Source: Synechococcus sp. PCC 7502 (GTDB lineage: Bacteria; Cyanobacteriota; Cyanobacteriia; Pseudanabaenales; Pseudanabaenaceae). Taken from it: a stretch of DNA of 64,000 nucleotides. The notes beneath the pieces are model-generated. The model was not told where the DNA came from. It made no database searches and was given only the letters and a program-made list of their open reading frames with translations. Of this stretch, positions 1 through 64,000 are shown one piece after another (positions within the stretch are counted from its first letter, which is position 1; each line of letters begins with the position of its first letter). Location: contig NC_019702.1 in assembly GCF_000317085.1 (NCBI RefSeq), positions 2,572,394 to 2,636,393 on the forward strand, given 5' to 3'. A program made the position numbers and the translations under genes.

Positions 1-350
1 TGAATTTGTTGCTTATTTACGACTACGCCATTAATTCGGGTACGATTACTTTTTGCCGTAATTTCTCGACTACAGATAATTTGATTTTCCTCAATTAAAT
101 CAATTTCTTGACTGGCTAACCACTCCGTCACTACGGAATTAGGCTTAAAAACTGCCTCGATCGCCGCCCGTTCTGTCCCTGTTCGCATAAACTTTGCCGT
201 AATTTTCCCACCCAAAGCCGCATCTAGGGCATCTAAAATAATGGACTTACCTGCCCCTGTTTCACCTGTGAGGATATTTAAGCCTGGGTGGAGTTCTAAT
301 TCCAGATAATCAATTAGAGCAAAGTTTTGAATTTTTAAACTCAAGAGCAT
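1..350 (-). CDS. recN: DNA repair protein RecN, N-terminal part (runs off the window)
   Basis: This is the first 116 codons of an SMC-like ATPase that acts in recombinational repair of double-strand breaks. I translated the minus strand from the ATG at 350-348. It begins MLLSLKIQNFALIDYLELEL and continues into the Walker A segment GETGAGKSIILDAL (about residues 29-42), the N-terminal signature of RecN. The family is usually about 550-600 residues, so most of the gene, including the coiled coil and the C-terminal ATPase half, lies to the left of the window. The gene is divergent from the small membrane protein at 642, with a 291-base gap in which I see only one HIP1 octamer near 586. The RecN assignment is firm because the N-terminus is highly characteristic. 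Confidence 0.88.
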   Translation of the reverse strand, partial: MLLSLKIQNFALIDYLELELHPGLNILTGETGAGKSIILDALDAALGGKITAKFMRTGTERAAIEAVFKPNSVVTEWLASQEIDLIEENQIICSREITAKSNRTRINGVVVNKQQI

Positions 351-641
351 GGGGCTTGTTGTTGTTGGCTACTCCAAAGTTTAACAGAGCTTTAGCTATG
401 AGAAAGTTTACTAAAAAATCTCACGCATTGATAGACCTAAATGCCTGCTACGGTCGTAAAACGGGAACCTCGTTAGAAATTCTGACATCATTTGTTTGAT
501 ATACTTAAAACAGGTTACGGAAACTCCATAAATTCCAATTCCTGTCGAAGTCCAGACTATGCCCACTGCTACACCACAAAAAGCGATCGCTAGTTAATTA
601 AGTTTATTACTTGTTGGGTTTTGTAGCCCTAGGGGGTAAGA

Positions 642-1052
642 GTGAATAGAAACTTAAACTTGGTTAAAAATGGACTTATTGCCGCAGCATTGATGAATAT
701 CGGCGGTGTTCTCGTGTTTTCACGGGGATTTACTAATGTGGCTATTAACAATGCCGATCCCATTGTAATGTCGAATTTTGGACTCCTCATGATTATTGTG
801 TGGGGGCTAACTTACCTTAGTGCTGCATTCATTCACTCAAACATCAAATGGCTGGTTGGAGCCTTTGCTATAGAGAAACTGGTCTATGTTGTAGCTTGGA
901 TTCAGTGGATTTTGGGAAATAGTCTTGCACCACTTTATTCCAAGGACGTTTTTGCTGGGATTTTTTATAGTATTTACGGGCTAAATGATTTAGTATTTAT
1001 GCTGTTTTTTGCTTGGGTATTTTTATCTATGCACGCTGAAAACCATACCTAA
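642..1052 (+). CDS. Uncharacterised small integral membrane protein, 136 aa
   Basis: I do not recognise the family. The protein has four hydrophobic stretches, at about residues 8-27, 45-64, 70-92 and 105-130, so it is probably a four-helix inner-membrane protein. The start is a GTG at 642, chosen because AGGGGG lies five bases upstream (631-636) and the first helix follows at once. There is no signal cleavage site, metal motif or charged cluster to suggest a function. It stands alone: recN is divergent upstream, and the allantoinase gene converges from downstream with a repeat element between them. A role in the purine-catabolism island next door is not supported. Confidence 0.6.
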   Translation: MNRNLNLVKNGLIAAALMNIGGVLVFSRGFTNVAINNADPIVMSNFGLLMIIVWGLTYLSAAFIHSNIKWLVGAFAIEKLVYVVAWIQWILGNSLAPLYSKDVFAGIFYSIYGLNDLVFMLFFAWVFLSMHAENHT

Positions 1053-1120
1053 CAGATCGCTCATCTATGGCTGCCAGTGGCACAATTATCCGTAAGTTGA
1101 CTCAAACACAATTTTTGATG

Positions 1121-1146
1121 GGTGGTGTTAAAGAGGGCAGGATCGT
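1121..1146 (-). repeat. 26-bp element, left copy of an inverted pair bounding the purine island
   Basis: Read on the minus strand, this segment matches 5421-5446 on the plus strand at 24 of 26 positions; the shared 18-base core is TCCTGCCCTCTTTAACAC. The two copies are in opposite orientation. Each lies in a convergent intergenic gap, between the 3' ends of two genes. It may be a dispersed intergenic repeat or a terminator-associated element. I found no third copy by eye. Confidence 0.6.
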
Positions 1147-1206
1147 ATTTTGCTTTAATTTGATTAGGGCTTGTTTTTGATCGCTACTCAAAAGTTAGCA
1201 GAGTCT

Positions 1207-2130
1207 TTAAGTGGCTTGAGGTTGATGGTGTTTATGCCAGTGATCGGCAATATCGATGCGCCGACAGAGCCAAACCTGTTCATGATTCTGCACATAATCA
1301 AGGAATCTTGCTAAAGCTGCTGCCCGCCCTGGTCTCCCTGCAAGGCGACAATGTAAACCAATACTCATCATTTTAGGTGCCGTTTCCCCCTCAGCATACA
1401 AAACATCAAATGCATCACGCAAATAGGCAAAAAACTGATCTCCACTATTAAACCCTTGGGCTGTAGCAAAGCGCATATCGTTATTATCAAGGGTATAGGG
1501 AATTACTAGATGGGGTTTATGGGTATTCTGCGAGTTGGGATAAATCCAATAGGGTAGATCATCGGCATAGCTATCGGAATCATAGAGAAAACCGCCTTCT
1601 TCGATTACGAGCTTTTGAGAATTGGCACTAGTTCTACCCGTGTACCAGCCCAGGGGACGACTACCAGTGACTTCGGTATGAATGGCGATCGCTTTGTGTA
1701 AATGCTCCCGTTCCACCACCTCGGGTAAATATTTATAGTCAATCCAGCGATAACCATGACTGGCAATTTCCCAGTCTGCCTCTTGCATAGCTGCCACAGC
1801 CTCAGGGTTACGAGCTAAAGCCATAGCCACCCCATAGACAGTAATTGGAATCTGCCGTTGGCTAAATAACCGATGCAATCGCCAAAAACCCGCCCGACTG
1901 CCATATTCATACATCGATTCCATGTTCATGTGCCGCATTCCCGCAAATGGTTCTGCCCCAATAATTTCTGAGAGGAAGGTTTCTGAAGCACTATCACCAT
2001 GTAAAATACAGGTCTCTCCACCTTCTTCATAGTTGATCACGAACTGTACAGCTATGCGGGCTTGGCTATGCCATTGGGGATGGGGTGGATACTGACCGTA
2101 GCCAATTAAATCTCGAGGATATGGATTCAT
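1207..2130 (-). CDS. puuE: Allantoinase, PuuE/polysaccharide-deacetylase type
   Basis: This enzyme hydrolyses allantoin to allantoate. The start MNPYPRDLIGYGQYPPHPQW is typical of PuuE-type allantoinases, which use a NodB-like deacetylase fold and are unrelated to the amidohydrolase AllB. Visible landmarks are FVINYEEGGE (about residues 31-40), YEYGSRAGFWRL (about 74-85), a SHGYRWIDY segment (about 124-132) and GLHCRLAGRPGR near the C-terminus. The length of 307 residues is normal. It is the last gene of the minus arm, four bases after the OHCU decarboxylase stop, so it is surely co-transcribed with it. Characterised PuuE enzymes do not need a bound metal. A generic polysaccharide deacetylase is possible in principle, but the neighbours make allantoinase far more likely. 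Confidence 0.9.
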   Translation of the reverse strand: MNPYPRDLIGYGQYPPHPQWHSQARIAVQFVINYEEGGETCILHGDSASETFLSEIIGAEPFAGMRHMNMESMYEYGSRAGFWRLHRLFSQRQIPITVYGVAMALARNPEAVAAMQEADWEIASHGYRWIDYKYLPEVVEREHLHKAIAIHTEVTGSRPLGWYTGRTSANSQKLVIEEGGFLYDSDSYADDLPYWIYPNSQNTHKPHLVIPYTLDNNDMRFATAQGFNSGDQFFAYLRDAFDVLYAEGETAPKMMSIGLHCRLAGRPGRAAALARFLDYVQNHEQVWLCRRIDIADHWHKHHQPQAT

Positions 2131-2134
2131 AGTT

Positions 2135-2632
2135 TTAGGAAATCACTAAATCGTAGAGGCGAAATCGAGCAATTTCTTTGATTTCAGCGATCGCCCGATT
2201 TAATTCAAGATCAAGGGAATTTTGCAAACGGGTTTTAAATGCTTCTAAAATACTAGTCTTAGTATGATTTCTAACGGCAATAATAAACGGAAATCCAAAT
2301 CGCTGGCGGTAGGCATGATTTAAGGATTGAAACAGATTGTATTCCTCCGAACTTAAACTATCTAAACCAATACTAGATTGCTCTCTTACGGATGCTTCTG
2401 CCATTTTGATGCGATCGCCAAGACTAGGATGGGCACAAATTAGTTTATGTTTACGATCAAAGCTCATGGCATCAACGGTATCTAACAAGTTTTTATATAA
2501 TTGTTCAACAGTTAGAACTGGTAGTTTGTCCCAAGTTTGATTCACAATTTCAGGAGTATCCTCAAAAACTGTACCTAAAGCAAGGGTAAATGCCAAGCGA
2601 TCCATTTGGTTAAGCTGTTGAATTATGTACAT
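2135..2632 (-). CDS. uraD: 2-oxo-4-hydroxy-4-carboxy-5-ureidoimidazoline (OHCU) decarboxylase
   Basis: This enzyme decarboxylates OHCU stereospecifically to S-allantoin, the third step from urate. The 165 residues match the family in length. They show the catalytic-histidine segment CAHPSLGDRIKMAEAS (about residues 66-81), then LNHAYRQRFGFPFIIAVR (about 105-122), which is the family signature. The gene starts nine bases after the HIU hydrolase stop and ends four bases before the allantoinase, making a three-gene unit read in pathway order. Some bacteria fuse this domain to other pathway enzymes; here it stands alone. One short reverse reading frame inside it is a shadow. I see no defect in the gene. 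Confidence 0.93.
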   Translation of the reverse strand: MYIIQQLNQMDRLAFTLALGTVFEDTPEIVNQTWDKLPVLTVEQLYKNLLDTVDAMSFDRKHKLICAHPSLGDRIKMAEASVREQSSIGLDSLSSEEYNLFQSLNHAYRQRFGFPFIIAVRNHTKTSILEAFKTRLQNSLDLELNRAIAEIKEIARFRLYDLVIS

Positions 2633-2641
2633 AGTTAAAAA

Positions 2642-2995
2642 CTAGCTGCCACGATAGGTACTGTAAGACCAAGGAGAAACTAGGAGGGGAACATGATAAT
2701 GCTGATCTGGATTGTCAACGCCAAAGCGAATGGGAATGCGCTCAAAAAACGGGAGGCTATTGGGTGGATAAAACTCGGAGAAATAGGTGCCAATCACAAA
2801 AACCAGTTCATACACCCCTGATTTTAAGTCTCCATCAGCTAATAAAATCGCTCTACCATCGGAGTTTGTCGTTTCAAACTTCACGGTGCTACCCAGACCA
2901 CTAACCGGATCGATAGACCATAATTCGATCACAATCGATGGAGCAGGACGACCCCGCACAGTGTCTAAAATATGAGTTGTAAGCTTTCCCGACAT
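2642..2995 (-). CDS. uraH: 5-hydroxyisourate hydrolase (transthyretin-like)
   Basis: This enzyme opens 5-hydroxyisourate to OHCU. The 117-residue protein has the N-terminal HIUase signature LTTHILDTVRGRPAPS (residues 5-20) and ends in YRGS, the C-terminal tetrapeptide that separates true HIU hydrolases from transthyretin. There is no signal peptide, so it acts in the cytoplasm. It is the first gene of the minus arm. Its ATG lies 11 bases from a perfect 17-bp palindrome (3007-3023), a likely operator. It is divergent from the urate hydroxylase at 3118, which makes its substrate. The assignment is firm. Confidence 0.95.
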   Translation of the reverse strand: MSGKLTTHILDTVRGRPAPSIVIELWSIDPVSGLGSTVKFETTNSDGRAILLADGDLKSGVYELVFVIGTYFSEFYPPNSLPFFERIPIRFGVDNPDQHYHVPLLVSPWSYSTYRGS

Positions 2996-3006
2996 ATTAA
3001 TTTAAA

Positions 3007-3023
3007 ATGTATACTGTATACAT
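3007..3023. promoter_or_regulatory. Putative operator O1 of the purine island (8-1-8 palindrome)
   Basis: The sequence ATGTATACTGTATACAT is a perfect inverted repeat around the T at 3015, and it contains two GTATAC hexamers. It lies 11 bases upstream of the uraH start. A second palindrome with the same 13-base core lies at 3094-3110, 87 bp away centre to centre. The form suggests a homodimeric repressor site, for example of the GntR class. That regulator family is an inference; no regulator gene is in the window. Confidence 0.7.
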
Positions 3024-3093
3024 TAACTAAAGCAATTGATTTAAATTGTAATCGTCCATACAGAATTGCCATTGAGGTTTTGATAAATTTAGT

Positions 3094-3110
3094 TTGTATA
3101 CTGTATACAA
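3094..3110. promoter_or_regulatory. Putative operator O2 of the purine island (8-1-8 palindrome)
   Basis: The sequence TTGTATACTGTATACAA is a perfect inverted repeat around the T at 3102, seven bases before the ATG of the urate hydroxylase. It differs from O1 only at the two outermost bases. A possible -35 (TTGAGG, 3074-3079) would put the -10 over the left half of this palindrome, so binding here should block transcription start. The promoter placement is tentative; the palindrome is not. Confidence 0.7.
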
Positions 3111-3117
3111 TGCTTTC

Positions 3118-4281
3118 ATGTACAACCTTAAAGTCGCAATTATCGGTGCTGGTATTGGTGGCTTAACGGCGGGAATTGCCCTACGGCGCATGGGATACTC
3201 GGTCGAAATCTATGATAAAGCTTCTGCCCTCAAACCCGCAGGTGCAGGAATATCTCTGTGGTCAAATGGGGTTAAGGTCTTAAATTGGCTGGGGCTAGGT
3301 GAGGCGATCGCTGCCATTGGTGGACGCATGGATCGGATGGAATATCGCACCCATACCAATGAACTCCTAAGTGATATTGATCTAAATCCTCTGTTTGCCC
3401 GAGTCGGACAACGCCCCTATCCAGTTTCCCGTAGTGATTTACAACGCATATTACTAGATGCTTTTGGTGAAGAGAATGTCCAACTCCAGTCAAAATGTAT
3501 TGGCATTACCGAAGAAGCGGACGGGGTAACTGCGATTTTCGAGCATGGGCACTCAACCAAAGTTGATTTATTAATCGGTGCCGATGGTATTCATTCTCTT
3601 GCTCGCACCTATGTTGCTGGCAGTGAGGTAGAACCACGCTATGCGGACTATGTTAACTGGAATGGCTTAGTTGCAGCTAATCCTAATATTTCTCCTAGTG
3701 ATGTGTGGGGAATTTATGTGGGTGAAGGTAAGCGTGCCTCGATGATGCCGATTGGGGGCGATCGCTTCTATTTCTTTTTTGGTGCGCCTATGCCTAAAGG
3801 AACTGTAGTTGAACCCTGTGATCGGCAGTTGGAACTCAAGAATTTATTTTACAACTGGGCTACCCCTGTGCAGAATCTGATTATGCAGATTAATCCCTTA
3901 GAAACTAATCGCCTAGAAATTAGCGATCTTGATCCCCTAGAACATATTGTGCGAGGACGGGTGGCACTGCTCGGTGATTCTGCCCATGCTTCAACCCCTA
4001 CCCTTGGACAAGGTGGCTGTCAGGCAATGGAAGATGCAGAAATTCTCTGTCGTTATTTAATTACCACAAATTTAAGCGTGGAGGATGCACTGATACGATA
4101 TGAAAGCGATCGCAAGGAACGGACAAATTCTTTAGTATTAAAGGCACGCAAACGGGCTGATATTATCTATGGGAAAGACCCAGAAGCTACCCAGCAATGG
4201 TATGCCAGCCTCAAACAAGAGGATGAAAAGGATGTAATTAATGCTCTTGCTAAGGTGATTTTGGCAGGACCATTTCATTAA
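3118..4281 (+). CDS. hpxO: FAD-dependent urate hydroxylase (HpxO-like flavoprotein monooxygenase)
   Basis: This predicted NAD(P)H- and FAD-dependent hydroxylase turns urate into 5-hydroxyisourate. From the ATG at 3118 the 387-residue protein begins MYNLKVAIIGAGIGGLTAGI, with the GxGxxG dinucleotide-binding fold at once. It then shows LIGADGIHS in the middle and GDSAHASTPTLGQGGCQAME (about residues 285-304), the second FAD motif of the class A flavin monooxygenases. An upstream TTG at 3094 is in frame but would lie inside the operator palindrome, so I prefer 3118. HpxO and related hydroxylases such as 3-hydroxybenzoate hydroxylases look alike; the divergent uraH-uraD-puuE arm decides for urate. 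The Rieske gene follows after 24 bases. Confidence 0.87.
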   Translation: MYNLKVAIIGAGIGGLTAGIALRRMGYSVEIYDKASALKPAGAGISLWSNGVKVLNWLGLGEAIAAIGGRMDRMEYRTHTNELLSDIDLNPLFARVGQRPYPVSRSDLQRILLDAFGEENVQLQSKCIGITEEADGVTAIFEHGHSTKVDLLIGADGIHSLARTYVAGSEVEPRYADYVNWNGLVAANPNISPSDVWGIYVGEGKRASMMPIGGDRFYFFFGAPMPKGTVVEPCDRQLELKNLFYNWATPVQNLIMQINPLETNRLEISDLDPLEHIVRGRVALLGDSAHASTPTLGQGGCQAMEDAEILCRYLITTNLSVEDALIRYESDRKERTNSLVLKARKRADIIYGKDPEATQQWYASLKQEDEKDVINALAKVILAGPFH

Positions 4282-4305
4282 AAATTAAAAATTGGAGAAC
4301 TCCCC

Positions 4306-5343
4306 ATGCTAGTTACAAAACAACCCGTACTTCGTAAATTTTGGTATCCTGTCATTCCGATCGCCAATTTAAGTGATGGACCAAAATCCTTTACCTTACT
4401 TGAGCAAAAAATTGTGTTATGGCTGGATGAATTAGGGAAACCTGCCGCCGCTAAAGATCAGTGTTGTCATCGCTCTGCTCAATTATCTTTAGGAACCGTA
4501 GAAAATGGAGCGATCGTCTGTCCCTATCATGGCTGGCAATTTGACCGCGCTGGTAATTGTGTGCATATTCCCCAATCCCAAAATATCTCCGTTCCCTCAG
4601 CTTCCAGAATCAACGCCTATAAGTGTACAGAACGCTATGGCTATGTTTGGGTGTGTTTGGATGAACCGATCGCCGAAGTTCCCACCATTACCGAGGCATT
4701 TGAGCCAAACTTTCGCTTGATCCGTGAATTTTATGAACCTTGGAAGTGTGCAGGGTTAAGGGTAATGGAAAATGAATTTGACTTTGCCCATCCCACTTTT
4801 GTCCATACAGGTACCTTTGGTAGTAAAGATCACCCCACGCCCGAACTATTAGAGATCGTGGAAACGCCTGAAGGGTTAAAAGGACAAGCCAAGCAGATTG
4901 TGGTCAATACTAAACTCCAACAGCAAAATCTGAAAATGGATACAGTTGAGACCTATCGCATCCTCGATATGGAATGGTTTATGCCCTTTACAATCAAACT
5001 ACGGATTAATTATGCCAATGGACTAGCTCATATTATCGTTAATACCATGACTCCCATTGATGATGCAAATTCCCAAATGGTACAGTTTTGCCTCCGCAAC
5101 GACACAGAGGCAGACACCCCAACCAAGGATGTGGTGGCGTTTGACCGGGCAGTAACCCTTGAAGATAAGAGGATTCTGGAAACCACTAACTATGATGTGC
5201 CGCTTGTCCCTACTTCTGAACAGAATATGTTCACTGATAAACCTGGACTACTCATGCGTAAAAAACTCATGGCATTACTTAAAGCCCATGGCGAAACCGA
5301 GCAAACAGCGACTTGGTATATGCCTCGTCCAGTTACCCCTTAA
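4306..5343 (+). CDS. Rieske 2Fe-2S oxygenase alpha subunit, possibly HpxD-like
   Basis: This is a Rieske-type non-haem iron oxygenase. The cluster ligands C53-x-H55 and C72-x2-H75 (CPYHGWQF) are separated by 16 residues, as usual. The mononuclear iron ligands follow as D159-x2-H162-x4-H167. The length of 345 residues fits the single-component or VanA/PaO-like group. It follows the urate hydroxylase by 24 bases in the same unit. In Klebsiella the hpxDE genes (Rieske oxygenase plus reductase) carry out the hypoxanthine-to-xanthine step, so this gene could supply an upstream step of the pathway. No reductase gene is nearby, so a shared ferredoxin/FNR would have to feed it. The substrate is an inference. 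It was not chosen from pheophorbide oxygenase or vanillate demethylase homology alone. Confidence 0.8.
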   Translation: MLVTKQPVLRKFWYPVIPIANLSDGPKSFTLLEQKIVLWLDELGKPAAAKDQCCHRSAQLSLGTVENGAIVCPYHGWQFDRAGNCVHIPQSQNISVPSASRINAYKCTERYGYVWVCLDEPIAEVPTITEAFEPNFRLIREFYEPWKCAGLRVMENEFDFAHPTFVHTGTFGSKDHPTPELLEIVETPEGLKGQAKQIVVNTKLQQQNLKMDTVETYRILDMEWFMPFTIKLRINYANGLAHIIVNTMTPIDDANSQMVQFCLRNDTEADTPTKDVVAFDRAVTLEDKRILETTNYDVPLVPTSEQNMFTDKPGLLMRKKLMALLKAHGETEQTATWYMPRPVTP

Positions 5344-5420
5344 AACTTTAGGCGTAGACTAATTTAACTTTTTTAACAGGGGAATCGGTTTGGTAAAACG
5401 GTTTAGTTGAGTGGCAGAAG

Positions 5421-5446
5421 ACGCTCCTGCCCTCTTTAACACTACC
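5421..5446 (+). repeat. 26-bp element, right copy of an inverted pair bounding the purine island
   Basis: This is the partner of 1121-1146, with 24 of 26 bases the same in opposite orientation and 18 contiguous identical bases (5425-5442). It lies between the convergent 3' ends of the Rieske gene and rpoC2. A short self-complementary part (GGCAG near 5413 with CTGCC at 5427-5431) could form a weak hairpin there, but no T-run follows. Confidence 0.6.
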
Positions 5447-5457
5447 AAAAGTTCTAA

Positions 5458-8400
5458 CTACTCAATCATTTCATCATCATCAATATCATCCTCGTCTTCG
5501 TATTCAACTCCGTCATCAACTAGTTCATCTTCAATATCACTACTAAAGTTCATAGGTTGATAAGTTCTGGCAATGCGATCGTCAATAATCATATCGTCAG
5601 ATTTATCGTCAAAGGTAAGAGGAGAGTCATAAATTATCTCTTCCAAAGTGTCTGATTCTAAATCTATAGTTGGATTTTCATAGGCATTAAATCCCGTACC
5701 CGCAGGAATTAAGCGCCCGATAATTACGTTTTCCTTAAGTCCGCGTAGCCAGTCAGATTTACCCTCAATCGCTGCTTCGGTTAAAACTCTAGTAGTTTCT
5801 TGGAAACTAGCCGCCGAGATGAAACTATCAGTATTAAGACTGGCTTTAGTAATACCCATTAAGACTGGAGTATATTCAGCAGGAACACCGCCCGTAATTG
5901 CCATTGCCTCATTGATTTGTTCAACTTGATGTAAATCCACTAACTCTCCAGGTAGTCGAGTCGTATCACCGCCATCATCAATCCGCACTTTTGAAGTCAT
6001 TTGCTTTACAACAACCTCAATGTGCTTGTCGGAAATATCTACGCCTTGAGATTGGTAGACAGATTGAACCTGATTGACTAAAAATTCCTGTACTTTTTGC
6101 AAGCTCTTTAGTGCCGCATCCTTAATCGAATCAGTTTCTCGATAGAACTTAAAGTAGATCTCCAAGATATCATGGGGATTAGCAGGTCCATCGGTAATTG
6201 GTTCCGCAGCATGCAAAATTTGTCCGTCGGAGACAATTAAACTTTGTCCTGGTCCAATTAAATAGTCAGTTACAGTTCCATCATCTTCCAAAATTTTGAC
6301 TTCAACATTTTCATCGGCATCATATACAACCTGAACTTTGCCCCCTCTTTGTGCCAATATACACATCTCTTTAGGCTTGCGTCCTTCCAGTAGTTCTTCA
6401 ATCCGAGGTAGCCCTTGAATGATATCTCCCGTTTTGGCACGTTCAAATACTAGCAATGCCAAGCTATCTCCTCTTTGCACCAAATCAGTATCTGAAATTT
6501 GTAAGACGGCACCTTGGGAAACTAAATAGGGACGACCTTTACGAATGATGGCAAAATTGTCACCAACCTCAATAACTTGACCAGATTCAGGTAAAACCGC
6601 ATTGCTACCAAGCACATCGCCAGACTTTACTAGGTCTCCAACCTTGATTTTGGCAGTATTACAGTTAATTCTCAAAAGGTCTTCATCAGTTACCAATAAA
6701 ATTCGGCGTACTAGTTCATCCCCTTCACGAATACCCCTAACTATGCCAGACTGTTTACATAAAATTTGTGTTAAAGCTACAACAGCACCTGGAGCGATCG
6801 CTTCCCCATCGGATACTAAAATTTGCGTAGATGTACTACCTTGAGTGGGATCAGCCGCAATATCTTGACGTACAATTAATGACTCTAAGATTACAAGCTG
6901 AAGCTTGAAGGTATCTGGATCACTTTCATCAGCCACAAACTCAATATCAGCAGCTAATTGGGGTGAATCCGTATCAATTTCTAGGACAAGCTGAGTATGC
7001 AGCAAATCCAGCCCATCAATAGATTTAACTCTTTCTCCATCTTTATAGGGAAGACGTTGAACAGCTCTTAATTTAATGGAACGTCCAGTCTGATTAACTG
7101 ACTCTTGACTGGGAACTGGAGGCTGATCTGGAACTTCAAATTCTTCTACAGGTCGTAACAGTAATGCTGAACCTTCGGGAGTTTCTACATATTCAACATA
7201 CCTGAGTTCCTGAGATATAAGTCCAGGCATCACTTCATCGCTAGGGTTGGCTAGGTTACCATGCTTACGCATAGCTGTTTGGGGATCATCTGTTAAATAT
7301 AGATCACCAGGTTTGATTACAATTTCTCTCAAAATGTCATTCTTTTGAGTGACTTCGACCACCCCTGAACTTTGAGCAAAAATATCTTTAACGACCTCGG
7401 TGCCAACTTCAATATATTGTCCATCCTCAACTAATAATAGAGAAATATCTTTATTAACTTCATGACATTCTTCTGGAATCCAGAGTAGGGTACCACCTTT
7501 AACTACTTCGTGTCCTTGCTTACCCTTACTACGTTTAGCAACTTCAACTCCAGAATATTTGATAATTCCTCCGCTATTGGTGCGATAAGTATCATCTATT
7601 AATTCAGCAATAACCTGATTAGTAATAACCTTGGTACCCGGAGTAGCCTTTAAGGAAAACCTTTGCCCGCTCTGTGCCTCTAGGATATAGTGCTCTCCTC
7701 CTTGGTGGATTTCCTTTTCCACTTTTGCTTCATCTAAAACTACAGAAGCAGTAATAATCTCCACTTCACGGCTATTGCGGCTATCAACCTGATTTAATCG
7801 AACTACACCACCATGCTCTGTAATCAGACGAGTTTCTGCCAACACACCCTCAATATTAATGCGATCGCCATTTTTAACCACAGGCTCAGCGCCAGGGGGT
7901 AAGTTATATACCTCGCCACCCAGAACCCAAATTAAACCTCCTCTAGGAGCTATGTAGCTAGTATTACCTTGGCGATCTCTTTTCTGCTCAGGGATTAAGT
8001 CTGGGAGCAGAACCTCACCAGATAAATCTGAAACAACATCTTTAGTTGCTTTTTCCGTAGTTTTACGAGCAGTTCTACCTGCGGCAGGAACCTCGGCAAT
8101 TAATCTACCTACTTTGACTTTTTCGCCATCCTTAACTAGTAAAGTTGAACCTTGGGAAACTGATAGAACTTCTTTTTTGCCGCCACCCTCTAGGCTAATA
8201 TCTCCGTCCGCTTCAACAATCAGGGCATCTTCCCCGTGACGAGTCCGCAGAGGACGTACCCGTAACTTCTTAGTAAACTTAACTGTACTATCAAATCCAG
8301 CCCGATATTGCTGAGCCACTTCACCAGTGAATACCCCGCCAGTGTGGAACGTTCTCATCGTTAACTGAGTTCCAGGTTCACCAATGGACTGAGCGGCAAT

Positions 8401-9387
8401 AATTCCCACAGCTTCACCAATATCAACAAACTTAGCATGGGCAAGACTCCAGCCATAACAAGCTTGGCAAACTGATCTAGTTGAAGCACAAGTTAATGCC
8501 GATCTAATTAAAACCTTCTCAACTCCAGCTTTTACAACTTCCTTTGATAACTCATCGGAAATAGCTTCATTTCTAGCAACAATTACCTCTCCAGTTTGAG
8601 GATTAACTATGTCTTCAGCCGCAACACGACCAAACAGCCGATCTTCAAGCTTAATAAGCGTGCGATCGCCATCCTTCATTGCTCCAACTGTAATACCACG
8701 ATCAGTTCCACAATCAATTTCTCGAATAATTACATCTTGAGAAACATCCACCAATCGTCGAGTAAGATAACCTGAGTCTGCGGTACGTAAGGCAGTATCA
8801 ACCAATCCCTTTCTTGCTCCATAGGATGAAATTATATACTCAGTTACAGTTAATCCTTCACGGAAATTAGTTTTAATAGGCAAGTCGATAATTTCGCCTT
8901 GAGGATTTGCCATTAACCCTCTCATTCCCACTAACTGACGTACTTGAGAAATATTTCCCCTTGCCCCTGAAAATGCCATCATATAAACAGAATTCAAAGG
9001 GTTGTTACTTTTGAAATTCTTTACAACCTCATCTTTCAACGACTCATTAGTCTGATTCCAAGTATCAATTACTTTTTGAAATCTTTCAACCTCAGTAATT
9101 TCACCACGGGTGTATCGATTCTCCGTTGATTCTATTTCAGCCTCTGCTTCTCTTAATAACTCTTTTTTCTTAGGAGGGATTTGCAAATCATCCACGCTAA
9201 TAGATACCCCAGCTTGGGTCGCATAGCGAAATCCTAATGATTTTAGCTCATCAGCCATACTTGCAGCAGCGAAGGTTCCATGGTTAGTGAAAGCTCTGGC
9301 AATTAACTTCTTGAGTTGCCCTTTATCAACTGTGCGATTAATAAAAATTCTAGGTGAGTTTTGGTCAGATGTGTTTAAATCTGTCAT
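5458..9387 (-). CDS. rpoC2: RNA polymerase beta-prime subunit, C-terminal part (RpoC2)
   Basis: This is the downstream half of the split beta-prime subunit that is diagnostic of cyanobacteria and plastids. At 1309 residues it has the usual length. Near the N-terminus are [20 protein letters not shown] and, further on, [16 protein letters not shown], the trigger-loop region. A cysteine set (CGT, then [14 protein letters not shown]) fits the zinc site. Next comes [20 protein letters not shown] and a long stretch of repeating sandwich-barrel segments, the cyanobacterial insertion, before the C-terminal [20 protein letters not shown] region. The last 40 residues are very acidic. It is the third gene of the rpoB operon, 61 bases after rpoC1, and ends with TAG. 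That shows TAG is a normal stop codon here. Confidence 0.98.
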
Positions 9388-9448
9388 GACTGTGATCTCT
9401 ATATAAAAGGTTCAATATGGGAATGATCAGAGGCTATGAGAAAATATC

Positions 9449-11323
9449 TCAAACTGCCAAAGAGCTATAAATTGACTGATTAAAAATGATTCTTCCCGGG
9501 GTAGTGAGAATATACTGTGAGACAACCTTACCTGATTGATCCTCTCGAACACGACGGAATGGATAGGTTTTCAGCTTATAACCGCTTTCATCAATTATTT
9601 CTGATAAAGGCGTGTCATCGGCTCCATCTCCCTCAACAGTTCCTTCAAATCTTACCCAGATTTTAGAATGTAATGTAACTTGCTTATGTTCATAGGACAT
9701 CACAACTTCTTGGAAATTAGCAAAATACCGACCTTCTCCAACTTGGGTATCTGGATTACTTGCTGTTAAGTAATAGCAGCCTAAAACCATATCTTGACTG
9801 GGGGCAACAATAGGTCTGCCCGTAGCTGGTGAGAGGATATTATTAGAAGCAAGCATTAGTAACCTTGCCTCAGCCTGAGCTTCAATAGATAAAGGCACAT
9901 GAACCGCCATTTGATCTCCATCAAAGTCAGCATTAAATGCAGGACAGACCAATGGATGAAGCTGAATTGCTCGACCCTCGACTAAAATTGGCTCGAAGGC
10001 TTGGATTCCCAAACGGTGAAGTGTTGGAGCCCGATTCAACATAACTGGGTGATCTCGGATTACATCTTCTAAAACATCCCAAATGGCTGGGTCATTACGC
10101 TGAATCATTTTTTTCGCTGCTTTGATGTTATTCACCAAGTTCATCCTGATTAAACGATGAATAACAAAAGGTTGAAATAACTCAATTGCCATTTCCTTGG
10201 GTAATCCGCACTGATGAATTTTTAAGCTGGGACCAACCACAATTACGGAACGACCAGAATAATCAACCCGCTTTCCTAAAAGATTTTGACGAAACCGCCC
10301 CTGTTTACCTTCGATAATGTCAGATAACGATTTTAGAGGACGATTGTTTGCTCCAACTACTGTTCTTCCTCTACGTCCATTATCGATTAAGGCATCTACA
10401 GCCTCCTGAAGCATTCGCTTTTCATTACGCACAATAATTTCTGGTGCTAGAATTTCCTGCAGACGAGCCAGACGATTATTTCTATTAATAACACGGCGAT
10501 AAAGATCGTTAAGATCACTAGTAGCAAAACGACCACCATCTAGTTGCACCATGGGTCTCAAGTCTGGAGGAATAACAGGAATATACTCTAGTACCATCCA
10601 CTCAGGACGAGAACCTGTTGCCACAAAGTTATCAACAACTCGTAAACGTTTAATTAGCTTTGCGCGTTTTTGTCCCTTAGAACTAGAAATTTCTTCACGG
10701 AGCTTTTCTGCTTCTTGTTCAAGGTTAATATTATTCAGAAGCTGTTGTACCGCCTCTGCACCAATTCCTACCTCAATTCCATCTAACTGAGAACCCTCGG
10801 CGTAAATTTCATCCTCCAGCTGTATCCACTGATCTTCACTAAGCAGTTGTTTATAGGATAAATTGGGAGCATTGCCTACATCAAGAACCACATAGGCATT
10901 GAAGTAAACAATTTGTTCAACATCTCGCAATGGCATATCCAGAAGAGTTGCCATATAGCTGGGAATACCCTTGAGATACCAAACATGAGTTACTGGAGCC
11001 GCTAAGGCAATAAATCCCATACGGTGACGGCGGACTCTTGATTCCGTAACTTCAACACCACAACGTTCACAAACTATTCCACGATGGCGGACTCGCTTAT
11101 ACTTACCGCAGTGACATTCCCAATCTTTAGCAGGACCAAAAATACGCTCACAGAACAATCCATCCATTTCTGGCTTGAGAGTACGATAGTTGATAGTCTC
11201 AGGTTTTGTAACTTCCCCCACAACTTGACCATTGGGAAGTGTACGTTCTCCCCACTGCCTAATTCTTTCAGGGGAAGCCAAACCAATTTTGACATAATCA
11301 AAGCGTTGTTCCACTTTTGTCAT
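9449..11323 (-). CDS. rpoC1: RNA polymerase gamma subunit (RpoC1, beta-prime N-terminal part)
   Basis: This is the upstream half of beta-prime, 624 residues, as in other cyanobacteria. The zinc-binding cysteines [20 protein letters not shown] lie near residues 70-89. The active-site magnesium loop is [18 protein letters not shown] (about 465-482), with the three catalytic aspartates present. [10 protein letters not shown]-type switch sequence (here [16 protein letters not shown]) is also seen. Transcription runs from rpoB, with a 114-base gap before and a 61-base gap after. No insertions or defects are visible. Confidence 0.98.
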
Positions 11324-11437
11324 GAGTAAAGCTTCCTATGATTCTTTTGAGTAATTTGGATAATATTTATCAGATAAAATATTCAGATAAAATCTATGAA
11401 ATTGAGTTTAGATAGAAGTCAGTATTGATGAGAGCAA

Positions 11438-14400
11438 TTAATCTTCATCATCTTTGTTGTAAGACTCATAGGTAGGGCGGGCAGGCACACGTCTTGTACT
11501 AATATCGACCATTAAGTCAACCTCTGTATCCTTATTCTTTCCATCTTCTCTTGATTCCAGTTTATGAACCGATACATCAAGACATAGTGATTGCAACTCT
11601 CGTACCAGTACCTTGAATGATTCTGGAGTACCAGGTCGAGGAATTGCTTTGCCTTTGACGATCGCATTTAAGGATTCATTACGTCCAGTCATATCATCAG
11701 ACTTAACGGTTAAAAGCTCTTGCAAAGTATATGCTGCACCAAATGCCTCTAAAGCCCATACTTCCATCTCTCCAAATCTTTGTCCTCCTTGCTGTGCTTT
11801 ACCACCTAAAGGTTGCTGAGTAACTAAAGAATAAGGACCAGTGGAACGAGCATGAATCTTATCATCAACAAGGTGAACTAGCTTAAGCATATATGCCTTA
11901 CCCACCGTTACAGGCTGATCAAAAGGCTCACCCGTTCGTCCGTCATATACGGTAAGCTTCCCAGGATTTTCGGGATTAAAGAGCCATTCATCTCCTGTTT
12001 CACGCTGAGCTTGAGCTAATTGTTCATGCACCGAGGCTCTAGACATCTCTTCTCCATGCATTTCATCAAAAGGAGTAATCTTAAATCTGACATCCCTATT
12101 TTCTCCTGCCCATGCCAATAAGCACTCAAATACCTGTCCCACATTCATCCGTGAAGGTACCCCTAAAGGATTTAAGACAATATCTAAGGGTGTTCCATCT
12201 TCAAGGTATGGCATATCTTCCTTAGATAGGATGCGGGAGATAATCCCTTTATTACCATGCCTACCAGCCATTTTATCGCCAACTTGGATTTTACGCTTTT
12301 GAGCAACATAGACTCTAACAACCATATTGGCTCCAGGTGGGAGTTCATCACCTTGTTCACGGGTAAATACCCGCACATCGACTACCCGACCTTTTTCACC
12401 GTTGGGAACTCTTAAAGAATTATCCCTAACGTCTCTAGCTTTTTCCCCAAAAATTGCTCTGAGTAGCTTTTCTTCAGGAGGCTGATCAGATTCACCTTTG
12501 GGAGTAACTTTACCAACAAGAATATCTCCAGCTTCGACCCATGCCCCAGTCCGAATAATACCCTGTTCATCAAGTTGACGGAGCGTATCTTCCCCAACAT
12601 TAGGAATTTCTCGAGTAATTTCTTCCGGTCCTAGCTTGGTTTGACGAGCCTCAATTTCAAATTTTTCAATGTGAATGGAGGTGTAAACATCATCATAAAC
12701 TAGACGTTCGTTGATCAAGATTGCATCTTCATAGTTGTAGCCTTCCCAAGGCATATATGCTACAAGAATATTCTGCCCCAGCGCTAATTCGCCACCTTCG
12801 GTAGCCGAACCATCTGCCATTACTTGACCAGTGACTACGCGATCGCCAACAAACACAATAGGACGCTGATTTAGGCAAGTATCTTGGTTAGAGCGTTGAT
12901 ACTTATGAAGGTAATAAGCGGTTTCTCCTCCCGCATCAGAGCGGACTCTAATCTCATCAGCAGAAACATAGCTGACATAACCATCGGTACGAGATACAAC
13001 CACCATACCTGAGTCCCTAGCAGCTTGTGGCTCTAGACCTGTTCCCACTAATGGACGTTCAGGACGTAATAAAGGTACAGCTTGCCGCTGCATGTTAGAC
13101 CCCATGAGTGCGCGGTTGGCATCATCATGTTCAAGGAACGGAATTAAGGAAGTTGCCACTGAAATGATTTGCACTGGAGATACTGCTACATAATCAACTT
13201 CAGTAGGTGAAGCGGTACCAAATTCTTGGCGATAGCGCACAGGCACTAAATCACTGGTAATCTTGCCAGATTCATCGGTGGGAATATCACCAGGAGCAAC
13301 TCTTAGTTCATCTTCTTCATCAGCAGTCATATACACAGGTGCTAAGTCACGTCGGACTCTGCCTGCTTCTACGGGGTAGTAAGGAGTTTCAATAAAGCCA
13401 TACTGATTAACACGAGCATGGGTTGCTAAGGAACCGATTAACCCTGCATTTGGTCCTTCAGGAGTTTCAATTGGGCAAATTCGACCATAGTGACTAGGGT
13501 GAATATCCCGCACTGCAAATCCTGCCCGTTCACGGGTTAAACCACCAGGACCTAAAGCACTAATCCGCCGTTTGTGGGTAAGCTCAGCTAAAGGATTAGT
13601 TTGATCCATAAACTGAGACAGTTGACTGGAACCAAAGAACTCTTTAATGGCAGCAACTAAGGGTTTAGGGTTAACTAAAGAGGCAGGGGTAAGGGAATCG
13701 GAGTCAGAAACAGTCATCCGTTCACGAATAATTCGCTCTAGTCGATTTAGTCCAACTCGAACTTGATTTTGCAAAAGTTCACCGACAGAACGTACACGAC
13801 GGTTACCGAGGTGATCAATGTCATCGATTTGTCCAACATCAAACTCTAAATTGATCAAGTAATTAATCGATGCCAGAATGTCTTCAGATGTTAAAACTCG
13901 TTTATCATCGGGAATATTGAGATGCAGCTTTTTATTGAGCTTATACCGCCCAACTTTACCTAGATCATAGCGTTTAGGATCAAAGAATCGAGATTCAAGC
14001 AACTGATGCCCACCACTAACGGTAGGAGGCTCACCGGGACGGAGTTTGCGATAAAGCTCCATTAGTGCTTCTTCTTCACCAAATTGTCCTTCTTTATCAA
14101 TTGTTTTTTGGAAGTATTCGGGGTGACGCAAAGAGTCAAAAATTTCAGCATCAGTTAAACCCAATGCCTTTAATAAAACTTGAGCGGAAAGCTTTCTGGT
14201 CTTGTCAATTCTGACCCAAACCAGATCATTTTTATCGGTCTCAAACTTGAGCCATGCACCCCGGTTAGGAATTAGGCTGGCGTTGTAGGTGCGACGGCTA
14301 TTTTTGTCTATATCTAATTTAAAATAAACCCCAGGACTACGCACAATTTGATTGACGATTACACGCTCTGCCCCATTAATAATAAAGGTTCCACGATCAG

Positions 14401-14725
14401 TCATAAGCGGGAGATCGCCTATAAATACTTCTTGTTCCTTGATTTCGCCTGTTTCTTTGTTAATTAGGCGGGTAGGAACATACATTTGAACGGCATAGGT
14501 GGCATCACGACGCTTGGCTTCATCAACGCTGTACTTTGGACTCCTGAGCTTAAATTCTTTTCCGACAAAGTGGAGTTCCATTTTCCCTGTATAGTCGGTT
14601 ATGGGAGAGAAACTATCTAACTCTTCGATTAAACCTTCTTCTAAGAACCATCGGAAACTTTCCCGCTGAATTTCTACTAAATCTGGTAAAGCAAAAGCAG
14701 GAGTTATATGTGTTGGCTTATTCAT
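11438..14725 (-). CDS. rpoB: RNA polymerase beta subunit
   Basis: This is the catalytic beta subunit, 1095 residues, within the usual cyanobacterial length. Visible landmarks include the rifampicin-pocket segments [20 protein letters not shown] and [40 protein letters not shown], and near the C-terminus [18 protein letters not shown] and [20 protein letters not shown]. It is the first gene of the operon with rpoC1 and rpoC2. A well-formed promoter sits about 60 bases upstream. In most bacteria rplL precedes rpoB; here the next gene upstream is the unrelated duplicated CobO-like gene, which is typical of cyanobacteria. Confidence 0.99.
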
Positions 14726-14787
14726 GCACTAATGACTGTAGTTTTAGTGAGAGTGTACATCTCGCCTCATCAAGGCATAAGTTCTTA

Positions 14788-14816
14788 ACTATATTTTGAT
14801 AATAGGCATTTGTCAA
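14788..14816 (-). promoter_or_regulatory. Predicted sigma-70-type promoter of rpoB-rpoC1-rpoC2
   Basis: On the minus strand, TTGACA (14816-14811) is followed by a 17-base spacer and TATAGT (14793-14788). The -35 is a perfect consensus hexamer and the -10 differs at one base. It lies 62 bases upstream of the rpoB ATG. A small stem (GCCT/AGGC, 14764-14776) lies in the leader. Confidence 0.75.
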
Positions 14817-14873
14817 CTACCTATGACAGAATTTTTGTTAAGTTTTATTTGGTTGGATTTATTCTGGCAAGTA

Positions 14874-16010
14874 TTAAAAATCAACGCCCGGTTTTAGATC
14901 AATACCGCGATCAGAGTAATGTTTGTGGCATACCATCTCGGAATGCACACTGGCTAGGTCAAAATAGGCGGGTTGTTTGTAGCAACGCCCAGTAATAATT
15001 ACCTCGGTATCACGGGGTTTGCGTAGGAGTGCCTGAAAAATTGGTTCGACAGGTAAAAGTTCTAGGTCAACGGTGGGATTGAGTTCATCTAGGATAATAG
15101 TTTTATATAGTCCTGAGGCGATCGCGGCTGAGGCAATTTCCCATCCCCGTTGTGCCTCGATAAAGTCCAGTTCCTGTTGTTTCCCCCGCCACACGATCGC
15201 ATCTCGTCCACATCTTTGGTGATCGACCACACTGGGATAACTACGGTTGAGGGCGGCGATTGCCGCATCTTCGGTATAGCCTGTACCACCTTTGAGCCAC
15301 TGCATAATCAAAACTCGGTGGGATTGATCTCGACTAATACCTTTACCGATCGCCTGTAGGGAGCGACCTAGTGCTGAGGTACTTTTACCTTTACCTGCAC
15401 CAGTATAGATTTCAATACCTGTGATGCCATATTCAGCAAAATTGGGATTGGGTTCATGGAGCCGCATTTCGGAGTGGAGATCGGCAATTTCCAAGAGGGC
15501 TGGGGGCGCACCTCTACCTGTGGCAATAATCTCTAGATGTTCAGGTTTGCGTTTTAGGTCTTTGATCACCCGATCTAGGGGTAAAAGCCCCAAATCAAGT
15601 ACAGGATTGAGCTCATCTAAAACAATCACTGAGTATAAGCCAGAAGCGATCGCACCACGCGCCACATCCCATCCCCGTTCTGCTTCAGCCCGATCTAGGG
15701 GGGTAATTTGGTCGGCATTGAAGTATTCGGGTCGTCCAGTGCGAACTTGATCGATTAAATGGGGAAATCCTTGTTTCAGGGCTGCAATCGCTGCATCTTC
15801 AGCATATTCTCGACCATAACCTTTCAAAAATCTGAGCAGTAAAATTCTAGTTTCTGAGGGGTCTGTGGCTGCCATACCAAGTCCTAGAGATCGCAAAACC
15901 ACACCTAATGCCGCTTGGGATTTACCTTTACCCATGCCATCATAAACATGAATCTGCCCGACAGCACGTTCAGGGCGCACCTGCGCTGTCATGATTCCTA
16001 TATCCGCCAT
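14874..16010 (-). CDS. Tandem-duplicated CobO/BtuR-like P-loop ATPase (corrinoid adenosyltransferase family)
   Basis: The 378-residue protein is two copies of a CobO/BtuR domain of about 180 residues. Copy one has the P-loop GMGKGKS at residues 25-31 and DELNP at 132-136. Copy two repeats them as GAGKGKS at 204-210 and DELNPTVDLELLP further on. Both also share an EDAAIAAL segment and an ERGW/QRGWE segment. Single-domain family members transfer adenosyl from ATP to cob(I)alamin or cob(I)yrinate diamide. Both P-loops look intact here, so either copy could bind ATP. It sits between rpoB and an alcohol dehydrogenase, all on the minus strand, with no other cobalamin gene in the window. The enzymatic role is therefore by family only. 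Confidence 0.8.
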   Translation of the reverse strand: MADIGIMTAQVRPERAVGQIHVYDGMGKGKSQAALGVVLRSLGLGMAATDPSETRILLLRFLKGYGREYAEDAAIAALKQGFPHLIDQVRTGRPEYFNADQITPLDRAEAERGWDVARGAIASGLYSVIVLDELNPVLDLGLLPLDRVIKDLKRKPEHLEIIATGRGAPPALLEIADLHSEMRLHEPNPNFAEYGITGIEIYTGAGKGKSTSALGRSLQAIGKGISRDQSHRVLIMQWLKGGTGYTEDAAIAALNRSYPSVVDHQRCGRDAIVWRGKQQELDFIEAQRGWEIASAAIASGLYKTIILDELNPTVDLELLPVEPIFQALLRKPRDTEVIITGRCYKQPAYFDLASVHSEMVCHKHYSDRGIDLKPGVDF

Positions 16011-16048
16011 AGAGTAAGTCTAATTAAAAAAATAAATAATTAAAAAAA

Positions 16049-17050
16049 TTAGTGTTTAAGTACCAGACGGTAGCGAGGTCTGCCTGTCCGTAGTTTAGCG
16101 ATCGCTTCATTAACTTGGTCAAATGGAAATATTTCCACCGTTGGCTCAAAATCATGGCGATTACTAAATTCTAACATTTGGGCGATCGTGGCGGGGCTGC
16201 CGAGGGGACTACCAGAAATGGATTTTTGTCCGACAACTAGGGGAAAAACTAAGCTAGAAACTGGATTAGGAGCTATACCTACAAAGTGTAACCGACCCTT
16301 GGGACGCAGCATGGCGATATAGGCACTCCAATCTAAGTCAGCAGAAACAGTGGAAAGGATCAAATCAAAGGTATTTGCTGCCTTGGAGATCGCCTCAGGG
16401 TCACGGGAGTTAATAAAGTGATTAGCACCTAAAGCTCTAGTTTCGGCTTCTTTATCGGGGGAGGTGGAAAACGCTGTAACGTCACAGCCCCAAGCCTTTA
16501 AAAACCCTAATGCCATGTGTCCTAAGCCACCAATACCAATCACGCCCACATGATCCGTTGGCTTGATATTAAATTGGACTATGGGATTAAATACGGTTAT
16601 GCCGCCGCAGAAAAGTGGTCCCGATGTTGATGGATCAAGTCCTTCAGGTAAAGGAATTACCCAACCTTCATTAGCACGCACCCTATCGGCAAATCCTCCA
16701 TATCTGCCCACAATGGTTTGCTCGGCAGTTTGGCAGAGATTTTGATCTCCACCTACGCACCATTCACAGGTTAAGCAGGAACGGGAGTACCATCCTAAAC
16801 CCACTCTTTGCCCTACTTTTAATTTTTTGACCGCATTACCTATCGCAGCGATCGTTCCCACCACTTCATGACCGGGGACTAGGGGATATTGGCTAATGCC
16901 CCATTCATTATCGAGCATACTAAGGTCGCTGTGGCAAATTCCACAATATTCCACCGTAATTTCAACTTCCTCTGCGCCTAGTTCACCGGGATCGTACTCA
17001 AAAGGCTCTAGTATTCCAGATGGAGAATGGGCTGCGTAAGCATGAATCAT
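16049..17050 (-). CDS. Zinc-dependent alcohol dehydrogenase (YahK/cinnamyl-type MDR family)
   Basis: This is an NADP-preferring zinc alcohol/aldehyde dehydrogenase of 333 residues. The catalytic zinc motif CGICHSDLSMLDNEWG (about residues 36-51) and GHEVVGTIAAIG (about 60-71) are present. The structural-zinc cysteines appear as CLTCEWCVGGDQNLC. The Rossmann motif is GIGGLGHMALGFLKAWG. YahK-like enzymes reduce a broad range of aldehydes. It lies 38 bases upstream of the CobO-like gene on the same strand, so the two may be co-transcribed, though no shared function is evident. The native substrate cannot be read from the sequence. Confidence 0.88.
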   Translation of the reverse strand: MIHAYAAHSPSGILEPFEYDPGELGAEEVEITVEYCGICHSDLSMLDNEWGISQYPLVPGHEVVGTIAAIGNAVKKLKVGQRVGLGWYSRSCLTCEWCVGGDQNLCQTAEQTIVGRYGGFADRVRANEGWVIPLPEGLDPSTSGPLFCGGITVFNPIVQFNIKPTDHVGVIGIGGLGHMALGFLKAWGCDVTAFSTSPDKEAETRALGANHFINSRDPEAISKAANTFDLILSTVSADLDWSAYIAMLRPKGRLHFVGIAPNPVSSLVFPLVVGQKSISGSPLGSPATIAQMLEFSNRHDFEPTVEIFPFDQVNEAIAKLRTGRPRYRLVLKH

Positions 17051-17254
17051 AAATCTAATATCCCTGTAGAAATTTTATTTCGATTGTAGTCTAACTATAG
17101 TTTAAGTAATGCATTCCGATATAAAAAATTAGCTGAGCTAAACTCTTTGTTTTTATACTATGACCTATGGCGAGAAGTTAATGATTAGGGAAATGTTAAT
17201 TTTGTGAGAGGAAGTTAAACTAGCTATTAGTCCAATCACGATCTAACCAGAATA

Positions 17255-18433
17255 ATGCTTGACTTACTCAAAATTGCGGGGCAAATGCAGGGAATGTCCG
17301 AGCAACTGCAAAAAGAGGCAAAGCAGCTAGCCGTAAAGCTCAATCTGGCAGAGGATTTATTTAATCAGGCGATCGCTAATGAAACTCTATTAAAAACCCA
17401 ATATCAGCAATGGCAGGAAAAATTAGCTTTTAGTTGTGCCGAACCAGTAGAAGCATTAGAACAAATTTCTAAATATGAAGCGATCTCTGGTTTACATTCC
17501 GTAATTGCCACCGATGGCTCCCAAATTTCTCCCAGTCGTCATGAAGTTGCTTACTGCTATTTGATAAATGTGGGTAGGGTAGCTATCCATTACGGTGATG
17601 GCGTAGTTCCAGTTTTAGATAATGTCCCGAATGTCTATTACAAATCTGAAGATTTATATAAATCTCGCCAGTGGGGAATTCAAACCGAAGAATGGATGAG
17701 TTTAAGAAGAACTGTTGATGAGGCGATCGCTCTTGGGGATTTTGCCTGTAAGCATCAAAAAGAACGACCAATTTTGGCTTTGTCCGATGGTTCTCTAATT
17801 CACTGGAATTTGGAGATGTTACCTGCGGGAGCGCGCAAGCAAATTTTGCCAGATATTCTTGCCTCTTGGGATCAACTGCGCCTCTCTAATATTCCAGTAG
17901 CAGGATATATCAGTGCGCCACGGGCGGGAGAGTCGATCAACTTCTTACGGTTGCAAGCTTGTCCATTTTCAGAACCTGACTGTAGCGGTTATTGTGGGAA
18001 TAAACTTTTGGATTCGTTACCCTGTAGCCGCACTCAGCCCCTCAGAGATGGGACGTTATGGCAAAGACTTTTAAAGTATGGGGAATGTAGTCCTATGTGG
18101 CGTAGTCATGCCAAGATTTTGCAGGAATATGGTGAGCATTCTATTTATTTTTGTTATCTGCATGTGGGGTCAGAAGTGGCAAGGATAGAGATGCCAGAGT
18201 GGACTGCCTTGGATCAAAATTTGCGATCGCAATGCTTAAGCATTATTCTCGCCCAAGTGCAGAAGGGTTATGGTTATCCAGTTGTGTTAGCAGAGGCACA
18301 TAATCAGGCAGTAGTTACAGGGGGCGATCGATATCGGTTTTTTGCCATGCTGGAACAACAGATGATTCAGGCGGGTTTACGGAATGTGGGGACATCCTTT
18401 AAAGAAACTCGGAAACGGGGCAGTATTGCCTAG
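17255..18433 (+). CDS. nurA: NurA-domain nuclease
   Basis: This is a predicted single-strand endo- and 5'-3' exonuclease of the NurA family. In archaea NurA resects DNA ends together with the helicase HerA. The acidic metal-site motif appears as VIATDGSQISPSRH (about residues 83-96), and a second acid lies in ALSDGSLIHWNLEM (about 170-183). A C-terminal AEAHNQAVVTGGDRYRFF segment completes the family pattern. The length of 392 residues is normal for cyanobacterial members. The N-terminal 60 residues look like a coiled coil. No HerA partner is in the window. It is divergent from the alcohol dehydrogenase and followed by a 311-base gap. Confidence 0.82.
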   Translation: MLDLLKIAGQMQGMSEQLQKEAKQLAVKLNLAEDLFNQAIANETLLKTQYQQWQEKLAFSCAEPVEALEQISKYEAISGLHSVIATDGSQISPSRHEVAYCYLINVGRVAIHYGDGVVPVLDNVPNVYYKSEDLYKSRQWGIQTEEWMSLRRTVDEAIALGDFACKHQKERPILALSDGSLIHWNLEMLPAGARKQILPDILASWDQLRLSNIPVAGYISAPRAGESINFLRLQACPFSEPDCSGYCGNKLLDSLPCSRTQPLRDGTLWQRLLKYGECSPMWRSHAKILQEYGEHSIYFCYLHVGSEVARIEMPEWTALDQNLRSQCLSIILAQVQKGYGYPVVLAEAHNQAVVTGGDRYRFFAMLEQQMIQAGLRNVGTSFKETRKRGSIA

Positions 18434-18744
18434 TAAATAGTCAGTCAAATTTATAAAGTTCTGGCAGAAACGAGTGTGAGGAACGACTCCTACTCCGTTC
18501 GCTCTGTAAAGATAGTCCTAATTAAATAGGGTCGATGGGCGAAGCCCCGTTATGGTTTTATCCTTATTCTTACCCCATAACACTGATAAAGCGCATTAAC
18601 TGCAACAAACTAGAAATAGGGGATAGTTTGATAAATATCTGCCAAATAATTGATGAATATTCGGGAGCTATGGGAACTGAAGTAAGTATTCTAGGTTCAG
18701 TATTTCTTATACCGTCTAGATAAACTACAAGTTAAAAACAAGCC
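18434..18744. other. Intergenic stretch without a convincing gene
   Basis: The region between nurA and the DoxX-like gene contains a short hairpin GGGCGAAGCCC near 18538. It has a 62-codon frame (18535-18723) that begins in the hairpin and lacks a ribosome site or any recognisable motif. I see no terminator with a T-run and no transposase remnant. Confidence 0.5.
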
Positions 18745-19134
18745 ATGAACTATAAATTAATCTCTCGGATTTTCTTGGCAATCTTTTTCATTGGGGCTGG
18801 GATTCTGCATTTTACAGCAAGTTCGATGTATGTAAAAATTATGCCACCCTATTTACCCGCCCATTTAGAACTGGTTTATATCAGTGGTGTTTTTGAGATT
18901 TTAGGAGGCATTGGCATCTTCATTCCTTTTCTGCAAATCCCCGCAGGCTATGGCTTAGTGGCATTAATGGTAGCTGTGTTTCCTGCCAATATTAATATGG
19001 TCGTGAACTATGAGCAGATTGGCTTAAACTTCCCTTTAATTTTGCTATGGCTAAGATTACCATTACAGGGATTACTAATTTATTGGATTTGGTGGAGTGC
19101 AGAATTAGGAAGTAAAAAACATACTCAGACTTAA
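18745..19134 (+). CDS. DoxX-like integral membrane protein
   Basis: This 129-residue protein has four hydrophobic segments, at about residues 6-24, 43-62, 68-86 and 96-118. It has the pattern seen in DoxX/MauE-type proteins: an early FLAIFFIGAGILHF helix, the MPPYLPAHLELVYISGVFEI loop and a GGIGIFIP turn. Family members are often linked to quinone or thiol redox processes, but no biochemical role can be read here. It stands alone between the nurA gap and the convergent response regulator. A second, distinct DoxX protein is encoded at 41875-42429. Confidence 0.7.
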   Translation: MNYKLISRIFLAIFFIGAGILHFTASSMYVKIMPPYLPAHLELVYISGVFEILGGIGIFIPFLQIPAGYGLVALMVAVFPANINMVVNYEQIGLNFPLILLWLRLPLQGLLIYWIWWSAELGSKKHTQT

Positions 19135-19189
19135 AGCACCTCTGGATTTGATTTATGGATTGGAGTATAGTCAGCTTACCCAGTTTGAT

Positions 19190-19885
19190 TTAGCCAAATC
19201 GATAACCTTTCCCATACACCGTGTTAATTAGAGAGTTTTCAGAATCTTGATCAATTTTGCGTCTTAACAACCGAATCTGTGCCACTAAGGTATTAGTTGG
19301 AATATCCTCATGCCAAATATGATGTTGAATTTGATCGTGGGTTAGCAGTTGATTAGGATGTTGCATAAAATAAGCCAATAGCTGACATTCTTTTTCAGAT
19401 AAAGGAATTGACTGGCGATCGCGGTACAAAACCTGACTATTAATATCTAACTCCAGATTAGCGAATACTAAGGTTTGAGGCTCTGATTTCTCTGAACTTG
19501 CCTCTAAAGATTCCCCAGAAGATAATGATGTCCTGCGTAATAAGGCACGGATGCGGGCTAATAGCTCTTTAAGCTCAAAGGGTTTGACTAGATAATCATC
19601 GGCACCACTATCCAAACCTTCTACCCGTTCATCTAAAGTATCCTTAGCACTTAAAAATAGCACTGGCGTATGATCTCCTGTTTGACGAAGCGATCGGCAT
19701 AGTTCAACTCCTGACATAATCGGCATCACCCAATCTAAAATTAAAAGGTCATAGGTTTGAGTTTGTGCCAGTTGCCAACCAGTTTTACCATCAGTTGCCA
19801 CGTCCACAGCATAACCTTGATTAATTAATAACCTTTGCAAGGGTTTTGTTAGTTCTTCCTCGTCATCCACTAGTAGTAGTCGCAT
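19190..19885 (-). CDS. OmpR/PhoB-family response regulator (orphan)
   Basis: This is a two-domain regulator of 231 residues. The receiver domain has the acidic pocket VDDEEE (residues 6-11), the phospho-acceptor D51 in LLILDWVMP, and K in DYLVKPFELKEL. A linker of about 20 serine- and glutamate-rich residues leads to a winged-helix DNA-binding domain ending NTVYGKGYRFG. The whole resembles the RppA/ManR group of cyanobacterial regulators. No histidine kinase gene is adjacent, so the signal is unknown. The hybrid kinase at 24016 and the HPt protein at 36579 are candidate partners only by being in the same window. sfsA lies upstream on the same strand after 71 bases. Confidence 0.9.
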   Translation of the reverse strand: MRLLLVDDEEELTKPLQRLLINQGYAVDVATDGKTGWQLAQTQTYDLLILDWVMPIMSGVELCRSLRQTGDHTPVLFLSAKDTLDERVEGLDSGADDYLVKPFELKELLARIRALLRRTSLSSGESLEASSEKSEPQTLVFANLELDINSQVLYRDRQSIPLSEKECQLLAYFMQHPNQLLTHDQIQHHIWHEDIPTNTLVAQIRLLRRKIDQDSENSLINTVYGKGYRFG

Positions 19886-19956
19886 CGGTATTATCTGTTT
19901 TTTGTTATTAAATTTTCAAGTTTCAGATTTTTTTTCCAAATTTTTAAAGTCAAGTT

Positions 19957-20697
19957 CTAAAATTTTACTATCCCTAAAAATTCCACAGACTGAGGCGTGA
20001 TATGGAACCGATAGGGCAGAACTTTTACACCTGCAATCATTGCCTCATCTAATAACTGGGCATACTCTGGATCAGCTTGTTTGCCTGCCCTAAAATCATC
20101 ACAATCACTCCGATTAATAAAATAAACGATCGCAGATTTCGTGTTCTGAGCAATCACTCCCATTAATTCCCGCAGATGCTTTTGCCCCCTCGTTGTTACC
20201 GTATCTGGAAATAGAGCGATATTACCATCATGCCAAGTTGTATTTTTTACTTCCAGATAAGTTTTGGTATATGTTGTGGTTAGCTTTTTGGAATCCTGAT
20301 TAGAATCATTATGAGCATGGGTTAATAGAAAATCAATACGGCTCTTTTCACTACCGTAGGCAACTTCGGGCTTAAAACTATCGTAAGGTTCTAATTCGGG
20401 TAAAAGATGGCGATCGAGCATTGAGCCGATAATTTTATTAGGTAATGAGGTGTTTACCCCTACCCAAATCCCATTTACATCTATGATTTCCCATGTGTAC
20501 TTGAGCTTGCGTTTTGGATCACTAGATTGGGATAAGTAAACAGAACTACCAATCGTACATATACCCGTCATGGGTCCAGTATTAGCACAGTGGGCAGTAA
20601 CTATTTCTCCATTACTAAGCTCAATATCAGCAAAAAAGCGTTTGTAGCGTTTAACTAAAGTTCCCCCAATTAAGGGAGGATAGGTATGGACAATCAT
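19957..20697 (-). CDS. sfsA: SfsA family protein (sugar fermentation stimulation protein homologue)
   Basis: This is a 246-residue member of the SfsA family. The family joins an N-terminal OB-like fold to a nuclease-like C-terminal domain with a D...E-x-K arrangement. The N-terminal signature is VKRYKRFFADIELSNGEIVT, then AHCANTGPMTG. The C-terminal half shows RIDFLLTHAH and YLEVKNTTWHDG, which supply the D and ExK residues, and FPDTVTTRGQKHLRELM. E. coli SfsA has been reported as a DNA-binding protein affecting maltose metabolism, but the catalytic-like residues leave the true role open. It is monocistronic or paired with the downstream regulator. Confidence 0.93.
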   Translation of the reverse strand: MIVHTYPPLIGGTLVKRYKRFFADIELSNGEIVTAHCANTGPMTGICTIGSSVYLSQSSDPKRKLKYTWEIIDVNGIWVGVNTSLPNKIIGSMLDRHLLPELEPYDSFKPEVAYGSEKSRIDFLLTHAHNDSNQDSKKLTTTYTKTYLEVKNTTWHDGNIALFPDTVTTRGQKHLRELMGVIAQNTKSAIVYFINRSDCDDFRAGKQADPEYAQLLDEAMIAGVKVLPYRFHITPQSVEFLGIVKF

Positions 20698-20915
20698 AGA
20701 TTTGTTATTGCATTTTGCTAATTTTGCGGAAAGTTTAGAAATTTTTTAAATATAGAGATTTAAATTACATGAAACAGGTAGTCGATTTATAGTTCATTCT
20801 GGGCATCAGTACAGTCATAATTGGCTGTATTAGGTGATCTTGATCTAGTGTTAGTAATTTGATTTCTAAGGCTTTCAATAACTTTAAATATCCTCTCAAT
20901 ATTCTCAATATAAAA

Positions 20916-23735
20916 ATGTCTAAGAATTTCAGTGTATCAGTGGGAATCCTCTGTGTGGGTTTTGTGGGTTTGGGGTTGTCTATACCTTTACAACTAGAAG
21001 TAATAGAGGTGTCGGCACAGGTTCCAACAGATCAATCCTTGGAGGCTAAACGTCTATTGCAAGAAGGATTAGACTATTTGGATATTAATAAATATGCAGA
21101 GGCACTACAATCATTTCACCAATCCTTACAAATTTATCAACAGATCGGCGATCGCCAAGGTATAGGAGATGTCTTTAATAATTTGGGAATTACTTATAAC
21201 AGAGTCGGACAGTATCAAAAGGCGGTTGAATTTCATCAGAAAGCTTTAGCAATCAGAAAGGAAAATAATGATCTTGGTGGTGAAGGAACATCACTGAATA
21301 ATATAGGCAATGGTTATTTCAGGCTAGGACAGTATCAAAAAGCAATTGATCTCTATCAGCAATCTTTGATTATTAAAAAAAGACTTGGCGATCGCAATGG
21401 TGAAGCAACGGCACTTAATGGGCTGGGAATTGGCTATGAAAGACTAGGACAATACCAAAAAGCAATTACATTTCACCAAGAATCTTTGGCAATCAGAAAG
21501 GAAACTAGCGATCTTAAAGGCGAAGGCAATTCTCTCAATAATTTAGGTGTTGCTTATAAAAATTTAGGACAATACCAAAAAGCCATAGAAGTTTACGAGC
21601 AGTCATTAGTAATTAGGCAGGAAATTAGTGACATCAATGGCATAGGAAGTTCGCTAAATAATCTGGCGGGAGCTTACTATAACCAAGGGCAGTACCAAAA
21701 GGCGATCGCCTACTATCAACATGCTTTAGCCATTTTTGAACAACTCGGTGATCCTAACGGTGAGGGAGATGCTCTGAATAATTTGGGTAATAATTATCAA
21801 AGTTTAGGACAATACCGAAAAGCCATAGAGTTTTACCAACAATCCTTAGCAATCAAAACCCGAATCGGCGATCGCCAAGGAGAGGCAGTAAGTTTAAGTA
21901 ATATCGGCAATACCTATCAATCTCTCAAGCAATACAACAAGGCGATTGAGTTTTCCCAAAAATCCCTAGAAATTGAAAAACAATTGGGTAATCTTGATGG
22001 GCAATCTTCTTCTCTTAATAATATAGGTAGCTCCTACTTCTATCTTAAGGAATATCAAAAGGCGATCAGCTTCTATCAAAAATCCTTAGAAATTAAAAAA
22101 CAACTAGGTGCGCGCCAAGGGGAAGCAAATGCCATCAATAATCTGGGACTGATCTACAGGGAGATAGGTCAATATAAGGAGGCTCTTAACCTTTACCAAC
22201 AATCAATAGGCATTTTTAAGTATATCGGCGATCGCCAAGGGGAAAGAAATACTCTAAATAATTTGGGAGCAACTTTAGCAAAATCTAATCAAAAAGACTT
22301 AGCAATCTTGGCATATAAACAATCAGTTAATATTACCGAATCGATTCGCAAAGATATTAATGGCTTGAGTAAAGAAGAACAAAGATCATACCTAGAAACT
22401 ATCCAAGGAGGTTATCGTCGTCTTGCTGACTTGTTATTACAAAAAGGTAGAATTACAGAGGCTTTACAAATTCTTGATCTGCTCAAAATTCAAGAACTAG
22501 AGGATTACTTCAAAGGTGCAAAAAAAGATATAAACCAAAATCTTGCTATTCATCAAAGGATTAAACTCCTAGCACCTGAAAGCATAATTAGCGATCGCCT
22601 TTTAACTGCAAATACTACAGAGCTTAACCGTCAACTAGCAAACCAAATTGCCCAACTCCCTCGTTCAGAAATTAATCAAGTTCCCATCTATCTTCAGAAA
22701 ATTCCTAAAAATACGGCTTTACTTTATCCCTTAATTTTGAGCGATCGCCTTGAATTAATTTTATTTTCCGCTAATAATCCGCCAATTAATCAGTCTGTTG
22801 CCATTAAAGGTAAAGATTTTGAAGAACTGGTCAAAGATTTTCGTTCTGATCTGCAAAACCCACTATCCCAAGATGCCAAAATATCGGGCAAAAAAGTCTA
22901 TGACTTAATGATTAAACCTCTTGCGGCACAACTAAAACAGACAGATACTACCACCATTCTTTATGCCCCCGATGGAATTTTACGCTATATTCCCTTAGCT
23001 GCTCTTTATGATGGGAAGCAGTGGTTAGTTGAACAATATCAAATCAATAACTTAATTGCCTACAGTCTGTTTGATAGCGATCGCCAGTCTCAATATAAAC
23101 CGCAATCTAAAATATCTAACCTCCGAATTTTTGCAGGGGCATTTGGCGGTAAAGATGGAGAAAGCAGATTTGGCAACAAAGGTTTAGCAGGTTCAATTCC
23201 AGAGGTGGAGAATATTGCTAAAAATTTCACCAATGTCACAAGTTTACTGGAAAATAATTTCTCCGCTAAAGCGACCAAGGAGCAGGTAATTGGCAATGCA
23301 ATTGTTCATTTTGCCACCCATGCTGAGTTTAATACTGGTAGCCCCTTAGATTCCTATATTTTATTTGGAGATGGTAGTAAGGTTACTTTGGCGGAGATTA
23401 GCACCTGGCAACTACAAGCTGCTGATCTAGTCGTATTAAGTGCCTGTGAAACTGGAATAGGTACCTTCGGCACGGGTGCAGAGGTTTTAGGATTTGGCTA
23501 TCAAGTGCAACGGGCAGGAGCAAAAGCCTCGATCGCTTCCCTCTGGACAGTTTCTGACAGTGGTACTCAACTACTTATGAGTGGCTTTTATCAAAACTTA
23601 CAAACCCAAAATATATTGATGGCATTACGACAGTCTCAATTGGCGATGATAAAAAAAAGCATCCAAAAGGGTGAGGTAAGCTTCAATCATCCCTATTTCT
23701 GGTCTAGCTTTGTAGTAATTGCAAATAGTCTGTAA
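20916..23735 (+). CDS. Exported TPR-CHAT protein (caspase-like peptidase domain)
   Basis: From the ATG at 20916 the product has 939 residues. A hydrophobic signal segment (about residues 7-28, ending near VSAQ) suggests export. About ten 40-residue tetratricopeptide repeats follow (about residues 50-480), each with the GQYQKAIEFYQQSLAI pattern and an unusual inter-repeat GDRQGEA motif. The C-terminal CHAT domain carries the caspase-type dyad: His in VHFATHAEFN and Cys in LVVLSACETGIG. An earlier in-frame TTG at 20859 would add 19 residues before the signal segment, so ATG is preferred. CHAT proteins are cysteine peptidases that cleave specific partner proteins; the partner is unknown here. 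A decayed transposase begins right after its stop codon. Confidence 0.87.
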   Translation: MSKNFSVSVGILCVGFVGLGLSIPLQLEVIEVSAQVPTDQSLEAKRLLQEGLDYLDINKYAEALQSFHQSLQIYQQIGDRQGIGDVFNNLGITYNRVGQYQKAVEFHQKALAIRKENNDLGGEGTSLNNIGNGYFRLGQYQKAIDLYQQSLIIKKRLGDRNGEATALNGLGIGYERLGQYQKAITFHQESLAIRKETSDLKGEGNSLNNLGVAYKNLGQYQKAIEVYEQSLVIRQEISDINGIGSSLNNLAGAYYNQGQYQKAIAYYQHALAIFEQLGDPNGEGDALNNLGNNYQSLGQYRKAIEFYQQSLAIKTRIGDRQGEAVSLSNIGNTYQSLKQYNKAIEFSQKSLEIEKQLGNLDGQSSSLNNIGSSYFYLKEYQKAISFYQKSLEIKKQLGARQGEANAINNLGLIYREIGQYKEALNLYQQSIGIFKYIGDRQGERNTLNNLGATLAKSNQKDLAILAYKQSVNITESIRKDINGLSKEEQRSYLETIQGGYRRLADLLLQKGRITEALQILDLLKIQELEDYFKGAKKDINQNLAIHQRIKLLAPESIISDRLLTANTTELNRQLANQIAQLPRSEINQVPIYLQKIPKNTALLYPLILSDRLELILFSANNPPINQSVAIKGKDFEELVKDFRSDLQNPLSQDAKISGKKVYDLMIKPLAAQLKQTDTTTILYAPDGILRYIPLAALYDGKQWLVEQYQINNLIAYSLFDSDRQSQYKPQSKISNLRIFAGAFGGKDGESRFGNKGLAGSIPEVENIAKNFTNVTSLLENNFSAKATKEQVIGNAIVHFATHAEFNTGSPLDSYILFGDGSKVTLAEISTWQLQAADLVVLSACETGIGTFGTGAEVLGFGYQVQRAGAKASIASLWTVSDSGTQLLMSGFYQNLQTQNILMALRQSQLAMIKKSIQKGEVSFNHPYFWSSFVVIANSL

Positions 23736-23739
23736 ATTT

Positions 23740-23979
23740 TCCCAAATATTCCACAGCTGATAGCTTGTGCTTCAGGGGTGTAGTCTTGAGTTAAGTCTTT
23801 AGTGACAACATATTCCGTCCTAGTTGGAGACACCAGAATAGTTTTACATTTTTGTCTTTGGGGAATTTATTGATTTTAATCAATTTTCCCTGCAATAATT
23901 CTTCCTCAGACCAAGTTAGCTGATCAATCCGTTTATATTTTTCTACTTCACCACTATCATCGACTAAAGGAGTTGCTTG
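23740..23979 (-). pseudogene. Remnant of an IS4/IS701-like transposase
   Basis: Translation of the minus strand gives EVEKYKRIDQLTWSEEELLQ, then KINKFPKDKNVKLF. After a one-base frame change near 23834 it continues VSPTRTEYVVTKDLTQ. I recognise this as the conserved middle part of a cyanobacterial DDE transposase, just before the usual RWKIE motif, which here reads as a degraded CGIFGKI. Both ends of the gene and the inverted repeats are missing. It fills the gap between the CHAT gene and the hybrid kinase. Confidence 0.65.
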
Positions 23980-24015
23980 ACATAGTTTTCTCTCAAGTTA
24001 TTCTTCCTTTTTAAC

Positions 24016-27000
24016 TCATTTCCCTCTTTGTATAGGTTCTATAGTTGCTGCCCAAGTAGTAAGAATTTTACTCAGTTGATCTCTGGTGACAGGCTTACTT
24101 AAATAGTCATTCATTCCCGCCACAAGGCACCGATCGCGATCCGAAGACATAGCATTAGCGGTCATAGCAATAATTACTACAGGGCGGCGATCGCCATAGC
24201 TGCGGTTTGATTCCCGCTCCCGAATACTTTGACTAGCTAAATAACCATCTAAAACGGGCATTTGACAATCCATAAACACAATATCGTAGGGAATTTGATC
24301 TAATTTATCTAAAACTTCCTGTCCATTGTTGGCTATATCGGCTGTATATCCTAGGTTTTGGAGTTGTCTAATCGCCACTTTTTGGTTAACCATATTATCT
24401 TCCGCCACTAAAATTTTAATATTAATACTAGGAATGGCGGTAATTTGTGTAGGGACAGTTGCGGCAGGTAACAAGGGACAACTGACCAAATTAGTTACAA
24501 CCTCTAAAAATCTTGATTGCTTAACTGGTTTGATCAAGCATTCGACAAATTCAGCTTCGAGGGCGATGGAACGGAGGTCAGATTGATTTACACTTGTCAT
24601 CATCACTAGGGGAATATGACTGGTTTGAGGATTAGCTTTAATCAATTTTCCCAAAGTTCTTCCATCCATCTCTGGCATTTCCATATCCGTAATCACTAGA
24701 TCATAGGAATTTTGGCTAAGCGAGATTAATGCTTCCTGTCCACTGGCAACCGCCTCACAACCTATATGCCAACTTTGAGCTAGGCTACACATATTTTTGC
24801 GATTACTGCTATTGTCATCCACCACTAATATTCTTAACTGATCCAGCTTCTCTAAATCCTGATGTTGATACTCATTTTGGGTAACATTATGCTGCTTCAT
24901 AAACTCGGCAGTGAATGAAAAAGTAGTGCCTTTCCCTTCTTCACTATCGAAATCTATTTCCCCTCCCATCATATTTACTAACTGCTTGCAGATTGCCAAT
25001 CCTAAACCTGTACCTCCATACTTGCGGGTGGTGGAAGCATCCACTTGGGAAAAGGGTTGAAACAACTTGGCACGGGCATTGAGGGGAATGCCAATCCCAG
25101 TATCAATGACCGCAAATAGGATTTTGACAGAATTAATACTTTCCGAATCAAGGGAGGCTGTAATGATTACCTCACCTTCGGAAGTGAACTTGATCGCATT
25201 ACAAACTAGATTAATTAAAATGCGCTGTAATCGATTCTGATCGCCTCGTAATTTAGTTGGTACTTCTTTATAAATAATGGTGATTAGCTCAATATTTTTA
25301 GCCTGTGCCTGAATTGCCAGTAGCTCTCCTACCCCCTCTATACAGGTCTTTAAGTCAAAATCTAAGGTTTCTAGTTCTACTTCTCCCGCTTCTAGTTTCG
25401 AGAAGTCCAAAATTTCATTAATTAAGGTTAAGAGGTTCTGTCCGCAGGTTTGAATGGTTTTGACAAATTCCTCTTGCTCCAAATTTAGGCTGGTGGAAAG
25501 CAGTAGTTCGGTCATGCCAATTACGCCGTTCATGGGAGTACGAATTTCATGGCTAATGGTGGCGAGGAATTCACTTTTAGCGACGGTTGCTTGTTCAGCT
25601 TGCTGTTTTGCCTGTGATAATTGCAGATTGGAATGGAGGAGGGTAGATTCAATTTGCTTGCGATCGCTAATGTCAAATAAAACCCCATCGAGCCAAATTT
25701 GTTGATCTTGATTATCTTGCTGATTGAAAATCCCCCGATCCGATACCCACACTAAGTTACCTTGGGCATTAATGAGCCGATATTCGATAAAATAGGGCTG
25801 TTTGGTGATTAGTGCTTGCTGAATCGCCGTTGATACTAATTCCTGATCTTCGATGTAGATTAATTCATGGAATTTACGTCTTTGGCTATGGATTTCGTTG
25901 GCAAAAGGATAGCCCGTAATTTCTGTAATATTATCGCTAATAAAATCAATGGTAAGGTTGTGATCATATTGGCAACGGTAAATAATACCGGGGATATTGG
26001 CTACCAACGATCTGAATTTCTGCTCACTTAGCCGCAATTCCTGCTCTGAAACTTGACGAGCGATCGCCGCACTAATAATTTTGGCAGAGGCTTTAACCGC
26101 ATCAATTTCAGCATTTGTCCATTCTCGATCATTTGTACAGTCCTCAAAACCAATCACACCCCAACATTGATCACCATTGATAATCGGCACTAGGAGAGTA
26201 GATTTGGCATCGGCACTGATCAGGTCTGAGCCATAATCTAAACTGGAAGTTGCACCATGAATTACTTGGGATAGCTGACATAACTGTTGCCAAGTTTGAT
26301 CGGTATAGACCTCTTGCCATTGGGGCAGTCTCAAACGGGGTTTAGTATTTAGATCATGCCATTCGTAACGCAGGGATAGGCTTTTCTGTTCGGGCAGATT
26401 CTGAAAAATATAGGCACGGTTGGCACCCGCAGCGATCGCTAGTTTTTCTAAGGCAGTATTTACGGTTGTTTCCCAGTGGGCAGTTTGTAAAAATAGTTCC
26501 GCCGTGTAATTTACCGCTTCTAGGATCACATCCCGCCGTTTTAGTTCTAGGAGTTTTAAGCGCAACTCAAACTGGGTAATGACCTGATTACTTAAAATCT
26601 GTAAAGCTTCAATCTGCTCAGGAGTAAGTTTCCTAGGCACACGATCAATGACACATAATGTCCCCAGAGGAAGATGATCGGGCGTAACTAAAGCAATACC
26701 TGCATAAAAACGGATGTGGGGTGGATCACCTATGACTAGGGGATTATCGGCAAATCTTAGATCGTTAGTAGCATCTTCCACAACTAGGGGCGTATTGGGC
26801 TGCAAAATTGCATGTCCACAAAATGCAAAATCCCGAGGAGTTTCCGAATCACCCATCCCCGTTCGAGACTTAAACCACTGGCGATCGCTATCGAGGAGGC
26901 TAATTAACGAAATTGGGGTACCACAAATGCTAGAGGCAAGACGGGTGATTTGATCGTATGCCTCTTCTGCCTCGGTATCGAGGATCTTGTAGCGTTTTAA

Positions 27001-27045
27001 TGCCTCTAAGCGGAGAGACTCATTTTCGGGTAAGGGAGCTTTCAT
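24016..27045 (-). CDS. Hybrid sensor histidine kinase: GAF-GAF-PAS-HisKA-HATPase-REC-REC
   Basis: This is a 1009-residue, apparently soluble sensor kinase with no membrane segment. Order of domains: a first GAF (about residues 20-165, with [18 protein letters not shown]), a second GAF (about 185-325), and a PAS domain with PAC (about 335-460). A HisKA box, [20 protein letters not shown], follows, with H as phospho-acceptor. The HATPase domain has NAIKFT, DTGIGIP and GGTGLGLAI. Two receivers follow, with phospho-aspartates in [12 protein letters not shown] and [12 protein letters not shown]. With two receivers and no HPt domain it needs a separate HPt protein; one is encoded at 36579-36917. 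Its ATG overlaps the stop of the aminopeptidase gene by four bases, so translation is probably coupled. The ligand is unknown. Confidence 0.93.
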
Positions 27046-28349
27046 TTTTCCATGGCTTCTAGGGATTTGGGTACACCTTTGGTCAGGACTTCATTACCTG
27101 TATCTGTAACTAAAACATCATCTTCAATGCGAATACCAATGCCTTTCCAGCGATCGTGAATTTCAGGCTGTCCTTCTTCAGCTTTGGCATCAGGAGCAAT
27201 GTAAATACCCGGCTCCATGGTGATAATCATGTCTTTTTCCATATTTAGCCAAGTTTCACCCAGCTTATACATACCTACATCATGCACATCCATCCCCAAC
27301 CAGTGACCAATACCATGCATAAAGAACGGTTTATATTTCTTTTCTTCTATTAGTTTATCTAAATCCCCTGCTAAAATCCCTAAATCTAAGAGTCCTTGGG
27401 TAATAATTTTCACCGCCACATCGTAGGTATGGTTATAAGGATGATTGGGTTTGACCTCGGCGATCGCTGCTAATTGTGCCTCTAAAACCAACTCATAGAT
27501 AATTTTCTGCTCAGGGGTAAACTTTCCACCCACGGGAAAAGTACGGGTTATATCAGCATTGTAGTAGTCATAGCAACAACCTGCGTCGATTAATAATAGG
27601 TCGCCGTCTTGCATTTGGGCATTGTTATCGACATAGTGCAGAATACAGGAATTTGCTCCTGATGCGACAATCGAGGGATAGGCAACACCCATTGCTCCAG
27701 ATTTACGGAAATGATATTCCATTTGTGCTTGAATTTCGTATTCAAATCCCCCCGGACGCGCACTTAGAAAAGCTTGATTATGTGCCTCCACGGAAATGGC
27801 GATCGCTTTACGCATTTTTTCGAGTTCATACTCACTTTTGCGTTGGCGTAACGGAGCTAGTAATAAATTGGCATTGGCGATCGCCGTAGGACCAGTTCCC
27901 CGTTTACCATAGCTAAATAATAACTTTTGATAATGGTTAATAATTCTGAGATTTAAGCTTCCATCCCGCCCAAAGGAATAGTAAAGCGGATCGGATTTTT
28001 CTAGATATTGGGGCAGTTTTTGATCTAGTTCACTAATATCGTAGGCAATATCCGCCCCGTAGAGTTCTTTAGCTCCTTCTAGTCCTGCTCTATAGCCTGT
28101 CCACACCTCAGCCGCAGGGTTACGGGGACGCACAAATAAAATATACCTATGCTCTTCGTGATTAGGGACAAATACAGCTACGGCATCGGGTTCGGTAAAG
28201 CCCGTCAGGTAATAAAAGTCACTGTCTTGACGATAGTTATACTCAACATCCGCATGATTAACCGCCGGAGGCGCACTGGAAAATATAGCCACCCCAGAGC
28301 CGATTTTTGCCATTAAGCGTTGGCGACGTTGAGCATATTCAATGTGCAT
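27042..28349 (-). CDS. pepP: Xaa-Pro aminopeptidase (M24B)
   Basis: This is a metallo-aminopeptidase of 435 residues that removes N-terminal residues preceding proline. The N-terminal AMP_N domain begins YAQRRQRLMAKIGSGVAIF. The creatinase-fold catalytic domain carries the two-metal ligands: D in LLIDAGCCYDYYNADITRTFP (given in part; the two aspartates are in DAG and ADITR), H in FFMHGIGHWLGMDVHD, E in TMEPGIYI and E in IRIEDDVLVT. The lineage standard is about 430-440 residues, so it is full length. It lies immediately upstream of the hybrid kinase, with a four-base ATGA overlap. Confidence 0.94.
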   Translation of the reverse strand: MHIEYAQRRQRLMAKIGSGVAIFSSAPPAVNHADVEYNYRQDSDFYYLTGFTEPDAVAVFVPNHEEHRYILFVRPRNPAAEVWTGYRAGLEGAKELYGADIAYDISELDQKLPQYLEKSDPLYYSFGRDGSLNLRIINHYQKLLFSYGKRGTGPTAIANANLLLAPLRQRKSEYELEKMRKAIAISVEAHNQAFLSARPGGFEYEIQAQMEYHFRKSGAMGVAYPSIVASGANSCILHYVDNNAQMQDGDLLLIDAGCCYDYYNADITRTFPVGGKFTPEQKIIYELVLEAQLAAIAEVKPNHPYNHTYDVAVKIITQGLLDLGILAGDLDKLIEEKKYKPFFMHGIGHWLGMDVHDVGMYKLGETWLNMEKDMIITMEPGIYIAPDAKAEEGQPEIHDRWKGIGIRIEDDVLVTDTGNEVLTKGVPKSLEAMEK

Positions 28350-28570
28350 AGTTTAGTAAGATTTTGAGGTTAGATAAAACTTGGGATAAAACAACTTTAG
28401 CTCATACCAATTATATGAATGTTATATGGTAATCAAGAGCGAAGAACTTACAAGGTCATGAAATAATGCTAGTAAAATCTGGTAATCTAGCCGCTCTATG
28501 GAAGAAAGTACAAGAATAATATTTGTATGGTTATGGCATTACTGTTTCTACTACTAACTTCTGGTTAACT

Positions 28571-29578
28571 ATGCAGCAAAATAAGAAACGTGCTCCCCGA
28601 AATAGAACAATTACTTTAACTGAGCAAGAACAAGCTGTTTACAAACAAAGGTTATTAAAACTAGATAGTCCGATAGATTTAAAAAATATAATCAATCGCA
28701 CCATTAACCAAGACTTATTCCAAGTAATAGATTTCTTACCAAGCCAATCTGTCGATCTACTATTTATCGATCCACCTTATAACTTAACTAAAACATTTAA
28801 CTCTAGTAGTTTTAAGAAGAAAGATTTAGACACTTATACTGATTGGCTAGATAAGTGTTTTGCCAGACTTGAGAAAATATTAAAGCCTACTTCTTCAATT
28901 TATGTATGTTGTGATTGGCAATCTTCTCCTGCTGTGTTCGAGGTAGTTAAAGATCGGTTTCAAGTTCGTAACCGTATTACATGGGAGAGAGAAAAAGGAC
29001 GTGGAGCAAGTAAAAACTGGAAAAACTCATCAGAAGATATTTGGTTTTGTACTGTTTCTGATACATATATTTTCAACGTAGATGCAGTCAAGCTGAAACG
29101 AAAAGTAATAGCTCCTTATACCGTGAATGGTACTCCAAAGGATTGGGATAGAACCGAGCAAGGAAACTATCGCCTTACTCATCCCTCTAACCTGTGGACA
29201 GATTTAACAATTCCTTTTTGGTCAATGCCAGAGAACACAGATCATCCAACTCAAAAGCCAGAAAAATTGGTTGCTAAAGCTATTCTTGCAAGCTCTAATC
29301 CAGGAGATGTTATTTTTGATCCTTTTCTTGGTTCAGGAACAACATCTGTCGTTGCCAAGAAATTAGGCAGGCAATATTTTGGGGTAGAGCTTGACGAAAT
29401 GTACGCTTGCTTGGTGGAGAAGCGTCTTGAAATTGTTGAAATTGAACCTTCGATCCAAGGTTATTCTGAAGGAGTATTTTGGGAAAGAAATTCATTGAAT
29501 GAGCAGGCACGCTCTATTGACAAGAAGCGCAATGTTCATCATGATTCAATACCTCAACAGCAAGATATAAATTTTTAG
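28571..29578 (+). CDS. Beta-class DNA methyltransferase of a type II restriction-modification system
   Basis: This predicted N6-adenine or N4-cytosine methyltransferase has 335 residues from the ATG at 28571; a TTG at 28523 is a less likely start. Motif order is IV first (DPPYN, residues 67-71), then motif X-like HPTQKPEKLVAKAIL, then motif I (DPFLGSGTT from residue 250). This is the circular order of the beta class. The DPPY form favours adenine. A gene for a PD-(D/E)xK-like protein starts 17 bases later, as expected for a restriction partner. No HIP1 octamer occurs in the pair, unlike the neighbouring genes, which suggests recent acquisition. The recognition sequence cannot be told. Confidence 0.87.
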   Translation: MQQNKKRAPRNRTITLTEQEQAVYKQRLLKLDSPIDLKNIINRTINQDLFQVIDFLPSQSVDLLFIDPPYNLTKTFNSSSFKKKDLDTYTDWLDKCFARLEKILKPTSSIYVCCDWQSSPAVFEVVKDRFQVRNRITWEREKGRGASKNWKNSSEDIWFCTVSDTYIFNVDAVKLKRKVIAPYTVNGTPKDWDRTEQGNYRLTHPSNLWTDLTIPFWSMPENTDHPTQKPEKLVAKAILASSNPGDVIFDPFLGSGTTSVVAKKLGRQYFGVELDEMYACLVEKRLEIVEIEPSIQGYSEGVFWERNSLNEQARSIDKKRNVHHDSIPQQQDINF

Positions 29579-29595
29579 TAAAGTAATAACTCTCC

Positions 29596-30258
29596 ATGGA
29601 AAAAAGCCAGATTTTTTACAGCAATAGGTTTGGTGAAGTTCAAGAAGCTATTAAAGTGTTTTTGAACTCTCAAGAAGGTTACTTATCCTCATCGACTGCA
29701 AACAGTCCAAGGGCGGTTGGTGACGCTATTCAAGATGTTCTTAGCAGTAATTTACAACAAGTGCTTGGTGAAGAAATTTGTAAAAACTACTCAAGCAACT
29801 TTGCACGGAGAGCAATGGCTGATTTGGCTTTCGAGGATGATAACGGTTTTTACTACGTCATTGATGTAAAAACGCACAGGCTGAGTACAAAATTCAATAT
29901 GCCAAACCTAACTTCGGTAGAGCGCCTCAGTCTCTACGAGTCAGATAAGAATGTTTTTGCAGTTCTAATGGTTGCGTATGATGTTGAGGGAACCCGAGTA
30001 CAAGTTGAAAGAGTTACGTTCGCACCAATTGAGTTTCTGGGGTGGGACTGCTTAACAATTGGAGCTTTAGGTTGGGGTCAAATTCAAGTCGCTAACTCAA
30101 ATGTGATAACTGTTAATTCTGGTTATTCTCGTAAACAGTGGATGCTGGAATTATGCGATACGTTGTCAGAGTTTTACCCACGAGAAATTACCAAAATTGA
30201 GGAGAGGTTAAGCCATTTTGCTAAAGTTAAAGAATTTTGGCTCAACCATAGTGATTAG
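29596..30258 (+). CDS. Probable type II restriction endonuclease, PD-(D/E)xK type
   Basis: I do not recognise the family by sequence. The 220-residue protein has the segment MADLAFEDDNGFYYVIDVKT. There D76 and the pair D90/K92 match the metal-binding D...(D/E)xK pattern of restriction nucleases. EcoRV uses D74, D90 and K92, a strikingly similar layout, although overall similarity is not evident. After the catalytic core comes a region rich in aromatic and beta-type residues (GWDCLTIGALGWGQIQV) and a helical C-terminus. Its place, 17 bases after a beta-class methyltransferase, is the strongest argument. It could instead be a control or accessory protein. Confidence 0.6.
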   Translation: MEKSQIFYSNRFGEVQEAIKVFLNSQEGYLSSSTANSPRAVGDAIQDVLSSNLQQVLGEEICKNYSSNFARRAMADLAFEDDNGFYYVIDVKTHRLSTKFNMPNLTSVERLSLYESDKNVFAVLMVAYDVEGTRVQVERVTFAPIEFLGWDCLTIGALGWGQIQVANSNVITVNSGYSRKQWMLELCDTLSEFYPREITKIEERLSHFAKVKEFWLNHSD

Positions 30259-30333
30259 CTTAGGTATCAGCCAGTTAATAAATCTCTATACAAAAAGTCT
30301 CAACTGGCTGGTTAATTTGTAAACGTTACTTAT

Positions 30334-31299
30334 ATGGATGCTTTTAATCGGATTATTGGTCAAAATACAGCGATCGCTCTGTTAAGGTCAGCTATAAACC
30401 AAGATCGAATTGCCCCAGCCTATCTATTCACGGGAATTGCGGGAATTGGTCGTAAACTCACAGCCCTAGCCTTTGCTGAAGCACTAATTAATGATCCCAG
30501 AGCATCCCAACGGGTCAGAACGAAAAATCATCCCGATTTAATGTGGGTGGAACCAACATACTTAGATAAAGGTAAACTCCTAACCGCTGCGGAGGCATTA
30601 ACATCTGGAATTAAAAAACGCTCTGCTCCCCAAATTCGCCTAGAACAAATTAGAGCCATTGGTCAGTTTCTCTGTCATCCCCCGATGGAAAGTAAGCGAT
30701 CGCTAGTAATAATTGAAGATGCTCAAACTATGCCTGAAGCCGCTGCCAATGGACTTCTCAAAACCTTAGAAGAGCCGGGTAAAGCCACGATTATCTTAAT
30801 TGCTCCCAGCATTGAATCAATATTGCCAACTTTAGTATCTCGGTGCCAGCGTATTCCTTTTTATGCCCTTAGTAATGCCGACTTATTACAGGTTTTAGCT
30901 AACCAGAATTTTATTCCCAATCCCCAAAATGCAAGTGATACAGTTAATTCCAATGATTTATCACAAATACCAGAAATAATTGATATGGCGCAAGGTTCTC
31001 CCGGAGAAGCGATCGCTAATTTCGCCCAATTACAAACCATTCCAACAAATCTGCTAACCGAAATTCAAAACCTGCCAACCACTCCGATTCAAGCATTAAC
31101 TTTGGCAAAAAATATCTGTAAGGAACTGGAACTGGAAACCCAGATTTGGCTCCTAAATTATGTGCAGAACTATCTGTGGCGACAGCAAAATCAAGAGCAA
31201 ACAATTAAAATTATCTATTCCTTAGAAATTGCCAAACAACAATTAAATAGTTACATCCAGCCCCGACTGGTGTGGGAAGTGCTTTTATTAAGCTTTTAA
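30334..31299 (+). CDS. holB: DNA polymerase III delta-prime subunit
   Basis: This is the clamp-loader subunit delta prime, 321 residues. It begins with the expected IIGQNTAIALLRSAI and a P-loop-like AYLFTGIAGIGRKLTALAFA, followed by AANGLLKTLEEPG and LVSRCQRIPFY, the SRC motif shared with gamma/tau and delta prime. The zinc-binding cysteines of E. coli delta prime are absent, and a longer loop takes their place. The C-terminal collar domain is less conserved. It follows the restriction pair without any obvious functional link. A transposase scrap starts at its stop codon. Confidence 0.88.
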   Translation: MDAFNRIIGQNTAIALLRSAINQDRIAPAYLFTGIAGIGRKLTALAFAEALINDPRASQRVRTKNHPDLMWVEPTYLDKGKLLTAAEALTSGIKKRSAPQIRLEQIRAIGQFLCHPPMESKRSLVIIEDAQTMPEAAANGLLKTLEEPGKATIILIAPSIESILPTLVSRCQRIPFYALSNADLLQVLANQNFIPNPQNASDTVNSNDLSQIPEIIDMAQGSPGEAIANFAQLQTIPTNLLTEIQNLPTTPIQALTLAKNICKELELETQIWLLNYVQNYLWRQQNQEQTIKIIYSLEIAKQQLNSYIQPRLVWEVLLLSF

Positions 31300-31301
31300 T
31301 A

Positions 31302-31402
31302 TTTGTAAATAATCGGTGTTATTCAGGACAAATATGATTTTGATTTTCTTGCTTAATTCCATTTTTGCGTATATGTTCAGACCTACACTTTGGACATTCC
31401 CT
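31302..31402 (-). pseudogene. Remnant of an IS1-like transposase, N-terminal zinc finger
   Basis: On the minus strand the frame reads RECPKCRSEHIRKNGIKQEN, then QNHICPE, a stop codon, and HRLF. This is the CPxC...NG...C pattern of the IS1-family N-terminal zinc finger, broken where the final cysteine should be. The rest of the gene is missing. It lies directly behind holB. Confidence 0.6.
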
Positions 31403-31519
31403 CTCTCTTGATTGAACTCATAATCTATGATGTAACGCCCAAAAACTTTGTTGTGTGATAAGGTCATGGGAATATATAGAATGAATATAGAAAGTTAGTA
31501 ACTTATTTGGAGCTTAAGC

Positions 31520-31852
31520 ATGAATCCTGAAGTTAGGGTAATGCAACCATCGGGACGTTTAGATGTCACTAATGTTAATCAATTTCGCCGTGAGGTAGCT
31601 GATATAGCCGCTTTCAGTCCCAAGTTTTTGTTGATTGATCTTAAGGATATTACGTTTATGGATAGCTCTGGACTAGGAGCTTTGGTGGCAGCATTAAAAA
31701 CAGTTCGTAGTTCTGGAGGAGACCTTGCCCTCTGTTCACCTACCGATCAAGTACAAATGTTGTTCGATTTAACCAGTATGGGTACAATTTTTAAGGTCTA
31801 TGCCAATGTTAAAGAGTTTACTGCTCGCACTGGGGTTAACGTCAAAATCTAG
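31520..31852 (+). CDS. STAS-domain anti-sigma factor antagonist
   Basis: This is a 110-residue single STAS domain of the SpoIIAA/RsbV type. The key segment is LIDLKDITFMDSSGLGALVA, with the phosphorylatable serine in DSSG at about residue 49. Such proteins bind an anti-sigma factor kinase when unphosphorylated and are reactivated by PP2C-type phosphatases. The convergent gene that starts four bases beyond this one's stop encodes such a phosphatase, which strongly suggests they work together. In cyanobacteria such systems also regulate outputs other than sigma factors, such as carbon metabolism or motility. The matching kinase is not in the window. Confidence 0.92.
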   Translation: MNPEVRVMQPSGRLDVTNVNQFRREVADIAAFSPKFLLIDLKDITFMDSSGLGALVAALKTVRSSGGDLALCSPTDQVQMLFDLTSMGTIFKVYANVKEFTARTGVNVKI

Positions 31853-31856
31853 TTTT

Positions 31857-33026
31857 TTAGTTAAATATTACTTCTAACAGGGAAAAGTCATCTTCAAATT
31901 CATCGCCAAATTTAGCGATCGCTATAATCTGAGCAATAATTTCCCTTAAGCCAGATGTTTCATCCAATGTTTTATTTATTGTTTTATTTAAGGCAGTAAG
32001 AAACTCTAAAAAATCTACAAAGGTTCCGACTCTGTTATCTTTGTCAGTAATTTCATACACGCCATCACTAAAAATATAGAGTTTACTATTTGACTCGATT
32101 TGACAAGTGGCATTTTGATAACTGGTACCTGGGATAATTCCAATGGGGAGACCTGATGTTTTTAGGGATTTAGATTGATCTGGGTTTGGTGGTGAAAGTA
32201 GAACGGCAGGGGGATGTCCAGCACTAGAGTAGGTTAATTCTTGGGAATTTTTGTTATAGACTCCATACCAGATCGTAAAGTACAGGTCATTATATTTAGA
32301 CATTTGAAAGTATTCATTGAGAGTCTTTAATACTTGACTAGGGTTAGTTAAGTCCACTGCTTCCGCAACCGTAACACTCTGTAGTCCCTTAGTTCTGAGT
32401 AAATTTAGTACAGATACTGATAATAGAGCAGCCCCTACTCCATGCCCAGATACATCCAGTAAATAAACTATTAAATGATCGGCATCAAGCCAGTAAAAAT
32501 CAAAGCTATCGCCACCGAGTTTAGTCGAAGGTTTAAAATAAGAATCAATGCTAACTATCCCTTCTAATTTTTTCGGTAAAAGCGATCGCACATATTCTGC
32601 TGCCTGTGCCTGTTCTGCTTCTAGTCGAGATTTTTGAAATTCCAAATCCTTATTTGCTTTATGCAGTCTTAGTCCTGCTCTAACCCTAGCTTTGATTTCA
32701 TCTTTTCTGATTGGCTTGGGTAAAAAGTCATCGGCACCATTCTCTAAGCCTTTAACTATATCCTCAACTCCATCACGGGAAGTAAGCAGTATAAAGTAAG
32801 TATTTGCAAGACTTTTAATACTTTTGACATGACGACATACCTCCAAGCCATCCATTAAGGGCATGACCCAGTCACAAATAATTAATGAAGGTTTAAGTTG
32901 TTGTGCTTTTTCTAATCCCAATTCCCCATTATCGGCGACATCGACTTTATAGCCCTCAGTTTTAAGTGCTTTTGATAAAATTAGCCGAGTTGTAGGGTCG
33001 TCATCGATTATGAGAATCTGAGACAT
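31857..33026 (-). CDS. Response regulator with SpoIIE/RsbU-type PP2C phosphatase domain
   Basis: The 389-residue protein has an N-terminal receiver (residues 1-120, acidic pocket IDDDP, phospho-acceptor D52 in CDWVMP, and K in FLPKPI). A coiled-coil linker follows (about 125-150), then a PP2C domain. The PP2C metal-binding aspartates are in KLGGDSFDFYWL, LLDVSGHGVGAALLS and the C-terminal FGDEFEDDFSLL. Phosphorylation of the receiver should control dephosphorylation of a STAS protein, probably the one encoded convergently at 31520-31852. The pair is convergent rather than an operon, so the stoichiometry is set separately. The input kinase is not known. Confidence 0.92.
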   Translation of the reverse strand: MSQILIIDDDPTTRLILSKALKTEGYKVDVADNGELGLEKAQQLKPSLIICDWVMPLMDGLEVCRHVKSIKSLANTYFILLTSRDGVEDIVKGLENGADDFLPKPIRKDEIKARVRAGLRLHKANKDLEFQKSRLEAEQAQAAEYVRSLLPKKLEGIVSIDSYFKPSTKLGGDSFDFYWLDADHLIVYLLDVSGHGVGAALLSVSVLNLLRTKGLQSVTVAEAVDLTNPSQVLKTLNEYFQMSKYNDLYFTIWYGVYNKNSQELTYSSAGHPPAVLLSPPNPDQSKSLKTSGLPIGIIPGTSYQNATCQIESNSKLYIFSDGVYEITDKDNRVGTFVDFLEFLTALNKTINKTLDETSGLREIIAQIIAIAKFGDEFEDDFSLLEVIFN

Positions 33027-33063
33027 GGAAAATAAATATTTAACTTTAATAATTAATCAATAA

Positions 33064-33606
33064 TTAATCGACATTAACCGTGAATGAATTGGCAACTCGA
33101 TAAAACAAATCTTTGAGCTTCAGCCACCGACTTTCAAGGGTGGAAATGCTTAAGGTATAAAAGTTCCCGTCATTAGCAGTGACACTGACCAGATCATGTC
33201 TGGATTCATTAGGCTTGTTGCTGGAACTAATTTTATACTCAAGTAAGTAATAAGGCTTACCGTTATTTTGGTATGTCTCAGCACTAATTAAACTGGCGTT
33301 AGGAGAGCCAATTACTTTTTCTTGAATGCGAAGCCCAATATCCTGTGGAGTACCAATATCTTCTAGGGTTTTAACGCTTTTGAGCTTGCCAATTACCACC
33401 GATACATTTTCCGATGGTTCAACAATGTCGTGAAAAACCACATCGGGACCATTGACTACAGATTTTTGTAACCAGCCATTAGGATGAAGAAAACTATACC
33501 CATCTCTGCTATCAACAAATGGTGCTAGTCCGCTAGTTTGAGTTACACAGCCACTCAGGGAAAGACTAAACACCATCAGGAGAATGGCAAAAGCATGTTT
33601 GAGCAT
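33064..33606 (-). CDS. psbP: PsbP-like lipoprotein (CyanoP)
   Basis: This is a 180-residue PsbP-domain protein. The N-terminus is a lipoprotein signal with lipobox LSGC (Cys at about residue 20), so it is lipid-anchored, in cyanobacteria at the lumenal side of the thylakoid. The family core is FVDSRDGYSFLHPNGWLQKS, and the C-terminus has VANSFTV. CyanoP binds photosystem II and has been linked to its assembly. The gene lies 37 bases upstream of the phosphatase on the same strand, but no common role is evident. The assignment is good; the exact role differs from that of plant PsbP. Confidence 0.9.
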   Translation of the reverse strand: MLKHAFAILLMVFSLSLSGCVTQTSGLAPFVDSRDGYSFLHPNGWLQKSVVNGPDVVFHDIVEPSENVSVVIGKLKSVKTLEDIGTPQDIGLRIQEKVIGSPNASLISAETYQNNGKPYYLLEYKISSSNKPNESRHDLVSVTANDGNFYTLSISTLESRWLKLKDLFYRVANSFTVNVD

Positions 33607-33856
33607 AAGTTTAATTAAGAATTATTTAATGCTTTTAGCATATCTCATAGTGCGATCGTTATCATTACACTTGATTACAAAGGCGGCGGTGACTACTCTA
33701 GTTATGATAGATTTTTGTAGTAGCAATGCTGGATTTTCACCTAACTAGCGATCGCTATACTTTAGAAGAATCTGGCTAAGGTTAAGGCTAACTTTGGGTA
33801 GCTATATACATAATTTCTACGACTCGGTAAATTTTGATGCTCAGTAAATTTTTATA

Positions 33857-34090
33857 GTGAGGCAGAATATTTTGACTAACTCTATTACAACTAACTTCTT
33901 AAACTCCAGTTTCAGCCATAATGATAGTTCTAATCGAGAGTTAAGTGAGTATGTGGCTCATTTACAGGTGCATATGGCTCTACAGTCGCGTAATCTTGTT
34001 CCCCATTTGTCGGGCGATCGCCATGATAGTCGTAGTCAGCTATTACAGGAAACCCAAGCAGATTTTGAGAAAATAGTCTCTCGTCAATAA
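33857..34090 (+). CDS. Small hydrophilic protein, 77 aa, unknown
   Basis: I do not recognise this protein. It starts with a GTG at 33857 preceded by a poor ribosome site; a TTG at 33872 is an alternative. The first 25 residues are rich in Asn, Ser and Thr. The rest, from ELSEYVAHLQVHMALQSRNL on, looks like an amphipathic helix pair. There is no signal or metal motif. It precedes the ABC-2 permease by 126 bases on the same strand. That it is a real gene rests on the helical composition and placement only. Confidence 0.4.
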   Translation: MRQNILTNSITTNFLNSSFSHNDSSNRELSEYVAHLQVHMALQSRNLVPHLSGDRHDSRSQLLQETQADFEKIVSRQ

Positions 34091-34216
34091 GATACTCAAA
34101 ATATCATTATCTATAGGCTTATAGTGACCTAGACTGTAAATAGTAATGAAATATAAATTCAAAAAAGTTTATATAATTCAAGTCACATACAAGTTTCCCA
34201 TAGAAGTTATAGATAA

Positions 34217-35017
34217 GTGATAAATACTAATAATCAGTCTTCCCTTGCTGGAATGTTTGTATCAATTTGGCAAGACAGTTTAACTATTTTGTGGGGAGAT
34301 TGGTTAGATTTGCGGGTACGAGTCTCCCAAGTAGTCGCAAGTGGTTTGATTTCCCCATTAATTTATATCTTGGCATTTGGCTTAGGCTTAGGTAGCTCCA
34401 TGCGGGGGAATTCTGCCTTTGGTGGTAATTATCTGGCTTTTATTTTGCCAGGGATGGTGGCTTTGTCGGGGATGACTATTAGTTTTGGTGGTACAACCTT
34501 TTCAATTTGTGGCGATCGCCTCTATAGCAAGACCTTTGAAGAAATGTTGATGATGCCAATTCATCCTTTGGCTATGCACATAGGTAAAATGTTGGCGGGG
34601 GTAATTCGGGGACTGCTGACTTCAGGGTCAGTAATTGGAGTGGCAATTTTAGTTACGGGCAATTGGCGATTTTTACATCCGGAATTTTTATTGCTTTTAA
34701 TCCTTAACTGCATGGTATTTGCAGGTTTAGGTGTAATTGTTGGTTTAAGTGTGCAGTCCCTCGAAGCTGTGGGCTTGTATAATAACTTTATAATTGTGCC
34801 AATGTCTTTTTTGGGAGCCACATTTTTTGATCCCAGCCAGTTACCAACCTTTGCTCAAGTTATGATCTATGCACTGCCCCTAACTCAAGCAACCGTGGGG
34901 ATGAGAGCCGTAGTCAGTGGAAATGCTTCTAGTTGGTATAGTTGGGTGATATTAATAATCTTAGCGATCGCCCTATCGGGGATTGGGGCATATAGGTTTT
35001 CCCATCAGCAAGATTGA
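34217..35017 (+). CDS. ABC-2 type transporter permease
   Basis: This is a 266-residue membrane protein of the ABC-2/NodJ type, with six predicted helices from about residue 40 onward. Signature stretches are YLAFILPGMVALSGMTISFG and FLGATFFDPSQLP, typical of exporters of polysaccharides, lipids or drugs. The start is a GTG at 34217; an ATG twelve codons later (34253) is possible. No ATPase follows directly. The next genes are a TagA-type glycosyltransferase and, overlapping it, an FtsE-like ATPase. Whether that ATPase powers this permease is open. Cyanobacteria often keep the cognate ABC-2 ATPase elsewhere. Confidence 0.85.
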   Translation: MINTNNQSSLAGMFVSIWQDSLTILWGDWLDLRVRVSQVVASGLISPLIYILAFGLGLGSSMRGNSAFGGNYLAFILPGMVALSGMTISFGGTTFSICGDRLYSKTFEEMLMMPIHPLAMHIGKMLAGVIRGLLTSGSVIGVAILVTGNWRFLHPEFLLLLILNCMVFAGLGVIVGLSVQSLEAVGLYNNFIIVPMSFLGATFFDPSQLPTFAQVMIYALPLTQATVGMRAVVSGNASSWYSWVILIILAIALSGIGAYRFSHQQD

Positions 35018-35046
35018 GTGGTAAAGTAATTTGGTATTAGACTGGG

Positions 35047-35820
35047 ATGAAATTAATGCCTGAGTTTGTTGTTTTAGGCTTGCCTGTTCACATATCTAAT
35101 AATTATCTTAAATGTGTGCAAGAGCAACTCAGGAAACGGGAAGGTGCTCATGTAGTTACAATTAACTCGGAAATGGCAATGCAGGCGCAAAGTAATTCTG
35201 AGTTAGCATCGGTGATCCGTAAAGCTGAATTGGTAATTCCTGATGGATCGGGGGTGGTTTTGTTTTTGCGATCGCAAGGAATTCAGATAAATCGCTGTCC
35301 GGGCATTGAATTGTCTGAGGCTGTAGTCAAATTTGCCAGTGAGCAGAAATTACCAGTATTTTTAATTGGTGGCGCAGCAGAGGTGGCAAAAACCGTAGTT
35401 TATAATTGGGAGCAGAAATTTCCAGACTTAGCGATCGCCGGGATATGGGATGGGTACTTCAGCACTGAACAAGAGGCAGATTTATGTGAACAATTACAAG
35501 CTAGTCAGCCCAGAATTATCCTTGTGGGATTAGGTGTGCCAAGGCAGGAGTTTTGGATTCGCGATCATCGCTATCTATGCCCCAATGCAGTATGGATCGG
35601 CGTGGGTGGTAGTTTTGATATCTGGTCTGGGCGCAAAATTCGAGCTCCTCAATGGCTCCGTGATCATCACCTTGAGTGGCTGTATAGGTTGTATAAGGAA
35701 CCGTGGCGAGCAAGAAGAATGTTAGCTTTACCCCATTTTGTCCTAGCCGTAACATCGCAGGTAATTAAACAGGCAATTAGTAAACTATTGGGGAGAAGTA
35801 ATGCTAAAAATCCCGTTTAA
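35047..35820 (+). CDS. WecG/TagA/CpsF-family glycosyltransferase
   Basis: This 257-residue enzyme belongs to the GT26 family, which adds N-acetylmannosamine or a related sugar to lipid-linked intermediates in wall or exopolysaccharide synthesis. Family landmarks are VTINSEMAMQAQ, LVIPDGSGVVLFLRSQG (a GG/DG-type motif), GAAEVAKTV, IILVGLGVPRQEFWI and GVGGSFDIWSG, with a basic C-terminal tail for membrane association. The start is the ATG at 35047; a second ATG three codons on is equally possible. Its end overlaps the ATPase gene by 20 bases. Confidence 0.92.
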   Translation: MKLMPEFVVLGLPVHISNNYLKCVQEQLRKREGAHVVTINSEMAMQAQSNSELASVIRKAELVIPDGSGVVLFLRSQGIQINRCPGIELSEAVVKFASEQKLPVFLIGGAAEVAKTVVYNWEQKFPDLAIAGIWDGYFSTEQEADLCEQLQASQPRIILVGLGVPRQEFWIRDHRYLCPNAVWIGVGGSFDIWSGRKIRAPQWLRDHHLEWLYRLYKEPWRARRMLALPHFVLAVTSQVIKQAISKLLGRSNAKNPV

Positions 35821-36562
35821 TTTTTTACCTCAAGACTATAAAGCTCAAGCATCAGAGTCTTCAGACCAAATCTTAGAGCAAATTGATAGTTCCATCATAG
35901 TTAAACTAAATAATGTTAAAAAAGTTTATGCCAATGGAGTAACAGGACTAAATGGAATTAATTTTGAACTAACTAAGGGTGATTTTTTATTTATTATTGG
36001 GCGATCTGGTTCGGGAAAATCCACTCTATTAAAACTACTCTATGGAGCTGAGCAGCCTAGTCATGGGGACGTGATAGTTAATGGTATCAAAGTTAATACC
36101 CTAAAAGGCAACTCCCTATCTCACCTACGTCGCCAAATTGGGGTGGTATTCCAAGACTATAAACTAATCCCACGGCGAACCGTTGCCGAAAATGTGGGGT
36201 TTGTCCTAATGGCTCAAGGTTTATCAAAACGAGAAATTGATCGCCGACTTTTACCCGCCCTTAAAACCGTGGATTTATTAGAAAAAGCCGATTGCTTTCC
36301 TGAAGAATTATCAGGGGGAGAACAACAAAGAGCTAGTATTGCACGGGCGATCGTGAATATGCCTACCTTGCTTCTTGCTGATGAACCCACTGGCAATCTG
36401 GATCGAGAAAATGCCTGGCAGGTAATTAAAATTTTCAAAAAACTGAATGCCGCAGGAGTAACAATTCTAGTGACAACCCACGATGAACAATTAGTAAAAT
36501 CCGCTAATCATGGTGTCGCTCAACTAAAAAATGGCTATTTTTGCAGACTTAAACATACTTAA
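35801..36562 (+). CDS. FtsE-like ABC transporter ATP-binding protein
   Basis: This is a 253-residue ABC ATPase. It shows Walker A GRSGSGKST, Q-loop VVFQDYKLI, signature LSGGEQQRASIARAI, Walker B TLLLADEPTGNLD and the H-loop TTHD. The short, cell-division-type layout with VFQDYKLIPRRTVAENV is closest to FtsE, which pairs with FtsX in septal hydrolase control. An N-terminal extension of about 30 residues precedes the domain. FtsX is not adjacent. The start overlaps the TagA-type gene by 20 bases, so translation is coupled. It may be FtsE or an ATPase for the ABC-2 permease two genes upstream. Confidence 0.85.
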   Translation: MLKIPFNFLPQDYKAQASESSDQILEQIDSSIIVKLNNVKKVYANGVTGLNGINFELTKGDFLFIIGRSGSGKSTLLKLLYGAEQPSHGDVIVNGIKVNTLKGNSLSHLRRQIGVVFQDYKLIPRRTVAENVGFVLMAQGLSKREIDRRLLPALKTVDLLEKADCFPEELSGGEQQRASIARAIVNMPTLLLADEPTGNLDRENAWQVIKIFKKLNAAGVTILVTTHDEQLVKSANHGVAQLKNGYFCRLKHT

Positions 36563-36578
36563 ACTGCTACACCAATTA

Positions 36579-36917
36579 CTAACGGTTAGCCACAAAAACT
36601 TCTATTTCCTGTAAATATGATTTTAAGCTCTCAATTTTTTCTGGGACTTCCTCCAATGATTGCTTAAGTGACTGCTGTTCAAGAGCATAGGCTACGGTCT
36701 GCATTGTTTGCGCTCCAACATTGCCGCTAGAACCTTTAATGTGATGAGCTTCTCGTTCTAAGGTTTTAAAATCTTGGGTTTTAATTGCAGCTTCAGCAAC
36801 TGCTAAATGCTGTTTAGCATCTTCGATAAATAGGTTAAGTAATTCTAATTCAAACTCCTCGTCACCGTCAGAAATTTGGTTCAGGTACTCTAAGTTAATG
36901 GGGATATTACTGCTCAC
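36579..36917 (-). CDS. Histidine phosphotransfer (HPt) domain protein
   Basis: This is a free HPt module of 112 residues. The phospho-accepting histidine is H58 in EREAHHIKGSSGNVGA, the characteristic HxxKGSSxxxG motif, on one helix of a predicted four-helix bundle. It lies convergent with the FtsE-like gene, 16 bases from its stop. Such proteins carry phosphate between hybrid kinases and response regulators. The hybrid kinase at 24016-27045 ends in two receivers and lacks its own HPt, so this is a plausible, unproven partner. Confidence 0.92.
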   Translation of the reverse strand: MSSNIPINLEYLNQISDGDEEFELELLNLFIEDAKQHLAVAEAAIKTQDFKTLEREAHHIKGSSGNVGAQTMQTVAYALEQQSLKQSLEEVPEKIESLKSYLQEIEVFVANR

Positions 36918-37003
36918 AATCTTTGCTAAATCATTTGACCAATGTATTTATTTTTGATAGATACCTAACAACTACCTAAATTACTATAAGTATAAGCCAA
37001 AGC

Positions 37004-38089
37004 CTAATCTAATGTTGACAATAAAGCTTCACCCATAGCCTTACATCCCAAAAGTTGACAGCCTTCGGACATAATATCTCCCGTACGCTTACCTGAGTCT
37101 AATAAGCTCATCACCCCAGATTCAATATAGTCGGCGGCAGCTAATTCGTTTAATCCATAGCGTAACATCATCGCTGCACTTAAAACCTGAGCTAAGGGGT
37201 TAGCTAAATCCTTGCCTGCAATATCGGGAGCAGAACCATGCACGGGTTCAAATATACCCGGAGAATTAGGTACACCAAGACTGGCAGAAGGTAACATCCC
37301 AATACTACCTGTGAGCATAGCGGCGGCATCGGAGAGAATATCGCCAAATAAATTACCAGTAACAATCACATCAAACTGTTTTGGGTATTTTAATAATTGC
37401 ATGGCGGCATTATCTACATACATGTGGGAAAGCTTGACGCTGGGATAATCTGCACTTAAGTTAGTTATGCAATCGCGCCATAATTGGGATACTTCCAGAA
37501 CATTAGCTTTATCAACAGAGCAGACATTTTTACCCCGTTTCAAGGCTGCCTCAAACGCAACTTTACCAATGCGGTCTATTTCAGGCTCAGTGTATGCCAT
37601 CGTATTTACACCTCTACGCACACCATTCTCATCGATAAAGATACCCTTAGGCTTGCCAAAGTAAATACCCCCAGTTAGTTCCCGCACTACTAAAATATCG
37701 ACACCTTCAACTACTTCTTTTTTAAGGGACGAAGCATCAATAAGTTGAGGTAGAACCTTAGCAGGGCGTAAATTGGCAAATAATCCTAAGCCTTCCCGCA
37801 GTCCTAATAAAGCTTGTTCAGGACGTAAATGAGAGGGTAGTTTATCCCATTTTTCTCCACCCACCGCCGCTAATAAGACAGCATCACTGGCACGACAGGC
37901 AGCCAATGTTTCCGCAGGAAGGGGATGTCCAGTGGTATCGATCGCCGACCCACCAACTAAAGCCGCTTCAAAGCTAAAACTGAGATCAAATTTAGGAGCG
38001 ATCGCCTCTAAAACAGCAACGGCAACCTGCATAATTTCACTGCCAATGCCATCTCCAGGAAGCAGAGTAATTTTATAATTTTTAGACAT
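37004..38089 (-). CDS. leuB: 3-isopropylmalate dehydrogenase
   Basis: This NAD-dependent enzyme catalyses the third step of leucine synthesis. The 361-residue protein starts [20 protein letters not shown], carries [13 protein letters not shown] (as [16 protein letters not shown]) and [15 protein letters not shown], and has the aspartate-rich metal site in [36 protein letters not shown] binds the cofactor. It is followed by the HPt gene and preceded by purS, 36 bases upstream, on the same strand. No other leucine gene is in the window. The gene is full length. Confidence 0.97.
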
Positions 38090-38125
38090 TAGATTAATTT
38101 ATTGAACAAGTTTAATTGGGTAAGT

Positions 38126-38383
38126 TTAATTGGACTCGTTGGAAATTAGTTCAAAGGTATAGGTTTCGATTACGGGATTTGCCAATAGGCGATCGCAGGC
38201 TAGATTAACTTGCTGTATAGCGATCTCTTGGTCGGTGGCATTAATAATCATTTCAATGTATTTGCCAATTCTGACCGATTCCACCTCTTGGTGCATTTGT
38301 TCAAGGGCAGATTTAACGGCGGTACCAGCAGGATCAAGCACTGAATGGCGTAGGGTAACAAATATCTTAGCTGTAAATTTCAT
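38126..38383 (-). CDS. purS: Phosphoribosylformylglycinamidine synthase subunit PurS
   Basis: This is the small subunit that bridges PurL and PurQ in the fourth step of purine synthesis. The 85-residue protein begins MKFTAKIFVTLRHSVLDPAG, with the family sequence RHSVLDPAG, and has VRIGKYIEM and a C-terminal LLANPVIETYTFEL. purQ and purL are not next to it. It sits between a BamE-like lipoprotein and leuB, all on the minus strand with short gaps, so a common transcript is likely. The assignment is secure. Confidence 0.95.
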   Translation of the reverse strand: MKFTAKIFVTLRHSVLDPAGTAVKSALEQMHQEVESVRIGKYIEMIINATDQEIAIQQVNLACDRLLANPVIETYTFELISNESN

Positions 38384-38436
38384 TAGGGGCTAAATCTTAT
38401 TAACTAAATCTTCTAAATCTTATTGATACCTAAATT

Positions 38437-38733
38437 TTATTGACTTATACTGCCTGCTTTACTTTGTACCTGATTATCTCGAAAGATTACCGAGGCTTCG
38501 CCTTTTTCGGTTTTATAGACATATCGTGTCACAGTTCCCAGTACGGGCAGACTAACAGTTTCAACTGAAGTTGGCTCACCCAGAAGTTTTTTTACCTCTT
38601 CAACCCCCATGCCATTATTAACTTTCTCAAAATTGGCACGACTAAGGCTACCAGTGCAAGCAATTAAAAAGACCAAGATCAAAGTCGAGACTGAACTAAG
38701 CTTAATTCCTTGGGCTATTTGACTAATTTTCAT
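38437..38733 (-). CDS. BamE/SmpA-like small lipoprotein
   Basis: This is a 98-residue predicted lipoprotein. The signal segment LSSVSTLILVFLIAC ends in a lipobox (LIAC, Cys at about residue 26). The mature part has FEKVNNGMGVEEVKKLLGEP, the opening of the SmpA/OmlA (BamE) and DUF3862 folds, and then a short beta-rich part ending RDNQVQSKAGSISQ. BamE is part of the outer-membrane assembly complex in proteobacteria; whether this paralogous type does the same in cyanobacteria is not known. It probably starts the transcript leading to purS and leuB. Confidence 0.72.
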   Translation of the reverse strand: MKISQIAQGIKLSSVSTLILVFLIACTGSLSRANFEKVNNGMGVEEVKKLLGEPTSVETVSLPVLGTVTRYVYKTEKGEASVIFRDNQVQSKAGSISQ

Positions 38734-38898
38734 AGATTATAGATGAGGATATATCTAGGATTCAGTCTAAAGTATTTTAGGTTGCATTTATGGAAAATTA
38801 TCTTAGATAGAAAATCATTAGTAAATTTTTCAGAGTTTAAACAAAAAATGCTAGAAAAATTTAATGTTATGATGCTATCCTAGATTACCAAGTTTCCT

Positions 38899-38969
38899 GC
38901 GGGTGTAGTTTAGTGGTAAAACTCCAGCCTTCCAAGCTGATCTTGAGGGTTCGATTCCCTCCACCCGCT
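38899..38969 (+). tRNA. trnG: tRNA-Gly (anticodon UCC)
   Basis: The 71-base sequence folds into a full cloverleaf: acceptor GCGGGTG/CACCCGC, D stem GTTT/AAAC, T stem GAGGG/CCCTC with TTCGATT loop. The anticodon loop CTTCCAA gives anticodon TCC (38931-38933). The top pair of the anticodon stem (C-A) is mismatched. CCA is not encoded; the sequence ends with T as discriminator. The gene stands alone. Confidence 0.95.
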
Positions 38970-39193
38970 TATAAATACCTACCTAACGAGACTAGGTTGA
39001 AATTAGTTTGATTAAGCTTTTGGTGATTTACTGTACGATATATTTGTTCTAATTTATTTAAGGATTAAATTTGACGAAGTTGCAAAAGTTATAGTCAAAT
39101 GTACGGATAGCCACACATTCTTAACGGTGCATTAGGCTAAATTTAGAACACTACTTCTTATACTAATCTTACTAAGCGACTGAGCAATTCCCT

Positions 39194-40309
39194 ATGGCGC
39201 GTGACTATTATGAAATCCTCGGAGTCTCTCGTGATGCAGATCAGGAGGAAATCAAGCAAGCTTATCGACGTTTGGCAAGGAAATATCATCCCGATGTAAA
39301 TAAAGAAGAGGGAGCGGCTGAACGGTTTAAGGAAATTAACCAAGCTAACGAAGTCCTATCGGAACCAGAAAAACGGGCACGCTATGATCGCTTTGGAGAG
39401 GCGGGGACAACGGCGGGCTATCAGGATATGGGCGACATGGGTGGTTTTGCCGATATTTTTGAAAGCTTTTTTGGTGGCTTTAGCGGTGGTGGAACGCAAC
39501 AAACTCGAAAGCGATCGGGTCCAGCGCGGGGTGATGATCTACGCTTTGATCAAAAACTAGAATTTCGTGAAGCAATTTTTGGCGGAGAAAAACAAATTCG
39601 CATATCCCACCTAGAAACCTGTAATACCTGTGCTGGATCGGGAGCTAAACCGGGGACAAAACCACGGACTTGTACCACCTGTTCTGGCTCTGGACAGGTG
39701 CGGAGGGCAACCCGAACTCCCTTTGGTAGTTTTACTCAAGTTGGTTCCTGTCCTACCTGTAATGGTACTGGGCAGATGATTGAGGATAAGTGTGATACCT
39801 GTGGCGGGAATGGACTTAATCAAGTTACCAAGAAACTAAAAATTACAGTTCCGCCGGGTGTTGATAGTGGTACCCGTTTGCGTGTGACAGGGGAAGGTGA
39901 TGCAGGACAAAAAGGCGGACCCTCTGGAGATTTGTATGTTTATTTGTTTGTGCAGCCTGATCAAGAATTTGAGCGTGAAGGCATAAATATTATTTCTGAG
40001 GTAAAGATTAGCTATCTTCAGGCGATCCTAGGAGATAAAATCAATGTTAATACCGTAGATGGTAAGAAGCCATTAACTATTCCTGCGGGAACCCAAGCTG
40101 ATACTGTGCTGACTTTAGAGGGTTTAGGTGTACCTAAGCTTGGCAATCCTGTGGCTAGGGGCGATCATTTAATTACGATTAAAATTGATATACCCACTCG
40201 TATTAGCGGAGAAGATCGGGAAGTTCTAGAGAAAATGCTGGATCGGCTTAAGGGTAATGCGGCTAAGGGTGGATTGGAAGGATTTTTAGGGGGAATTTTT
40301 AACCGATGA
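39194..40309 (+). CDS. dnaJ: Chaperone DnaJ (type I)
   Basis: This is the Hsp40 co-chaperone of DnaK, 371 residues. It has all type I parts: a J domain with HPD in YHPDVN, a glycine/phenylalanine region (about 75-115), a zinc domain with four CxxCxGxG repeats ([32 protein letters not shown]) and the C-terminal substrate-binding domain from [20 protein letters not shown]. It starts a three-gene set: the TusA-like gene overlaps its stop by four bases and RsgA overlaps that by four more. dnaK and grpE are not in the window. Confidence 0.98.
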
Positions 40310-40542
40310 TGTCATCTAATTCTCAATCCTTAGATTTACGGGGTGTTCCCTGTCCTTTAAGCTTTGTGAAAGCTAAACTACGTCTAGAAAGATTGCAATC
40401 GGGACAGTTATTGGAACTATGGCTAGATCAAGGTGAACCCGTTGAGCAGGTTCCTAATAGCCTCAAAATTGATGGGCATAAAATCTTGAGCTTAACAGAG
40501 CATGATCAGAAATTTTTTACTCTAGTGGTAGAGAAGGTGTGA
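40306..40542 (+). CDS. TusA/SirA-family sulfur-carrier-like protein
   Basis: This is a 78-residue member of the TusA family of persulfide carriers. The family motif is [19 protein letters not shown]; the cysteine that carries persulfide in TusA is present, while the second proline of the usual CPxP motif is replaced (CPLS). The start ATG overlaps the dnaJ stop by four bases and its stop overlaps the rsgA GTG start by four, so all three are translationally coupled. This dnaJ-tusA-rsgA order points to a shared expression unit, but a link to ribosome maturation is only suggestive. Confidence 0.85.
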
Positions 40543-41576
40543 TTACTGGCACTGTATTGGCAATACAGGCAAATTATTATCGTGTCGGGTTAGATTTAAT
40601 TCCTGAAGTTGTATATCCCTGTGCCGAATTATTATGTATTCGCCGCGCTCGACTTAAAAAAACGGGTCAAGCTGTGTATGTGGGCGATCGCATTGAAGTT
40701 GAAGAACCAGACTGGCAAGGAGCAAGGGGGGCAATTTCAGGGGTTTTTCCCAGACGTAATTTACTAGAGCGTCCGATGGTGGCAAATGTGGATCGGGTGG
40801 TGTTAGCCTTTGCCTTAGCGGAACCAGAGATTGATCCCTATCAACTAAGTCGATTTTTGGTGAACTTGGCATCCCAAGACCTAGAGGTTTTACTGTGCTT
40901 TACCAAGCGAGATTTGGTTACTGTGGAATTTTGGCAGGCATGGTGCGATCGCCTAGTAGGTTGGGGCTATAAACCTTTAGCAGTCAGTGTAAATACGGGG
41001 GAGGGTTTAGAAGAATTACGCCAATACCTAAGTGAAGGTGTAACTGTGGTCACAGGTCAATCGGGTGTGGGCAAATCTAGCTTGATTAACTTTTTAATTC
41101 CCAATCTCAATATTCGAGTGCATGGGGTTTCGCTGAAGTTAGGGACTGGGCGACATACTACCCGTCATGTGGAGTTATTTCCCATTGGCGATCGCGGACT
41201 TTTGGCAGATACCCCCGGATTTACCCAACCGACACTGCATTGCGATCCTCTAGGTTTAATCGACTGTTTTCCCGAAGTTCAGAACCTTAAGCATAGTTGT
41301 CAGTTTCGAGATTGCTTGCATTTAAATGAGCCAGAATGTGGAATTCGAGGAGATTGGGAACGCTATGAGCATTATTGTTTATTTATAGAAGAAGCATTTG
41401 ACTATAAAACTGCCCAGGAGGCGATCGCTACGGCAGATAAATCCTTAAAATCTAAGTCTGGTCAAGGTGGCACCACCAAAGAAGAACCTCGGTTAGTAAC
41501 TAAATCCCATCGCAGGCGATCAAGACGATCAAATCATCAACAATTAGATACTTCTTTTCAAGAGGATTTAGATTAG
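40539..41576 (+). CDS. rsgA: Ribosome small-subunit-dependent GTPase RsgA
   Basis: This circularly permuted GTPase acts late in 30S subunit maturation. The 345-residue protein starts with an OB-fold (about residues 1-75). The GTPase motifs then come in permuted order: G4-type CFTKRDL, then G1 GQSGVGKSSLINFL, then G3 ADTPGFTQ. The zinc domain shows CQFRDCLHLNEPECGI. The C-terminal 40 residues are basic and low in complexity. The GTG start at 40539 overlaps the preceding stop by four bases. The assignment is secure. Confidence 0.95.
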   Translation: MITGTVLAIQANYYRVGLDLIPEVVYPCAELLCIRRARLKKTGQAVYVGDRIEVEEPDWQGARGAISGVFPRRNLLERPMVANVDRVVLAFALAEPEIDPYQLSRFLVNLASQDLEVLLCFTKRDLVTVEFWQAWCDRLVGWGYKPLAVSVNTGEGLEELRQYLSEGVTVVTGQSGVGKSSLINFLIPNLNIRVHGVSLKLGTGRHTTRHVELFPIGDRGLLADTPGFTQPTLHCDPLGLIDCFPEVQNLKHSCQFRDCLHLNEPECGIRGDWERYEHYCLFIEEAFDYKTAQEAIATADKSLKSKSGQGGTTKEEPRLVTKSHRRRSRRSNHQQLDTSFQEDLD

Positions 41577-41647
41577 CACTTGAGGAACATTTATAAAACT
41601 AAAGCGGCGTTGCAGAGTAAAGTATGAATTAGATAGAAAAAAGGACA

Positions 41648-41833
41648 TCAGAGGCATAAGGATAATCGCACAGAGTAGCGTAACATATCCAAAGATTTAG
41701 AATAACAGAAAGTTCTACGGTGCAATCTTGCAAAATAGTGACGTAACCGCGATTTTTCACCCTCAACTCTTACTAATAATTTGACCGCCTGATCGAAATC
41801 TAAAAAAGGGCTAGTTTTGCAACTTAACCCCAT
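41648..41833 (-). pseudogene. Remnant of an IS1-like transposase, C-terminal part
   Basis: The 61-codon frame contains KSRLRHYFARLHRRTFCYSK and then SLDMLRYSVRL. This resembles the end of cyanobacterial IS1-family transposases (usually followed by a WDVP-type ending, here lost). The N-terminus is missing and no inverted repeats are clear. It lies between rsgA and the DoxX gene. It is a separate scrap from the one at 31302-31402. Confidence 0.6.
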
Positions 41834-41874
41834 CTCATGATTAAAAGTATTAATTATCTGAATTTACAGAAATA

Positions 41875-42429
41875 TTAACGGTAGGAATTAGAGTCATCAG
41901 ATTTGACATACTTTGGCTCAAGGCTAGTTACTATTGCTGGAGTATTTGGAAGATTAATTGATGGTTGAGGAAAAAAGCGATCGCTAATAAGCTGATCTAC
42001 AGAAAACTTACCTGCACCATTCACCACAAAAAAGGCAAAACACACACTGTACAAAGTTGAAAGCTCAACGGAAGGAATCGAAAATCCGCCCACATGGACA
42101 TGATGATAGATTGCCACTAGCATTGTTGACATTAGCCCTAGGGCGGCGGGACGAGTGAGTAAACCTAATACCAATAAAGGCGCACCAATTAATTCGGTTA
42201 AGGCAGCAACATAGCTAAAGAAAACTGGAAAAGGTAAGCCAATTTCCGCAACATAAGCTTCAGCAAAACCTTCAATATCGCTAATTTTATCCAGCCCATT
42301 ATGAATCATGACAATTCCTGCCACAACTCGAAGCATGGTTAAAGCGACTTGAACTAAAACTTGGGGAGCATTTTCAGAACGAAATAACGATGTGGCAAGA
42401 GTCCCAGTGATCCTGATGGCATTATTCAT
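41875..42429 (-). CDS. DoxX family membrane protein
   Basis: This 184-residue protein has four hydrophobic helices (about residues 28-46, 63-85, 88-107 and 115-140). The DoxX signature RVVAGIVMIHNGLDKISDIE is in the first half and LLVLGLLTRPAALGL is next to helix three. The C-terminal 40 residues are soluble. DoxX proteins occur in membrane redox complexes, but no partner gene is nearby. A clear terminator separates it from trpD upstream, so it has its own promoter. Confidence 0.85.
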   Translation of the reverse strand: MNNAIRITGTLATSLFRSENAPQVLVQVALTMLRVVAGIVMIHNGLDKISDIEGFAEAYVAEIGLPFPVFFSYVAALTELIGAPLLVLGLLTRPAALGLMSTMLVAIYHHVHVGGFSIPSVELSTLYSVCFAFFVVNGAGKFSVDQLISDRFFPQPSINLPNTPAIVTSLEPKYVKSDDSNSYR

Positions 42430-42544
42430 AGGAATTATTTTTTTAAGTTAATAAAATTAATGTAGTAATGTGGATTTAGTGTTACTTATTGCAATGATTC
42501 GTTGCTTTTATATAAAAATCTTAACATAATTTGAAAAAATGACT

Positions 42545-42567
42545 AAAAAATGGGGCATTTAACCCCA
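42545..42567 (-). terminator. Rho-independent terminator of trpD
   Basis: On the minus strand, TGGGG and CCCCA form a stem around TTAAATG (42567-42551), followed by TTTTTTAG. It lies 44 bases after the trpD stop. Confidence 0.8.
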
Positions 42568-42610
42568 AATTCCTAGAAATTCTTAGTTATTTTGGCAGTT
42601 GTTTCAGCAC

Positions 42611-43651
42611 TTATTTTAAAAATGAAGCTAGACTTTCTAATTTTTGCCAAGCCTCTCCACTATCAATTATTGATCGGGCAATATTAATACCATCTTCCCA
42701 GCGATCGCATATCCCCGCCACATGTAAAGCTATTCCAGCATTTAGAGCTAAACAATCCCTTTGGGCGATCGTCCCTTGTCCTTGGAGGAGTTTTTTTAAG
42801 ATTTCGGTATTTTCACCCACGGTGCCACCTTTTAAATCATCAAGGGTTGCATAAGCTAATCCCAGTTCATGAGGATTAATGGTTTCAATCGTAACTGTGC
42901 CATCATTGCGTAAAAAAGCGATGTCGGTAATGTCTGCCAAGCCCGCCTCATCCATACCCTCTCGACTATGTAAGACCACAGCAGTTGATCGCCCTAAAAT
43001 TTTTAATGCTTCAGCCACGGTTTTAATTAGGCTGCGGTCATAAACTCCTAAAATCTGAGTAGTCGGTAAAAGTGGATTTACTAGGGGTCCAATGAGGTTA
43101 AAAATAGTACGGATGCCGAGACTCTTACGAATTGGAGCTACAGCTTTCATTGCAGGATGCCAATGGGGAGCAAATAAAAACGTAATGCCTACGGCGGCGA
43201 TCGCTTCATGGATTTTTGCCGTGGGAGCGCTCAAGTTAATACCTAAAGCTTCAAGTACATCTGCGGAACCAGATCGACTGGATACAGCCCGGTTTCCATG
43301 TTTTGCCACTTTAACTCCTGCGGAGGCAGCCACAAACGCCACCCCTGTAGAAATATTAAAAGTATTTGCCCCATCTCCACCCGTACCGCAGGTATCTAGT
43401 AACGGTATTGCTCCAGAACTATCTATAGGAAAATTCTGCCCTAAGGATGAGTCTTGTAATACGCCAGCGATCGCTGCTAATTCTATGGCATCAACTCCTT
43501 TACATTGCCATGCTGCTAAGATTGCTCCCGATAGCTCTGGGGAAATTGCTTCGGCTAACCATCCCGACATTAAACTTTGAGCCTGTTCTGCGGTGAGCGA
43601 TCGCCCATTAATTAACTGTTGGAGTAAAGCCGACCATGTGTATGTAGTCAT
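42611..43651 (-). CDS. trpD: Anthranilate phosphoribosyltransferase
   Basis: This enzyme joins anthranilate to phosphoribosyl pyrophosphate in tryptophan synthesis. The 346-residue protein has the PRPP-loop DTCGTGGDGANTFNISTG, KHGNRAVSSRSGSADVLEAL and HPAMKAVAPIRKSLGIRTIF. NLIGPLVNP follows as usual. It is not linked to other trp genes, which is common in cyanobacteria. A hairpin terminator follows at 42545-42567. No attenuator-like leader is seen upstream. Confidence 0.97.
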   Translation of the reverse strand: MTTYTWSALLQQLINGRSLTAEQAQSLMSGWLAEAISPELSGAILAAWQCKGVDAIELAAIAGVLQDSSLGQNFPIDSSGAIPLLDTCGTGGDGANTFNISTGVAFVAASAGVKVAKHGNRAVSSRSGSADVLEALGINLSAPTAKIHEAIAAVGITFLFAPHWHPAMKAVAPIRKSLGIRTIFNLIGPLVNPLLPTTQILGVYDRSLIKTVAEALKILGRSTAVVLHSREGMDEAGLADITDIAFLRNDGTVTIETINPHELGLAYATLDDLKGGTVGENTEILKKLLQGQGTIAQRDCLALNAGIALHVAGICDRWEDGINIARSIIDSGEAWQKLESLASFLK

Positions 43652-43683
43652 TAATTCAAATTTAATTCAAACTTAATTAAATA

Positions 43684-43696
43684 TAGGACTTACGCA
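43684..43696. repeat. Short sequence TAGGACTTACGCA, possible IS end
   Basis: I know this 13-base string as a frequent end or scar sequence of cyanobacterial insertion elements. Only one copy is seen here, upstream of the methyltransferase gene, so the call is weak. Confidence 0.25.
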
Positions 43697-43844
43697 GTCA
43701 AATTTACAAAGTACTAATAGAAGGGAGTAAGGTTAAATATATGAAGCAATTGTTATGCTGATGAGGTATTTGTGGGGACAATATTGGAAGTGCATCTGTT
43801 AGCATTCAGTATCAAACACCCTGAGAATTCAGAGGAAGAGCTCA

Positions 43845-44684
43845 GTGAATAATAACTTGGATCTGGACGACTATAAGCAGCAGGTTGCAGATATGTACAG
43901 CCATCGGAGTGCCAACTATGACACTGGCGACTGGCATCCTCGTATTGCTCATCACTTAGTTGAATATGCACATCTTCGTCCTGGTCAACAGGTCTTGGAT
44001 ATTGCAACTGGAACTGGGATGGTTGCGCTCGAAGCGGCTCAAATTGTTGGCATTGAAGGTCGGGTCATGGGGATCGATATTTCAACAGGCATGATCGAGC
44101 AGGCTAAACGAAAAGCTAAAACTCTCGGTTTGGGTAGTATTGAGTTTCTGCTTGCAGATGCCGAAGCCCTGAATTTTCCAGAGAACTCCTTTGACTACAT
44201 CTTCTGTTCATCTGCCTTGATTTGGATGTCTGACCTTTTGGATGCGCTACGACATTGGCATCAACTTCTTAAACCTGGAGGATTACTTGGCTTCCATGCC
44301 TTTGCAGATAATGCGTTTGTCGGTGGGGTTGTGGCGCAAAGGGTACTTGAGAAGTATGGTGTTTCATTATTATTCAACAAACCAACTGGAACCATTGAGA
44401 AGTGCCATAATTTGCTGAAGCAAGCGGGTTTTGTAGAAATTGATATTAAGACAGAACAAGATGGTGGCTACATCAGTTTAGAGAGAGCTAAAGGGATGTG
44501 GACGGGAAACAGTTTAGCCCCAGCACCAGGACAGCATCCTAATCCCTTGTTGCAACTTTCATCTGATCAACATACTCAGGCTAGAGTTGAATTTGAGGCT
44601 GAACTAGAAACCATCCAGACAGAGCAAGGAATTTGGAATGATATTACCATTTTTTATACGTTCGGGCGAAAGGCGGCAGAATGA
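43845..44684 (+). CDS. Class I SAM-dependent methyltransferase
   Basis: This 279-residue enzyme has the Rossmann-type motif [19 protein letters not shown] (about residues 48-65), motif II GIDIST, and motif IV/post-[27 protein letters not shown] follows as motif V-VI. It is closest to the UbiE/ArsM-like group, with no means of naming the substrate. The GTG start is preceded by a strong GAGGAAGAG site. The 3' end overlaps the convergent ddl gene by 31 bases. It has no HIP1 octamer in its length, which suggests it may be acquired. The upstream gap holds a possible IS end. Confidence 0.82.
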
Positions 44685-45709
44685 TGTGCTTTTTCCAGTG
44701 CCAAGCTAATCAGGCGATCGCATAACTGATTAAACTCTATACCTGAAGCTTCCCACAATTTTGGATACATACTCAGGGCTGTAAATCCGGGCAAGGTATT
44801 AATTTCATTCACTAAAACCGTACCACTGGATTCGACATAAAAGAAATCAACACGAGCTAAACCCGATCCTGCGATCGCTTGAAATGCTTTAATTGCCATA
44901 GCTTGAACTGCTGCCACCACTGAACTAGGAATTTGGGCAGGAATAATTAACTGAGCTTTGCCGGGAGTGTATTTAGTTTCATAGTCATAGAAATCACTGT
45001 TAAAGGTAATTTCTCCCACAATTGAAGCTTGGGGCTGAGCGTTACCTAACACGGCACATTCAATTTCTCGGGCAGTTACTCCCTGTTCGATTAAAATACG
45101 GGCATCATAACTAAAGGCGGAGGCGATCGCTGCTTCTAATTCCTGTCTAGTTCTGACCTTAGAAATTCCCACCGATGAACCTAAATTAGAGGGCTTTACG
45201 AAGCAAGGATAACCTAGTTCAATTTCAATATGCTCACACCAAGAAGTTGGTTCCTGCTGCCACGTCCATCGACTAAGGGCAATATACTTCACCTGTGCTA
45301 ATCCCGCTTGAGCAAATAGTGACTTCATGACGATCTTATCCATACCTGCGGCAGACGCTAATACGCCATTACCCACATAGGGCTTTTGCATCAGTTGCAG
45401 CAAACCTTGGACGGTACCATCTTCACCGTTGGGACCATGTAAAACAGGAAACCACAGATCAATGCTGTGAGCCTCGATTGGTAGCTGAAAAACTCCCCCA
45501 TCAGCAACTTGAGTGGGATGTCCAGAGGCTAAGACTAGTGCAGATTGATCAGGATTGCACCATAAGCCATCCTTTTGGATATAAAACAGTTGCAGTTCAT
45601 ATTTAGGATTTTGTTTGATTGCCTTGGCGATCGCTCCTGCCGAAATAATTGAAACCTCATGCTCACCTGACTGCCCACCAAATAATAAGCCAACCCTGAG
45701 TTTATCCAT
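44654..45709 (-). CDS. ddl: D-alanine--D-alanine ligase
   Basis: This ATP-grasp enzyme makes the D-Ala-D-Ala dipeptide for peptidoglycan. The 351-residue protein begins [20 protein letters not shown], then has [16 protein letters not shown], the ATP-binding loop [18 protein letters not shown] and the metal-site [19 protein letters not shown]. It ends in an overlap of 31 bases with the methyltransferase gene on the other strand. The tip of each reading frame therefore lies inside the other gene. Full length and intact. Confidence 0.97.
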
Positions 45710-45978
45710 TGCTGCTGTTACGTTAGTACATTTGATTTTTAAGGTCAGATCATTATAGCGATCGCTGGGAACATTACATACATAATTGCCATTTTTGAAC
45801 CACTGCCAAATTTATCTAGTCCTATTTCAAGAACCGTTTTTGGTGATCGCAGACTTATATCTTGGAAACATTGACAAAATTTTTAGTATCCTGAGACTAG
45901 GCTTTAACCAGACTTGCAAGATTAACCATTAGACTATCTATCCAAAATTATCCCTTCCCCAAAATATTACTTGATCCC

Positions 45979-46938
45979 ATGCCCAAAACTATTACCAACC
46001 TAACTCTCTTGACACTGCTGGGTTTGACTAGTTTAGCTATGCCAGCGATCGCTACTTCTAATCCTCCAATTAATAGCTCTAATCCTAATACTTCTGAGAA
46101 TAGTTCTGGTACTGATAATGATGTCGCTATTTGCGGTAATCCTATTCTTGCCTCCCTTAAAGACCACAAAGTTAAAGCGGGTGAAACCTTAGATAGCATT
46201 GCCAAGCAATATAACCTCACTACGGCAACGCTCATGGGGCTAAATCCTCAAAACCGCGATCGCACTGTCAAAGTGGGGCAGGTACTTAAAATTCCACCTA
46301 TGGATGGTTTTGCCTATGAACTTAAAAATCAAGACACCTATAAGATCATCGCCGACAAATATCGAGTCCGTCCCGATGTGATCTTTGAATTCAATGGCTG
46401 TCAAAATCGCCCTAAAACCGTCTTTATCCCCGGCGCAATGTGGAAGCCTGATCCCATAATTGCTAAAATCATTCCCCCCAATATCAAAGAAACCGTAATT
46501 CTCCAAACAGGTGGCTATCCACTACCCTATCCCGTACCCGTAACTTCTGGCTATGGATGGCGTAATAATCCTGTGACGGGGCAATGGTCATTCCATAGTG
46601 GCATTGATCTTGGGGCTTCCATGGGTACTCCAGTCCTAGCTGCAAAAAATGGCATAGTTGAATTTGCTGGCTGGGAAGGCGGCTATGGCAACTTTATTGA
46701 AATAATTCATAATTCCTTCGGTACCAGGTACGCCCATCTTTCCCAAATTTATGTGACTCCAGGTCAAAGGGTGGTGAGAGGACAGGAAATTGGTAGAGTT
46801 GGTTCCACAGGTCGTTCTACGGGACCACATTTGCATTTTGAAGTTATGGTACCCTCATCCCAAGGTTGGGCAACCCTTGATCCTGCCTCGTATCTAATTC
46901 GTCTAGCTGTGGTCTTAGGGGAAATCGTGGCTGCTTAA
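45979..46938 (+). CDS. Exported LysM and M23 metallopeptidase
   Basis: This is a 319-residue envelope protein. A signal peptide (about residues 1-25, ending MPAIATS) is followed by a low-complexity Asn/Ser region. Two LysM-type peptidoglycan-binding repeats come next (about 54-97, with VKAGETLDSIAKQYNLT, and about 103-145). The M23 domain is YGWRNNPVTGQWSFHSGIDL with zinc ligands H206 and D210, and H284/H286 in GPHLHFEV. All four motif residues are present, so it is probably an active endopeptidase rather than an EnvC/NlpD-type activator. It acts at the cell wall. It is divergent from ddl. Confidence 0.92.
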   Translation: MPKTITNLTLLTLLGLTSLAMPAIATSNPPINSSNPNTSENSSGTDNDVAICGNPILASLKDHKVKAGETLDSIAKQYNLTTATLMGLNPQNRDRTVKVGQVLKIPPMDGFAYELKNQDTYKIIADKYRVRPDVIFEFNGCQNRPKTVFIPGAMWKPDPIIAKIIPPNIKETVILQTGGYPLPYPVPVTSGYGWRNNPVTGQWSFHSGIDLGASMGTPVLAAKNGIVEFAGWEGGYGNFIEIIHNSFGTRYAHLSQIYVTPGQRVVRGQEIGRVGSTGRSTGPHLHFEVMVPSSQGWATLDPASYLIRLAVVLGEIVAA

Positions 46939-46984
46939 AAAATCTAAAAAAATTGTATGGGGGACAACCGAACAACTTAAATTA

Positions 46985-47012
46985 TTGCAAGATTGTAAAG
47001 CTATGTTAAGAT
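46985..47012 (+). promoter_or_regulatory. Predicted promoter of the 78-aa membrane protein gene
   Basis: TTGCAA (46985-46990), a 16-base spacer, and TAAGAT (47007-47012) precede the ATG at 47044. An HLR1-type element starts three bases after the -10. The hexamers each deviate from consensus, but they are well spaced. Confidence 0.55.
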
Positions 47013-47014
47013 TA

Positions 47015-47032
47015 TTTACATAAGTTTACAAA
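47015..47032 (+). promoter_or_regulatory. HLR1-type light-response element (candidate RpaB site)
   Basis: TTTACATAAGTTTACAAA exactly fits the HLR1 consensus (G/T)TTACA(T/A)(T/A)NN(G/T)TTACA(T/A)(T/A), bound by the response regulator RpaB. It covers the expected transcription start, three bases beyond the -10. In other genes a site in this position represses under low light and releases on high light. Confidence 0.7.
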
Positions 47033-47043
47033 ATCTAAATCCT

Positions 47044-47280
47044 ATGAAAACCACCTTCAATTACTCTGGCTCTAATCTTTTTACTCCAACTGCGTTTCTG
47101 CCCGAATTTAATAATTTTGCCACCATCAGTGCTACCCAAGCTTGGTCATTATTTTTCACAGCTAGCCGTGAAGATACAGCCCTTGGCTCAGATTTTGGCG
47201 CAGGACAATTCTGGACAAATTTATTAATTGCCACCGTTGTTTCTAGCATTCTCAGTATTGTCATATTTCAGTCACTGTAG
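47044..47280 (+). CDS. Small single-pass membrane protein, candidate high-light-responsive, 78 aa
   Basis: I do not recognise this protein. Its 78 residues begin with an aromatic- and Asn-rich soluble part and end with one hydrophobic helix (about residues 56-78, starting FWTNLLIATVV and running to FQSL). It lacks the ExxxGR chlorophyll-binding motif, so it is not a standard high-light-inducible (Hlip) protein. The preceding promoter carries an HLR1 element at the transcription start and a strong terminator follows at 47350, so it is a separately regulated monocistronic gene. The simplest inference is a stress-linked membrane protein, perhaps of the thylakoid, but function is unknown. Confidence 0.72.
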   Translation: MKTTFNYSGSNLFTPTAFLPEFNNFATISATQAWSLFFTASREDTALGSDFGAGQFWTNLLIATVVSSILSIVIFQSL

Positions 47281-47349
47281 TTCTTTCACTACCAAAAATA
47301 CTAAGGACTGCATCAACCCAGATGTTTATTAACTGCTAATGCGTAAATG

Positions 47350-47382
47350 CCAACTTCTCAAACCAGAGGTTGGTTTTTATTT
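47350..47382 (+). terminator. Rho-independent terminator of the 78-aa protein gene
   Basis: CCAACTTCT (47350-47358) pairs with AGAGGTTGG (47365-47373) as nine base pairs with one G-T wobble, around a six-base loop, followed by TTTTTATTT. Confidence 0.88.
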
Positions 47383-47395
47383 ATCTTATAAACCG

Positions 47396-48445
47396 CTAGT
47401 TTTTCCAACTAGAAGCTGTTACTACTTCGCGTAAATTCACGTCACAACTTTGCCACACTCGATCATCCAAGGCAGTTTGTTCGATCAGACTGGCAAGGCG
47501 CAGGGTTTTTAAAGCTTGTTCACCACCCACCGATGGTTGTTGACCACCACGCACACAGCCAACGAAATGTTCTAGTTCGGCATTTAATGGTTCAATATTG
47601 CTGGTGTAAACCTTCTCAATTAGACCATCCTGCCGATATAAAATCTGTCCATACTCGGTTTTATAGTCTGCAGTAGTCTGACGATGGATCAAAATTTCGT
47701 TGTTAAGAAAGTCGGACTCTGTGAGTGAGTTCTTACAATGGGCAACTATACGACGTTGTTTACGATGGGTAACTTTACTAGCAGTTAAAGTAGCAATTAC
47801 GCCATTTTCAAACTCTATTGTCGAAGTAACGTAATCGAGGTAGCCAGAATTTGAGACTTGGTTACCATTGGCATTAACCCGAATAATGGGACTAGAAACT
47901 AGTTCTAAAAGTAAATCTATGTCATGGATCATTAAGTCAAACACCACAGAGACATCATTAGCTCTTTGGGAATAGGGACTCATGCGGTGTGCCTCGATCG
48001 CCAACAGAGTTTCGTGCTTTAAAACCTTACTTAATTCTTGGAAGGCGGGATTAAACCTTTCAATGTGACCAACTTGCAAAATGCGATTACATTCTGTGGC
48101 AGTTCTGACCAGAGATTCAGCTTCGGCAATTGTGGCAGCGATCGGCTTTTCAATTAAAACATTAACGCCAGCTTTTAAACAAGTAATACCGACTTCGTAG
48201 TGCAGGCGGGTAGGGACAGCGATACATACTGCTTCAACTAAGGGCAGCATTTCCCGATAGTCAGCAAAAAACTTAACTCGATGTTTATTAGCTGTATCTT
48301 GACCACGGTCAGCATTAACATCAGAAACTCCAACTAGTTCAACATCTTTAATTAAGTTGAGAACTCGGGCGTGATGCTGCCCCATGTTGCCAACTCCAAT
48401 AACACCTACGCGAATGGGGTGTTGCTGACTATGATAGGGATTCAT
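47396..48445 (-). CDS. Gfo/Idh/MocA-family NAD(P)-dependent oxidoreductase
   Basis: This is a two-domain dehydrogenase of sugars or sugar-derived compounds. From the ATG at 48445, preferred over one 16 codons further up because it directly precedes the Rossmann motif, it has 349 residues. The N-terminal GVIGVGNMGQHHARVL binds the nucleotide. VLIEKPIAATIAEAESLV carries the conserved EKP, and RMSPYSQRANDVSVVFDLMI with HDID provides the usual catalytic-site H/D region. The substrate is unknown. Such genes often act in nucleotide-sugar pathways, and the neighbour glmU (divergent) makes UDP-N-acetylglucosamine, but no link is proven. Confidence 0.88.
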   Translation of the reverse strand: MNPYHSQQHPIRVGVIGVGNMGQHHARVLNLIKDVELVGVSDVNADRGQDTANKHRVKFFADYREMLPLVEAVCIAVPTRLHYEVGITCLKAGVNVLIEKPIAATIAEAESLVRTATECNRILQVGHIERFNPAFQELSKVLKHETLLAIEAHRMSPYSQRANDVSVVFDLMIHDIDLLLELVSSPIIRVNANGNQVSNSGYLDYVTSTIEFENGVIATLTASKVTHRKQRRIVAHCKNSLTESDFLNNEILIHRQTTADYKTEYGQILYRQDGLIEKVYTSNIEPLNAELEHFVGCVRGGQQPSVGGEQALKTLRLASLIEQTALDDRVWQSCDVNLREVVTASSWKN

Positions 48446-48647
48446 ATTCCTCGCACATGCTTTGATCTCCAAGAATCCTAGCATAATTATCAAGCATTAG
48501 ATTTTTGATTCATGTTTAGAGTCATTGGCGGGAGTTCTTTGGACTGAATTACTTAAATAAATTCGCTAATAAATTCAGCTAATAAATTTATAAGATCACA
48601 AATATCAACAAATTTCTGAGAGGATATTCAAAAATGGGAGACATCGC

Positions 48648-50018
48648 ATGTTAGCAGTGGCAATTTTGGCAGCAGGTAAAGGCACTAGAATGAAAACCGA
48701 TCTACCTAAAGTTTTACAGCAGTTATGTGGGCGATCGCTAGTGGAGAGAGTATTAGAATCCGCCGCTACCATTGCCCCAAATCGACAATTAGTTATAGTG
48801 GGGCATAAAAAGGAAATTGTAGAATCTGCCCTTGCTCATATACCTAGCCTAGAATTTGTCACTCAGAGTCCCCAACTGGGAACAGGTCATGCAATTCAGC
48901 AATTATTAGAACCTCTAAAGGATTTTACGGGAGATTTAGTAGTTTTAACTGGAGATACTCCCCTATTACGACCAGAAACTATCCAAAACTTGGTATCTGT
49001 GCATCAGCAACGGCAGGCAAGTGCTACGGTGTTAACGGCTCAGTTACCCGATCCCACAGGCTATGGGCGGGTATTTTGTAATCAAGATTTTGTAATTGAA
49101 AGAATTATTGAGCATAAAGACTGCACCGAACCCCAACGATTGAATCAAAGGGTAAGCTCTGGAGTCTATTGTTTTAATTGGCAAGAATTAGCGATCGCCT
49201 TGCCCAAACTCACAAGTAACAATGCCCAAAAGGAATATTACCTCACAGAAGTATTTGATTACTTAGAGACAGTAATAGCATTAGATGCAGTTGATTTTGA
49301 GGAAAGCTTTGGCATTAACGATCGCCTGCAATTAGCCCATGCCCATCAGGTTATCCAATCTCGTACCAAAGAACGGTGGATGCGCGCAGGTGTAACCATG
49401 ATTTTGCCTGAGACGATTACCATTGATGACACAGTGGAACTGGATGTGGATGTGATTATTGAACCCCAGACCCATCTAAGAGGTAAGACCAAAATTTTAG
49501 CGGGTGCCACCATTGGACCCAATAGTTTTATCACTAACAGCACCATTGGTCATAATTGCCAAGTTTCCTATTCGGTAATTGAAGATAGTGAAATTGGCGC
49601 AGATTCTAAAATCGGACCTTTTAGTAGAATTCGTGGAGCCTCTGTGGTGGGTGATCGCTGTCGCATTGGCAACTTTGTAGAATTAAAACAAGCCAAGGTG
49701 GGATCAAAAACTAATGCTGCCCATTTGAGTTATTTAGGAGATGTTACCCTTGGCAGTCAAGTGAATGTGGGGGCAGGGACAATTACGGCAAATTATGACG
49801 GCTTTGCCAAACATCAAACGGTAATTGGCGATCGCACAAAAATTGGTTCAAATTCCGTGTTAGTGGCACCGATTCAAATTGGTGATAACGTCAATATTGG
49901 GGCTGGCTCTGTGGTTACCAAGGATGTTGAAGCTAATTCTTTGGTAATTGCCCGCGCCCCTCAGGTGGTTAAACCAGACTATTATGATGCCCAAGGTAAA
50001 AAGAAAAACCCTTCCTAA
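48648..50018 (+). CDS. glmU: Bifunctional GlmU (UDP-N-acetylglucosamine synthesis)
   Basis: GlmU acetylates glucosamine-1-phosphate and couples it to UTP. The 456-residue protein has the uridylyltransferase domain at the start, with the loop [20 protein letters not shown]. The C-terminal half is a left-handed beta helix made of hexapeptide repeats (from about residue 255), with the acetyltransferase active-site part [20 protein letters not shown] and [20 protein letters not shown]. The product feeds peptidoglycan and outer polysaccharide synthesis. Full length. A gene of similar function is not nearby except ddl, also for wall synthesis. Confidence 0.97.
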
Positions 50019-50162
50019 AACTTCCCCAAAAGTCAAAAAAAAGTAGCCAGAAAAGTTAGCAAAAAATAGTTCAGCCAATATCCAAACCATTTGCTAAAAT
50101 CCCCCCATAGAATATATCTAGATTCCCAATTTAATCCCCATTCATACCCATTAGTTCCCAAA

Positions 50163-50645
50163 ATGCAATTCATTAACTCCAAGCAAGCTTACCCAATTGT
50201 GTTGGGATTAGCCTTGTCTGTATTGGCAATAGGAGTATGGCAAAAATTTAGTTCTCCAACTGAACGTTACCTACCTCAAACCACCCCAATCGTAATCACC
50301 GAACCCCCATCCACCCCAGAGATAGTGCCTAATGTATCACCAGCGATTGGGCAGGGGGCTTTACGAGTTGGAAATTTAACTGAGCATCCTGTTCGGGTTG
50401 TATTACTAAGTAGATTAAGCCAGCCCGATGCTGAGCCTTTGAATTGGGATTTTGTGCCGGGTGAGGGGGGCAGTAAAGGCTTAGAATTGTCTCTGCCGCA
50501 GGATCGGGTAAAAATCAAAAAAGGGGATATTTTGTTTGCCTTTGCCACAGATGGTTCCCGTAATTATTGGGGTCCCATTGTTGTGGGCGAGTCTAACGCT
50601 GTAAATTGGCAAGGCGATCGCTGGAATTTTATTCTCAAACCATAA
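50163..50645 (+). CDS. Membrane-anchored periplasmic protein, unknown, 160 aa
   Basis: I do not recognise the family. From the ATG at 50163 the protein starts with a hydrophobic anchor (about residues 8-25, SKQAYPIVLGLALSVLAIGV), then a Pro/Thr-rich linker, then a compact beta-type domain with RVGNLTEHPVRVVLLSRLSQ and DWDF-like turns, ending in NRNYWGPIVVGESNAVNWQG. The in-frame TTG at 50091 is further upstream but would extend beyond the anchor, so ATG is preferred. It is followed by the solute-binding lipoprotein after 29 bases. The two may be co-transcribed. Confidence 0.55.
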   Translation: MQFINSKQAYPIVLGLALSVLAIGVWQKFSSPTERYLPQTTPIVITEPPSTPEIVPNVSPAIGQGALRVGNLTEHPVRVVLLSRLSQPDAEPLNWDFVPGEGGSKGLELSLPQDRVKIKKGDILFAFATDGSRNYWGPIVVGESNAVNWQGDRWNFILKP

Positions 50646-50674
50646 GCCAACTGTGAAATAACCAGACAATAACT

Positions 50675-51931
50675 ATGAAATTTTTGATAGCTGTACTGCT
50701 GTGTTTATGTATATGGATTTCAGGGTGCAGCTTTCAGCCGAGTAATAATAAAATTCACCTTACCCTATGGCAGGGGGTAAATCCTCCTACCAATCGACAG
50801 GTTTTACAAAAATTAGTTGATAAGTTTAATCAAAGTCAGAATCAAATATTTGTGGAATCTTTGTATGTGGGGCAAGCCGATCAACAAATTCCCAAGATTT
50901 TGGCAGCAGTTGTAGGCAAAGCCGTGCCAGATTTACTCTGGTATAACCCGACTCTTACGGGCAGATTGGTGGAACTAGATGCCATTCGGAGCTTAGATGA
51001 TTTACTGGCGGTTTCCCCGATTAAAGATCAGCTTGATCCAGCTATGCTATCAACCATGCAGCTTAATGGACATATTTGGTCAATGCCCTTTAGTGCCAAT
51101 AATGTCGCTATTTTTTATCGTCCCAGCTTATTTACGGCGGCGGGAGTTAAAAATTTACCGCAAACCTGGGATGAGTTTGAGGTTGTAGCCCAAAAGCTTA
51201 CCCGTGATACCAATGGTGATGGGGTAATTGATCAACACGGTATCTTTTTACCTCTGGGCAAGGGTGAGTTCACCGTATTTGTATGGTTACCATTTCTATG
51301 GAGTGCCGATGGGGATATGTTAGCTGACCAGAAACCGCAACTTAATAGTCCCCAAGCAGTAGCAGCGCTACAACTATGGCTAGACTTAATTCAATCTCAG
51401 GCTGCACTTCTGTCTCAACCAGAACGAGGTTATGAAGAGGACAATTTTGTGGCGGGCAAAGTGGCAATGCAGATCAGTGGGTCTTGGGCGTTACGTTATA
51501 TGGGGCAGAAAGGGATAGATTTTGGAGTAATGCCGATTCCACGCGATCGCAATAGTGCTACAGCCATTGGTGGAGAAAATTTATTTTTATTTAAAAGTAA
51601 TCCTGAACGGGAACAAGCGGCTTGGAAATTTGCGGAATATGTGGCCAGTGAGGAATTTCAAACAACCTTTGCAACAGAAACAGGCTATTTACCAATTAAT
51701 TTAAGGGCACAAAAAAATGATGCCTATGCCAAGTATATAAATGATCAACCCGAAATTGATATTTTTATTAAACAGATGTCATCAGGTCATACTCGCCCCC
51801 TAGTCGCTGACTATCCTCGGATTTCCGAAAGTATAGGTAGAGCGATCGAAGCTACGTTATTACAAAAAAGTACGCCCGCCGAAGCATTAGCAAGCGCACA
51901 ATCTAATTTAGAACTAGCTCTGAAGCAATAA
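50675..51931 (+). CDS. Sugar-type ABC transporter solute-binding lipoprotein
   Basis: This is a 418-residue family 1 extracellular solute-binding protein. The N-terminal lipoprotein signal ends in WISGC (Cys at residue 18), so it is anchored at the periplasmic side of the membrane. The typical fold starts HLTLWQGVNPPTNRQVLQKL and includes FSANNVAIFYRPSLF, TRDTNGDGVIDQHGIFLPLG and GKVAMQISGSWAL. It resembles maltose- or glycerol-phosphate-type binding proteins. The membrane and ATPase subunits are not adjacent. The substrate cannot be deduced. It follows the unknown membrane-anchored gene in the same orientation. Confidence 0.9.
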   Translation: MKFLIAVLLCLCIWISGCSFQPSNNKIHLTLWQGVNPPTNRQVLQKLVDKFNQSQNQIFVESLYVGQADQQIPKILAAVVGKAVPDLLWYNPTLTGRLVELDAIRSLDDLLAVSPIKDQLDPAMLSTMQLNGHIWSMPFSANNVAIFYRPSLFTAAGVKNLPQTWDEFEVVAQKLTRDTNGDGVIDQHGIFLPLGKGEFTVFVWLPFLWSADGDMLADQKPQLNSPQAVAALQLWLDLIQSQAALLSQPERGYEEDNFVAGKVAMQISGSWALRYMGQKGIDFGVMPIPRDRNSATAIGGENLFLFKSNPEREQAAWKFAEYVASEEFQTTFATETGYLPINLRAQKNDAYAKYINDQPEIDIFIKQMSSGHTRPLVADYPRISESIGRAIEATLLQKSTPAEALASAQSNLELALKQ

Positions 51932-51954
51932 TTAACGTAATTACTTTGATAACC

Positions 51955-52191
51955 TTAATAAACCTGCTCCACTTCACCAATATCAGGGATAGATTCTCTG
52001 AGTTTACGTTCAATTCCCATTCTTAAGGTCATTGCTGAACTAGGACAGCTACCACAGGCACCTTGAAGCCTGAGTTTAACTACAGGTCCTTCAATTTCTA
52101 CAAGTTCAACATTACCACCATCGGATAAAAGGTAGGGGCGAAGCTCATCCAAGACAGTTTCTACGTTTTCGCTAGTTAAATCTAATGCCAT
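51955..52191 (-). CDS. nfu: NifU-like iron-sulfur scaffold (Nfu)
   Basis: This is a 78-residue Nfu-domain protein for assembly or transfer of iron-sulfur clusters. The motif [16 protein letters not shown] contains the two cysteines (CxxC) that bind a shared cluster between subunits. The N-terminal helix part [20 protein letters not shown] is typical. The cyanobacterial single-domain Nfu is thought to be the main scaffold for photosystem I clusters. It is convergent with the solute-binding gene, 23 bases from its stop. Confidence 0.95.
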
Positions 52192-52325
52192 ATTTTTACC
52201 AAGTGTTTATCTATTAACTATTTTACTTGCAAAAGATTTAATTACTAAATAATTGCTAAATATAGGTTGTCACAAATTGTTATGCCTTGGTGTAGGCAAT
52301 TAGAATCACTACGGAATTATATAGA

Positions 52326-53102
52326 TTATTTGCCTAATTGCTGCCGTAGAGCATCTAACTCAGAATCAATTAGAGTCCCCACCGATGGCTTATTAGCGTC
52401 CGCAGGAGGCAATGCTCCACTGGATTTAGCAGGAGCCAAGCCCATTTGTGCCTTTAGTGCTTCTAATTCAAGATCAACTGCACCACCGCCAGATTCTAGT
52501 TCTAGCTTAGCAAACTGAGATTCAAGATTATCCATGCCCAGCTCAGAACTAGCATTAGCTTTTGCTTCAGCTAATAGCACCCTTTCTTCCATGCGCTCAA
52601 ACACAGCCGCAGCCGAGGTAGTACTAACCTTACCCAGCATATTGTTAATATTTTCTTGAGCTTTTGCCGATTGAATTCTTGCCTTAAGCATTTCTTTCTT
52701 AGTTTTAGCTTCAGAAATTTTGCTTTCAATTGAGATCAAATTACGCTTGAGGAGTTCAACCTGAGCCGATTGCTGATCTAGTCCAGTTTTCAGGGTGGCG
52801 GCGGTGTCAGCATGACTTTTTTTACGAGTTAAAGCTTCTCTAGCTAAGCCTTCATCACCTTTTTGCAAAGCTAACATTGCCCGTCTTTCCCATTCTGTGG
52901 CTTGGGTTTGTGCTTGGGTGTATTGTTGTTCCTGTCTTTTTAGGGCTGCCATAGACTGTGCTACTGCCTGACGCAACTGCACGAGGTCTTCCTGCATGTC
53001 AATAATTGTTTGTTCTAAAATCTTTTCGGGATCTTCTGCTGCTGTGACTAGAGCATTCAGGTTTGACTTAGCCACCATACCGATACGATCTAATAGTCCC
53101 AT
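52326..53102 (-). CDS. PspA/IM30 family membrane-remodelling protein (Vipp1-like)
   Basis: This is a 258-residue coiled-coil protein of the ESCRT-III-like PspA/IM30 family. The start MGLLDRIGMVAKSNLNALVT and PEKILEQTIIDMQEDLVQLR are the amphipathic helix 0 and helix 1 of the family. A long helical hairpin fills about residues 25-185. The part after about residue 215 is a linker with SSGALPPADANKP and a short final helix, SELDALRQQLGK. The C-terminal extension distinguishes Vipp1/IM30 from PspA; here it is present, which favours IM30, required for thylakoid membrane upkeep. The gene is alone on its transcript. Confidence 0.93.
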   Translation of the reverse strand: MGLLDRIGMVAKSNLNALVTAAEDPEKILEQTIIDMQEDLVQLRQAVAQSMAALKRQEQQYTQAQTQATEWERRAMLALQKGDEGLAREALTRKKSHADTAATLKTGLDQQSAQVELLKRNLISIESKISEAKTKKEMLKARIQSAKAQENINNMLGKVSTTSAAAVFERMEERVLLAEAKANASSELGMDNLESQFAKLELESGGGAVDLELEALKAQMGLAPAKSSGALPPADANKPSVGTLIDSELDALRQQLGK

Positions 53103-53231
53103 AACTTCCGCACCATTAATTGATTTAATTTTAATACTATCATGGCTGAATATGTCACAGGGGGACGATCGCTAGATTGTTTTTGGAAATTACCCCCTTC
53201 ACAGGTAAGAAATAGACATTTTCGGTAACAT

Positions 53232-54293
53232 CTATTTGCCTTTATTTCTAGCTTGTTGCAGGTAAGAGCCGTGCAGAATAGTGCCAATTAGTCCGACGTT
53301 TTGATTAAGGACAATATGGATAGGAATGGTGTCAAGCATGGGGCTGACTCGTCCTTTATGCTTAAGAATGTGCAGAAATCTGTTATTTTCCCCTGACCCT
53401 TCACAGGAAGAAATTAAAGATAAAAGCTTGGGCGTGATCCCTCCTGCAATGTATAGACCACCGTAGGGCAGAAGCTTAAGGGCAAGGTTTCCAATTTCCG
53501 CAGCATAGGCATCAAGAAAAATTTGAATGGTTTCCATTGCTGCTTCATCAGTTTTATTCAAAGTCGCCTTAGCGATCGCTGCTCCCATATCAATAGTGTG
53601 ATCTCCGCCTTCCCAAGCCTGCAATAGTTGATACAGCTCCGTAGGCTCTGGAGAATTGTGTTTTAAAAACTGATAAATCGAAACAATGCCCTTGCCTGAA
53701 ACTACTCGTTCTGTGGATACCCGTTCATGGCGAGTTAATAAAAAATTTAATAGTGCCATTTCCCTTGGCGATCGTGGTGCAAAATCCGTATGACCACCCT
53801 CAGAAGCATAGACTTGGTAGTGATCATAATTCCATGTCAAGAAACCCTGCCCTAAGCCTGTACCTGCCCCAATTACAGCAATGGGAGCCTGAGGTTGACG
53901 TTCACCCACCTGTAAAGTATATAAATCTGCGCTGTCTAAGCCTAAAACCCCATAGCCAACCGCCGCAAAGTCATTAATTAACTCAACTTGCTCAATTCCT
54001 AATTCCGTTTGCAGTTGATTACCATTTAGTTGCCAACCGAGATTAGTGAGGTAAGAAGTATTGTTAGCAACTGGACCTGCTATGCCAAAACAAGCTGTAT
54101 CAACTTCGGGAGTATATCCCAGCTTAACGGCTGCTTCTTGGAAGAATTGCTGAATAATATCTTTGAGTGAACTGTAGTTTTGACTGTTGAAGCGATCGCT
54201 ATGGAGAGTTTCGGACTGATGATTTGGGACTGATTTAATTAGACTTAGCAGGGTTTTAGTGCCACCAACATCCCCAGTTAGTAAGAGCTTCAT
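53232..54293 (-). CDS. glk: Glucokinase
   Basis: This enzyme phosphorylates glucose at the expense of ATP. The 353-residue protein begins MKLLLTGDVGGTKTLLSL, with the DVGGTK phosphate loop. It has ELINDFAAVGYGVLGL, GAGTGLGQGFLTW and SEGGHTDFAPRSPREMALL, which form the sugar site, and GGLYIAGGITPKLL near the C-terminus. It is of the E. coli Glk group rather than the ROK group. The gene is separated from pspA/IM30 by 129 bases and no related gene is next to it. Confidence 0.95.
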   Translation of the reverse strand: MKLLLTGDVGGTKTLLSLIKSVPNHQSETLHSDRFNSQNYSSLKDIIQQFFQEAAVKLGYTPEVDTACFGIAGPVANNTSYLTNLGWQLNGNQLQTELGIEQVELINDFAAVGYGVLGLDSADLYTLQVGERQPQAPIAVIGAGTGLGQGFLTWNYDHYQVYASEGGHTDFAPRSPREMALLNFLLTRHERVSTERVVSGKGIVSIYQFLKHNSPEPTELYQLLQAWEGGDHTIDMGAAIAKATLNKTDEAAMETIQIFLDAYAAEIGNLALKLLPYGGLYIAGGITPKLLSLISSCEGSGENNRFLHILKHKGRVSPMLDTIPIHIVLNQNVGLIGTILHGSYLQQARNKGK

Positions 54294-54355
54294 ACTTAAG
54301 AGTTTTCCTGTTTTGGTTTCTGTTTATTTATACTGTGAGGCAAGCTGTATCTAAT

Positions 54356-54829
54356 TCATTGATTTAATTCCCAAAAATTTATATTTAAAATTGAGTCAAT
54401 ATCTTTTCTAAACTGCCATGTATCAGGAAAATCAACAGACTTATAACCTGATTCGGCTCTGACTATGCGTAAGGCATTTTTTAAAGCATCATCAAACAAC
54501 TCTGGACTATTAATGTAGTTTTTTAGGCTTGGTGATTGTTCGAGGATATTTTCAATTTCAACTCTGGTTCGGGCGATCGTTCCTTGCCATCCTGCATAGG
54601 CATACTCACTTTTTACATGGCACCGCTCTAAGAGATGTTCGAGCAGTGTAGTCAATCTATTTTTTAGTTCCCGTCGATCTCTGCCTGCCAAGCCTTCTAA
54701 CTCCTCGATTAAGTTTTCAATATCTAAATTCTCTAAGTCTCTGGCTTTTAATTGGGCGATCACTGTTTCTAACTACAGATTAAGGTCGGATTCATACAGT
54801 GATTTTTTTAATGTAATTGTTTGAGTCAT
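54356..54829 (-). pseudogene. DUF29 gene interrupted by an amber codon
   Basis: DUF29 proteins are small, helical and of unknown function, often in many copies in cyanobacteria. The intact start is ATG at 54829 behind GAGGT, reading MTQTITLKKSLYESDLNL. TAG (54775-54773) then stands where family members I know have a tryptophan (NLWLET), and the frame resumes with LETVIAQLKARDLENLDIEN through to the usual C-terminal RKDI. One base change (TGG to TAG) would explain it. A GTG at 54763 could restart a 135-residue N-truncated protein. Two further glimpses of family are IEELEGLAGRDRRELKNRL and LEHLLERCHVKSEY. Readthrough is not supported. Confidence 0.75.
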
Positions 54830-55074
54830 GTATTTACCTCCTACTTAATTCCGTTATTGCATCGCCATCTGACTTACTTTTAATTATGAACCTGATATGT
54901 TATTTCCCAATCAGTAAAATCTAAGTTCTTGAATGCCGTATATCTATATACAAATTACTCGGACATCACATATTCAGACTTAAATTGTAAAAACTTAACA
55001 TTTCTAGACATTTGAACCCGTGACCTCAAGACTTGTAAACTTAGATAATTCACCTGTCAAAATTATTTAAGATC

Positions 55075-56112
55075 ATGGATAACACAATCAGCCTAGAAAT
55101 TATTGAGGTTGTAGAACAAGCAGCGATCGCCTCCGCCCGTTGGATGGGTAAAGGTGACAAAAATACCGCAGACGAAGTAGCAGTAGAGGCAATGCGGGAA
55201 CGTATGAACAAAATTCATATGCGGGGCAGAATTGTAATTGGTGAAGGTGAGCGTGATGATGCCCCGATGCTATACATTGGCGAAGAAGTAGGGATTTGTA
55301 CTCAGCCTAATGCTGCTGATTTCTGTACTATTGATGAACTTCAAGAAATTGATATTGCTGTTGATCCCTGCGAAGGTACAAACCTTGTGGCATACGGACA
55401 AAATGGTTCTATGGCGGTACTGGCAATTTCGGAAAAAGGTGGATTATTTGCAGCTCCCGACTTTTATATGAACAAACTAGCGGCTCCTGCGGCGGCGGCG
55501 GGTCATGTTGATATTCGTAAGTCAGCAACAGAAAACCTGAAAATTTTATCCGATTGTTTAGATCGGGCTGTAGAAGAGTTGGTAGTTGTGGTTATGGATC
55601 GCCCTCGTCACAAAGACCTAATTGCGGAAATTCGTCAAGCTGGCGCCAGAGTTAGATTAATCAGTGATGGTGATGTTTCTGCGGCAATTTCCTGTGCTTT
55701 CCAAGGTACAAATATTCATGCGCTGATGGGTATTGGTGCTGCCCCTGAAGGTGTAATTTCAGCTGCGGCTTTGCGTTGTTTGGGTGGACATTTCCAAGGA
55801 CAGTTAATTTATGATCCTGCGATCGCTCAAACAGGCTTAATTGGTGAAAGCAAAGAAAGTAATATTGCCCGCTTGAAATCTATGGGCATTGAAGATCCCG
55901 ATAAAATTTATAATGCTAACGAATTGGCATCTGGGAAAGACGTACTATTTGCTGCCTGTGGCATTACCACTGGAACTTTAATGGAAGGTGTCCGTTATTT
56001 TGGTGGTGGCGCCCGCACTGAGTCTTTGATTATTTCTAGCCAATCTAAAACCGTGCGCTTTGTGGATACAATTCACATTGGTGAAAGTCCCCGCACTTTG
56101 AGTCTGCATTAG
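55075..56112 (+). CDS. glpX: Class II fructose-1,6-/sedoheptulose-1,7-bisphosphatase (GlpX type)
   Basis: This is the dual-specificity Calvin cycle phosphatase of cyanobacteria, 345 residues. Visible motifs are [60 protein letters not shown] (magnesium site) and [18 protein letters not shown]. In cyanobacteria this enzyme does both phosphatase steps of carbon fixation and gluconeogenesis, and it is a redox target. A long hairpin follows at 56159, probably terminating it. The 240 bases upstream hold no gene. No cbb genes are near. Confidence 0.96.
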
Positions 56113-56158
56113 ATTTTGCGCTAAATATATTTAGATAAATCTCAGAAATTATATTCTT

Positions 56159-56197
56159 AAATCCCTTAGCTCATTTGCATAATAAGCTGGGGGATTT
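56159..56197 (+). terminator. Long hairpin after glpX, probable terminator
   Basis: A 17-base arm, a five-base loop (TGCAT) and a 17-base arm pair with one mismatch and two G-T wobbles; the arms start AAATCCC and end GGGATTT. Only three T residues close the stem and none follow, so it could be a processing or stability element instead. Confidence 0.6.
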
Positions 56198-56291
56198 GTG
56201 GCGATCACAGGTAAACGATTAAGTTCTCTATTGGGAGAAAACCTTACTATTTATTTAGGAGTTTAACTAATCAATTTGTGATAATTATCCA

Positions 56292-56696
56292 ATGCCAGCC
56301 AATTTCCCAAAACCTAATTCCCAAAAAATAGATGTGTATCAATCCTATCCATGTCCCCTCTGTCATGGGAGTTTACATCTGATTACCTTAACGGAAGCTT
56401 TGGGGTGCGATCGCTGTCATCTTATCTTTGTTACCCAAGAAGATGATTATGCTTTGACGCAAGTTGGCTCTAGTGAAAGAACTTGGTATTGGTGGGGAGA
56501 AACATGGCAACCGAGAAGTAAGATCGTTAAACAAAGTCGATATTTTACTGAGGTTACTCTTGCTAAGTTTATAGTACTAGTAGGCACCGTAGTTATATTG
56601 TGCTTACTTGCTAAAACTCCAGAGTTCCTTTTGGGTTTAATTTTTGTAATCATATTACTGTGGATCTGTTGGCGGCTTCGGCCCCATAATTTGTAG
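56292..56696 (+). CDS. Zinc-ribbon membrane protein, unknown, 134 aa
   Basis: I do not recognise the family. The N-terminal half carries two CxxC pairs, YPCPLCHGSLH and LGCDRCHLIF (about residues 19-40), a zinc ribbon. The second half has two adjacent hydrophobic helices (about 92-108 and 110-127) and a basic end. The soluble ribbon faces one side of the membrane. The gene ends nine bases before proA and is on the same strand, so all three genes (this one, proA, gloA) are probably one transcript. Links between it and proline synthesis are not known. Confidence 0.7.
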   Translation: MPANFPKPNSQKIDVYQSYPCPLCHGSLHLITLTEALGCDRCHLIFVTQEDDYALTQVGSSERTWYWWGETWQPRSKIVKQSRYFTEVTLAKFIVLVGTVVILCLLAKTPEFLLGLIFVIILLWICWRLRPHNL

Positions 56697-56704
56697 AATA
56701 CTCC

Positions 56705-57964
56705 ATGAATAAGTTGCCCGACGATTTAACTAACTTTGCCTATCAATCCTATACAGCAGGTCTGCGCCTTGCCTCTTTAGATGTAGATACACGCAATCAT
56801 TTACTTTTCAAAATTGCCGATGCGATTAAACAGGAACGTAACTTAATTCTGGAGGCAAATACCTATGATTTGGAGGCTAGTCGAGAAATGGCAATTCCCG
56901 ATCTACTTTTAGAGTGGATGCGGCTAACTCCAGATCGCTTACATCGCTCCATAGATTATTTAAAGCATTTAGTGGATTTGCCCGATCCTTTATCTCGTAG
57001 TCCGATTATTTTTGATCATCACTATCGATCTGTACCTCTAGGATCGGTGGCATTTGTATATGAAGCTTTGCCCCACTTGGTCGTATTGATGGCGGGGTTG
57101 TGTCTAAAGTCTGCTAACAGCTTAATTTTAAGGGGTGGTAGTGAGATCAGCCTTTCCCAAACGGCGATTACAGAGATTATTAAGGTAGTAATTAAAAATA
57201 GTGGGCTACAGTTATCAGACTTTACAGTAGCGATCGCTCCTGCGGGCAGTGGGATTAAGGATTTGGTAACCCAAGAGAAGTATATACGTTTGGTGATTCC
57301 CTACGGTCGTCCTAGTTTTGTCCAGCAAATTGGCAAGCAGTCAACTTTATCGATCATACCTGCGGCGATGGGCAACTGCTATATGTATCTCTCACCTACG
57401 GCTGATGCAGACAAAGCTGTAGAAATTATTAAAGCTAGTCGTCAAGGTGATCCCGATGCCGTTAATGCAATTGAAAAAGTAGTGGTTCATAGTGCGTGGC
57501 TAGTAGGTGATGCGGCTCAGCACTGGGTAGGGTGGGTGCATAAATTACAATCCTATGGACTGAAACTGAAGGGTTGCGATCGCTTTGTTGGTTTTAGCCG
57601 TAATTATCCAGAAATTTTAGGTGATAGTGTTGACACCGAAATTCAATGGGGACAGTCTTACTTGGATAATATTTTGGCGATCAAGATTGTTGATGCTCCT
57701 GAAGAGGCGATCGCTTGGATTAATCAGTATAGTAGTGGTCATGCTGATGTGATTATGTCTGATTCAGTGATCGAGAATCAAAGCTTTGTTAGTCAAGTTA
57801 AAAGCAGTAATATATTTATCAATGCCCATTCCAAATTTCATCGTATCGACGGTAATCGGGTAGCACTGGGAATCGCCAGCTTAAAAACCAGAGGTATATC
57901 TCGGTATGGAGGCATTATCGATCTACAATCACTTACAACGACAAAAAGAATTATTAGCCTATGA
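56705..57964 (+). CDS. proA: Gamma-glutamyl phosphate reductase (glutamate-5-semialdehyde dehydrogenase)
   Basis: This enzyme makes glutamate-5-semialdehyde for proline synthesis. The 419-residue protein has the ProA landmarks [46 protein letters not shown] and [20 protein letters not shown], which contains the catalytic cysteine, and [14 protein letters not shown]. It is somewhat divergent from E. coli ProA, with no loss of active-site sequence. It is followed by gloA in a four-base ATGA overlap. proB is not in the window. Confidence 0.92.
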
Positions 57965-58350
57965 AAATCTTACACACCATGATTCGTGTTGGTAATCTTG
58001 ATCAGTCTATAAAATTTTATTGTGATGTGCTAGGTATGCACCTAATTCGGCAAAAAGATTATCCGGGAGGTAAGTTTACCTTGGCATTTGTCGGTTATGG
58101 CGACGAAAGTAAGGAGGCGGTAATTGAGCTAACTCACAACTGGGATACAGATAAATATGATTTAGGTAATGGCTTTGGGCATGTTGCCCTGGGCGTAGAT
58201 GATATTTATGGTACGTGCGAGAAAATTAAAACCCTTGGCGGTAAAGTCACTCGCGAACCAGGCGCAATGAAGCATGGCAGTACCGTAATTGCCTTTGTGG
58301 AAGACCCTGACGGTTACAAGATTGAGCTAATTCAAACTGCTGTAACATAA
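57961..58350 (+). CDS. gloA: Lactoylglutathione lyase (glyoxalase I)
   Basis: This metal-dependent enzyme detoxifies methylglyoxal by turning its glutathione hemithioacetal into lactoylglutathione. The 129-residue protein has the family start [20 protein letters not shown]. Two of the metal ligands are H5 and E in [10 protein letters not shown]; the others are H in [14 protein letters not shown] and E in DGYKIELI. The ATG overlaps the proA stop by four bases, so it is translationally coupled to it. The end overlaps the convergent bestrophin gene by 19 bases. Confidence 0.95.
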
Positions 58351-59234
58351 ACATCTATCAAATCTCTAAGATTACGCAAAATATTCTTGCAAATTGCATC
58401 TAAAGGGAGGTCATGGCTATCTCGCCCAAAGGGGTCTTCAATTTGAATCCCGATTTCCTCAATTCCTAATAGGGTAAAGCTAATTAAAGCTACGACGATT
58501 GGGGTTAGCCATTCTATTTGATCTACCATTTGGAAAGGTAAAGACAGGCAATAAATTAATAGTAACTGCTTCAAGTGAATGGCATAGGCAAGGGGAATGG
58601 GAGTGTTTTTAATGCGTTCACAGGAACCAAGCGCATCCACCAAATTGTTAACTAGACTATGGAGAGAGTTAAGTTGATAAATCTGGATTTGCCCTCGCTT
58701 ATAGGATGTTTGTAGGTATTCGCTCAACCAAAACATGATCTCTAGGGGTGGGTGATTCATGGATTGCAGTTTTTGGTACTGATATGGACTCATTAATGGC
58801 TCTAGCTCAGGGTTAATTGGTTCACCACGGAGATGTAATTTACAGGCGATCGCAAAGGCAGCTAAAAGATGCAAAGCGGCAATTTTTTCAGTCTCGGTAT
58901 CATGGCTTTGAATTGTCACTAAAATCTGACGAGCCAAATTACGAATATGATTAATTATGCTACCCCATGCCTTACGTCCTTCCCAGTAGCGTTCATAGGC
59001 TGTATTAGTGCGGAATACGAGCAGTAAACCCAGAACTAAGTTCGGTATTAAAGTGCCCAAAACAGGAAAAGATACCCGCACCTTTAAGTAGTGCAGCACA
59101 TAAATAAATAGCCCAAAAATACCGCAACCTATGACTCGAGGCAGAATTTCGGGAATTACCGATCCGCGATAGCGAAAAGCTACACCAAACCAACTAGGCT
59201 TCCCAGATAAATTAGAACCTACAACAGTACCCAC
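58332..59234 (-). CDS. Bestrophin-like ion channel protein
   Basis: This is a 300-residue member of the bestrophin/UPF0187 family, with the start [11 protein letters not shown] and the pattern [20 protein letters not shown], a family signature. About four membrane helices are seen (near residues 33-51, 57-75, 220-240 and 240-255). A cyanobacterial relative has been described as a chloride or bicarbonate channel. It begins with GTG at 59234, which overlaps the PAP2 gene by 16 bases. The gene is the last of the folD-crtE-PAP2-bestrophin unit and its end overlaps gloA. Confidence 0.87.
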
Positions 59235-59665
59235 ATGATGCTAATGCCCAAAATGGCACCAACTAAAACCTGTATTGGCGTGTGACCTAGTAATTCCTTG
59301 AGGGGGTCTTCAATTAAATGGTGATCTTCTTCAAACACTTCGCCAATAATTTGATTAAGCACCTTGGCATGGGTTCCAGCCGCCCGCCTAACTCCAGAGG
59401 CATCATACATAACTATGACTGCAAACACCGAGGCGATTGCAAACAGTCCCGAATTCCATCCTTGGGTTTTACCAATGCCCGTAGCTAGGGCTGTTACTAC
59501 TGCTGAATGAGAGCTAGGCATACCTCCGGTTTCAAATAGCACATGGAGTTTTATTTGTCCCGATTGGATATATAACAATAATAGTTTTAGGCACTGCGCT
59601 CCAAAACTGGCGGCGATCGCTATTAAAAGAACCCGATTGTCTAAGACTTCTGCCAAAGGATGCAT
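59219..59665 (-). CDS. Divergent PAP2-family membrane protein
   Basis: This YuiD-like protein has 148 residues from the ATG at 59665; a TTG at 59698 would add 11 and overlap crtE by 17. Four hydrophobic segments and the family core GMPSSHSAVVTALATGIGKT (with a conserved SSH) are visible, and then YDASGVRRAAGTHAKVLNQI. The family is distantly related to acid phosphatase/lipid phosphatase proteins, and the histidine-rich site supports a phosphatase of a polyprenyl or lipid substrate, though this is not proven. Its neighbour crtE makes a prenyl diphosphate, which would suit such an activity. Confidence 0.85.
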   Translation of the reverse strand: MHPLAEVLDNRVLLIAIAASFGAQCLKLLLLYIQSGQIKLHVLFETGGMPSSHSAVVTALATGIGKTQGWNSGLFAIASVFAVIVMYDASGVRRAAGTHAKVLNQIIGEVFEEDHHLIEDPLKELLGHTPIQVLVGAILGISIMWVLL

Positions 59666-59681
59666 AGTTTTGAGTGATCTC

Positions 59682-60623
59682 TTAGTAGGTACGGGCAATT
59701 ATGTAGTCGGCAATTCGCATTAAAGGGATCGCAGGGCTACCATAGCATTGTACTTGTGACTTCGCTAAATCTATCAAATTTTGGGCTTGAATTTGTGATT
59801 CAGGTATGCCTAGTAAGCTAGGGTAAGTAACTTTTTGGGCAATAATGTCCTTACCTGCGGTTTTACCTAGTTCTTCAGATGTGCTAGTTATGTCAAGAAT
59901 ATCATCGATGATTTGAAATGCTAAACCAATATTTTGAGCATAGATCGTCAAGCGTTTAATATCTTCGGTATCTGCCCCAGCTAAAATCCCTCCCGACACC
60001 ACCGAGGCTTCTAGTAATGCGGCGGTCTTATGTCTATGGATAAAGTTTAAAGTTTCTAAAGTCGTATCAGGTTTACCCTCGGATTCTAGATCAACCACTT
60101 GTCCACCCACTAAACCTTCGGCGGCTACTGCCCGACCCAAACGACTAACCACCCGCAGGATGCGATCACTAGGTACATTTTGGGTATTATCGGCAATAAA
60201 CTCAAAGGCATAGGCAAGAAGAGCATCACCTGCTAGAACCGCAATATCTTCACCATAGACCTTATGATTAGTCAACTTTCCCCGCCGATAGTCGTCATTG
60301 TCCATAGCAGGTAAATCATCATGGATTAATGACATTGTATGCACCATTTCCATAGCACAGGCGGTGGGCATAGACATCGAATCATCGCCACCAAATAACT
60401 CACAGGTAGCCAAACATAAAATTGGTCTAAGTCGTTTTCCCGATGCCATCAACGAGTAACGCATGGACTCATAGATTGTTTCGGGATATTTAACTTTGAT
60501 AGAGGCTTCCAGTGCCTTTTCCACCCTAGCTTTGGCAGTTGCTAAATACCTACATAGGTCAAAGCTTTCGAGGTTAAAGATTTGAGGATTTTTTAAAGAA
60601 GGATTAATTATATTTTGTACCAT
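59682..60623 (-). CDS. crtE: Geranylgeranyl diphosphate synthase
   Basis: This trans-prenyltransferase builds C20 prenyl diphosphate for chlorophyll, carotenoids and quinones. The 313-residue protein has both aspartate-rich motifs: FARM as [20 protein letters not shown] and SARM as [12 protein letters not shown], with [16 protein letters not shown]. Its ATG overlaps the folD end by 20 bases and the PAP2-like gene follows with 16 bases between (or an overlap, depending on the start). Four genes in a row thus form a compact transcript. The substrate chain length cannot be told with certainty. Confidence 0.95.
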
Positions 60624-61479
60624 ATTGCTGACAGTAGCTCCAAATAGTATTGTGCAACAACATGGTCACAGTCATAGGACCAACTCCACCAGGAACAGGA
60701 GTAATATGTGAGGCGATCGCTTTAACACTATCAAAATTCACATCACCTACTAAGGAAGATTGTCCTTCATAATCGGTAATGCGATTGATACCCACATCTA
60801 TAACTACTGCTCTCGGCTTTACCATGTCGGCGGTGATTAATTGTGGTCTGCCCACAGCTACTACTAGAATATCAGCATTCAGGGTGATCGCCTTAAGGTC
60901 AGGGGTGCGAGAATGCGCCATAATTACCGTAGCATTTGCCTCTAAAAGCATCATAGCAATGGGTTTGCCAACTAAAATACTACGTCCAATTACCACAGCC
61001 GTTTTGCCTGCAATAGGAATATCGGCATGTTTGAGAAGTTGCATTACTCCCGCAGGTGTGCAGCTTTGTAAGCCCTCCTCGCCCCGTAGAAGTTTACCCA
61101 AGTTATAGGGATGTAAGCCATCGGCATCTTTATGGGGGGCAATTTGATTAATTAAGGCGATCGCATCTAAATGATCGGGTAAAGGTAACTGCACCAAAAT
61201 TCCATCGACATTAGAATCAGCGTTTAAGTCCTTAATTACTTGTTCTAATTCAGCTTGGGTCGCAGTCGCAGGAAAATGTTTGCCAAAGGAACGAATTCCC
61301 ACTCTGGTACAAGCTAATTCTTTATTACGCACATAGGCAGCACTAGCGGGATTATCACCTACCATTAATACCGCTAATCCGGGCGATCGCCCCACCTGAG
61401 CTTGTAAAGCTTTAACTGTTTCTGTCATTTCGGCTTGCATCTGTTTTGCTAATGCCTTACCGTCAATAATTTCCGCCAT
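60604..61479 (-). CDS. folD: Bifunctional methylenetetrahydrofolate dehydrogenase/cyclohydrolase
   Basis: FolD interconverts 5,10-methylene- and 10-formyl-tetrahydrofolate, using NADP. The 291-residue protein shows [20 protein letters not shown] (catalytic Y and K), [30 protein letters not shown] and, near the end, [19 protein letters not shown]. It is the first gene of the unit with crtE, and its end overlaps the crtE start by 20 bases. The standard length is about 285-300. It feeds one-carbon units to purine synthesis, but purS is far away. Confidence 0.97.
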
Positions 61480-61631
61480 CTAATGTTTAATATAGTGCTG
61501 AATAATTTTATGGTGCTTTCTAGCCAAATCCTAGCATTTTCAGATTGTTTAATTTTGGGGCTAACTGGGCAGAGCGATCGCTAATATAACAGCCCACAAG
61601 TCTCAACATCAATAGCAAGCCATGCCCACTG

Positions 61632-62201
61632 TTTGATCAAGTTGGTAATATTAAAACTGTAGAGGAATTGGGTGGTAGAAGGGAAGTATATACCGACGAT
61701 CCGCTCTACAGGTTAACTCAAGAATCAATCATCGATCCTCTATCTGGAAACCGCACCACAGATTATAGTTTTGACTCAGTAGGTAATCACTTGACTAAAA
61801 CTGATTCACTGACTGGATTAACTGCCTATTCTTACGATGCAGGGGATAGGTTAACTACTGAGACAAATGGTAGCAACATCACGAGTTATGGCCATGATAA
61901 AAATGGTAATACGCTTTCCCAGTTGAAGAATGCTAATGACCAGATAACTTATAATTGGGATTATGAGAATAGGTTAAACGCCACAAATATTGTGACTCCA
62001 ACTGGAACGAAGCAGATAACCTATCGCTATGATGCCAATGAGATTCGAGTGGGGCAGACTGTGGATGGTGTGAAAACTCGCTATTTAATTGATGCTAATC
62101 GTCCGTATGCTCAAGTATTGGAAGAGTATAACGGTTCAGATATTCAAGCTTCCTATGTTTATGGTAATAGTTTAATCTCTCAAATGAAGTCCAATGGCTA
62201 A
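61632..62201 (+). pseudogene. Fragment of an RHS/YD-repeat gene
   Basis: The frame contains at least six YD-type repeats, such as NRTTDYSFDSVGNHLTKTDS, then GNTLSQLKNANDQITYNWDY and YGNSLISQMKSNG. It is open from 61590 (an in-frame stop is at 61587-61589) with no good start, and it ends at 62201, where the typical continuation toward the RHS core is missing. So it is a cut-out piece of a larger RHS toxin/adhesin-type gene. The first likely codons are near 61632 (FDQVGNIKTV). It lies between folD and the ATPase gene. Confidence 0.75.
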
Positions 62202-62261
62202 GTGGTAAGTACCAAGAAAAACTCTTTTCGCTGTGGGTTGTATTTTTACTAGGGTTGCTCT

Positions 62262-64000
62262 ATGGAACCATTACTAGGTATGAGTGACTGGTATCGCCAA
62301 GATGTTACATCAGTTTTACGCAACCTGAAGACTGATCTCAATGGCTTGACAACAACGGAAGCTGATCGGCGTTTGTCGCAGCACGGCAAAAACGAATTAA
62401 TTGAGCAAGCATCTAAATCTTCTGGGCGCATGCTATGGGAACAATTTACTGCCACACCAGTTTTATTACTGATTGCAGCAGCAGTGGTTTCGGCTTATTT
62501 GGGTGACTACAAAGATATGATCGCGATTTTAGCGATCGTTTTGTTTAATGCCTTTTTGGGATTCAATCAAGAATATCGTGCTAGCCAAGCTTTTGCTGCC
62601 CTAGAGAAACTGGCAATCCCCAAGGTGCGAGTTTGTCGGGACAACCAATGGCGGGTTATTCTCAGCCCCTATTTAGTAACAGGTGATGTGATTATGCTGG
62701 AGGCAGGTGGCTTAGTACCAGCCGACAGTCGTCTCATTGAAAGCATTAACCTCCAGATTCAAGAAGCTACTTTTACAGGTGAGTCCTTACCCGTAGAGAA
62801 AACGGTAGCAGCGATCGCTACCGAAAATCTGTCCTTGGGCGATCGCCGCAACATGGCTTATATGGGTACTCTTGTCACCTATGGACGGGGGTTAGCAGTA
62901 GTCACCGAAACGGGTATGGAGACGGAACTGGGAAAGATAGCCCAATCTGTACAGACAGTCGAACAACTGCAGACACCTTTGCAACGTCGCCTTGATGATT
63001 TTGGGCGGAAGTTAGCCATTGCCATCCTGCTTTTAGTGGGAGTAATTTTTGTGATCGGGCTATCGCGAGGCGAAAATCTCCAACTCATGATCCTGACTAC
63101 CGTGAGTATGGCGGTGGCAGCAATCCCTGAAGGACTACCTGCCGTGGTTACGATCGCACTAGGGATCGGCTCCTATCGTATGCTCAAACACCAAGCTTTG
63201 ATTCGTAAGTTGCCTGCCGTAGAAACTCTAGGTTCCGTGACCACGATCTGTTCCGATAAAACAGGAACGCTGACCGAAAACCGTATGCAGGTAACGGTGG
63301 TGGACTTAGTTGGACATCGCATCGATTTGACTACCAAGCCCAATGGATACGATAATTTCTCGGTTTTAGGACTAGCCTTAATGGGAGCTACACTTTGCAA
63401 TAATGCCCTTTTTTCAGAAGCAGAACCCAATCACGAACAGGCTTTAGTTTTAGGCGATCCCACAGAAGTCGCCTTATTGGCGATCGCCTATAGTTTAGGT
63501 TTACAGAAGTCAGAATTAGAATGCCAACTGCCGCGCATTTTGGAATTACCGTTTGATTCCGATCGCAAACGTATGACTACCGTCCATAAAACCCATAGTT
63601 TCGACCAGCTCTCACGTCATCTGCATCAGCCTGCCCCCGATTATGTTTCGTTCACAAAAGGAGCGGTAGGTAGTTTGTTAGAGGTTTGTAGTCAGGTTTG
63701 GTATCAGAATCGGGCTGAACCGCTTAGCCCAGACTGGCGGGAGCGCATCGAAACCGCTAATAACCAGCTAGCCGCCGCAGGCATGAGGGTATTAGGAATT
63801 GCCTTTCTCCCCCTAGAGAGATCGGTTAATCCTCCCGTAGAACAGGATTTAATTTTTATTGGGATGTTGGGGATGCTCGACCCTGCCCGACCCTAGGTCA
63901 AACAAGCGGTTGAAATCTGCAAACAAGCAGGAATTCGTCCAATTATGATTACAGGCGATCATCCTCTGATGGCATCACGGATCGCCCAGGAATTGGGTAT
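62262..64000 (+). pseudogene. P-type Ca2+ ATPase (IIA) with an in-frame amber stop; runs off the window
   Basis: This is a P-type cation pump, most like the PacL/PMA1-type calcium ATPases of cyanobacteria. Features: an N-terminal cation ATPase domain, TGES in the actuator (T172-S175), PEGLP in helix 4, the phosphorylated D332 in [13 protein letters not shown], and GDPTEVALLAIAY in the nucleotide domain. At codon 545 (63894-63896) the frame meets TAG, just where family members have glutamate (DPARPEVK). The same frame goes on [20 protein letters not shown], then [14 protein letters not shown], to the window end. One change from GAG would account for it. A normal protein would be about 900 residues, so without readthrough the product is truncated in the P domain and cannot pump. 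Confidence 0.85.

Follow-up and report, generated by a model that had tools for sequence, protein, structure and literature searches.

LilA (Slr1544) of Synechocystis sp. PCC 6803 is the closest described counterpart of the small protein analyzed here (PMC7372957, PMC6331805, PMC6789579). Its gene is the second one in the hliB–lilA operon, ssr2595–slr1544 (PMC7372957), and is induced by high light and most stresses (PMC6789579, PMC6331805); knowledge of LilA dates from 2008 (Kufryk et al., cited in PMC7372957), and in PMC7496141 an association of the protein with HliB and HliC is attributed to the same work (Kufryk et al. 2008). HliA/C and HliB/C pairs are located on CP47 (PMC11449106). The consensus of the regulator RpaB is KTTACAWWN2KTTACAWW, the HLR1 element, and RpaB represses from a site over the transcription start (PMC13421787). 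HliA/HliB-type Hlips (small CAB-like proteins) are small one-helix proteins with the same HLR1 promoter layout as the gene described below, and they share an operon with lilA in most relatives. SliP4 (HliR1) is likewise small, one-helix, RpaB-controlled, and strongly induced by high light (PMC12850537, PMC5126843), but it has 37 aa, compared to 78 here, and its partners are NDH-1 and the photosystems, so that by description it is set apart; hliR1 has been reported only from Synechocystis. The difference in length and this reported occurrence led us to reject an identity of the protein with HliR1/SliP4. The small proteins Psb34 and Psb35, which reportedly influence how Hlips bind at CP47 (PMC11449106), provide a model for a non-Hlip helper, the likeness being one of role only; both were compared by description, and Psb34 has the HliA/B N-terminus, which LilA lacks.

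The analyzed window, a 64-kb stretch (64,000 nucleotides) of the Synechococcus sp. PCC 7502 genome, contains a member of the same family as Slr1544, of the same length class, with a single C-terminal helix and an HLR1 control region. Unlike lilA of the Synechocystis operon, it stands apart from hli, no hli gene adjoining it, and is equipped with an HLR1 promoter and a terminator of its own. The protein family is known; the variant found here is a free-standing lilA with its own HLR1. The features are as follows (window coordinates unless stated otherwise):

46985–46990, forward strand: -35-like hexamer TTGCAA, read from the sequence; lilA/hliB promoters of relatives have TTGCAA or TTGACA in the same place.
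46992–47009, reverse strand: second HLR1-like site, 17/18, TTAACATAGCTTTACAAT, from the consensus scan, one mismatch.
47007–47012, forward strand: -10 hexamer TAAGAT, read from the sequence, with a TG extension at 47004–47005.
47015–47032, forward strand: perfect HLR1 (predicted RpaB site), TTTACATAAGTTTACAAA, matching the consensus at all defined positions.
47044–47280, forward strand: lilA orthologue, 78 aa, one membrane helix, from the ORF, homology, and hydropathy.
47131–47187, forward strand: codons 30–48, first predicted helix with the near-invariant family motif TQAWS, from AlphaFold (middling confidence) and alignments.
47194–47274, forward strand: codons 51–77, predicted membrane helix, from AlphaFold and hydropathy.
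47349–47374, forward strand: intrinsic terminator, 10-bp stem and U tail, -15.9 kcal/mol, z = -5.
3472768–3473448 of the genome: rpaB, from the match to NF045944.

The fit of the HLR1 to the consensus at every defined position and its place just past a promoter -10, both noted in the preliminary description, are confirmed. The extended -10 (TGt-TAAGAT) is separated by a 16-nt spacer from the -35-like hexamer, and the HLR1 lies two bases past it and therefore covers the predicted transcription start, spanning roughly -4 to +13. Relative to this predicted start, the site falls within the positional rule for RpaB (about -38 to +23; PMC13421787). The promoter matches the sigma-70 consensus at 8 of 12 positions, and for this reason was missed by a generic promoter scan. 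It aligns, however, with the Synechocystis hliB promoter and with those of lilA genes elsewhere. The TGTTAAGAT core of the -10 region is retained in most Pseudanabaena relatives, and a 17/18 site overlapping the -10, on the same strand as the site at 46992–47009, recurs in most Pseudanabaena lilA promoters. The hli promoter of the same genome stands outside this alignment and was taken directly from the genome sequence; here, hli has GTTACAATAATTTACATAAGGTT at the position where lilA has GTTAAGATTATTTACATAAGTTT. Taken with the alignment, this comparison suggests that lilA retained an hli-type promoter after the two genes had parted.

The open reading frame is coding, since differences from the nearest relative are distributed as 19/13/56 over codon positions 1, 2, and 3. 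Hydropathy and the AlphaFold model (mean pLDDT 69.7, middling) agree on one membrane helix at about residues 51–77. A 78-residue single-helix protein followed by a strong terminator had also been described previously, and both are seen again here.

The description of this protein as unrecognized and undescribed does not hold. In a Synechocystis-genus genome, identified as such by an hliR1 start with 2 mismatches in 27 nt, an HLR1 is followed by hliB and, 108 nt further on, by a family member to which the window protein is 45% identical over 64 residues (E = 4e-19). This congener copy at the same operon served as the homology reference, standing in for Slr1544 of strain 6803. Since the homologue sits behind hliB, in the operon named hliB–lilA in the literature, the window protein is, on homology and gene order, an orthologue of LilA. 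Searches of Pfam, NCBIfam, and PDB by sequence and by profile yielded no credible match to it, and no match to PDB was found by Foldseek with the model; a hit to DUF4229 (E = 0.02) was under the cut-off of that family and was dropped. As no LilA model exists in Pfam or NCBIfam, LilA relatives are filed as hypothetical proteins. PHROGs gave weak matches only, to families of unknown function (best 4e-4); no relative was found in phage records or viral contigs, and a phage origin of the gene is not supported.

The family is present in 37 of 58 genomes of close relatives, so that absence from all relatives, named in the preliminary description as a refutation, clearly does not apply; among the Cyanobacteriia sampled, 89 of 291 genomes have it. 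Since about 70% of the sampled Cyanobacteriia have no detectable lilA, Hlips in general can function without the gene. Among named genomes, a scan gave 164 family loci, including those of Pseudanabaena, Nostoc, Scytonema, Fischerella, Oscillatoria, and Leptolyngbya. Alignments of 28 and 43 members reveal the core F.pdFN.F ... QAWSLFFTA..eD..LG, which is present in the window protein. A shorter paralogue family of about 61–77 aa with the same QAWSLF core and without the N-terminal extension occurs in Pseudanabaena relatives and other lineages (loci L030, L163–L181); it is mostly unlinked to hli, while copy L179 follows the apparent end of an Hlip gene.

An hli motif lies within 600 bp in 75 of 139 distinct family loci, nearly always just upstream of lilA and on the same strand, and 48 of the 71 scorable hli–lilA operons have an HLR1 of at least 17/18 before hli. 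On annotated plasmids of Nostoc and Trichormus, the family gene is annotated as hypothetical and follows, after 62 nt, a gene labelled either high light inducible or chlorophyll a/b-binding protein; the pair on Trichormus variabilis plasmid A (L114) has a DUF1636 gene and genes for siderophore uptake in its vicinity, and that on Nostoc edaphicum pNe_5 (L115) is near cytochrome c6, DUF1636, and metE genes. At loci L156 and L158 the order is reversed: lilA precedes a gene in the same orientation for a short Hlip of 47 aa. The remaining state is represented by 64 solo lilA loci, scored within 130 nt of the start: nine have a perfect HLR1 and 24 have at least 17/18, compared to 0 and 0.09, respectively, for shuffled upstream regions, although these loci are related and do not amount to 24 independent cases. 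On the family tree, built from few columns, the solo-with-HLR1 state needs at least six changes on the starred branches and hence is not a single inherited case. In four Nostoc loci (L049, L055, L059, L074), hli before an intact lilA has an in-frame TGA at the same codon, and in three others (L048, L092, L102), the Arg of the NGR motif in hli is changed while lilA is intact. LilA is, therefore, not tied to the adjacent Hlip alone, and such decay or alteration of hli represents one possible route to separation of the two genes.

The HLR1 at the window gene might be a chance match, with the gene outside RpaB control. Indeed, a perfect match is no proof of binding, and in some Pseudanabaena relatives just 15–16 of the 18 positions match at this place before lilA. 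However, the window has no exact match besides the site at 47015–47032, none arose in 400 dinucleotide-shuffled versions of this sequence, and the whole 3.58-Mb genome has only three (the reversed pattern has one match), all directly upstream of Hlip or lilA genes: the other two precede genes for Hlips of 70 and 99 residues with the ExxNGRxAMIGF motif. Together with the excess of sites at the mutually related solo lilA loci (24 against 0.09) and the alignment of the window promoter with that of Synechocystis hliB, this makes coincidence very improbable, and co-regulation of lilA and hli is well supported by the promoter sequences. RpaB itself is encoded in the genome (NF045944, 391 bits at a cut-off of 330); a 54-aa Hlip gene (about 3473855) is found some 400 bp from rpaB, oriented away from it. 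None of the five hli loci of this genome adjoins the window lilA, and three of the five hli genes, including the one near rpaB, have no good HLR1 (best 13–16/18), so that the Hlips of this genome form two regulatory groups. The high-light switch proposed in the preliminary description is thus supported by a perfect HLR1 that occupies the position of repression, by the recurrence of this site before two Hlip genes of the genome, by the presence of rpaB, and by the retention of an HLR1 before the gene in several other lineages; the supposedly undescribed protein, by contrast, is a LilA orthologue.

As for function, LilA itself could be a light-harvesting-like protein of divergent sequence, with chlorophyll and carotenoid bound and with the energy-dissipating role of Hlips. 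The literature places it in the extended Lil family, albeit as "related to a lesser extent" (PMC6331805), it has one membrane helix, and a G-R-F triplet at the helix start is common to the LilA family and Hlips. Yet the Arg of G-R is replaced by Gln in the window protein, the ExxNGRxA chlorophyll-binding motif is absent from this protein, as observed before, and from all members of both alignments, no match to the light-harvesting family PF00504 was found in the Pfam search, and profile–profile comparison of the LilA family with HliA/B (hhalign) detected no homology (probability 0.3%, 3 aligned columns). We consider this function improbable, and the published label appears doubtful, finding no support in the family profile built here. 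A separate light-stress job, e.g., in photosystem assembly or membrane organization, with the HLR1 and the hli operon in common merely through the same timing, is less easily dismissed, though still unlikely: lilA is intact where the adjacent Nostoc hli has decayed, solo lilA occurs in several lineages, and the short paralogues are mostly unlinked to hli. On the other side are the association with HliB and HliC cited in PMC7496141 and the linkage to hli, which recurs in numerous families, not always with the same gene order, and points to a direct LilA–Hlip relation.

We therefore favor, with a probability of roughly 0.7, a free-standing lilA orthologue repressed by RpaB in low light, whose product acts in high light as a partner of Hlips on photosystem II intermediates. 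In low light, phosphorylated RpaB on the HLR1 over the -10 and the start site would block RNA polymerase at lilA; in high light, RpaB would release the HLR1, and lilA would be transcribed along with the hli genes bearing the same site. LilA would then enter the thylakoid membrane via its C-terminal helix, the TQAWS-containing helix presumably lying on the membrane, and would team up with Hlips of the HliA/HliB type on CP47-containing intermediates of photosystem II, binding no chlorophyll through the Hlip motif, which it lacks. For the window protein, RpaB binding, light response, thylakoid location, and Hlip partnership are all predicted from the locus and its relatives; by analogy with the Synechocystis literature, a role as a thylakoid stress protein is plausible. 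More tentatively, and with somewhat less than even confidence, LilA may define a distinct family of Hlip partners without pigment, outside the light-harvesting-like proteins and placed under HLR1 via the hli operon or via an own HLR1 promoter kept after separation.

Because lilA goes along with the Hlips across cyanobacteria, either within one operon or through an HLR1 of its own, LilA emerges as a clear candidate for a partner of Hlips, and the absence of homology to Hlips renders its "light-harvesting-like" label testable. Unlike the operon arrangement, the free-standing lilA of this genome could be deleted or induced without touching hli.
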